In this document: one piece after another, positions 1 to 30,195 of the stretch | Numbering within the stretch: the first letter of the stretch is position 1 | How the letters are laid out: each line of letters begins with the position of its first letter | From: a virus | Virus record (IMG/VR): IMGVR_UViG_3300037294_000016 | Coordinates: 1-30,195 of that record | Strand: one strand, 5' to 3' | Length of the DNA stretch: 30,195 nt | Made by a program: the position numbers and the translations under genes | Notes under the pieces: generated by a model | Seen by the model: the letters and a program-made list of their open reading frames with translations, nothing else | What the model was told of the DNA's origin: nothing | Databases searched by the model: none

Positions 1-599
1 TGCTCAAAAGGGGTCGCTACGCTTCCGGCCTCTAGCTGTACGCCTGTGATGTACATATCTGGGTAGTCGACGCCAAAGTTAAAGTCAATCCACGCAGAAT
101 TAGAAAAAGAACCAGCCGAGTTAATGGTTGTTGCCGGAAAAGCAATAGCATAACGTTGCCAATTTGTAGTTACAGCAACTGATGTATGGTTTGTGTCTGT
201 CCAATCAAAATTAATAGTAGTGTTTACAGATGATTTTGCCCAAAACGATAATGTTACAGGTGTGTTTGTTAGTAACACCTTACCGTTTTCTATTTTTTGA
301 CGTAGATTAATAGTCGTTCTACTACCGTCATTATCATAAAACAAAGAGTATTCAAATCCTTCATTAGGTGGTACATCAGTTGATTGAGATACAACGCAAC
401 CTCTAACAGACCACCTATCAACTGTATAGGTCTCACTAGTAGATACTGTAAAACTTGTACCGCGTTGCCAGATTCCCATTGCTCCGTTAATTAACAAATT
501 CCTACCTGCCATGTTGCTGATAGTAGGCGTGAAGCCGTTGATGGTCGTAGTAGCACCGCCGGTTGCATCTAGTATGCTGTTTACGCTTAAATCAGACAT
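1..599 (-). CDS. Tail fibre / carbohydrate-binding-like protein, C-terminus cut by window edge
   Basis: The frame is open from the ATG at 599 to the window edge, giving 199 codons; the C-terminus lies outside. The N-terminus has a short repeat-like lead, then NLLINGAMGIWQRGTSF (from about residue 35), and the visible part ends in GVQLEAGSVATPF. Both phrases are typical of phage tail fibre or appendage proteins with a carbohydrate-binding-like beta sandwich, so a role in host-surface binding is likely but not shown. The start has GGAG upstream, and the ATG overlaps the stop of the preceding 36-aa ORF, which suggests coupled translation. It is the last visible gene of the leftward tail-fibre cluster. 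Confidence 0.75.
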   Translation of the reverse strand, partial: MSDLSVNSILDATGGATTTINGFTPTISNMAGRNLLINGAMGIWQRGTSFTVSTSETYTVDRWSVRGCVVSQSTDVPPNEGFEYSLFYDNDGSRTTINLRQKIENGKVLLTNTPVTLSFWAKSSVNTTINFDWTDTNHTSVAVTTNWQRYAIAFPATTINSAGSFSNSAWIDFNFGVDYPDMYITGVQLEAGSVATPFE

Positions 600-702
600 T
601 AGTTGTCTCCTGTTGTTGCGCCGCTTCCCAGCACTCTTTTAATAAGTCTTCGTAGCTGTCATAGCCACCACCTAATGAGGCGAACCATTGTTCAAATGTC
701 AT
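592..702 (-). CDS. 36-aa small protein in the tail cluster
   Basis: This is a short ORF of 36 residues beginning MTFEQWFASLGGGYDSYEDL, rich in aromatic and acidic residues. It is supported by a strong ribosome binding site (AAAGGAGG, just before the ATG), by an ATGA overlap with the stop of the upstream 99-aa gene, and by overlap of its own stop with the start of the fibre gene downstream. It therefore sits exactly in a coupled gene chain. No function is recognised; as a tiny gene between fibre genes it could be a fibre accessory or chaperone fragment. Confidence 0.6.
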   Translation of the reverse strand: MTFEQWFASLGGGYDSYEDLLKECWEAAQQQETTNV

Positions 703-998
703 ACCGCCTCCTTTGGATACTTATCTTTTACAGCTTGAATAACCGCCGCCATCTCTGCTGGGAATACACCTGCTTTGAATAGTGCGTCTAGCTGGTCACC
801 GATGGGTGGATACTCAGTAACACGACTACGGGCATACTGTTTAGCATCGTACTCAGTTTGTAATCTAATTACTTCAGCATCTATCTCTGCGTCAGTTGGT
901 TGTGTTTGCTCTGTGTCTAACCACTCAATATCGTCACCACGCATTGCCCATTGTGCGTTAGGACGTAAAGATACAAGTGCGTCTGCTTTTGTAATCAT
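699..998 (-). CDS. Small tail-fibre-associated protein (fibre accessory type)
   Basis: 99 aa. It contains EWLDTEQTQPTDAEIDAEV (from about residue 25), a charged helical middle, and YPPIGDQLDALFKAG (from about residue 63). I recognise this pattern from small proteins next to tail fibre genes in many phages, where they are usually called tail assembly or fibre accessory proteins; the biochemical role is unknown. Its start overlaps the stop of the upstream 188-aa gene (ATGA) with GGAG upstream, and its stop overlaps the next start. The position in the fibre cluster supports a role in fibre assembly or in the tail tip. Confidence 0.65.
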   Translation of the reverse strand: MITKADALVSLRPNAQWAMRGDDIEWLDTEQTQPTDAEIDAEVIRLQTEYDAKQYARSRVTEYPPIGDQLDALFKAGVFPAEMAAVIQAVKDKYPKEAV

Positions 999-1561
999 CC
1001 TGCTATCTCCATAAGAGTAATTGTAGATGTTGCTCCATCCTGTTGTACATAAGCAGTTACACTATTAAATGCGTAGAATTGAGTTTTATATGTTGTAGCA
1101 GCAGTGGTTGCTGGAGAATCTAGATAACTACAAGCCCAACCTGAGCCTATTCTATTCCAAGTTGTTTCGCCCGTGTAAGCAACATTTACTGCTAGGGTTG
1201 CTAATGCAGTTGAGTCTCTTACAAGCTGTCCATAAACACCCCCATTACCTGCAGCTTTAGATACTCCGTTCTGGTTTATATGAACAAGTATGTTACTAGA
1301 AGTAGAGATAGGGGTAATGGTTGCTGTTAACCCTGTATCAATATAAGTACCTGAAGTGGTAGCGGTAGTTGATGCTGTATAACTTTGAACAACCTGCAAC
1401 ACACTACCTGCTGGCATTGCAGAAGACGGCACACCCGCCGTAGTAATCACCGTCCCCGTCTCATCAGGCAACGTGAGCACTCGGTCAACATTGCTGTTAG
1501 GACTGGCTACTGTAAAAACACCTGTGCCGGAGGCGTTGCCGATTATCGCTACTTTACTCAT
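995..1561 (-). CDS. Tail fibre-like structural protein
   Basis: 188 aa, rich in Thr, Ser, Ala and Gly, with no catalytic motif. Residues 1-40 (KVAIIGNASGTGVFTVASPN, then DRVLTLPDETGTVIT) match the lead sequence often found at the N-terminus of short phage fibre or appendage proteins. The rest looks like a beta-rich trimeric fibre head (SGTYIDTGLTATITP, and TAYVQQDGATSTITLMEI at the end). It overlaps the 108-aa gene upstream by 8 bases and the 99-aa gene downstream by 4. A tail fibre or receptor-binding module is the best reading; the host ligand cannot be inferred. Confidence 0.65.
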   Translation of the reverse strand: MSKVAIIGNASGTGVFTVASPNSNVDRVLTLPDETGTVITTAGVPSSAMPAGSVLQVVQSYTASTTATTSGTYIDTGLTATITPISTSSNILVHINQNGVSKAAGNGGVYGQLVRDSTALATLAVNVAYTGETTWNRIGSGWACSYLDSPATTAATTYKTQFYAFNSVTAYVQQDGATSTITLMEIAG

Positions 1562-1880
1562 CTGTCACCTCAATCCAATTAGTTGTGTTTTCGTCCCACT
1601 TGTATGTTTTACCATCTTTTGGGTACAAAACAGGAGCATCCCACAAGCAGGTGTCCTCATTAAGAAGCCAGCTTGCAAACGGTTTAGGTGGGATAAATGC
1701 ATCAAGTGCGGGGTTGTATGTATAACCAACCCCTGCGTAGTTTTTGCGGAATGAATTGCTGTACGAGGTTTGCACCCATAGGAATGAATCACCTACTGCG
1801 CCTGAGTTGATAAAGTCTTGTTCCGCTACGATGACCTGTGTCACCGTGCCTGTATTGTCTAGTTTTGCGAAGTGTGCCAT
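1554..1880 (-). CDS. Conserved small phage tail-region protein
   Basis: 108 aa, beginning MAHFAKLDNTGTVTQVIVAE. It carries the conserved segments DFINSGAVGDSFLWVQTSY (about 22-40), RKNYAGVGYTYNP (about 45-57) and IPPKPFASWLLNEDTCLWDAP (about 63-83). I recognise this as a widespread small protein of aquatic phages, usually left unnamed and often close to tail or fibre genes. The function is unknown. It lies between the glycine-rich fibre protein and the 188-aa fibre-like protein in one overlapping series, so it is probably a virion-associated or fibre accessory protein. A GGAGAA ribosome binding site precedes the ATG. Confidence 0.65.
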   Translation of the reverse strand: MAHFAKLDNTGTVTQVIVAEQDFINSGAVGDSFLWVQTSYSNSFRKNYAGVGYTYNPALDAFIPPKPFASWLLNEDTCLWDAPVLYPKDGKTYKWDENTTNWIEVTDE

Positions 1881-1890
1881 GCTGTTCTCC

Positions 1891-2859
1891 TTATGTTAGG
1901 TAGCGAATAATTACAATACCTGATCCACCAGCACCGCCAGTAGTTACTTGTGTAGCACCGCCACCGCCACCACCACCGCCTGTATTTACTGTAGCATTAC
2001 CACCCGTGGCGGCATTTAATCCCCCAGCACCACCACCGCCATTACCACCAGCAGAACTACTACTTGTACCTGATCCACCGCCACCGCCACCCGCATAATA
2101 AACAGATGAACCAGAGTAAGAATTAGCTAAACCAACACCACCTACACCACCAGTTGAAACACTAGCATTACCACCAACTGCACCAGCACCACCACCAGCA
2201 CCACGCCCTTGAAGTGTATTGAGCGATACCGCTTGGCTACCATTATTACCTTGTCCATTTATTCCTGATCCGAAAGCACCACTACTATAACCAGTATCAG
2301 AACCACCAGCACCGCCACCAGATGCGCCATTGGCTCCAGCGTTTGTACCAGAGTTAGAAAAATTAGCACCACCGCCACCACCAGATGCCGTTATACCTAA
2401 ACCAGAAGACACGCCTCCATTAGCACCAGTAGAAGTGCTATTACCAGCACCGCCAGCACCAATAACAATACTATACGTTTGGTTTAAAACACTATGTCCT
2501 GCTGCCGATAAAAAACCTCCAGCGCCACCACCACCGCCAGCAGCGCCACCACCACCACCAACTATTAAGTAATCAACACTACCACTGCTGTTAGGGGTAA
2601 AAGTTCCGCTAGACGTAAAAGTGTGTATGGTATACCCACCTAACTCTGTAATCGTCCCCCCGGTAGCCGAAAAAACGTTAGACACCCCCTGCCATCGACC
2701 TGAGCGGTACTCTTCAAGAAAGCTCAAGTCAGTATTGAAACGAACCATACCAACAACAGGCAAAGCGGGGCGTTGTGCAGTTGTGCCAACAGGTATGACA
2801 GAAGCGCCAGTTATGCTTGATTGGTCTATGCCAGTTGTCCCATTTAATGTAATTGTCAT
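1891..2859 (-). CDS. Glycine-rich tail fibre / adhesin-like protein
   Basis: 322 aa. The N-terminal 60 residues form a lead typical of phage fibres (TAQRPALPVVGMVRFNTD, then FLEEYRSGRWQGVS). After HTFTSSGTFTPNSSGSVDYL at about 78-97 there is a long region of Gly runs separated by short Ser/Ala/Asn turns, such as VGGGGGAAGGGGGAGGF, ending in GGAGGSGIVIIRY. Such glycine-rich domains are known in phage adhesins, where they pack as polyglycine-type sandwiches and display recognition loops; a receptor-binding role is inferred. The ribosome binding site is AAAGGAT before the ATG at 2859. GC-rich codons repeat, so this gene may vary by recombination. Confidence 0.75.
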   Translation of the reverse strand: MTITLNGTTGIDQSSITGASVIPVGTTAQRPALPVVGMVRFNTDLSFLEEYRSGRWQGVSNVFSATGGTITELGGYTIHTFTSSGTFTPNSSGSVDYLIVGGGGGAAGGGGGAGGFLSAAGHSVLNQTYSIVIGAGGAGNSTSTGANGGVSSGLGITASGGGGGANFSNSGTNAGANGASGGGAGGSDTGYSSGAFGSGINGQGNNGSQAVSLNTLQGRGAGGGAGAVGGNASVSTGGVGGVGLANSYSGSSVYYAGGGGGGSGTSSSSAGGNGGGGAGGLNAATGGNATVNTGGGGGGGGATQVTTGGAGGSGIVIIRYLT

Positions 2860-2868
2860 ATAAATCCT

Positions 2869-3864
2869 TTAAACGATAGACCAGCGTGAGCCGTCTTCAA
2901 CTGTGACCGTAACACCATCAGCAATAACCAAAGGCCAAGAGCTTATAGCGTTGTTACCAGTTGTTATTGTGGTGTCCGCTGTAATTGTGTTGGCATGAAT
3001 GTACATACCTTTTGTAGTGCTATTGGCATCTGTGTCTAACGTAGCCCACGAAGCCGCAGAGCCATCAGTTGTTAGATACTTACCGTTGTTACCTGTTTGA
3101 CTTGGTAAGGCATCTACAGCCGCCCAAGAGTTAGCAGAGCCATCAGTAGTTAAGAACTTACCACTGTTGCCTGAGTTGTCAGGAATGTAGGAAGCTGCTG
3201 TTACGGCTGAAGCGGCTGCATCTGTCGCTGAACTGTCAGAGGCAGTGGCGCTGTTGGCGCTGTTTGTTGCTGAGGTAGCCGCATTGGTGGCGCTTGTAGA
3301 GGCAGCGGAGGCACTAGAGGCAGCAGCGGTCGCACTGTTACCTGCATTGGTGTTAGAGGTTGCAGCGGCAGAGGCGCTGTTGCTTGCGTTAGTTGCTGAA
3401 GTAGAAGCAGCAGAAGCTGAGCTGGCTGCATTCGTCTCTGCGGTTTCCGCCGCTGTCTGAGCTGTTTCAGCGTTAGTCTCAGCCGTCTCAGCGGCTGTCT
3501 TAGCTGTAGCGGCTGCTGTAGCGCTTGTAGAGGCTCCTGACGCGCTTGTAGCTGCATTGGTGGCAGAGGTAGCGGCAGCGGTAGCAGAGCTTGCAGCGGC
3601 TGTCTGAGAGGCTGCAGCGGCTGAGGCTGCGGCTTCGGCATCTACGCGGTCAGAATCAACACCAGCTTCACTAGCGGCGGCGGCTGAGGCGCTTGTAGAT
3701 GCAGCACCAGCACTAGAGGCAGCAGCGTCACGGGCATCCTCTGCACGAATGGTTAGGGCTGTAACGGCGGAGATTGAAGCATCATTAGTTGCATCTCCAC
3801 TACCCCCTGTACCTCTAAATATAGCACACTTTACATGCTTATGCTTTGGGCCATTAAATAACAT
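2869..3864 (-). CDS. Tail fibre protein with Ala/Ser/Thr coiled-coil repeats
   Basis: 331 aa. Residues 1-45 form a short attachment-like head, and about 45-225 are an Ala/Ser/Thr/Asn-rich stretch with heptad-like spacing (AATSATNAATSASGA, TAETAETNAETAQTAAET). This is a common rod or coiled-coil shaft of trimeric tail fibres. Two copies of a short motif follow (NSGKFLTTDGSANSW and NNGKYLTTDGSAASW), then a beta-rich end, VTVEDGSRWSIV. The repeats are visible in DNA as degenerate GC-rich triplets. It starts 11 bases inside the end of the 53-aa gene. A structural fibre shaft is well supported; what it attaches to is not seen. Confidence 0.75.
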   Translation of the reverse strand: MLFNGPKHKHVKCAIFRGTGGSGDATNDASISAVTALTIRAEDARDAAASSAGAASTSASAAAASEAGVDSDRVDAEAAASAAAASQTAAASSATAAATSATNAATSASGASTSATAAATAKTAAETAETNAETAQTAAETAETNAASSASAASTSATNASNSASAAATSNTNAGNSATAAASSASAASTSATNAATSATNSANSATASDSSATDAAASAVTAASYIPDNSGNSGKFLTTDGSANSWAAVDALPSQTGNNGKYLTTDGSAASWATLDTDANSTTKGMYIHANTITADTTITTGNNAISSWPLVIADGVTVTVEDGSRWSIV

Positions 3865-4015
3865 GTTCTTCCTTAGTTGGTTTCTTTACTACAGGTTTCT
3901 TCTCAACAATAGGCTTAACCTCTACATACTCAGGATGGTTACGCATTTGTTCTATGTCGTATTTAGAGGTGAAGGACACTTCAGACCCACCTCGTATGCA
4001 TTTAAATGTTATCAT
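3854..4015 (-). CDS. 53-aa small protein after the capsid gene
   Basis: A 53-residue ORF beginning MITFKCIRGGSEVSFTSKYD and ending in a Lys/Val/Pro-rich tail (VEKKPVVKKPTKEEH). The ATG at 4015 has AGGAG eight bases upstream. The start lies just after the putative MCP terminator and the stop overlaps the fibre gene start, so it fills the gap in the leftward series. Small proteins with a similar layout (a short globular start and a Lys/Pro tail) often follow MCP genes and are sometimes head-tail or decoration proteins, but I recognise no family here. Confidence 0.55.
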   Translation of the reverse strand: MITFKCIRGGSEVSFTSKYDIEQMRNHPEYVEVKPIVEKKPVVKKPTKEEHVI

Positions 4016-4050
4016 ATATCTCCTAGTTTCTTTATTACCCTTAACAAGAT

Positions 4051-4082
4051 AATAAAGAAAGGGGACTCCCTAAAGAATCCCC
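4051..4082 (-). terminator. Rho-independent terminator-like hairpin after MCP
   Basis: Read on the minus strand, GGGGA at 4082-4078 pairs with TCCCC at 4065-4061, with a loop that can extend the stem imperfectly, followed at once by TTTCTTTATT (4060-4051). It lies 11 bases after the MCP stop. A strong stem plus a U-rich tail is the classic pattern; partial termination here would set high capsid but lower fibre expression. Confidence 0.6.
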
Positions 4083-4092
4083 AGTCAATTAC

Positions 4093-4956
4093 TTAAGCAG
4101 CTAGTGCAAAAGAAATAGCGGCTTCGTCACGCAACTCTTTCACGCCGTAAAGCATGTCAGAAGTGAACAATGTACCCAAGTACTCTTGCTTGTACTGAGT
4201 CTGGCTACGCACGCCTTGTTGCTCAGCCAATACAAAGGCTTCTTTATGGAACATCAAACCAATACGGCTAGTAGTAGTCGTAGCGGTGTCAGCGTTGGTA
4301 GACACATAAACGGTCATGCCGTATACGTCACCAATCTTACCGTTGCGGATAGTGTTACCACCACCAACTTCACCAGTAAAGGCTTGCTCAGTAAAACGAG
4401 CCAAACCCATCATAGTGTTACGGGCGACAGGGGGCAACACCATGCAACGACCGTCCATTGGCACATCAGCATCATCCAATGTCTGAATCATCTTGCGAAT
4501 ACCAGCATCAGTGATTGCGTTACCAACGTTAGTACCGTCAACATATGCAGTTGAGCCGTCACCAGCCAACACAGCGCCATTGTAAGCGGCAGTGCCGTTA
4601 CCACCAGCAGCGCCACGACCCAATTGAACCAAGTCGGTGTCAACTTGTTTAGCCAAAGCATAACCAGCATCACCGGTGTAGAACTTACGCATTGAAGACA
4701 AGGCTTGCACTTCCGTGATGTCCTCGATCAAACGTGAGTACTCGTAGTGCTTGTTAACCAACACTTGAATTTCAGTTTCAGTAGCAGCAATCAAAGTAAC
4801 TTGTGTTGATGCGGCTTTAATAGCAGCAGAACCACGAGTTGGCTTTGGAATGTGCAATGTGTCGCCTTTTTTGCCTTTGAAAGACATCTTAGAGACGAGG
4901 TTAGCCATAACGAGGTTCTGCTTGTAAGCAGCGATGATCTCGTCAGACCAGATTTC
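4093..4956 (-). CDS. Major capsid protein, exon 2 (main part)
   Basis: 287 codons plus stop, starting in the middle of the protein at EIWSDEIIAAYKQNLVMANL. It has the features of a family of phage major capsid proteins: GKKGDTLHIPKPTRG at about 28-42, HYEYSRLIEDITEVQALSSM, and an acidic and Gly-rich middle. There is no usable ATG at its start; a TTG at 4959 precedes it without a good ribosome binding site. It joins in frame to exon 1 at 5608-5555, giving a 305-aa MCP, after removal of the group I intron. The product forms the head shell. It follows the scaffold gene, the usual order for phage heads. Confidence is high for MCP and for the split. Confidence 0.92.
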   Translation of the reverse strand, partial: EIWSDEIIAAYKQNLVMANLVSKMSFKGKKGDTLHIPKPTRGSAAIKAASTQVTLIAATETEIQVLVNKHYEYSRLIEDITEVQALSSMRKFYTGDAGYALAKQVDTDLVQLGRGAAGGNGTAAYNGAVLAGDGSTAYVDGTNVGNAITDAGIRKMIQTLDDADVPMDGRCMVLPPVARNTMMGLARFTEQAFTGEVGGGNTIRNGKIGDVYGMTVYVSTNADTATTTTSRIGLMFHKEAFVLAEQQGVRSQTQYKQEYLGTLFTSDMLYGVKELRDEAAISFALAA

Positions 4957-5554
4957 CAAACATGAATTACGTCATGTCCGACTATAGCATCACAAGAAAG
5001 ATAACATTCTTTCTTGCGCCTTTTCACTTAGTCTGTGCGGGTCACGCTTCATTAGCTTAAACTCTTCTCGAACAGCGTTGAGCGTGTCTTGCTCTAGCCT
5101 TGTTCCTTTTAAATTAGTCTCCATCCAGAGACATAATCGAGCTTGTTCCTTCTTCAGGATGAGATGATTAACAACATTACGCAAAACAGGGCAAGTAGCT
5201 TTATAACCAGACAATGTCCATGTAGTGGACGATTGCCATTTGTCATTTTTACTTTCTCTGCTTGATAAGTGTCCACCAAAGTTTAGTTGATTCATCTCCA
5301 ACAAAAATAATGCTGAATCTGCCATTCCTATACGCAACCTTGGCTGAATATAGAATTGTTCGTTAACTTTAGTGGTGGCTAAGTCTATACAACCTTCGCC
5401 ATCGATCAATCCCGCTAAATACTTCCAACTTACTCGCTTCATAATACCTCCTAGTATTGAATTGCGTTTTGGTTCTTCGTGTTCCCTCTGATTAGCGGTA
5501 TCAGCCGCCTTCCAGTTATTTAGAAAAGGTTTTACATCCCCAAAATTACTTAGT
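4957..5554 (-). mobile_element. Group I intron in the major capsid gene (598 nt)
   Basis: The intron begins ACTAAGTAA right after codon CCT and ends in G (4957) just before codon GAA. P1: exon end CATCCCT (5561-5555) pairs with GGGGATG (5541-5535), with U.G at the splice site. P10: ATTTT (5546-5542) can pair with GAAAT of exon 2. P7: GACTA (5033-5029) with TAGTC (4984-4980). P8: a perfect 9-bp stem, 5016-5008 with 5001-4993. P9: ACATGA with TCATGT (4977-4972, 4965-4960). P3-P6 were not resolved; a GCGG/CCGC hairpin in the 5' part may be P5. The intron removes in-frame stops and carries a LAGLIDADG gene. Splicing is inferred from structure and restored protein. Confidence 0.9.
4990..5442 (-). 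CDS. LAGLIDADG homing endonuclease (intron-encoded)
   Basis: 150 aa with one clear catalytic motif, YLAGLIDGEGCIDL, at residues 9-22, where the acidic residue at the end of the motif and the flanking Gly are present. A later segment (ILKKEQARLCLWM) resembles the second half of a LAGLIDADG fold. One motif suggests a homodimeric enzyme. Such enzymes cut intron-less alleles to spread the intron; here the target would be the MCP gene around the FIP/EIW codons. It has a very strong AGGAGG ribosome binding site. Its 3' end lies inside the intron core: it contains the P7 5' strand, and its last codons form one arm and the loop of P8. Confidence 0.92.
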   Translation of the reverse strand: MKRVSWKYLAGLIDGEGCIDLATTKVNEQFYIQPRLRIGMADSALFLLEMNQLNFGGHLSSRESKNDKWQSSTTWTLSGYKATCPVLRNVVNHLILKKEQARLCLWMETNLKGTRLEQDTLNAVREEFKLMKRDPHRLSEKAQERMLSFL

Positions 5555-5608
5555 AGGGATGAATACCGCGCCGGTGGTATTCGTTACGTGGTTTGTACCT
5601 AGTGCCAT
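5555..5608 (-). CDS. Major capsid protein, exon 1 (N-terminal 18 codons)
   Basis: Codes MALGTNHVTNTTGAVFIP, then runs into the intron and hits TAA two codons later. The sequence matches the usual N-terminus of this MCP family (AVFIP followed by E-x-WSDE), and that continuation is exactly what exon 2 supplies at 4956. The ATG at 5608 has AGGA about 9 bases upstream and lies 25 bases after the scaffold stop. If unspliced, only a 20-residue peptide would be made, so MCP production depends on the intron. Confidence 0.88.
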
Positions 5609-5633
5609 TTTAATTTCCTATTTGTGTTTAAAT

Positions 5634-6413
5634 CTACTTTACCCGACCTTCAGCATATGCTTTCATTATTTCAGGTTGCAATGCTTGATACCGGTCAGGG
5701 TTTCTTTGCATGAGTTCGATGATGTCAGATCGGCGATATACTTTCTTAGAACTCTCTCCAGAACCTTTGTAACTGCCTGTTGAGGCAGCTTTAATTGCAT
5801 TTGAGCGTGTAGCCTTCTCTGCTCTCACTGCGTTAGTTACAACTTGACTTCTTTCTTTCCAAGTTGACAACAACTCATGTGCTGCTTCAAAGTCATACCG
5901 TTGATCTGCACGAGAAAACAATTCCTTACGAACATTACTCTTACCAATCCACTCTGAGAAACCACCGTCTTGTAAGACTGTTTCGAAATCAGGGTGAGCT
6001 TGCTTGAGGTTAGCTAGGGCTTCCGCCTTTCGCATTTGCGCTGTATATTGCTCTGCTTGCTTAATCTTGGGATGCTTGTCAATCGCCTGTGCAATGGCTT
6101 TATCTGGGTCTGAGAAGAAATCAATCTCTTCTTCGACATCCGGGGCTTTATTGGTGACGGTTTGAGTCTTAACAAAGTCATCAACAATTCTTCGCAGTTC
6201 GCCAACTTCACTACCCTGCTTACCCATAGCTCTCTCAGCTTCTTGGTGCATACGAACAATGTCTTTAACACTCTTGTTCTTATACTTTTCAGGTAGGTCG
6301 TCTTCTTCCGGTGCGGGAGTATCCTCTTCAGGTTCCTCTACTTCGTCCTCTTCTTCAAAGGAGTCAAACTCTTCTTGTTGTTCGTCATCACTCTCGTCTA
6401 TAAATGTTGCCAT
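5634..6413 (-). CDS. Capsid scaffolding protein
   Basis: 259 aa from the ATG at 6413, chosen because GGAGAA lies just upstream; an upstream ATG in frame (6428) has no such site. The first 45 residues are extremely acidic (FDSFEEEDEVEEPEEDTPAP), the middle is helical and charged (KYKNKSVKDIVRMHQEAERAM, then ELRRIVDDFVKTQT), and the C-terminus is basic (SSKKVYRRSDIIELMQRN). This charge pattern, helical make-up and position just before MCP fit a phage scaffold that guides procapsid assembly and leaves before packaging. No cleavage site is evident. Family sequences vary, so the assignment rests mostly on composition and position. Confidence 0.82.
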   Translation of the reverse strand: MATFIDESDDEQQEEFDSFEEEDEVEEPEEDTPAPEEDDLPEKYKNKSVKDIVRMHQEAERAMGKQGSEVGELRRIVDDFVKTQTVTNKAPDVEEEIDFFSDPDKAIAQAIDKHPKIKQAEQYTAQMRKAEALANLKQAHPDFETVLQDGGFSEWIGKSNVRKELFSRADQRYDFEAAHELLSTWKERSQVVTNAVRAEKATRSNAIKAASTGSYKGSGESSKKVYRRSDIIELMQRNPDRYQALQPEIMKAYAEGRVK

Positions 6414-6466
6414 CTGTTCTCCGTACATAGAATGTATTGTGGAAATTAAAATAACGCTTATGGTGT

Positions 6467-6703
6467 TTAACCGGCGTTGTGCTTTTGCTCTGCTTTAATC
6501 TTCTCATTTCGCTTTCGTTCCCATTGCATCGCTGCTCCGGGAAAGTCGCCGGTCACGCCCTCAAGTTTGACCATTGGTTTGCTAATAATACGAATAGCAG
6601 ATTGACCACATACCTTACAGTTGCTTGTCCGAAGTTCGGAGTCAATGTAAGATTCTGTAATGTGGTCGTCGGCGCAGATAAACTCGTAAATCCGTTTAGT
6701 CAT
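6467..6703 (-). CDS. Small FmdB-like zinc-ribbon protein
   Basis: 78 aa. YEFICADDHITESY and NCKVCGQSAIRIISKP (about 28-43) resemble the FmdB-type zinc ribbon (two Cys pairs), though the first pair is degenerate here with a single Cys and a His. A later GVTGDFPGAAMQWERKRNEK matches phage versions of this family found between portal and capsid genes. The role is unknown; it may bind nucleic acid or serve in head assembly. Its start overlaps the stop of the 83-aa gene upstream by 8 bases. Confidence 0.65.
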   Translation of the reverse strand: MTKRIYEFICADDHITESYIDSELRTSNCKVCGQSAIRIISKPMVKLEGVTGDFPGAAMQWERKRNEKIKAEQKHNAG

Positions 6704-6947
6704 CAGAATCCTTCATAAAATCATCGTAGCTGTTTTTAATCGATGATTCATATTGTAGAATACGTGTTACGGCTTCGAGTTGTCCTCGCCTATGCCAAAA
6801 CTGTTTCTCATCTGGAATGGTTGTTATATCCTGAAGCATTTCCATATTATCGGAAAGGTCTTCTACATATTGCTTCCATCCTACAGTAGCAAACAGGTCT
6901 AGCAAATTCTCATAATAATCTTGGAGGTCTTTTTCGGTATCGTCCAT
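6696..6947 (-). CDS. Small acidic protein between portal and scaffold
   Basis: 83 aa, acidic and predicted helical (KDLQDYYENLLDLFATVGWK, then FWHRRGQLEAVTRILQYESS), ending YDDFMKDSDD. No family is assigned, but similar short helical proteins sit between portal and scaffold in related aquatic phages. It is the first gene after the promoter at 7011-6983, so it heads the capsid transcription unit. GGGAAAAGAG before the ATG serves as ribosome binding site. A head-assembly or regulatory role is possible, not shown. Confidence 0.6.
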   Translation of the reverse strand: MDDTEKDLQDYYENLLDLFATVGWKQYVEDLSDNMEMLQDITTIPDEKQFWHRRGQLEAVTRILQYESSIKNSYDDFMKDSDD

Positions 6948-6982
6948 CTCTTTTCCCTTTCGTTGTTAGGAGAGATGTTGTT

Positions 6983-7011
6983 ATTATACCACACTTTTAC
7001 TAAAATGTCAA
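6983..7011 (-). promoter_or_regulatory. Consensus sigma70-type promoter for the capsid unit
   Basis: On the minus strand, TTGACA (7011-7006), a 17-nt spacer and TATAAT (6988-6983): a perfect match to both hexamers with ideal spacing. The spacer contains the dyad TTTTAGTAAAA and ends in AAAGTGTGG. Nearly the same sequence recurs at 13046-13018. The first gene start is 36 bases beyond the -10. Confidence 0.88.
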
Positions 7012-7030
7012 GTGTTATTTGTAATTAGTT

Positions 7031-7054
7031 GGGGGTTTCAGACACACTACCCCC
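7031..7054 (-). terminator. Possible weak terminator hairpin after portal
   Basis: On the minus strand GGGGGT (7054-7049) can pair with ACCCCC (7036-7031) around a 12-nt loop, 31 bases after the portal stop and just before the capsid promoter. No U-run follows, so it may only slow transcription or shield the mRNA end. Confidence 0.35.
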
Positions 7055-7084
7055 GGAGTGCTAACGGCCCTAAGGCTATCTTAT

Positions 7085-9124
7085 TTACATCTCGGAATCA
7101 GCCATTGTGCTTCCGTCAGGCATTGTATGTGTACCTGATTTACTTTTCATCTGTGTCATAGCAATTCGTTCATTACTAACAATGTCTTGCTCTTTTAACA
7201 TTAACTCTGCAACCTTAGCTCTTCGTGCAAACTCCTTATCGTCCCCATCACCATCGTGTAGGTTATTAGAAAGCGCTGCTGCCAACTTAGCTTGTACAAC
7301 TTGTGGTTCCAATTCAGTTTCCACTTTAATTTGTTGAGCTTCCATTGCGTACTTAACTGCTTGAGCTTGTAACACTTGTAATTGAGCCGCTGCTGTCTCC
7401 ATTTGCATCTGCTGTGCTTGTTGCTGTTGTTGCTGCTGTTCTGGATTAGGTTGATTCATCTGTTCCAACTTAGCCAACAACTCTTCACGGTTGGAAAGCC
7501 CCATGTTATCAATAACACTAGATACTAGCATTGGATACATTGGACTATCTTGACCTAATGTCTGCAACAACTGAACAAGTTGAGTTACTTCATACTCACG
7601 GGCAATAACACCAAGCGAAGACGAAGGTACAAACTTGTAATCAGAGACAGGATAGTGGTCAGGGTCAAATTGCATATAACGCCACGCTGTCTTCTCAATC
7701 ATAGGGATTAAGAAGCTCTCTTGGAAGTTAACCAATGTACGCTTGTGGCGTTTAATGATTGCACCTAGAGACATAGACACAGCACCGGCAGCAGCTTCAC
7801 CATTAATAGAGCCGGGAATACCAGCAGCGTCAATAGCGCCTGTCGCCATCTGAACCATCTTCTGCAATTCAGCTGCTTGAGCAAAGGTTACTTGATCTAA
7901 GTTACCAAACTTGAATGGTTGCAGGATTTCAGCTGGGTTACCGTTAGTCAGGATGGTCTTGCCGGGACGAATCTCTAACTTAGCACCACGAGGCATACGA
8001 GTAGCGTCCATAGCCATCATAGGATGGACTGTAAGCGCCAAAGCATCGATACGGGCACGTAGCTCAGAGTCTAAAGCCTTTTGACTGTTGTAGCCCTTCT
8101 CACAGACTCCACGACCCCAGAAGCGACCGGGTACAACGTCCCAAGGAAACGCTACAAGAGGTCTATCTTGCATCATGTAGGGGTTTTCTTCAATTTTGAG
8201 GATGCTCTTACCGTTAGCAATAACAATAACCACCTCTACATAGCCCTTTTCCTTCTCTTCTTCCTCTTCTTCGTCTACGCTATCTTTATTCTCTTTAACT
8301 GCTGATGACAACTCGTCATCTTCGTCATCTTCTAACGCTAATAAGTAGATATGACGGGGAATCAGACCATAATACTTAGTTAAACGAACTTTGTCGTCTT
8401 CGTAAGCGGTTAATTCCTTATCGGCTTCAATGTCATTATCAGTATCAGCGTCTTCAATCTCAACATCGTTGTAAATACCATTTTCAATACCCATTTCAAC
8501 TTGGTGACGGGGTACGAACTCATCAATAATGACACCAAGAGCCTCTTCAATGCTAGAAGCGGTAGGGTCAATTAAGAAGTTTTGTGGTTGAATAGGGCGT
8601 AGCTTAACAACTACACGCTTTTCAATGGTAACACCCACTGCTTGCATTGCGCCATCCATAATAGGCTGGCTGGCGGGCTTCATCTCGTTAACTTCTTCAA
8701 TAACAAGTTCCGCCATACCCGTACCATACACCGCAGCGTTGATTAGAACCTCTCCAACGGCTTTGCGGGTCTTGGTGAATAGGAAGTCCTCAGATAGTTG
8801 CTCGCGCAGGTAGGCAACGTCTTTACTATCCTTGTCGTTACGGTCGTCACGGATATCAAACCACTTACCACGACCAAAGGTAGCCTCTTCAACCTCTGCC
8901 ACTGAACTTTCAACGGCTTGTTGGAGGGCTGGAGAGATTAACTTGGAGCGCTCGCTCTCACGCATCTTATCGTTAGAGTCCCAAATACCACGCCATAGGC
9001 GGTAGTACTCGTCAAACTTCTCTTCGTGGTTAGACTGGTAGTGGTCACGCCATCGTTCAGCCTTATCCATAACCCAATCTTCAGCCTTCTCTTCTAAATA
9101 CTTCTTATCATTATCATTATCCAT
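7085..9124 (-). CDS. Portal protein
   Basis: 679 aa, within the usual size range of phage portals of this type. The N-terminal part (HYQSNHEEKFDEYYRLWRGI, then ERSKLISPALQQAVESSVAE) and central segments (AAVYGTGMAELVIEE; AFPWDVVPGRFWGRGVCEKG; GAIDAAGIPGSINGEAAAGA) are characteristic of portal proteins that form the dodecameric DNA entry vertex. An acidic insert lies at about 265-295 with a run of six Glu, and a poly-Gln stretch at about 560-575 starts a long helical barrel-like C-terminus rich in Gln and Ala. AAGGAA precedes the ATG. It follows TerL and the HExxH gene, as expected for a head-packaging block. Confidence 0.9.
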   Translation of the reverse strand: MDNDNDKKYLEEKAEDWVMDKAERWRDHYQSNHEEKFDEYYRLWRGIWDSNDKMRESERSKLISPALQQAVESSVAEVEEATFGRGKWFDIRDDRNDKDSKDVAYLREQLSEDFLFTKTRKAVGEVLINAAVYGTGMAELVIEEVNEMKPASQPIMDGAMQAVGVTIEKRVVVKLRPIQPQNFLIDPTASSIEEALGVIIDEFVPRHQVEMGIENGIYNDVEIEDADTDNDIEADKELTAYEDDKVRLTKYYGLIPRHIYLLALEDDEDDELSSAVKENKDSVDEEEEEEKEKGYVEVVIVIANGKSILKIEENPYMMQDRPLVAFPWDVVPGRFWGRGVCEKGYNSQKALDSELRARIDALALTVHPMMAMDATRMPRGAKLEIRPGKTILTNGNPAEILQPFKFGNLDQVTFAQAAELQKMVQMATGAIDAAGIPGSINGEAAAGAVSMSLGAIIKRHKRTLVNFQESFLIPMIEKTAWRYMQFDPDHYPVSDYKFVPSSSLGVIAREYEVTQLVQLLQTLGQDSPMYPMLVSSVIDNMGLSNREELLAKLEQMNQPNPEQQQQQQQAQQMQMETAAAQLQVLQAQAVKYAMEAQQIKVETELEPQVVQAKLAAALSNNLHDGDGDDKEFARRAKVAELMLKEQDIVSNERIAMTQMKSKSGTHTMPDGSTMADSEM

Positions 9125-9132
9125 ATTATTCC

Positions 9133-9906
9133 TTACTTCAGTAATGGGTTTTTAAATTCGTCGCTGGTAAAAAACGGATTTGACATATCTTCTTTACTCA
9201 GTCTTTTTAGCTGTTTAACTAAAGGAGGTTCCGCAAAAGATTTTGGGTTCTCTAATTCTTTTTTTCGTTTGTTAGCAGCATTAATTTTAGTTTCAGCAGG
9301 AAGTCTATCAATCATCTCCATTAATATGGAATAATCTGTAGTAATAGTTGCATCTTGATGAGAACCCCCTTTACTTACACCATACTCATCTTTAACAGGA
9401 GTAGCCCCTGCTGCCATATTACCAATAGCATATGCAGGTATTTCCCTTGATTCTTTTCGTTCATTACTTATATCTGCATCACCCATCAATTTTTTTATAT
9501 AAGCATTGTAACTTTTGTATTCCTTAATGTTTTCTCTTTTAGAACCGTAGTCCCAATAAGGAAGGACACTAGAAAGTTTTTTAGAAGCCTCTAAAAATTG
9601 TTTTTCTTCAGGTGTTGGTTCGTCTTTCTCACTAATTTCTTTTATTAAAGGAACTAGAATGTTTGATGTCCACGCATGAGTTGATTCATGTGCAAGAGTA
9701 CTTCTTAATCCTTCTTTTGTTAGTCCTGTATCTTTATCATTTATACTAGGAGCTGCTAAAATATTGTAATCCGGTAAATAAGCACCAAAAGCACTATTTA
9801 ACATAGTATTAGCTCTAGGGGGTGTTAGTTGTTGTTCTTGTTGTTGACGGTACAAAATAGTAGGGTCAAACATTCCTTTTCTTGAACTATCGTTTTGTTT
9901 CGGCAT
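9133..9906 (-). CDS. Putative HExxH metallopeptidase-like virion-region protein
   Basis: 257 aa from the ATG at 9906, chosen because AGGA lies 8 bases upstream and the start follows the TerL stop by one base; the longer open frame overlaps TerL and lacks support. The N-terminus is Gln-rich. LAHESTHAW places a zinc-binding HExxH at residues 73-77, and REIPAYAIG at about 154-162 supplies a Glu that could be the third ligand, as in gluzincins. This suggests a zinc peptidase. Between terL and portal it might be a maturation protease or a protein injected with the DNA; neither is shown. Its bases look AT-richer than its neighbours, which may point to separate origin. Confidence 0.55.
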   Translation of the reverse strand: MPKQNDSSRKGMFDPTILYRQQQEQQLTPPRANTMLNSAFGAYLPDYNILAAPSINDKDTGLTKEGLRSTLAHESTHAWTSNILVPLIKEISEKDEPTPEEKQFLEASKKLSSVLPYWDYGSKRENIKEYKSYNAYIKKLMGDADISNERKESREIPAYAIGNMAAGATPVKDEYGVSKGGSHQDATITTDYSILMEMIDRLPAETKINAANKRKKELENPKSFAEPPLVKQLKRLSKEDMSNPFFTSDEFKNPLLK

Positions 9907-9907
9907 A

Positions 9908-11161
9908 TTAGTATCCTGAGATGGCATCCATAGGTTCGTAATCATCTTCTTCAAAGTCGAGCGCATATGACACTTTAGCCAGTTGCTCGATGTAAGAGAG
10001 TGCGTCAATCAAGTCGTCATGCACCATCTTGTTTGGAAATTGAAATAGTTGATCTAAGAACTCGTTATTCCAAGCTCCTTTATCTAGCTTGATATACCCG
10101 TTCTCAAAGCGACCTTGTAACGACCAAACAATACGGTCTGTCTTCTTCTTGTTACCGTGAGTTAACTCATCTACCCTAAAGAATGTTTGTGTGCGTTTCA
10201 TAATGTCGGACAGATAGGGCATGACAGCTTGTCGCGCAATTCCCTTTTCTATACCCACCGCCACCGGTTCATACTTCTTAACAGCATCAAATATCTTCTT
10301 TGCTGTCTCTTTAACATCCCATCGACCGTAAATAATGTCAGCAACCCACCAACCTTTCTCGTTGGCTTTCACAATGGCAATAGCTGTATTATCTAGCCTC
10401 TTGTTTTTAACACCCTTACTGCCTTCTTCTTCAAAGCCAGCCAAGTCAACCGCTATGTAGTAGTCGCCCTCTTTAGGTGCTTCTTCGTCAAACTTAATCC
10501 ACTCTTCTTTAAACAACTCACCCCCAGCCGCCTCAAAGGATGCTAGGAATTCTTGACGGAAGGAGAATGACGACATGCTTTTCTTAGCCGCGTTAATCTC
10601 TTCAGGGTCAAGTAGGGGATTATCAAAAGAGGTAAAGTGGAATGACGCAAATGTGTCGTCTTCACCGGATAAGCCGTGTTGATATAAATCGTAGAAGTGA
10701 TTGCGACCCATTGGTGTTCCAATGAAGAGTGCATCACCTTTCAAGTCGGCTAGAGCGGGTCGTAGGATTTGCTCCCAGACCTCTGGTTTCATGTCGGCGT
10801 ATTCGTCCATAACAAGAAACTTCAAGGACACGCCTCGCATAGTCTCTGGTCGGTCAGCGCCCTTCAAGCTAATCATGGAACCGTTAATCAGTTTAAACTG
10901 TAGGTTGTTTACATGACTACTGACAATAACACTATGCCCAACCTCTAGGATTGTTTGCCACATAATGTCCCTTGCTTGACCCTGTGTAGGGGCTACATAG
11001 AACACTTGTCCTTTAACGCTTTGAAGCGCCCTTACAATTAGAAGGTACGCCGCTAACCTACTTTTCCCCGTTCGCCGTCCAGCAGCAACAACCTTAAATC
11101 GCTTAGGGTCATTCCATACTGTCTGTTGCCACGGAAGAAGGTCAATGTTTAATTCTGCCAT
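9908..11161 (-). CDS. terL: Terminase large subunit
   Basis: 417 aa from the ATG at 11161, whose A is the last base of the upstream TAA; an in-frame GTG at 11167 is the alternative. It is the DNA packaging motor ATPase and nuclease. Walker A is AAGRRTGKS at residues 26-34 and Walker B is FLVMDEYA at 114-121 with D118/E119; IGTPMGRNHFYDLY acts as the coupling-type segment. The C-terminal nuclease has AVDLAG at about 236-241 (D238), GIEKG, and DDLIDALSY near the end as acidic metal sites. The length fits compact phage terminases. The protein is complete, so packaging does not depend on a gene outside the window. Confidence 0.95.
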   Translation of the reverse strand: MAELNIDLLPWQQTVWNDPKRFKVVAAGRRTGKSRLAAYLLIVRALQSVKGQVFYVAPTQGQARDIMWQTILEVGHSVIVSSHVNNLQFKLINGSMISLKGADRPETMRGVSLKFLVMDEYADMKPEVWEQILRPALADLKGDALFIGTPMGRNHFYDLYQHGLSGEDDTFASFHFTSFDNPLLDPEEINAAKKSMSSFSFRQEFLASFEAAGGELFKEEWIKFDEEAPKEGDYYIAVDLAGFEEEGSKGVKNKRLDNTAIAIVKANEKGWWVADIIYGRWDVKETAKKIFDAVKKYEPVAVGIEKGIARQAVMPYLSDIMKRTQTFFRVDELTHGNKKKTDRIVWSLQGRFENGYIKLDKGAWNNEFLDQLFQFPNKMVHDDLIDALSYIEQLAKVSYALDFEEDDYEPMDAISGY

Positions 11162-11619
11162 TACCACTTACCTTTTGTGTAGATAGTCTTAGTACCATCC
11201 TTTAAGGCGTTTAACTTTTGTTTGTTATTGTGCCCTTGCTTATAAGAGCAATGAATCCACCCGCTGTGCATATCGCCAGCATGATAGAATTCTAAGATTA
11301 GTTGCTTGAAGTCTAGGTTATGTGCTATCCACTGAGCCATCACTCTGTTATCCTGCGAGTGAACTTCAAAGTCGGCAGCACATCCTAGGCAATGGTCGCT
11401 TGTAGTAGAGCCGCCAATGGCTTTGTTTAATTCAGGACTACGGTAGCCACTAGAAATGGTAATAGAGCCAAAGCGGTCGCGTAAAGGCTGCAACACAAAG
11501 GTTACAAGCTCTTGGAGGTTATCTGTTACTTCTTTAGTGGGGGTGTTGTCGATACCTAAGCGTTCTGCTGTAGGTGACGTTGTAAATTCAGATAAACTGA
11601 AGTTGTTGCTGAGTTTCAT
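11161..11619 (-). CDS. Endolysin-type M15 zinc peptidase (D-Ala carboxypeptidase fold)
   Basis: 152 aa. The M15_3-type signature is complete: SGYRSPELNKAIGGS at about 57-71, SDHCLGCAADF with H76 and D83 as zinc ligands, and SGWIHCS with H123 as third ligand. Enzymes of this family cut peptidoglycan cross-links, so this is the best candidate endolysin. It has no signal peptide or membrane segment and so would need a holin; the holin-like gene is directly upstream, overlapping by one base. A GAAGGG site precedes the ATG. It sits inside the packaging unit just before terL, as in several phages. Confidence 0.85.
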   Translation of the reverse strand: MKLSNNFSLSEFTTSPTAERLGIDNTPTKEVTDNLQELVTFVLQPLRDRFGSITISSGYRSPELNKAIGGSTTSDHCLGCAADFEVHSQDNRVMAQWIAHNLDFKQLILEFYHAGDMHSGWIHCSYKQGHNNKQKLNALKDGTKTIYTKGKW

Positions 11620-12008
11620 TAAAAGCCCTTCTTGGCTAACACTTTCTCAAGTAAGCCACGCAAGCCGTAGATAACCACGATCATGCCGATAATAACATAC
11701 TGATACCATTCCGGCATCTTATCCATAACACCAAACCCCGCCAGCGCGTAATTCTCTAAGCCGGGTATAAAGGCCATAATCATAGGAGCTAGGAACACAA
11801 TGAGAATAACCTCATCCTTCCAGCTCTTCGACATGTTCTCCATTGCTAGGCGGTCGAGATCGTAGTTCTGTTCTTGTGCTGATGCTTGTCGGTCGGCGGT
11901 GGCTTTGATAGTAACAATCTCGGCCTCTGTCTTGGCTTGAGCTACCTTCTGTTTGTTATCTAACCAGTTACCGCCTATCTGTACAAGCGTAGTTAATAAG
12001 GGTATCAT
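11619..12008 (-). CDS. Putative holin
   Basis: 129 aa. An amphipathic, charged N-terminal half (WLDNKQKVAQAKTEAEIVTI) is followed by SWKDEVILIVFLAPMIMAF, a membrane segment at about 66-82, a short polar link, MPEWYQYVIIGMIVVIYGLR with a second segment at about 103-119, and a basic tail, EKVLAKKGF. This pattern with a SWKDE entry is common in small phage membrane proteins placed next to endolysins and annotated as holins. It would form the membrane lesion that lets the M15 peptidase reach the wall. GGAG lies 7 bases before the ATG. Assignment depends on topology and neighbour. Confidence 0.65.
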   Translation of the reverse strand: MIPLLTTLVQIGGNWLDNKQKVAQAKTEAEIVTIKATADRQASAQEQNYDLDRLAMENMSKSWKDEVILIVFLAPMIMAFIPGLENYALAGFGVMDKMPEWYQYVIIGMIVVIYGLRGLLEKVLAKKGF

Positions 12009-12508
12009 ATGAAACTCCTGAGTCGTTTGGTTTCCGCCGCTGATTGATTAATAGACGAGTGCCGTATGGTAGCCTGAGTCAAGCGTCTAACAAGATGCGG
12101 TTTACTAGGTTTGAACCACATATCGGACAACGCTACTGTTATCTGTATATGACTTCCACTGGCGATTATAGCGCGTAGCTTAGAGGCCACTCCATGCCCT
12201 ATCTCAGCCTTGTTGCTGCCGTAGATGGTATCCATAAAGTAATGTATCTGAGTCTCTGCGCTGTCCTTGTAACCATTAGCTGTCAGGTATAACATGTAAT
12301 CCGGCAACTTGCCTTTAGGGTCTAGCTGTAACAATCCATGAGCTGGTTTACGTGCGCCTCGTTGCTTAATCTTATAATCAAAGGTGTTACCGGTTTCGAC
12401 CGCTATGTTTGCCATCAATGCCACCACCGCTGTGTGAGGTAACATTGTTCCTTTTATTATATTCCTGATCTTAGTCTCGTTCGCCTGCGATGTCGTCTGC
12501 GTCTTCAT
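12005..12508 (-). CDS. Lysozyme-like protein (phage tail lysozyme type)
   Basis: 167 aa from the ATG at 12508. HTAVVALMANIAVETGNTFD, with E38 in the VETG step, then ARKPAHGLLQLDPKGKLPDY, and later HYFMDTIYG match the phage tail-lysozyme type fold that cuts glycan strands. The true start is uncertain: 12508 preserves the first helix but overlaps the upstream gene by 38 bases, and ATG 12445 has AAAAGGA but cuts the helix. A longer frame to 12667 includes a hydrophobic LAAVVLLSLLPLTVSA stretch like a signal peptide but lies wholly within the preceding gene. Wall digestion during entry or lysis is the likely role. Confidence 0.65.
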   Translation of the reverse strand: MKTQTTSQANETKIRNIIKGTMLPHTAVVALMANIAVETGNTFDYKIKQRGARKPAHGLLQLDPKGKLPDYMLYLTANGYKDSAETQIHYFMDTIYGSNKAEIGHGVASKLRAIIASGSHIQITVALSDMWFKPSKPHLVRRLTQATIRHSSINQSAAETKRLRSFI

Positions 12509-12851
12509 ACTCTTGTGCGACAATGGTTGGGTCGCCGCCGATACCGTTAATGGTAATAGAGACAGCAGGACGACCGCCGCCAAGTTTGTCTTTTTCGAAA
12601 TAGGACATTGGTAACATCCTGTCGATGAGGAGTTTCCATGCCGCTGATTGATTCTTATGTTCATCATCTAATGCCGCTTTCAAGATTGCATCTATAACCT
12701 GTTTGCTCTTAGGCGATGCCAGTAACCTAGCCTTAAACTCCTCGATGGCTGCTGCGTCACCTTTGGGTCTACCTACTGGTTTCTTCTTAACGGCGGCTAA
12801 GTCGCTCTTGGTGGGGCGACCTGCTTTTGTTCTTTGTATGGGTTTATCCAT
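12471..12851 (-). CDS. Basic AT-hook-like DNA-binding protein, possible small terminase
   Basis: 126 aa from the ATG at 12851, chosen for the AAGGAG site 9 bases upstream; an upstream GTG-type frame runs through the repeat region and is unlikely. It begins MDKPIQRTKAGRPTKSDLAA, with GRP motifs at about 11-13, 27-29 and near 95 (AT-hook-like), followed by a helical region, FKARLLASPKSKQVIDAILK, then AAWKLLIDRMLPMSYFEKDK. It heads the leftward unit that includes TerL. That position and the DNA-binding look suggest a small terminase that recognises packaging sites, but similar proteins are usually unnamed, so this is an inference. Confidence 0.55.
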   Translation of the reverse strand: MDKPIQRTKAGRPTKSDLAAVKKKPVGRPKGDAAAIEEFKARLLASPKSKQVIDAILKAALDDEHKNQSAAWKLLIDRMLPMSYFEKDKLGGGRPAVSITINGIGGDPTIVAQEYEDADDIAGERD

Positions 12852-12889
12852 TTCTGGGACTCCTTGTGTTACTATATAGTCTATATAGA

Positions 12890-12921
12890 GGTTGCTTAGA
12901 AATATCGTTAAAGACAAACCT
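12890..12921 (+). repeat. 32-bp direct repeat, copy 1 (GGTTGCTTAG element)
   Basis: Begins GGTTGCTTAGAAATATCGTT and is identical to the copy at 12944-12975 except for one C/T change. It lies in the transcribed leader of the leftward unit. It is followed directly by a CTATATAG site at 12920-12927. Confidence 0.85.
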
Positions 12922-12943
12922 ATATAGTGATGAACGTTAGAGC

Positions 12944-12975
12944 GGTTGCTTAGAAATATCGTTAAAGATAAACCT
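12944..12975 (+). repeat. 32-bp direct repeat, copy 2 (GGTTGCTTAG element)
   Basis: Second copy, 54 bp downstream of copy 1, 31/32 identical. In the leftward transcript both copies would appear in tandem between the promoter and the first gene. Confidence 0.85.
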
Positions 12976-13017
12976 CTCTACTTTCATACTTCTATATAGT
13001 ACAAACTCTAAGTAGAC

Positions 13018-13046
13018 ATTATATCACACTTTTGCTAAAAAGTCAA
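13018..13046 (-). promoter_or_regulatory. Consensus-like promoter for the leftward (late) block
   Basis: On the minus strand TTGACT (13046-13041), a 17-nt spacer and TATAAT (13023-13018). The 29-nt core differs at only three positions from the promoter at 7011-6983, including most of the spacer, so the two are duplicates. The first gene starts about 167 bases beyond the -10, with a repeat-rich leader between. Confidence 0.85.
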
Positions 13047-13129
13047 GTACTTTCTTCACTTTTCTGTTGTTTATTTACCACAGATAGCGGTCGAAATCGT
13101 CACCTATGCGACACTTAGCTTTCATATCT

Positions 13130-13157
13130 TTTCTTTTAACGATTTTCCTAAGCAACC
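13130..13157 (-). repeat. Inverted, diverged copy of the GGTTGCTTAG element
   Basis: Read on the minus strand it begins GGTTGCTTAGGAAAATCGTT and continues into an A-rich stretch. It matches the first 20 bases of the direct repeats with small changes but lies in the opposite orientation. Confidence 0.7.
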
Positions 13158-13447
13158 ACTATGACGTTATTAGGGCTAGGTATTGATGATCTCGACCGGT
13201 GGTTAATAATGTTATAGACTGTTACCGTCTTTTAAGGTGCTTTTATCGTTTGATATCAACCGTTATAGTCTATATAGGTGTTATTTGATCTGTCCCTAAT
13301 TAAACCCTATTTTGACCTATTTTGTATCTGGGCGGGTACTACAATAATCACACCGACGAGTTCCCCTCCCCCGCCCCCTATATAGAATGGTGCTGGCATT
13401 GGTCTGCGAGCTTGCGAGCTTGTGGTGATAGTGAGCACTTACACACA

Positions 13448-13523
13448 GAGTAGTCTTCTATAAGACATAAGAGTAGTCTTCTATAAGACATAAGAGTAGT
13501 CTTCTACAAGACATAAGAGTAGT
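13448..13523 (+). repeat. Tandem 23-bp repeats (iteron-like), three full copies and a part
   Basis: Units start at 13448, 13471 and 13494, with a truncated fourth at 13517. Each begins GAGTAGTCTTCTATAAGAC (third unit with C for T) and contains a dyad, GTCTT-CTAT-AAGAC. The near-identical units with an exact 23-bp period, about two DNA turns, look like iterons for a replication initiator or like a cooperative repressor array. Confidence 0.88.
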
Positions 13524-13647
13524 TGAGCTATTGAGTGTGAGGGCTGGAGTGGGTGGCTATACAAGCTATATAGATACAAGCTATAGCATCACATGCTAAG
13601 GTTATGTTGTATTTATACCACAAGGGTAAACACCTAGTAAATAAACC

Positions 13648-13675
13648 TTGACAACTGCGCCAGTTGGTACATAAT
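13648..13675 (+). promoter_or_regulatory. Rightward (early) promoter with dyad in spacer
   Basis: TTGACA at 13648-13653, a 16-nt spacer and CATAAT at 13670-13675. A perfect dyad, CAACTG-CGC-CAGTTG (13652-13666), spans the end of the -35 and the spacer, a good place for an operator. It lies 52 bases before the Gp88-like gene, the first rightward gene. Confidence 0.7.
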
Positions 13676-13726
13676 AGAGCCATGCCAAGCAACATCGCGA
13701 AGCAGCTAACCTAAACAAGGTAAACC

Positions 13727-14359
13727 ATGCAACTAACATTAACACTCAAAGCGGCCAAGGCTATAGCAGGCAGCTTAGGAAACCCAAGCAAGATGCCGGG
13801 CCTCTCATATGGAATCAGTGCCAACGGCTGCAAAGTAGGCAGTAAGTTAGCCAAGATAGTTGGCAGTGTATGCCACGGTTGCTACGCGCTAAAAGCTAAC
13901 TACAGCTACCCAAGCGTAGTCAAAGCCCATATCACACGGGCTGCGAGTCTGTACCATAAAGACTGGGTGCCCGCTATGGTTAAACAGATTAGCCATTCTA
14001 AGACCACTTATTTTAGGTGGCATGACAGTGGCGACATCCAGAGTTTCCAGCACCTACTTAACATAGTGGCTGTGTGCGAGGCTTTGCCCGCTGTATCATT
14101 CTGGCTGCCTACAAAAGAAAAGGGGTTAATCAATAAATTCGTGGATACGTTTGGCGCGTTCCCTGATAACCTAGTTGTACGACTATCCGGCGCTATGGTA
14201 GACGGCGACGCGCCTACATTTACACATACAAGCACAGTTCACAATAAAAAAGCCCCAATTGGTACACTATGCGAAGCCTATACCCGTAAAAACGTTTGCG
14301 GTGATTGTCGCGCATGTTGGGATAAATCAGTGGCTAATGTTAGCTACAAACAACACTAA
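13727..14359 (+). CDS. Gp88-like protein (mycobacteriophage gene product 88 family)
   Basis: 210 aa. It shows the family pattern: NPSKMPGLSYGISANGCKVG at about 19-38, GSVCHGCYALKANYSYPSVV at about 46-65, a YFRWHDSGDIQSFQHL core at about 94-109, VSFWLPTKEK, and C-terminal VCGDCRACWDKSVANVSY. Several Cys residues (CHGC, CGDC, CWD) could bind metal. The family is widespread in phages and its function is unknown. As the first gene behind the rightward promoter it is likely made early. AAGG lies 6 bases before the ATG. Confidence in family membership is good; nothing more can be claimed about its role. Confidence 0.8.
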   Translation: MQLTLTLKAAKAIAGSLGNPSKMPGLSYGISANGCKVGSKLAKIVGSVCHGCYALKANYSYPSVVKAHITRAASLYHKDWVPAMVKQISHSKTTYFRWHDSGDIQSFQHLLNIVAVCEALPAVSFWLPTKEKGLINKFVDTFGAFPDNLVVRLSGAMVDGDAPTFTHTSTVHNKKAPIGTLCEAYTRKNVCGDCRACWDKSVANVSYKQH

Positions 14360-14368
14360 GAGGTTATT

Positions 14369-14692
14369 ATGAAAACCACCGTAACCTTACATGACTTTCA
14401 ATCGGCCTTTAAATCACTACGCCCTCATAGTTTTAGTTATGAGGGACTAGAGGTGTTGTTCAACTACTTTGAGGACTATGAACTAGGGACAGGCGAAGAG
14501 CTAGAGCTTGATGTTATAGGTATTTGTTGCGAGTACACAGAGGATACAACCACCAGCATAGCCAACGCTTACGGCATAGACATCGTAGGCTTAGACGACG
14601 ACGAAGCATCCCAAGAGGTGTTCGAGTTCCTAGAGGTGCACACAACGCTAGTTGGTGAGGTGGCTAACGGCTTTGTTTATCTATCATTCTAA
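14369..14692 (+). CDS. Conserved early hypothetical protein
   Basis: 107 aa, acidic, starting MKTTVTLHDFQSAFKSLRPH, with SYEGLEVLFNYFEDYELGTG at about 23-42, ELDVIGICCEYTE, and a hydrophobic end, NGFVYLSF. I recognise the SYEGLEVLFNYFEDYE pattern from unnamed proteins of many podovirus-type and other phages, but know of no function. An AGAGG site precedes the ATG 10 bases after the Gp88-like stop. A structured repeat follows directly at 14695. It may act in host takeover given its place in the early block. Confidence 0.65.
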   Translation: MKTTVTLHDFQSAFKSLRPHSFSYEGLEVLFNYFEDYELGTGEELELDVIGICCEYTEDTTTSIANAYGIDIVGLDDDEASQEVFEFLEVHTTLVGEVANGFVYLSF

Positions 14693-14694
14693 AA

Positions 14695-14742
14695 AACATC
14701 AATGCAAGCTCGTTTAAGCGGGTTTGCGTGGGCGTTTTTGCC
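14695..14742 (+). ncRNA. Duplicated two-hairpin element, copy 1 (terminator or cis RNA)
   Basis: Stem 1 is GCAAGCTCG (14704-14712) with CGGGTTTGC (14719-14727), including two G.U pairs. Stem 2 is GGC-GTTTTT-GCC just after it. A second copy at 15058-15105 keeps both stems with pair-preserving changes. It may be a terminator, attenuator or RNA-processing site between early genes. Confidence 0.55.
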
Positions 14743-14758
14743 TTTATTAGGGGTTATC

Positions 14759-14863
14759 ATGAAAACACTATTACATTGGGTGACAAATGCTTGCGCCTAT
14801 ATTTTAATGCTTGGCTTGGGCGTTATGCTCTTGGCCATGTACTTTGACGTGTGGGCACAATAA
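14759..14863 (+). CDS. 34-aa single-span membrane peptide
   Basis: Starts MKTLLHWVTNACAYILMLGL and continues GVMLLAMYFDVWAQ. Residues 12-28 form one membrane segment. It begins about 16 bases after the first two-hairpin element and has GGGGTT before the ATG. Its TAA overlaps the next ATG (TAATG). No function is known; small early membrane peptides in phages often inhibit or modify host membrane proteins. Confidence 0.5.
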   Translation: MKTLLHWVTNACAYILMLGLGVMLLAMYFDVWAQ

Positions 14864-15057
14864 TGACTATACAAACCGCATACATCAAAACAAACGACCT
14901 ATATTTTAGAGTTTATTACACACGCGAGGAAAGCGACGAATGTGAAATATATATTGATATTCAGTCTATACATTTAGACAGCACGGGTGACCTATACGAC
15001 GTGCTCTCAGAGCATGTTAAGACATCAATTCAAGACCAACTGCACTACTTAGACTAG
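14863..15057 (+). CDS. Small acidic hypothetical protein
   Basis: 64 aa from the ATG at 14863, which overlaps the preceding TAA; a GTG 12 bases upstream is possible. Sequence MTIQTAYIKTNDLYFRVYYT, then ECEIYIDIQSIHLDSTGDLY and a helical end, VLSEHVKTSIQDQLHYLD. The alternating pattern YFRVYYTREESDECEIYIDI suggests a small beta-sheet with a C-terminal helix. No family is recognised. It ends one base before the second two-hairpin element. Confidence 0.5.
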   Translation: MTIQTAYIKTNDLYFRVYYTREESDECEIYIDIQSIHLDSTGDLYDVLSEHVKTSIQDQLHYLD

Positions 15058-15105
15058 AACATCAATGCAAGCCCTTAGAGCGGGTTTGCGTGGGTGCTTT
15101 TACCC
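15058..15105 (+). ncRNA. Duplicated two-hairpin element, copy 2 (terminator or cis RNA)
   Basis: Stem 1 is GCAAGCCC (15067-15074) with GGGTTTGC (15082-15089); stem 2 is GGGT-GCTTTT-ACCC. Relative to copy 1, a T.G pair becomes C-G in stem 1 and C-G becomes T-A in stem 2, so the pairing is kept. It shares AACATCAATGCAAGC at its 5' end with copy 1. Confidence 0.55.
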
Positions 15106-15123
15106 GACAATGAGATTATTACA

Positions 15124-15315
15124 ATGAAGACTATCACATATAAACAATTCCTAGTTGTGCAACATGTAAACAGCGTGGCACTAGTCAATCCATACACTGA
15201 AACCACGAGGCCAGTTAAGAGTGTACAAGCTGCTAAGTGGCGTATCACTAGGGCTATCACATTGCAAGCGCGTATGCACCACGTAGCGGCCTTGGTGCGT
15301 GGGTTAACGACATGA
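15124..15315 (+). CDS. Small basic hypothetical protein
   Basis: 63 aa from the ATG at 15124. Sequence MKTITYKQFLVVQHVNSVAL, then TTRPVKSVQAAKWRITRAIT and ARMHHVAALVRGLTT; it is basic and looks helical in its second half. The upstream in-frame start lies inside the RNA hairpin element and is less likely. Its TGA overlaps the next ATG. No family is recognised. Confidence 0.45.
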   Translation: MKTITYKQFLVVQHVNSVALVNPYTETTRPVKSVQAAKWRITRAITLQARMHHVAALVRGLTT

Positions 15316-15509
15316 GCGAGCATGTAAAAACGATAGCGTATTGGGGTGTATGGTATAATGTAACATATGAGTTATCGCCGGACAGTTTAAGCGCATACAT
15401 TGTTAGCGTATACATACGTGATAGTGTCGATATATATAAAGCGTTATCGCCAGAAGCCTTGGCGTGGTTTAAAAATGACATATTAGAAAAAAGGTGTATA
15501 TATGCTTGA
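15312..15509 (+). CDS. Small hypothetical protein
   Basis: 65 aa, MSEHVKTIAYWGVWYNVTYE with a beta-like middle, AYIVSVYIRDSVDIYKALSP, and a helical end. It overlaps the preceding gene by 4 bases and the next by 8, which supports translation in a coupled chain. The layout (a sheet of aromatic/basic strands plus helix) is like the 64-aa protein at 14863, so the two may be distant relatives; this is a guess. A TG-N-TATAAT extended -10-like site is present at 15351-15359. Confidence 0.45.
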   Translation: MSEHVKTIAYWGVWYNVTYELSPDSLSAYIVSVYIRDSVDIYKALSPEALAWFKNDILEKRCIYA

Positions 15510-15750
15510 TGAATTATTGTTAGCCAGTGCAGGCCGGTTTGTGTCGGTAACATTTACGAAACGTGATGGGTCGCTGCGGGTTATGAATGGCAGGCTGGGC
15601 GTTACAAAGTATCTTAAGGGGGGTGTAAGCACTTTAAACCCTGATACGTATATAACCCTATACGATACCGTTTCAAAGGGCTATAGGGCCGTTAACAGGG
15701 CCACGATACAATCAGTAACATTGGGAGGGGTCACACATGTCGCAGTATGA
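15502..15750 (+). CDS. Small SH3-like beta-barrel protein
   Basis: 82 aa. RFVSVTFTKRDGSLRVMNGR at about 12-31, VTKYLKGG, then DTYITLYDTVSKGYRAVNRA and TIQSV. This resembles a small SH3-like beta-barrel family found among unnamed phage proteins, where a strand-turn-strand with KKDGSLR is followed by a GRLGVxKYLKGG step. Such proteins may bind DNA or proteins. It overlaps the genes on both sides. Family resemblance is from memory of the pattern and is moderately sure. Confidence 0.55.
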   Translation: MLDELLLASAGRFVSVTFTKRDGSLRVMNGRLGVTKYLKGGVSTLNPDTYITLYDTVSKGYRAVNRATIQSVTLGGVTHVAV

Positions 15751-16063
15751 TGATTGGGACTATGAGCAGCTGGGTTTAAAGTTTAATATGAGTGTAGAGG
15801 GTCTATATACATGGTCACGCTCTTTTGAACCAGCTTACATCATTGCAGTAGCTACTAATGAGGACGAACAGACCGAACTGCTATACACTGATGGGGATGA
15901 TGGTATGATGTTATTGAGTGAATCATGCCAAGAGTTTGACAATGGTGTTAACATATCTATAAATGGAAATCATTGTTGTTTAGACCTTAATACTATCAAT
16001 AAGATGTTAACTAATTTAAACAAAGCTATAAAGGCGAATCAGTATGTATCAGATATTGACTAA
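15737..16063 (+). CDS. Acidic hypothetical protein
   Basis: 108 aa, MSQYDDWDYEQLGLKFNMSV and a Trp/Tyr-rich start, then ELLYTDGDDGMMLLSE and a Leu/Asn-rich helical end, NTINKMLTNLNKAIKANQ. A GGGAGGGG site lies 8-14 bases before the ATG. It overlaps its neighbours on both sides. No family is recognised. From about here to 16.6 kb the bases become AT-richer than in the Gp88 region. Confidence 0.45.
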   Translation: MSQYDDWDYEQLGLKFNMSVEGLYTWSRSFEPAYIIAVATNEDEQTELLYTDGDDGMMLLSESCQEFDNGVNISINGNHCCLDLNTINKMLTNLNKAIKANQYVSDID

Positions 16064-16184
16064 GTGGACTAATGTAATTGTATTTCAAACTACAGAAAGG
16101 CTAATTGCAATTGACTGGCTTGAAGTAAATAACAATGACCCAGAAGTATTTAAATTGGTTAAAGTAAAGGTAAAGGGTATATAA
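16044..16184 (+). CDS. 46-aa hypothetical peptide
   Basis: MYQILTKWTNVIVFQTTERL, IAIDWLEVNNNDPEVFKLVK, and a basic end VKVKGI. It overlaps the 108-aa gene by 20 bases and its TAA overlaps the next ATG, so it fits the coupled chain; there is no strong ribosome binding site. The function is unknown and it is only moderately likely to be made. Confidence 0.35.
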   Translation: MYQILTKWTNVIVFQTTERLIAIDWLEVNNNDPEVFKLVKVKVKGI

Positions 16185-16249
16185 TGATTAATAAAATAAT
16201 GTCTAGTATTAATGCAGTAATTACAACATTGAAATGGGTGTTTAAATGA
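16184..16249 (+). CDS. 21-aa micro-ORF
   Basis: MINKIMSSINAVITTLKWVF followed by K: short, amphipathic, possibly membrane-active. It is joined to its neighbours by TAATG at the start and ATGA at the end. It may serve only to carry ribosomes to the zinc-finger gene. Support is positional. Confidence 0.3.
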   Translation: MINKIMSSINAVITTLKWVFK

Positions 16250-16473
16250 GTAGATGTACTTGCTGTAATGTAATATTAACACCCTACGAATTAGCGGTGC
16301 GTAGTGTAGCTACTAATGACTACATGGACGTATGCTTAAAGTGTTATAGTTTTATGGATGATGTAGAAGTTATTACTAAGGGGGATATAACACACGAAGT
16401 TGGCATGGATTTTGCTATCATAGACTATATAGACTATGACGACTACAATGCCTATGAATACTACAACAGCTAA
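16246..16473 (+). CDS. Small zinc-finger protein
   Basis: 75 aa. CTCCNVIL at residues 4-11 and VCLKCYSF at about 29-36 form a two-pair Cys zinc ribbon, and the C-terminus is very acidic and Tyr-rich (IIDYIDYDDYNAYEYYNS). The N-terminal part resembles short zinc-ribbon proteins seen in many phage early regions, with no known function. The acidic Tyr-rich tail could mimic DNA, but this is only a thought. It overlaps the micro-ORF by 4 bases and ends just before the hairpin at 16477. Confidence 0.55.
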   Translation: MSRCTCCNVILTPYELAVRSVATNDYMDVCLKCYSFMDDVEVITKGDITHEVGMDFAIIDYIDYDDYNAYEYYNS

Positions 16474-16476
16474 TTA

Positions 16477-16523
16477 GGGTTGCTTATAATCTATTAATAT
16501 TATTCTAAGCAACCCCTATATAG
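16477..16523 (+). repeat. Perfect 10-bp inverted repeat made of the GGTTGCTTAG element
   Basis: GGGTTGCTTA (16477-16486) is the exact complement of TAAGCAACCC (16506-16515), spaced by 19 AT-rich bases that contain TATAAT. CTATATAG follows at 16516-16523. There is no U-run, so a plain terminator is unlikely; it pairs the same two motifs that fill the control region. Confidence 0.75.
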
Positions 16524-16553
16524 GCTAATTAATTAAATAAAGGATATAAATAA

Positions 16554-16736
16554 ATGACTAATAAAGACTATGACGAATATATACATTACGCCACATTAAG
16601 TGATGCATATGAGTTAATTGGTTCAATTGGTATGAATGATTTTCTAAGCAACCTATTTATAGAAAAGAAAGGTAGAGCGTTAACGATTGCCGAGATAGAG
16701 GCAATGGAAGTGTTACACGAGGGCTGGACGTTATGA
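16554..16736 (+). CDS. 60-aa hypothetical protein before primase
   Basis: MTNKDYDEYIHYATLSDAYE, then a Leu/Phe stretch NDFLSNLFIEKKGRALTIAE. It has AAAGGA upstream of the ATG and overlaps the primase start by 4 bases. Its codons for FLSNL contain another GGTTGCTTAG-type copy (TTTCTAAGCAACCT at 16641-16654). No family is recognised. Confidence 0.5.
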   Translation: MTNKDYDEYIHYATLSDAYELIGSIGMNDFLSNLFIEKKGRALTIAEIEAMEVLHEGWTL

Positions 16737-18325
16737 CTTATGAGGCGACACACAAACAATGTACTGACTGCGAATCATCGAAAGGGTTAACTGTTAATTT
16801 AGATGGGTCGACTAAGTGCTTTTCATGCGGTAAGTATACAAGGCTCGCTACGGGTTCAGAGGTCACTACCCTACCTATGCCATCACCTAAGCCCATCAAA
16901 GGCGTTACACAGCGTTCTGATGCGTTTGTAGGGGGTTTTAAGGATAGACGGATAACCTTTGCGACAGCCACCAAGTATAATGTTACTCAAACGGATGACT
17001 TGACTATATTTCCTTATTACAACAAGGCCGGTAACATTCAAGGTCAGAAGGTTCGTAATGTAGAAAAGAAGATGTGGTTCGAAGGGGATAAACAGAAGAC
17101 ATTGTTATTCGGTCAACAGTTATTTACAAAGGGCGGTAAATATGTAACTATTACTGAAGGTGAATATGATGCATTAGCGGCATATCAAATGTTAGGTAAT
17201 TATCCCGTTGTTAGTATTCGCACTGGAGCAGGTAGCGCACTGGGGGATTGCAAAGAGCAGTTCGAATGGCTTGATTCGTTTGATTGTATTGTTATATCTT
17301 TTGATGGAGACGAAGCTGGATTGAAGGCATCGGCAGAGGTGGCTGAGTTATTCGGAAATAAAGCACGTGTAATTAAGAATTCAGTTGATTATAAAGATGC
17401 ATGTGATTACTTAACAGATAGACATGAGGTAGATTATGTAAAGGCATGGTGGTCGGCAGAACAATATAAGCCTGAAGGTATTGTTACAATGGCGGACATT
17501 CGCGACCGCCTACTGATGCCTCCTGTAGCAGGTGTGCCGTGGTGCTTTCCTACATTGACTGAGTTGACCTATGGGCGGCGTAAAGGTGAGTTGTTCGGCT
17601 TTGGTGCAGGTGTCGGTGTAGGTAAGACTGATATCTTTACACAGCAAATAGCATACGATATTGATACGCTAGGGTTGAAGGTAGGTGTTATCTATTTAGA
17701 GCAGAACGTGGTTGAAACCGCGCAACGTGTGATGGGTAAGCTGGACAAGAAGCTATATCACATACCTGATGGCGAATGGACTAGAGATCAGTATGTTAAA
17801 TCGATTGATAGGCTGGAGAACCGTGACCAGCTCTACATGATGGAGCACTTTGGCACGATGGATTGGAAGACCATCAAGGGCATCATCAAATACTTTAACA
17901 AAGCATATGACATTGAGCATATCTATTTAGACCACTTGACGGCCTTATCAGCGAACGAACAAGACGAGCGTAGGGCACTAGACGGTATCATGGCGGACAT
18001 GGCAGGGTTGGCGCAGGAGCTGGGTGTTATCATTCACTTCATTAGTCACTTAACCACGCCTGATGGTAAACCTCACGAAGAAGGGGGTCGGGTAATGGAG
18101 AAGCACTTCACGGGTAGTAGGTCGATTGCACGTTGGAGTCACTACATGTTTGGATTGGAGCGTAACAAGCAGGAGGAAGACCCTATAAAGAGGCAGACAA
18201 CAACGTTCAGGGTGCTTAAAGATAGGTTTACAGGGCGTGCGACAGGTATGAAATTTGGCTTGCTATATGACCAGAAGAATGGTATACTGAGTGAAACAAC
18301 ATTGTTATCGGATGAACCATTATGA
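16733..18325 (+). CDS. DNA primase-helicase (T7 gp4-like)
   Basis: 530 aa. The N-terminal zinc ribbon has C10, C13, C29 and C32 (CTDC and CFSC), used to read priming sites. A TOPRIM primase core follows with EGEYDALA at about 142 and SFDGDEAG at about 190. The C-terminal RecA-type helicase has Walker A GVGVGKT near 293, VGVIYLEQN, and HIYLDHLTAL as the Walker B region, then HFTGSRSIARWSH. The two activities in one chain match T7 gp4, which unwinds DNA 5' to 3' and makes primers at the fork with the gp5-like polymerase encoded downstream. It is slightly shorter than T7 gp4 but complete. Confidence 0.95.
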   Translation: MTYEATHKQCTDCESSKGLTVNLDGSTKCFSCGKYTRLATGSEVTTLPMPSPKPIKGVTQRSDAFVGGFKDRRITFATATKYNVTQTDDLTIFPYYNKAGNIQGQKVRNVEKKMWFEGDKQKTLLFGQQLFTKGGKYVTITEGEYDALAAYQMLGNYPVVSIRTGAGSALGDCKEQFEWLDSFDCIVISFDGDEAGLKASAEVAELFGNKARVIKNSVDYKDACDYLTDRHEVDYVKAWWSAEQYKPEGIVTMADIRDRLLMPPVAGVPWCFPTLTELTYGRRKGELFGFGAGVGVGKTDIFTQQIAYDIDTLGLKVGVIYLEQNVVETAQRVMGKLDKKLYHIPDGEWTRDQYVKSIDRLENRDQLYMMEHFGTMDWKTIKGIIKYFNKAYDIEHIYLDHLTALSANEQDERRALDGIMADMAGLAQELGVIIHFISHLTTPDGKPHEEGGRVMEKHFTGSRSIARWSHYMFGLERNKQEEDPIKRQTTTFRVLKDRFTGRATGMKFGLLYDQKNGILSETTLLSDEPL

Positions 18326-18465
18326 AATTAGAAAAGTATGGCTATTGCTCGAAGACTGGTAAATGCTTAAACCCTTTTGGTGCTCGCCCCTTGTGGGTTA
18401 TCAATAGGGCTAGGCAAATCAGGATGGGTTTGTTAATTGAGTGCACAGAGGAGGCTTTATTTTGA
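18322..18465 (+). CDS. 47-aa hypothetical protein after primase-helicase
   Basis: MKLEKYGYCSKTGKCLNPFG, then ARPLWVINRARQIRMGLLIE and CTEEALF. Four Cys residues (two near the start, CSKTGKC) are possible ligands. Its ATG overlaps the primase stop and its TGA overlaps the next start. No family is recognised; positional coupling is the main support. Confidence 0.45.
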   Translation: MKLEKYGYCSKTGKCLNPFGARPLWVINRARQIRMGLLIECTEEALF

Positions 18466-18626
18466 CACGAGAAGAGATGATGGCAGACGACACGCAGTAC
18501 TGCTGTTACTGCGGACAAGAGAAGGTGAAGTTCCACTGTTGCGGTGAGAACCACTTTCAAACCTTTGCTCAAATGGACAAAGAAGACCAAGCTGAGTTTT
18601 ACCAAGATGAGGAGAAGAACACATGA
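18462..18626 (+). CDS. Small Cys-rich protein (TTG start)
   Basis: 54 aa. I place the start at TTG 18462 because AGAGGAGG lies 7 bases before it and it overlaps the preceding stop; ATG at 18477 is the alternative. CCYCGQEKVKFHCCGENHF has two Cys pairs plus His, like a small zinc finger. The end is acidic and helical (QMDKEDQAEFYQDEEKNT). No further function is seen. Confidence 0.5.
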   Translation: MTREEMMADDTQYCCYCGQEKVKFHCCGENHFQTFAQMDKEDQAEFYQDEEKNT

Positions 18627-18913
18627 GCATAGAAAAAGTTATTGCAATGGCGCAGGAGGCTGGTGCATTTTGTAGGGGGCGGAGCGGCCTGTTGTTGCGG
18701 GAGCAATATTTCGAACACTTTGCCGAACTCGTCAGGAGCGACTACAGCAACAAGCACTCCGAGTTTTGGCTCAAGCAGATTGACAAGGCCGTAAAAGCAG
18801 AGCGTGAAGCGTGTGCAAAGGTGTGTGATGAGCTGGATAAGCAACGCTGGAAAGAATACAGCGAACATCACACCGATTATGGCGACAATATAAGAGCGAG
18901 GAATAACACATGA
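18623..18913 (+). CDS. Hypothetical protein with phage-typical helical module
   Basis: 96 aa, starting MSIEKVIAMAQEAGAFCRGR. The middle has LLREQYFEHFAELVRSDY, then EREACAKVCDELDK at about 60-73 and an IRARN end. This Arg/Glu/Cys helical segment (AEREACAKVCDEL) is a common ending of small phage proteins of unknown role. It overlaps neighbours by 4 bases at both ends. Confidence 0.55.
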   Translation: MSIEKVIAMAQEAGAFCRGRSGLLLREQYFEHFAELVRSDYSNKHSEFWLKQIDKAVKAEREACAKVCDELDKQRWKEYSEHHTDYGDNIRARNNT

Positions 18914-19116
18914 GTAGCGACCCTGTTTCCGTCAAAGATATACACGAAGGTGCACCGCCGGAAACACAGAAACCTTGGGTGGGGTTAACCGAGGAGGAGG
19001 TGGAACAGATTGTTGATGGAAACACGCATAACGCTGAAGGCTACCAATTCTGGTGTAGCGGTAAGGGTGTTGCTGAGGGAGTTGAAGCTAAATTAAAGGA
19101 GAAGAATTATGGCTAA
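18910..19116 (+). CDS. Small acidic hypothetical protein
   Basis: 68 aa. The KPWVGLTEEEVEQIVDG segment (about 21-37) is common in short phage proteins whose function is unknown. The rest is Glu/Lys-rich and helical (VAEGVEAKLKEKNYG). It starts at an ATGA overlap and ends within the start of the next gene, which is preceded by AAAGGAGAAG inside this one. Confidence 0.5.
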   Translation: MSSDPVSVKDIHEGAPPETQKPWVGLTEEEVEQIVDGNTHNAEGYQFWCSGKGVAEGVEAKLKEKNYG

Positions 19117-19309
19117 AGTAGTATTGTTACCTAGTGCTGTAGAAAAGATTAACGAGGTTGTAGAACTAAACAACATCGTCACTTCAATAACCATTGAATG
19201 TGATAGCAGCTCAGGTATCGGGTCTATCATAACAATGAGTTGGCTGACAGTATACAATGGTCTTTGTACTACGATGACTGTCAATGTTGCTGATGAAAGT
19301 GAGTGGTGA
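19109..19309 (+). CDS. Small hypothetical protein
   Basis: 66 aa, MAKVVLLPSAVEKINEVVEL, then TSITIECDSSSGIGSIITMS and VYNGLCTTMTVNVADESEW; probably a helix followed by a small sheet. A good AAAGGAG site lies upstream of the ATG. No family is recognised. Confidence 0.5.
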   Translation: MAKVVLLPSAVEKINEVVELNNIVTSITIECDSSSGIGSIITMSWLTVYNGLCTTMTVNVADESEW

Positions 19310-19313
19310 GGTG

Positions 19314-19553
19314 ATGGACTATGAAGAGATAGGCGCTGAGATGCGTAATGAAAAGAATGCTTTAATACTGCAAGGGCTTGTTAAAGAACTCTTTGATAAG
19401 TATTTAAACAGAGTGGAAGAGAGCGATAGCGGTACTGAGTTCAGCCCAATTACACTTAGCTGTTGTAGGGTTATGATGTTAGAGCCGTTGAATGATTTAT
19501 TAACAAGGATGGCAAAGCTATCTGGTGCAAAAGAGAAGGTAACTTATGAATGA
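19314..19553 (+). CDS. Helical hypothetical protein
   Basis: 79 aa from the ATG at 19314, preferred because GAGGTG lies just upstream and it begins after the preceding stop. MDYEEIGAEMRNEKNALILQ and LVKELFDKYLNRVEE are helical; CCRVMMLEPLNDLLTRM follows. Its stop overlaps the next start by 8 bases. No family is recognised. Confidence 0.5.
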   Translation: MDYEEIGAEMRNEKNALILQGLVKELFDKYLNRVEESDSGTEFSPITLSCCRVMMLEPLNDLLTRMAKLSGAKEKVTYE

Positions 19554-19893
19554 TGAAGGAACGGGTAACGTAACCCTATTACGTGATAATGTGGATGGCA
19601 GTGCTGTCTACCAGTTTGACTTTCCACCAGAGGCAGTAGTAGCCTTGACGCGGTTAGGTATACTCACTGCAATAAAAGCAGGTATTAGTGAAGCTAAGTA
19701 TCTAGCGCCTGATTATGAAGCTGACCTAGAGTTCACAGAGGAGATTAAAGACTTGGCCGAAGAGGCTGGGTTTTGTATGTGGCGGGATGAAAGTTATAAG
19801 CCGGAGGGTGAGGTGGTAGACTGGGCTTGTAAGTATGACAAAGAGTTAATTAAATTCTATCATTTGGTTAAAGCGATGTACGAACATGAGTGA
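19546..19893 (+). CDS. Conserved hypothetical protein
   Basis: 115 aa. VYQFDFPPEAVVALTRLGIL at about 21-40 followed by TAIKAGISEA resembles a module of short phage proteins with an N-terminal strand and a helix. The C-terminal half is acidic and Trp/Tyr-containing (CMWRDESYKPEGEVVDWACK). AAGG occurs upstream of the ATG. The function is unknown. Confidence 0.5.
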   Translation: MNDEGTGNVTLLRDNVDGSAVYQFDFPPEAVVALTRLGILTAIKAGISEAKYLAPDYEADLEFTEEIKDLAEEAGFCMWRDESYKPEGEVVDWACKYDKELIKFYHLVKAMYEHE

Positions 19894-20035
19894 TAACACA
19901 CGATATCCGCCGCTAACACAGCTAGAGAGGGCGTTGTTAGCTGACAAGATATTCGACATACGGATAGATGAAGAGGAACGCAAGCGAGAGTTAGCAGAGC
20001 ATGAACTTAAAATGAAGGAGATGTGGAACAGATGA
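19886..20035 (+). CDS. 49-aa charged helical peptide
   Basis: MSDNTRYPPLTQLERALLAD, then KIFDIRIDEEERKRELAEHE and LKMKEMWNR: nearly all helix-forming with strong charge, coiled-coil-like after residue 25. It overlaps the previous gene by 8 bases and the next by 4. The function is unknown. Confidence 0.45.
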   Translation: MSDNTRYPPLTQLERALLADKIFDIRIDEEERKRELAEHELKMKEMWNR

Positions 20036-20295
20036 ACGACATACAAGAAACATTAGATACACGCGGTAAGCGCTATGGTGAGTATAAAGAGGTGGCAGAA
20101 ACATCACAATTGTTAAAGAATGTGTTGCGTACAGCACCAAGCTGGGTTATAATGGAGCCGTACATGCAAGAGAGTTTAGATTTAATCTGTAACAAACTAG
20201 CACGTATAGCGAACGGCGACCCCTTCTATGCTGACAGTTGGCATGATGTTGGTGGGTACGCTAAACTAGTGGAGATTGAACTTGAGAATTTATAA
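20032..20295 (+). CDS. Conserved phage protein (DUF6378-like)
   Basis: 87 aa from the ATG at 20032, in an ATGA overlap. The pattern ETLDTRGKRYGEYKEVAE at about 5-22, TAPSWVIMEPYMQESLDLIC, NKLARIANGDPFYADSWHDV and GGYAKLVEIEL matches a small helical family common in phages and prophages, which I believe is filed as DUF6378. The NGDPxYxDSWHDxxGYAKL ending is distinctive. Its biochemical role is not known. It lies three genes before DNA polymerase's start region and could act in nucleotide or replication control. Confidence 0.6.
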   Translation: MNDIQETLDTRGKRYGEYKEVAETSQLLKNVLRTAPSWVIMEPYMQESLDLICNKLARIANGDPFYADSWHDVGGYAKLVEIELENL

Positions 20296-20483
20296 TGATT
20301 AATTATTTTGAACATGTTACCTTCACAGATAACGGTTATGATAGAATTGCTCTTGTATATTATGATAAAAACATACCAATACATCAGAAAATACCTGTTA
20401 AACAGAAGTTTGTTTCTGGTGGGTTTTTAGCAAAGGACGGTACAACATACCAACCAATTGAAACTAAACCTGAAAAGGAGTAA
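20295..20483 (+). CDS. 62-aa hypothetical protein before DNA polymerase
   Basis: MINYFEHVTFTDNGYDRIAL, VYYDKNIPIHQKIPVKQKFV, then a Gly/Lys-rich end. Probably a small beta protein. Its ATG uses the last base of the preceding TAA, and the ribosome binding site for DNA polymerase lies in its final codons. No family is recognised. Confidence 0.5.
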   Translation: MINYFEHVTFTDNGYDRIALVYYDKNIPIHQKIPVKQKFVSGGFLAKDGTTYQPIETKPEKE

Positions 20484-20485
20484 AC

Positions 20486-22195
20486 GTGGTCTTAGTTCTC
20501 GACATAGAGACAGACAGTAGTCATAACCAAATATGGCTTTGCTACACACATAACAGCGAGACAAATGAATACATATGTCACACGTCATCAACTACATTAA
20601 CACCCTTGCTAAACAAGGCAGACACGATAGTAGGGCACAACTTAATAGGATTCGATGTACCTATACTGAACAGAGTTTGGGGGACGAGGGTTGGCATGAA
20701 GCGGTTGAGAGATACGTTAGTGATGAGCAGACTCGCCAATCCATCGCTAGAAAACGGGCACAGCCTAGGCGCTTGGGGCGTAAGACTTGGGAATCGCAAA
20801 GTAGAGTATTCACGGATATGGCACTGGATGAAAGGGGTACAGTACGACAAGAAGAGTACAGCACCTTATGATGACCCTGTAGATAGCCTTAACCGCTTCT
20901 ACTGCAAACAAGACGTAGCAGTGACGGTTGAGCTATATGCTAAGTTATCAGAGGAGTTGAGCGATTGGGGCGAGAGTGTGGACTTAGAGCACGAGGTAGC
21001 TTACATAATAGGAAAGCAGGAAAAGCATGGTTTCAAGTTTAATAGTCAAGAAGCTCAGGCATTGGTGGCTAAATTGTCAGGTGAACTGGCTGATATTGAG
21101 GGTGAATTGCAGCTTACATTTCCGCCGTTGGTTCAAGAGAGAGTAAGCGAGAAAACAGGTAAACAGTTAAAGACGAAGATAACAGCTTTTAACCCCGGAA
21201 GCCGACAACAAGTAGCAGATAGACTGATGTTACTCGGAGTCACGTTCACAAAGCTCACAGAGATGGGTTCTATAGTGGTGGATGAAAGTGTGTTATCTAA
21301 GATTAACCTACCAGAGGCGGCGATGGTGTTGCGCTACATGATGTTACAGAAGCGGATTACGCAGGTCACATCGTGGCTAGAGGCGGCAACAGATAAAGGA
21401 AGGGTACACGGGAGGGTGATAACGATTGGTGCTATTACAGGGCGTATGACGCATATGAGCCCAAATATGGCGCAAGTGCCTAATGCGGGTAGTGAGTATG
21501 GCCCAGAATGTAGGGACTTATGGGGTGTAGATAAGGGTAACAAGCTAGTCGGCGCTGATGCCAGCGGATTGGAGCTACGTATGTTAGCCCACTTTATGCA
21601 TGACGAGGCGTATGTTAAGACGGTAGTAGAGGGGAGTAGTAAGTTAGGTACAGATGTGCATACTATGAATATGAAAGCGGCAGGGCTAACAAGTCGTGAC
21701 CAAGCAAAGACATTCATTTATGCGTTTCTTTATGGAGCTGGTGCAACTAAGATTGGTTCAATTGTCGGTGGTGGTAGGGTTAAAGGGCAACGTCTTATCG
21801 ACAAGTTCCTATATAACACTCCAGCATTGAAGGCATTGAAGGAGAAGACAGCACAGCATGCAGCTAAAGGGTATTTAACACCTAACTTAGATGGACGAAG
21901 GTTATGGGTTCGAAGTGAACATGCAGCGCTTAACACATTGTTGCAAGGAGCTGGTGCTATTTTAATGAAAAAGGCATTAGTCATCTTGCATAACAAGTTA
22001 AAGTGTGGTATAATAGAAGCTCACTTCGTAGCTAACGTTCACGATGAATGGCAGATAGAGGTGGAAGAAGAGGACGCAGAACGAGTAGGTAAGATGGCAG
22101 TGGCAGCTTTACAAGAAGCTGGTGTCTATTACAAGCTAAGTTGCCCAACAACAGGCGAGTACGCTATTGGTAACACATGGCGAGAAACTCATTAA
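20486..22195 (+). CDS. Family A DNA polymerase (T7 gp5-like)
   Basis: 569 aa, starting at GTG 20486 with AAAAGGAG 5 bases upstream. The 3'-5' exonuclease is intact: DIETD (D6, E8), GHNLIGFD at about 50-57, and YCKQD near 138. The polymerase has ADASGLELRMLAHF (motif A), RDQAKTFIYAFLYGAG (motif B) and VHDEW (motif C). The motif B residue equivalent to E. coli 762 is Tyr, as in T7. It is about 135 aa shorter than T7 gp5; the segment of the T7 thumb that binds thioredoxin is missing. It replicates the genome with the gp4-like protein and SSB. Confidence 0.95.
   Translation: MVLVLDIETDSSHNQIWLCYTHNSETNEYICHTSSTTLTPLLNKADTIVGHNLIGFDVPILNRVWGTRVGMKRLRDTLVMSRLANPSLENGHSLGAWGVRLGNRKVEYSRIWHWMKGVQYDKKSTAPYDDPVDSLNRFYCKQDVAVTVELYAKLSEELSDWGESVDLEHEVAYIIGKQEKHGFKFNSQEAQALVAKLSGELADIEGELQLTFPPLVQERVSEKTGKQLKTKITAFNPGSRQQVADRLMLLGVTFTKLTEMGSIVVDESVLSKINLPEAAMVLRYMMLQKRITQVTSWLEAATDKGRVHGRVITIGAITGRMTHMSPNMAQVPNAGSEYGPECRDLWGVDKGNKLVGADASGLELRMLAHFMHDEAYVKTVVEGSSKLGTDVHTMNMKAAGLTSRDQAKTFIYAFLYGAGATKIGSIVGGGRVKGQRLIDKFLYNTPALKALKEKTAQHAAKGYLTPNLDGRRLWVRSEHAALNTLLQGAGAILMKKALVILHNKLKCGIIEAHFVANVHDEWQIEVEEEDAERVGKMAVAALQEAGVYYKLSCPTTGEYAIGNTWRETH
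21986..22014 (+). promoter_or_regulatory. Internal promoter inside DNA polymerase gene (third copy)
   Basis: TTGCAT at 21986-21991, a 17-nt spacer and TATAAT at 22009-22014, with the block AAAGTGTGGTATAATA matching the minus promoter at 6983 exactly. It lies about 210 bases before the SSB gene and would raise SSB, exonuclease and downstream gene levels. The -35 is weaker than in the two leftward promoters. Confidence 0.5.
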
Positions 22196-22221
22196 AACAG
22201 ACTTAATAAGGTATTTATAAA

Positions 22222-22626
22222 ATGACAGATCAAATCAAAATCCGTGCGACAGTAATGTGGGCTTACTTGGATAAGCCAAACGAGATGAGCGGTAAGTTTC
22301 AAGTAGACTTATGTGAGCTATCCGATAAAGCAGTGCTGGGTTTGGAAGAACTTGGTATTGAAGTTAAGAGTAAAGATGGTAAGGGTAAATTTATTACCTG
22401 CAAGAGTCAACGACCTATCTTTGCCTATGATGACGGTGGCACACAGCTTAACGGCACTATTGTAGGTAACGGTAGCAAGGCGGCTTGTCTAGTTAACACC
22501 TATGACTGGACGTTTAAAGGTAAGAAGGGTAAGGGTGCTGGCATCAAGAAGATGGTTATCACTGACTTGATGGAGTATGTAGGCGGTGGCGGTGGTATGG
22601 ATGTTGAGGAAGACGACATTCTGTGA
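22222..22626 (+). CDS. Single-stranded DNA-binding protein (T7 gp2.5-like)
   Basis: 134 aa. IKIRATVMWAYLDKPNEMSG at about 5-24, then FQVDLCELSDKAV, a basic FITCKSQRP core, GTIVGNGSKAACLVNTYDWT and an acidic tail, DVEEDDIL. This matches the OB-fold single-strand binding proteins of the T7 gp2.5 type: the strand-binding barrel and an acidic C-terminus ending in a hydrophobic residue, used to contact polymerase and helicase. It lies right after DNA polymerase and shares a GTGA overlap with the exonuclease, as in a replication cassette. AAGG precedes the ATG. Confidence 0.85.
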   Translation: MTDQIKIRATVMWAYLDKPNEMSGKFQVDLCELSDKAVLGLEELGIEVKSKDGKGKFITCKSQRPIFAYDDGGTQLNGTIVGNGSKAACLVNTYDWTFKGKKGKGAGIKKMVITDLMEYVGGGGGMDVEEDDIL

Positions 22627-23303
22627 TCGCCCTACTCGATAGCGACATTCTTTGTTATCGGGTTGGCTATGCGACTAACGAGGACACTGCGGAGGCGGCG
22701 CTAAGTACAATGGCGCTGTTTCTGGAAGACCTCCTACTCTATGACTTATTAGATACGGACGGCTACGAGCTGTTCTTAACTGGTAAGACTAACTTTCGCA
22801 ACCAAGTTGCAGTAACCGTACCGTATAAGGGTAACAGGAAGGATAAGGCTAAACCTATCCACCTTCCATTGTTACGTGAATACCTAGTTACTGCATGGGG
22901 TGCGTATATGAGTATAGATCAAGAAGCCGATGACGATATTGCAACAAGAGCTACTGAGTTAGGTGACGAAGCCCTTATAGTTTCAATTGATAAAGATTTC
23001 CTACAGGTTCCAACATGGCATTACAACTTTGTGAAGAAGGTGAAGCATTATGTAACACCAGAAGAGGGGTTGCGGTTCTTCTACAAGCAAATATTGACAG
23101 GGGATTCAGCGGACAACATCAAGGGTGTTTATCGTGTAGGGCCAAAGACGGCAGACAAGATGATAGCCGAGCTGAAGACGGAACAAGAGCTGTACCGGTG
23201 CTGTGTGGAGGCACTGGGCGAAGTCAGAGTGTTAGAGAATGCCCGATTACTGTGGTTAAGGAGATACCCGAATGAAATGTGGAACCCACCTAAAGAAGTT
23301 TAA
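22623..23303 (+). CDS. 5'-3' exonuclease (FEN / T7 gp6-like)
   Basis: 226 aa with a GTG start overlapping the SSB stop. IALLDSDILCYRVGY gives the first acidic pair (D6, D8). KGNRK near 76 lies in the arch region. EADDDIATRA and VSIDKDFLQV are metal-binding acidic clusters, and LTGDSADNIKGVYRVGPKTA is the helix-hairpin-helix region that binds DNA. The protein would remove primers and degrade host DNA for nucleotide supply. It overlaps the metallopeptidase-like gene by 32 bases; the ribosome binding site of that gene is inside this one. Confidence 0.9.
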   Translation: MIALLDSDILCYRVGYATNEDTAEAALSTMALFLEDLLLYDLLDTDGYELFLTGKTNFRNQVAVTVPYKGNRKDKAKPIHLPLLREYLVTAWGAYMSIDQEADDDIATRATELGDEALIVSIDKDFLQVPTWHYNFVKKVKHYVTPEEGLRFFYKQILTGDSADNIKGVYRVGPKTADKMIAELKTEQELYRCCVEALGEVRVLENARLLWLRRYPNEMWNPPKEV

Positions 23304-23541
23304 ACTCGCCGGTATGGACTGGGAGACGATAAGAAGTGAGACAGATGCACTAGGGTACACAGACCCTGACAACTCACGTATCATTCTTAACAAGAAGCTA
23401 GAAGGTCAAGTAGCAGAGGTTACTTTCTACCACGAGCTTGTTCATGCAATTATGTTTACAATGGGTGAACGAAACCATGATGAGAAGTTTATAGAAGGTT
23501 TTGCTCAATTGTTATATCAGTATGAGCGACAGAAAGTATAA
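23272..23541 (+). CDS. Small HELVH metallopeptidase-like protein
   Basis: 89 aa. FYHELVHAIMFTMGE at about 52-66 includes a zinc-binding HExxH, and DEKFIEGFAQLLYQY supplies a Glu (near 74-77) that may be the third ligand. This pattern is widespread in small phage proteins that look like minimal ImmA/IrrE or SprT-type zinc peptidases. The substrate is unknown; candidates are host regulators. It has AAGGAG 8 bases before its ATG within the exonuclease gene, and overlaps the HNH gene by 20 bases. Confidence 0.7.
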   Translation: MKCGTHLKKFKLAGMDWETIRSETDALGYTDPDNSRIILNKKLEGQVAEVTFYHELVHAIMFTMGERNHDEKFIEGFAQLLYQYERQKV

Positions 23542-23977
23542 CGGTGGTGAGTGGACAGAGGCGCGGTGGAAAGCATTTATAATATCAACAGCTAGAGGCG
23601 GAATGAGACGTTACCCTCCCAAGTGGCAAGCGCTTAAAGATGCTGGCATTGGTAAGAAGGTTAACAAATATTCTGGTCGTATGGCTGAACATTATATTTG
23701 CTCTGGGTGTGGTAACTTCTTCATTGCTAAGGATGTGCAGATAGACCACACCGACCCCGTAGTTGACCCAGCTACTGGGTTTGTTAATTGGGACACCTAT
23801 TTCGACCGCTTATATTGTGAAGTGGAGAACTTGCAAGTTTTGTGTCGCAGTTGCCATAATGTAAAAACACAGGCTGAAAGAAAGGAGAGAACGATTGCTA
23901 AAATGCACAAAGTGTCAGATGGAGAAGCAGCCACACCAGATGTCAAAAGACGCAAGAAGGCGGGAGGGTCTAAGTAG
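23522..23977 (+). CDS. HNH endonuclease
   Basis: 151 aa from the ATG at 23522. The N-terminus has WTEARWKAFIISTARGGMRR. The HNH site is YICSGCGNFFIAKDVQIDHT, then LQVLCRSCHNVKT, with two Cys pairs for zinc and the DH pair for catalysis. Similar proteins occur in replication regions of many phages and usually end soon after KTQAERK; here 30 further residues continue into the next gene, overlapping it by 83 bases. It may nick DNA in recombination or replication, or be a free-standing homing enzyme. There is no strong ribosome binding site, so coupling is likely. Confidence 0.85.
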   Translation: MSDRKYNGGEWTEARWKAFIISTARGGMRRYPPKWQALKDAGIGKKVNKYSGRMAEHYICSGCGNFFIAKDVQIDHTDPVVDPATGFVNWDTYFDRLYCEVENLQVLCRSCHNVKTQAERKERTIAKMHKVSDGEAATPDVKRRKKAGGSK

Positions 23978-24353
23978 TTGGTGTAAGGATTGTCGTAAAC
24001 AAACAGCACGAAGATGGGAGGCAACTCACCCAGAAAAAGCTAAAGAGGCTAAGAAAAATATCAGGAACAAAGAAGGGTATCAAGAACTATCTAGAGGTTA
24101 TATTCTAAAACATAGGTATGGAATTACTTTAGATGATTATGGTGCTTTACTGGAAAAACAAGGGTGGTGTTGTGCTGTATGTAATGTTAAACAAGATGAC
24201 AAAACCTACCATTTCCATGTAGACCATTGTCACACTACAGGTGTGGTTAGGGGGCTTCTTTGTTCACCTTGTAATGTATTTCTTGGTGTTATAAAAGACG
24301 ACACTGATGCGTTGAAGAGAGCAATAAATTATCTTGAAAGGAAGAAGAAATGA
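23895..24353 (+). CDS. Endonuclease VII-family nuclease, copy 1
   Basis: 152 aa, starting at TTG 23895 with AAGGAG 8 bases upstream, inside the HNH gene. CTKC and CKDC near residues 4-7 and 30-33 form an N-terminal zinc site. The core CCAVCNVKQ ... FHVDHCHTTGVVRGLLCSPC has the zinc Cys pairs and the HxDHxH catalytic motif of T4 gp49-type endonuclease VII, followed by FLGVIKDDTDALKRAINYLE. T4's enzyme resolves branched DNA before packaging; many free-standing relatives are mobile. Its position before thyX and AT-rich bases suggest mobility. A second, diverged copy occurs at 27863. Confidence 0.88.
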   Translation: MLKCTKCQMEKQPHQMSKDARRREGLSSWCKDCRKQTARRWEATHPEKAKEAKKNIRNKEGYQELSRGYILKHRYGITLDDYGALLEKQGWCCAVCNVKQDDKTYHFHVDHCHTTGVVRGLLCSPCNVFLGVIKDDTDALKRAINYLERKKK

Positions 24354-24964
24354 ATGTTAAACTTGTATGGGCAACACCAGATGCTGAGCGTTTGATTGCG
24401 TACATGGCGAGAGTTAGCAACCCAGAGAATCAAGATAACCCTAGTATAGATGGGTTGTTGCGATACTTGGTTAAGCATAAGCACTGGAGTCCATTTGAGA
24501 TGGCTAACGTGTGTATGGAGATAGAGTGCACTAGAGACATCGCCCGTCAAATCCTGCGCCATCGCAGCTTTAGTTTTCAAGAGTTTAGTCAGCGATATGC
24601 AGTGGCTAACGACTATGAGACTTCAGAGGCTAGGATGCAGGATACTAAGAACCGTCAGAACAGCCTACCTACGCAAGACAGAGAGTTACAGCGCTGGTGG
24701 GATGAGATGCAGAACAGCTTGATTGCACAGACTAAGGGTGTATATGCAGCTGCTCTGAATAACGGCATAGCTAAGGAGGTGGCACGTAAGGTGTTGCCAG
24801 AGGGTTTGGTAATGAGTCGTATGTATATGAATGGTACGCTACGTAGTTGGATGCATTATGTTGATATCCGGTGTGACGAGGCTACACAGAAAGAGCATCG
24901 ACTAGTGGCGGATAAATGTAAAGCTGTGTTAAGGCAGCAGTTTCCAACTTTATTTAAGGATTGA
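24350..24964 (+). CDS. thyX: Flavin-dependent thymidylate synthase ThyX
   Basis: 204 aa. The ThyX signature RHRSFSFQEFSQR is at residues 70-82, matching RHRxxSxNExSxR with N to Q. HKHWSPFEMANVCMEIECTR and the C-terminal MSRMYMNGTLRSWMHYVDIR also fit, as does the final HRLVADKCKAVLRQQFP. It makes dTMP from dUMP with methylene-tetrahydrofolate, FAD and NADPH, supplying thymine for replication with NrdA/NrdB. It starts with an ATGA-type overlap with the endonuclease VII stop and has AAAGGAAG upstream. The protein appears complete. Confidence 0.95.
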   Translation: MNVKLVWATPDAERLIAYMARVSNPENQDNPSIDGLLRYLVKHKHWSPFEMANVCMEIECTRDIARQILRHRSFSFQEFSQRYAVANDYETSEARMQDTKNRQNSLPTQDRELQRWWDEMQNSLIAQTKGVYAAALNNGIAKEVARKVLPEGLVMSRMYMNGTLRSWMHYVDIRCDEATQKEHRLVADKCKAVLRQQFPTLFKD

Positions 24965-24965
24965 T

Positions 24966-25211
24966 ATGAATGATGTTAAGCGACACTACTTGTTTAAACG
25001 GACAACAGCAGAAGATAACGTAAGTACAAACCACGAGCATTACTTCATTTGCTCAGAGGATACAGCGTGGGATGATGTTATACGTCAGTTTGCAATGTTT
25101 CTGGATGAGAGTGGATATATCGGTGTGTACGAGAAAGTAGATATAATGTTAGAAGACGAGACAAATGAGAGGTGGCGTAGTGTGCACTCATTGTTTGGGG
25201 ATGGAGAATGA
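24966..25211 (+). CDS. 81-aa hypothetical protein
   Basis: MNDVKRHYLFKRTTAEDNVS, then HYFICSEDTAWDDVIRQFAM and FLDESGYIGVYEKVDIMLED: a sheet-helix-sheet pattern with acidic surfaces. AAGGA lies 8 bases before the ATG. It sits between ThyX and the metallophosphoesterase and overlaps the latter by 4 bases. No family is recognised. Confidence 0.5.
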   Translation: MNDVKRHYLFKRTTAEDNVSTNHEHYFICSEDTAWDDVIRQFAMFLDESGYIGVYEKVDIMLEDETNERWRSVHSLFGDGE

Positions 25212-25981
25212 AGATACTGTATATACCGGACTGTCAAGTTAAGCCCGGCGTACCTATTGAACACCTTACATGGGCAGGAGAGGCGATCTGCGACTACCGA
25301 CCTGATGTTGTTGTAAACGGAGGGGACTTCGCGGACATGCCTTCTCTGTCAACACATGATAAGGTGGGTAGTAAATACTTTGAGGGCAAACGTTACAAGG
25401 ATGATATTGATTATGCGAAAGCGGCTATGGCAACGATGCTTAAACCTCTACGTGATCTTCAAAGAGTACAGAAGACAACAAAGCACAAAGTATATAAACC
25501 TCGGCTAGTCTTAACTATGGGCAACCATGAAAATAGAATTAACCGAGCCGTAAATAGTAATCCAATGTTAGAAGGTGTGATCTCGACCGCTGACTTAGGA
25601 TATGAAAAAGATTGGGAAGTATATGAGTTTCTTAAACCTGTTTTTATCAATGGTGTTGGTTTCAACCACTACTGGCCTGTTGGTGTTATGGGGCGACCTG
25701 CCAGCACTGCTAGTGTTATCGTTAATAAGCTGCACATGTCTTGTGTTGCAGGGCATCAACAAGGTAAGCAAGTTGCTTATGGCAAAAGGGCAGACGGCAA
25801 GTCAATCTGTGGAATAATCGCTGGTAGTTTCTATCTACATGATGAAGACTATATGGATCAACTCTCTAACAAACATTGGCGGGGGTTGGTAATGTTAAAT
25901 GAGGTCGATGATGGCGCGTTTGATGAAATGTTTCTCTCTATGAATTACTTGGAAAAGAAATATGCCACTAACGCTACCTGA
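25208..25981 (+). CDS. Calcineurin-like metallophosphoesterase
   Basis: 257 aa. The metal-binding motifs are in order: IPDCQ at 7-11 (D8; Gln at the usual Asp/His step), VNGGDFAD at about 36-43, TMGNHENR at about 104-111, and AGHQQGK near 180, with further His residues (HDED) near 220. Such enzymes cleave phosphodiester or phosphomonoester bonds with two metal ions. In phages they are common but the substrate is unknown; DNA repair, RNA or nucleotide turnover are possible. The change of a canonical His or Asp to Gln at two steps could alter metal use. It overlaps the 53-aa gene by 20 bases. Confidence 0.8.
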   Translation: MKILYIPDCQVKPGVPIEHLTWAGEAICDYRPDVVVNGGDFADMPSLSTHDKVGSKYFEGKRYKDDIDYAKAAMATMLKPLRDLQRVQKTTKHKVYKPRLVLTMGNHENRINRAVNSNPMLEGVISTADLGYEKDWEVYEFLKPVFINGVGFNHYWPVGVMGRPASTASVIVNKLHMSCVAGHQQGKQVAYGKRADGKSICGIIAGSFYLHDEDYMDQLSNKHWRGLVMLNEVDDGAFDEMFLSMNYLEKKYATNAT

Positions 25982-26123
25982 TATTTATGATAAACTAAAG
26001 CGCATGGATGAGGTTACTTTGCTAGAGCTACTGAATATACACAGCTCTGACATTGTTGACCGCTTCCATGACTTTATTGAAGACCGAGCTGATTATTTAG
26101 AGGAAAACATTGATGACAATTAA
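25962..26123 (+). CDS. 53-aa helical protein before nrdA
   Basis: MPLTLPDIYDKLKRMDEVTL, LELLNIHSSDIVDRFHDFIE, and DRADYLEENIDDN. The LPDxxDxLKxxDEVTLLELL pattern is familiar from small phage proteins near nrd genes, function unknown. It starts within the phosphoesterase gene with GGAAAAG before the ATG, and its end overlaps the nrdA start by 11 bases. Confidence 0.55.
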   Translation: MPLTLPDIYDKLKRMDEVTLLELLNIHSSDIVDRFHDFIEDRADYLEENIDDN

Positions 26124-27870
26124 GATGGACATGAGCCGTGACGCTCTGTTTGACACTCTTGGCCTACAACGCCTACGAGAGAGTTATATGATGGACGGAG
26201 AGGTTAGCCCACAGGAGAGATTCGCATATGTATCGCAGGCTTTTTCAAGCAGCCCTGAGCACGCCCAGCGACTTTATGAGTATAGTTCTAGCCATTGGCT
26301 CAGTTATAGCACTCCTATTCTTTCTTTTGGTCGTAGTAAGCGTGGACTTCCTATTAGCTGTTTTCTTAACTATATGGAGGATAGCGCGCGAGGTTTGGTT
26401 GATAATCTATCGGAGACAAACTGGTTAAGTATGTTAGGTGGTGGTGTTGGTGTCCACCTAGGCATTCGTAACTCAGATGAGAAGAGTACTGGTATCATGC
26501 CTCACTTAAAGATGTATGATGCCTCTAGCTTGGCTTATCGACAGGGACGCACACGCCGTGGTAGTTACGCCGCCTTTTTGGACATTAACCATCCTGACAT
26601 TATCCAGTTCTTAGAGATGCGTAAGGCAACGGGCGACCAGAACCTACGCACACCTAACTTAAATCATGGTGTTAACGTATCAGATGCCTTTATGCAGGTG
26701 TTAGAGAAGGCAATGTTAGACGATGACTTTGATGATAGCTGGGACTTAATCAACCCTGCTAGTAAAGAAGTTGTTGAGACGATATCAGCTAAGTACTTGT
26801 GGCAGAAGTTGTTAGACTTACGTATGCAGACCGGAGAGCCTTACCTTATCTTCATTGACGAAGCTAACCGTAAGATGCCCTCATGGTTGCAGAAGGAGGG
26901 GTTAACAATTAACGGTAGTAACCTATGTACAGAAATCTTCTTACCCACCAGTAAAGATCGTACAGCGGTGTGTTGCCTTAGTAGTTTGAACTTGGAGTAC
27001 TTCGATGATTGGAAAGGTAATGAAAAGTTTATACCTGATGTTATGGAAATGCTTGACAATGTTATTGACTATTTCCTCAACTACGCTCCTGATAGTGTTC
27101 ATCGTGCAATTTACTCTGCTACCCGTGAGAGGTCTATTGGAATTGGCGCGTTAGGTTTTCATGCATACTTACAGAAGAATAACTTAGCCTTTGAGGGTGT
27201 GATGGCCAAGATGACTAACAAGGATATCTTCAGCCATATAAACAAGGAGTGTTTGCGTGGAGATTCTTACTTGGCTGATAAACGTGGTGCATGCCCTGAT
27301 GCTGCTATGCATGGGGTTAACAGGCGCTTTAGTCATCACATGGCTATTGCACCCAACGCATCGTCTTCTATTATCATGGGTAATACCAGTCCTAGCATTG
27401 AACCTTATCGGGCTAATGCTTATCGTCAGGATACTTTAAGTGGTGCATATGTTACTAAAAATAAATGGTTGGCTAGAGAACTCGCTAAGATTGGGTTGGA
27501 TGATGATGACACATGGGCAACAATTATCGCCAACGATGGCAGTGTGCAGCATCTGGACATTGACGACAATATGAAGGCTGTGTTTAAGACTGCGATGGAA
27601 CTTGACCAGCGCTGGATTATTGAGCTTGCTAGTGACCGTCAAGTCTATATCGACCAAGGGCAGAGTGTTAACCTATTCTTCCGTCCAGATGTGCAGATCA
27701 AGTATCTTCATGCTGTACACTTCATGGCGTGGAAGAAGGGGTTGAAGAGCTTGTATTACCTACGTAGCGATAAAGTGCGTAGGGCAGAAAAAGTAGGCAG
27801 TGCAGTTAAGTTAACCTCGATAGACTTATCTGCTATAGTGAACGGAGAAGGGTGTTTGGCTTGTGAATGA
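26113..27870 (+). CDS. nrdA: Ribonucleotide reductase class I large (alpha) subunit
   Basis: 585 aa from the ATG at 26113 with AGAGGA 8 bases upstream. Active site residues are visible: PISCFLN (C83), SNLCTEI (N270, C272, E274), VCCLSSLNL (C288), SLYYL (Y548, Y549 for radical transfer) and the C-terminal CLAC pair (C581, C584) for re-reduction. TRERSIGIGALGFH is the core barrel signature. There is no N-terminal ATP-cone, so dATP feedback is probably absent, common in phage enzymes. It reduces ribonucleotides to deoxyribonucleotides with the NrdB encoded after the endonuclease VII gene. Confidence 0.95.
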   Translation: MTIKMDMSRDALFDTLGLQRLRESYMMDGEVSPQERFAYVSQAFSSSPEHAQRLYEYSSSHWLSYSTPILSFGRSKRGLPISCFLNYMEDSARGLVDNLSETNWLSMLGGGVGVHLGIRNSDEKSTGIMPHLKMYDASSLAYRQGRTRRGSYAAFLDINHPDIIQFLEMRKATGDQNLRTPNLNHGVNVSDAFMQVLEKAMLDDDFDDSWDLINPASKEVVETISAKYLWQKLLDLRMQTGEPYLIFIDEANRKMPSWLQKEGLTINGSNLCTEIFLPTSKDRTAVCCLSSLNLEYFDDWKGNEKFIPDVMEMLDNVIDYFLNYAPDSVHRAIYSATRERSIGIGALGFHAYLQKNNLAFEGVMAKMTNKDIFSHINKECLRGDSYLADKRGACPDAAMHGVNRRFSHHMAIAPNASSSIIMGNTSPSIEPYRANAYRQDTLSGAYVTKNKWLARELAKIGLDDDDTWATIIANDGSVQHLDIDDNMKAVFKTAMELDQRWIIELASDRQVYIDQGQSVNLFFRPDVQIKYLHAVHFMAWKKGLKSLYYLRSDKVRRAEKVGSAVKLTSIDLSAIVNGEGCLACE

Positions 27871-28294
27871 TGTAGTATTAAAAATATGTAAAGGTTGCGA
27901 ACAGTCTAAGCCTATTTTTGATTTTTATAAGAACAGAACTTCAAGGTTAAACTATTGTAAAATTTGTTGCTATGAAAAAGAATCAGCTTATAGAATAACA
28001 GCCGAGGGTTCTCGAAGTAAGAGAGCATCTACATTACTAAGAAAGTATAAACTGAGTTATGAAGGCTACCTTAAAATGTTGGCGGGTCAACATAATGAAT
28101 GTTTAATATGTAACTCAAGTATTAAAGAAAAAGGAAGTAAATCTGAAATAGCACATGTAGATCATAATCATTTAACAGGAAAAGTTAGAGGACTACTTTG
28201 CGGTTATTGTAATTCTGTGTTGGGTGTATATAAAGAAGATACTAATATATTTCAAAAAGCAATTAACTACTTAAAGGAACATGATGAAGAATAA
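27863..28294 (+). CDS. Endonuclease VII-family nuclease, copy 2, between nrdA and nrdB
   Basis: 143 aa, probably starting at GTG 27863, overlapping the nrdA stop by 8 bases. CKGC and CKIC (about 9-12 and 31-34) match the N-terminal Cys pairs of copy 1. CLICNSS, then HVDHNHLTGKVRGLLCGYCN, is the endonuclease VII core (HVDHNH; Cys pairs), and VLGVYKEDTNIFQKAINYLK is the same ending as copy 1. Codons are A/T-rich and unlike nrdA and nrdB. It lies in the same slot as the free-standing homing endonuclease mobE of T4. A mobile origin is inferred. Its end overlaps the start of nrdB. Confidence 0.88.
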   Translation: MNDVVLKICKGCEQSKPIFDFYKNRTSRLNYCKICCYEKESAYRITAEGSRSKRASTLLRKYKLSYEGYLKMLAGQHNECLICNSSIKEKGSKSEIAHVDHNHLTGKVRGLLCGYCNSVLGVYKEDTNIFQKAINYLKEHDEE

Positions 28295-29237
28295 ATTGAT
28301 AGAAGAGCGGACAAGTTTTCGACCTTTTTCTTACCCTTGGGCGTATGACGCATGGCTAGAGCATGAGCAAAGCCATTGGCTTCATAGCGAAGTCCCCCTT
28401 GGCGAAGATGTTAAGGACTACCAGAAGAAACTAGGGACAGATGAACGAGAGTTCCTGACTAAGATACTACGGTTCTTTGTGCAGGGCGACCTAGACATTG
28501 GTGACGGCTACTACACACATTACATTCCAGCGTTTAAACAACCTGAAGTGCGTATGATGATGAGTGGCTTTGCTGGACGGGAAGCTCTACACGTAGCCGC
28601 TTATGCCCACCTAATTGAGACGTTAGGACTGCCTGAGAGCACCTACAACGAGTTCATGCAATACGGTGAGATGGTGGACAAGCATGAGTACTTTAAGACG
28701 TTAGGCGACCTTCCAATGGCAGAGAAGATTGCAACCATTAGCGCCTTCGGTGAGGGTATGCAACTATTCTCTTCATTCGTAATGTTACTGAACTTTGCAC
28801 GTAACGGTAAGATGAAGGGATTAGGGCAGATTATTGCTTGGTCAGTAGTAGATGAGACAATGCACGCTGAGGGGATGATTAAGGTGTACCGTGAGTGGGT
28901 TAAACAGAATCCCGGCGATAGTAGTGCCGCTAACATTAAACAGATAGCCCGTAACATGGTAGAGCTAGAAGACCAGTTTATTGACTTGGCCTTTGGTGTA
29001 TGTGCCGTTGAGGGGTTAACTAAAGAAGAGGTTAAGGAATATATTCGTTATATTGCTGACCGCCGCTTAATCAGTATGGGTATGAAAGGAGTGTTTAAGG
29101 TTAAGAAGAATCCTCTTCCTTGGGTGGATGGAATGCTAGGTGTTAGTCATACGAACTTCTTTGAGCAACGTGTGACTGATTATTCAAAGGGTGCTACAAC
29201 AGGCACATGGGATGACGTATGGGGGAAAGCAGCATAA
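28284..29237 (+). CDS. nrdB: Ribonucleotide reductase class I small (beta) subunit
   Basis: 317 aa from the second ATG (28284), which is better spaced from AAAGGA than the ATG at 28281. The di-metal ligands are D69, E100, H103, E157, E191 and H194 (GREALHVAAY; AFGEGMQ; VDETMHAEG). Y107 is at the radical tyrosine place, so a tyrosyl radical enzyme is likely. Ligand spacing from E100 to E157 is closer to the shorter NrdF-type than to E. coli NrdB, but no nrdI is seen. It partners NrdA upstream. The C-terminus ends TWDDVWGKAA, not the usual acidic peptide, which may matter for docking to NrdA. Confidence 0.95.
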   Translation: MKNKLIEERTSFRPFSYPWAYDAWLEHEQSHWLHSEVPLGEDVKDYQKKLGTDEREFLTKILRFFVQGDLDIGDGYYTHYIPAFKQPEVRMMMSGFAGREALHVAAYAHLIETLGLPESTYNEFMQYGEMVDKHEYFKTLGDLPMAEKIATISAFGEGMQLFSSFVMLLNFARNGKMKGLGQIIAWSVVDETMHAEGMIKVYREWVKQNPGDSSAANIKQIARNMVELEDQFIDLAFGVCAVEGLTKEEVKEYIRYIADRRLISMGMKGVFKVKKNPLPWVDGMLGVSHTNFFEQRVTDYSKGATTGTWDDVWGKAA

Positions 29238-29980
29238 TGGTAACTCGCAAACGACAAACAATGGTAGAGACAGAACCAGTTAAACCGCAACATGGATTAA
29301 AGATGCGGCTGGATGATATGTTAACGGTGCAACCTAAGACAGATAAGCAACGTGAGTTCTTTGAGGCGTACCAACAGGGACACTACTTTGGTGCGCTGTC
29401 TGGTGTAGCTGGTACAGGTAAGACTTACATTGCGTTCTACAAGGCACTGGAGGAGGTTATGGACAGAAGTAACCCCTATGGCAAGTTAGTGATTATCAGG
29501 TCAAGTGTGCAGGGTCGTGAGATGGGGCACTTGCCGGGTGATGCCGCTGAGAAGATGAACATGTTCACTGAGCCGTATAAGCAGATAGCGGCGGAGATGT
29601 TCAAGCGTAAGGATGCATGGGATAGGTTGGTTGAACAGGGGTTTGTAGAGTTCTTGTCGACATCGTTCATCAGGGGCACTACGTTTAACAATGCTATTGT
29701 TATTCTAGATGAAAGCCAGAACTGTACGATGCATGAGTTGGACACCATCATTACCCGTATCGGCCACACCAGCAAGTTCTTCTTGTGCGGTGACTATAGG
29801 CAGGTGGACTTGAAGAAGCGTGATGATAAGAGTGGGTTGCTAGACTTTCTATCTATCTTGCGTAACATGGGTGAGTTCACTGAGATAGAGTTCGGTATTG
29901 ACGATATTGTCCGTAGTAGTCTGGTGAAGAATTACATCATCGCCAAGACGAAGTGGGAAGATGCAAGGGACGGGTATTAA
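29237..29980 (+). CDS. phoH: PhoH-like ATPase
   Basis: 247 aa from the ATG at 29237, which overlaps the nrdB stop; an ATG 18 bases upstream within nrdB is the alternative. Walker A is GVAGTGKT at about 56-63 and Walker B is AIVILDESQN at about 151-160. Also KLVIIRSSVQGREMGHLPGD and LCGDYRQVDL, which match PhoH-type RecA-like ATPases. The family is frequent in marine and freshwater phages, and its function is unclear (RNA metabolism or phosphate stress have been proposed). It closes the nucleotide block. Confidence 0.9.
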   Translation: MVTRKRQTMVETEPVKPQHGLKMRLDDMLTVQPKTDKQREFFEAYQQGHYFGALSGVAGTGKTYIAFYKALEEVMDRSNPYGKLVIIRSSVQGREMGHLPGDAAEKMNMFTEPYKQIAAEMFKRKDAWDRLVEQGFVEFLSTSFIRGTTFNNAIVILDESQNCTMHELDTIITRIGHTSKFFLCGDYRQVDLKKRDDKSGLLDFLSILRNMGEFTEIEFGIDDIVRSSLVKNYIIAKTKWEDARDGY

Positions 29981-29981
29981 C

Positions 29982-30188
29982 ATGCAGTTCTCTATGCAGA
30001 TGAGGTTAGGTATTGGTATTGATATTGAGAATGCTACTGAAACATGTTACATTGTAGATTCAGAGGATGAGGAAGGAACACGTAGAACTATAATGACAGG
30101 GTTTGAGGGGTTAGCTATTAGCCTCCCATTCTTTAAGATATTGTTTGGTGAGTTCCATGAGATAGATGTGTCCTTGTTAGATAACTAG
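29982..30188 (+). CDS. 68-aa hypothetical protein after PhoH
   Basis: From the ATG at 29982, which follows the PhoH stop by one base: MQFSMQMRLGIGIDIENATE, TCYIVDSEDEEGTRRTIMTG, then FEGLAISLPFFKILFGEFHE. A small beta-rich protein with a hydrophobic C-terminal helix. An in-frame start at 29961 is possible. No family is recognised. The window ends 7 bases after the stop. Confidence 0.5.
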   Translation: MQFSMQMRLGIGIDIENATETCYIVDSEDEEGTRRTIMTGFEGLAISLPFFKILFGEFHEIDVSLLDN

Positions 30189-30195
30189 GCAAAAA

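Follow-up and report, generated by a model that had tools for sequence, protein, structure and literature searches.

How is a complete major capsid protein (MCP) made from a gene whose first exon runs for only 18 codons before a stop? In the virus record IMGVR_UViG_3300037294_000016, of which a stretch of 30,195 nt (the window) was analysed, the MCP gene consists of two minus-strand exons flanking a 598-nt insert (5554-4957). The best explanation, which we hold with high confidence on the strength of comparison with relatives, is that the insert is a mobile, splicing group I intron within the MCP gene, carrying a LAGLIDADG endonuclease.

The interrupted capsid gene and its intronless relatives

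Beyond the CCT that ends at 5555, the frame of exon 1 continues as ACT AAG TAA, a stop at the third codon of the insert. Joining the two exons gives a frame of 305 residues (MALGTNHVTNTTGAVFIP-EIWSDEIIAAYK) that reads ...FIP-EIWSDE... at the junction, with a predicted spliced junction 5555/4956 of ...TTCATCCCT-GAAATCTGG. At the protein level, exon 2 resembles phage head proteins (phrog_267, 2.9e-53; Pfam Phage_capsid_2, 9.1e-8). With a probable scaffold gene, an SU10/P22-type portal gene and a terminase gene upstream, the surroundings are those of an ordinary module of head genes. The insert lies in the gene for the main shell protein of a virus of bacteria. The features of the locus are as follows.

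5608-5555, minus strand: MCP exon 1, 18 codons (MALGTNHVTNTTGAVFIP), its last 7 nt being the P1 5′ strand
5554-4957, minus strand: group I intron, 598 nt, last base G (4957)
5554-5542, minus strand: P1 loop, with the in-frame stop TAA as third codon and the P10 5′ strand (5546-5542)
5541-5535, minus strand: P1 3′ strand and internal guide sequence, GGGGATG
5529-5523, minus strand: P3 5′ strand, CCTTTTC
5515-5512, minus strand: P4 5′ strand, CTGG, pairing with TCAG (5491-5488); U/C change in relatives
5509-5494, minus strand: P5 hairpin
5486-5478, minus strand: 5′ strands of P6 (GGG) and P6a (CACG)
5458-5443, minus strand: hairpin AATAC-TAGGAG-GTATT, with a Shine-Dalgarno sequence in its loop and the ORF start codon directly after its stem
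5442-4990, minus strand: LAGLIDADG homing endonuclease ORF, 150 aa, single motif LAGLIDGEG, co-directional with the MCP gene
5046-5039, minus strand: 3′ strands of P6a (CGTG) and P6 (CCC), inside the ORF
5035-5029, minus strand: P7 5′ strand, CAGACTA, inside the ORF
5025-5019, minus strand: P3 3′ strand, GAAAAGG, inside the ORF
5017-4991, minus strand: P8 hairpin, overlapping the ORF end
4984-4979, minus strand: P7 3′ strand, TAGTCG
4977-4960, minus strand: P9 hairpin
4956-4093, minus strand: MCP exon 2, 287 codons, with the P10 partner at its start

Relatives place the insertion point within this gene. A scan of IMG/VR with exon 2 found at least 599 relatives, and nearly all of the 80 that were kept run unbroken through the junction. 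The comparison of MCP homologues with and without the intron, which the sequence-only reading had put forward as a check, yielded 76 homologues that align as empty sites, with FIPEIWSDE continuous across the junction. The MCP of L001 is 94-95% identical to that of the window and runs through FIPEIWSDE without a break, and the high-identity DNA match between the two starts exactly at 4956. The intron was present in only one of the 80 (L013), and is therefore rare in this sample of exon 2 relatives. That exon 1 codes for only 18 residues before stops, and that the exons rejoin in frame as FIP-EIWSDE, had both been read from the letters of an interval (4957-5608) covering exon 1 plus the intron, and both readings were borne out.

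The intron core and the reading frame within it

The core was modelled by comparison of 37 distinct relatives, across which P1, P3, P7 and P10 are kept by compensatory changes. In the window, P1 joins CATCCCT (5561-5555) to GGGGATG (5541-5535) in 7 bp with a terminal U.G, and the exon U is paired with a guide G in all 37 distinct introns, one guide base of L119 reading N. Guide and exon change together: at site A, the insertion site of the window, the variants AUCCCU/GGGGAU, AUUCCU/GGGAAU, GUUCCU/GGGAAC and GUCCCU/GGGGAC occur. P10 pairs ATTTT (5546-5542) with the GAAAT of exon 2; it tracks exon 2 among the relatives (GAAGTT with AACTTT and, at site B, both CAG/CTG and CTG/CAG), with a length of 2-6 bp, short in some members. 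The last intron base is G in the window and likewise at the frame-restoring 3′ ends of the relatives. P5, P8 and P9 are hairpins of varying sequence.

The P3-P7 pseudoknot, with the guanosine site in P7, shows the same covariation. Against CCUUUUC/GAAAAGG in the window, P3 reads CUUUCUC/GAGAAAG, CCGUUUC/GAAACGG, CCGAUUC/GAAUCGG, CCCUAUC/GAUAGGG and others in relatives. Its 13 distinct arm combinations are 98.9% paired, versus a mean of 79.6% and a maximum of 93.4% on shuffling (0/20,000 shuffles reach the observed value), figures that describe introns of shared descent, not independent ones, and that are not probabilities. At the P7 pair adjoining the guanosine site, 41 cases have C-G, three G-C and one A-U (45/45 paired). 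So many differently compensated arms form a pattern that descent alone does not explain.

A search with Rfam, including the group I model RF00028 to which the sequence-only reading had looked for confirmation, gave no group I match at E 1 or E 10, and no group II or other match. Such a match serves to detect group I introns and does not define their structure, and the miss is likely due to the 453-nt ORF that splits the middle of the core. In subgroup IA, to which the introns of T4, SPO1 and many phages belong, extra helices P7.1/P7.2 lie between P7 and P3; the window has only 3 nt between P7 and P3′, too few for that assignment. On its compared core pairings, we regard the insert as close to certain to be a group I intron. 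The P1 with U.G at the 5′ site, the P10 and the terminal G that had been read from the window alone hold across the relatives, and comparison strongly supports the reading of the insert as a group I intron that carries a LAGLIDADG ORF and interrupts the MCP gene.

The ORF product has a single motif, LAGLIDGEG, of which D14, G15, E16 and G17 are invariant among relatives. It matches Pfam LAGLIDADG_1 (PF00961) at 2.5e-6, above the cut-off, and the PDB profile of I-CvuI at 4.5e-6; its structure model (pLDDT 90) matches I-CvuI, I-MsoI and I-CreI at E 2e-8 to 3e-7. I-CreI, I-CvuI and I-MsoI sit in algal organelle rRNA introns and act as dimers. The window protein shares with them the single motif, a length of about 150-170 aa and the predicted fold, but is only 16-23% identical to them. 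By motif, profile and fold it is a LAGLIDADG endonuclease of this type, a predicted dimer and putative cutter of DNA. A search for its target placed the best pseudo-palindrome centre at +3, with a symmetry that the top one of some 60 positions could reach anyway. Across 16 close pairs dN/dS was about 0.09 (0.089), and the protein is therefore under purifying selection.

This ORF reaches deep into the ribozyme. Synonymous differences were 0.12 over the ten codons MKRDPHRLSE, which are also P6′/P7, versus 0.73 in the ORF body. Among the 37 distinct introns, the ORF stops before the P7 3′ strand (in P8 or J8/7) in 17, inside it in seven and beyond it (in P9 or exon 2) in 13; these positions fit the ‘core creep’ idea, which predicts ORF extensions of variable length (PMC3073962).

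Two translation signals also emerge from comparison. A stop in the MCP frame occurs in 27 of 27 distinct P1 loops, versus a shuffled mean of 7.0 and maximum of 15, and versus one or two in the other frames; stops after exon 1 have been noted before in group I introns (PMC3984707, PMC3073962). The hairpin before the ORF start covaries, with 21 distinct stems of 4-6 bp in 34 start regions, and holds the Shine-Dalgarno sequence inside its loop in 27 of the 34. Because the last codons of the ORF in the window also form P6′, P7, P3′ and P8, the hairpin probably limits translation of the ORF. RNA structures hide the Shine-Dalgarno sequences of T4 homing endonucleases, and td splicing falls when this control is lost (PMC2988022); the hairpin here may play a comparable part.

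Horizontal movement and insertion sites

Scanning IMG/VR with the ORF protein yielded 44 loci at 46-100% identity. An MCP gene follows the ORF in 43 of these; the exception, L124, breaks off within the ORF and has an MCP-like exon 1. We widened the set with two probes, a 14-mer from the P4/P6 region and a 23-mer from P6′/P7. Behind the 23-mer, 46 of 47 distinct loci have a detectable MCP, and the other, L161, carries the intron in a gene that is highly divergent but has the look of an MCP gene. Intron-bearing capsid genes include ones only about 24% identical to the window MCP, and the intron family appears bound to capsid genes. The family members are uncultured contigs: in the phage isolate collection searched there was no DNA match to the intron and no isolate that carries it, and a search of genome contigs returned only weak relatives, at 41% or less. 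The divergent MCP-like gene of L161 (8260-9795) is interrupted by an intron of the site-A type and then, some 44 nt beyond the start of the following exon, by a further group I-like intron carrying a double-LAGLIDADG ORF.

The presence of the intron on the MCP tree needs at least 13 changes, and the closest MCPs to that of the window include intronless ones. The window endonuclease is 89% identical to endonucleases in MCP genes whose products are only 65-68% identical, while L093 and L176 have nearly identical MCPs with introns at different sites (one at B, one at A) and endonucleases that are only 62% identical. Intron and MCP trees thus disagree, and by this comparison the intron moves horizontally. 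The introns of L093 and L176 belong to separate branches, which looks like competition of two introns for a single target.

Four insertion sites were found: A (CCT/GAA, as in the window), D at +6 (L119), C at +7 (L113) and B at +10. Joining the exons at any of them restores EIWSDE or the corresponding residues, and each site comes with a guide sequence matched to it, guide and exon changing together and U.G being kept throughout. Site B is represented by six distinct introns in the tree, and sites C and D by one contig each, that of site D (L119) with one guide base N. In the endonuclease tree, the site-B introns nest among those of site A, joined with them in an A+B group of strong support (100/99), and the introns of sites C and D branch separately. 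The splice point was apparently re-anchored three times within one target region of ten bases (by 6, 7 and 10 nt). That one capsid-bound family moved its splice site repeatedly, from A to +6, +7 and +10, keeping endonuclease and core and acquiring a new guide and P10 each time, is a tentative reading to which we give slightly less than even chances. If true, it would provide a stepwise route for group I introns to new sites without transposition. Searches of the open-licence literature turned up no description of group I introns shifting their splice sites, which is weak evidence of absence.

One contig holds two such introns in a single MCP gene (L113, 3366-4883), at site C and then site B, with a 3-nt exon (GGT) between them. 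The P1 pairing, judged by eye, suggests that the first must splice before the second. The second intron encodes a double-LAGLIDADG protein of 250 aa, and a search for relatives of this endonuclease returned only itself. A resident intron may have supplied the 5′ end of site B, an idea based solely on eight shared bases in L113; in a search for other introns with a site-B-like start (TGGTTRTCGTAA), the extra matches were not capsid-intron-like and were without the family 23-mer.

Proposed mechanism, rival explanations and known systems

These observations suggest the following course of catalysis, cleavage, homing and translational control. The pre-mRNA would fold into P1-P9, guanosine would attack after CCCU at the 5′ site, and the 3′ site would be taken after the terminal G, aided by P10; translation of the joined exons would give the 305-residue MCP. 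On unspliced RNA, translation of exon 1 would end at the P1-loop stop, keeping ribosomes out of the core. The P6-loop ORF would produce a single-motif LAGLIDADG endonuclease, its output limited by the hairpin at the ribosome-binding site, and this enzyme, acting as a dimer, may cut intronless MCP alleles at the FIPEIWSDE codons, whereupon repair would copy the intron in.

The sequence-only reading had suggested that splicing could time capsid production. A regulatory intron, whose timed or conditional splicing sets when or how much capsid is made, would suit a protein needed in bulk late, and translation and splicing could interfere, as the ORF starts in a hairpin and ends in the core. However, its patchy presence among close MCPs (13 changes) and the different introns of the near-identical MCP genes of L093 and L176 point to a neutral mobile element, and no conserved switch was seen outside the intron. 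An efficiently splicing mobile element should be found in some MCP genes and be missing from close relatives of these, as is the case here. The suggestion is left unsupported, and we consider regulation unlikely.

Still less probable is that splicing does not occur, the gene being either disrupted by a dead insertion or expressed as two separate proteins. Exon 1 is indeed short and soon reaches a stop, and the frame of exon 2 is open on its own, but exon 2 has, by eye, no ribosome site at its start. Gene disruption was rejected on the conservation of exons and intron core across dozens of phages, with compensatory changes, and on the continuous FIPEIWSDE of intronless relatives. An intein, a group II intron and a translational bypass element can all interrupt phage genes; these we judge extremely improbable and have rejected. 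An intein is excluded by the in-frame stops that all members share, a group II intron would have neither an Rfam match nor a reverse transcriptase ORF here, and P1, P3, P7, P10 and the terminal G are hallmarks of group I.

The sequence-only reading had called an intron in the capsid gene unusual, which overstates the case: capsid introns are already known as a kind, and that of the window adds a member. For mycobacteriophage LittleE, splicing of a capsid intron with a LAGLIDADG ORF inside was shown in 2013 by RT-PCR and protein sequencing (PMC3706429), a paper that also cites a capsid-gene intron in Tuc2009. The two are alike, as inserts in tailed-phage MCP genes, in the U before, the G at the end and the LAGLIDADG-type ORF. 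They differ in that the LittleE ORF is on the opposite strand, whereas that of the window is co-directional and overlaps the core; compared by description, the LittleE intron was left as ‘most likely group I’, whereas the window core is backed by covariation. In crAss-like Delta phages the MCP gene is a typical group I intron target, and in Delta/Zeta phages a recurrent one, sometimes with several introns; in the available part of that source these are known from endonuclease domains, described without analysis of site or guide sequence (PMC7886860).

The T4 td intron with I-TevI (PMC2988022, PMC3073962) shares the P6-loop ORF with its 3′ end part of the core, the ribosome-site hairpin and, as in most group I introns, the in-frame stop after exon 1. 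It encodes a GIY-YIG rather than a LAGLIDADG enzyme, and its structure sequesters the Shine-Dalgarno sequence, which here lies in the hairpin loop; the overlap of ORF and core is larger here (P6′/P7/P3′/P8, and P9 or exon 2 in some members). What appear to be new, and undescribed in the open-licence literature, are a large unnamed family restricted to MCP genes and its shifting splice sites. The family, which Rfam misses, hides the start of the capsid gene, so that the MCP, a marker often used in virus surveys, is cut short by automatic annotation. The family also offers natural replicates for two questions, the change of group I insertion sites and the creep of ORFs into the ribozyme core.

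Further endonuclease ORFs lie elsewhere in the window. Two are of the Endonuclease VII type (PF02945) and are probable free-standing homing endonucleases: one (23895-24353) is just before an ORF starting at 24350 that is ThyX-like by eye, and the other (27863-28294) separates nrdA from the next ORF, which by eye resembles nrdB. An HNH endonuclease ORF (PF01844) is at 23501-23977.
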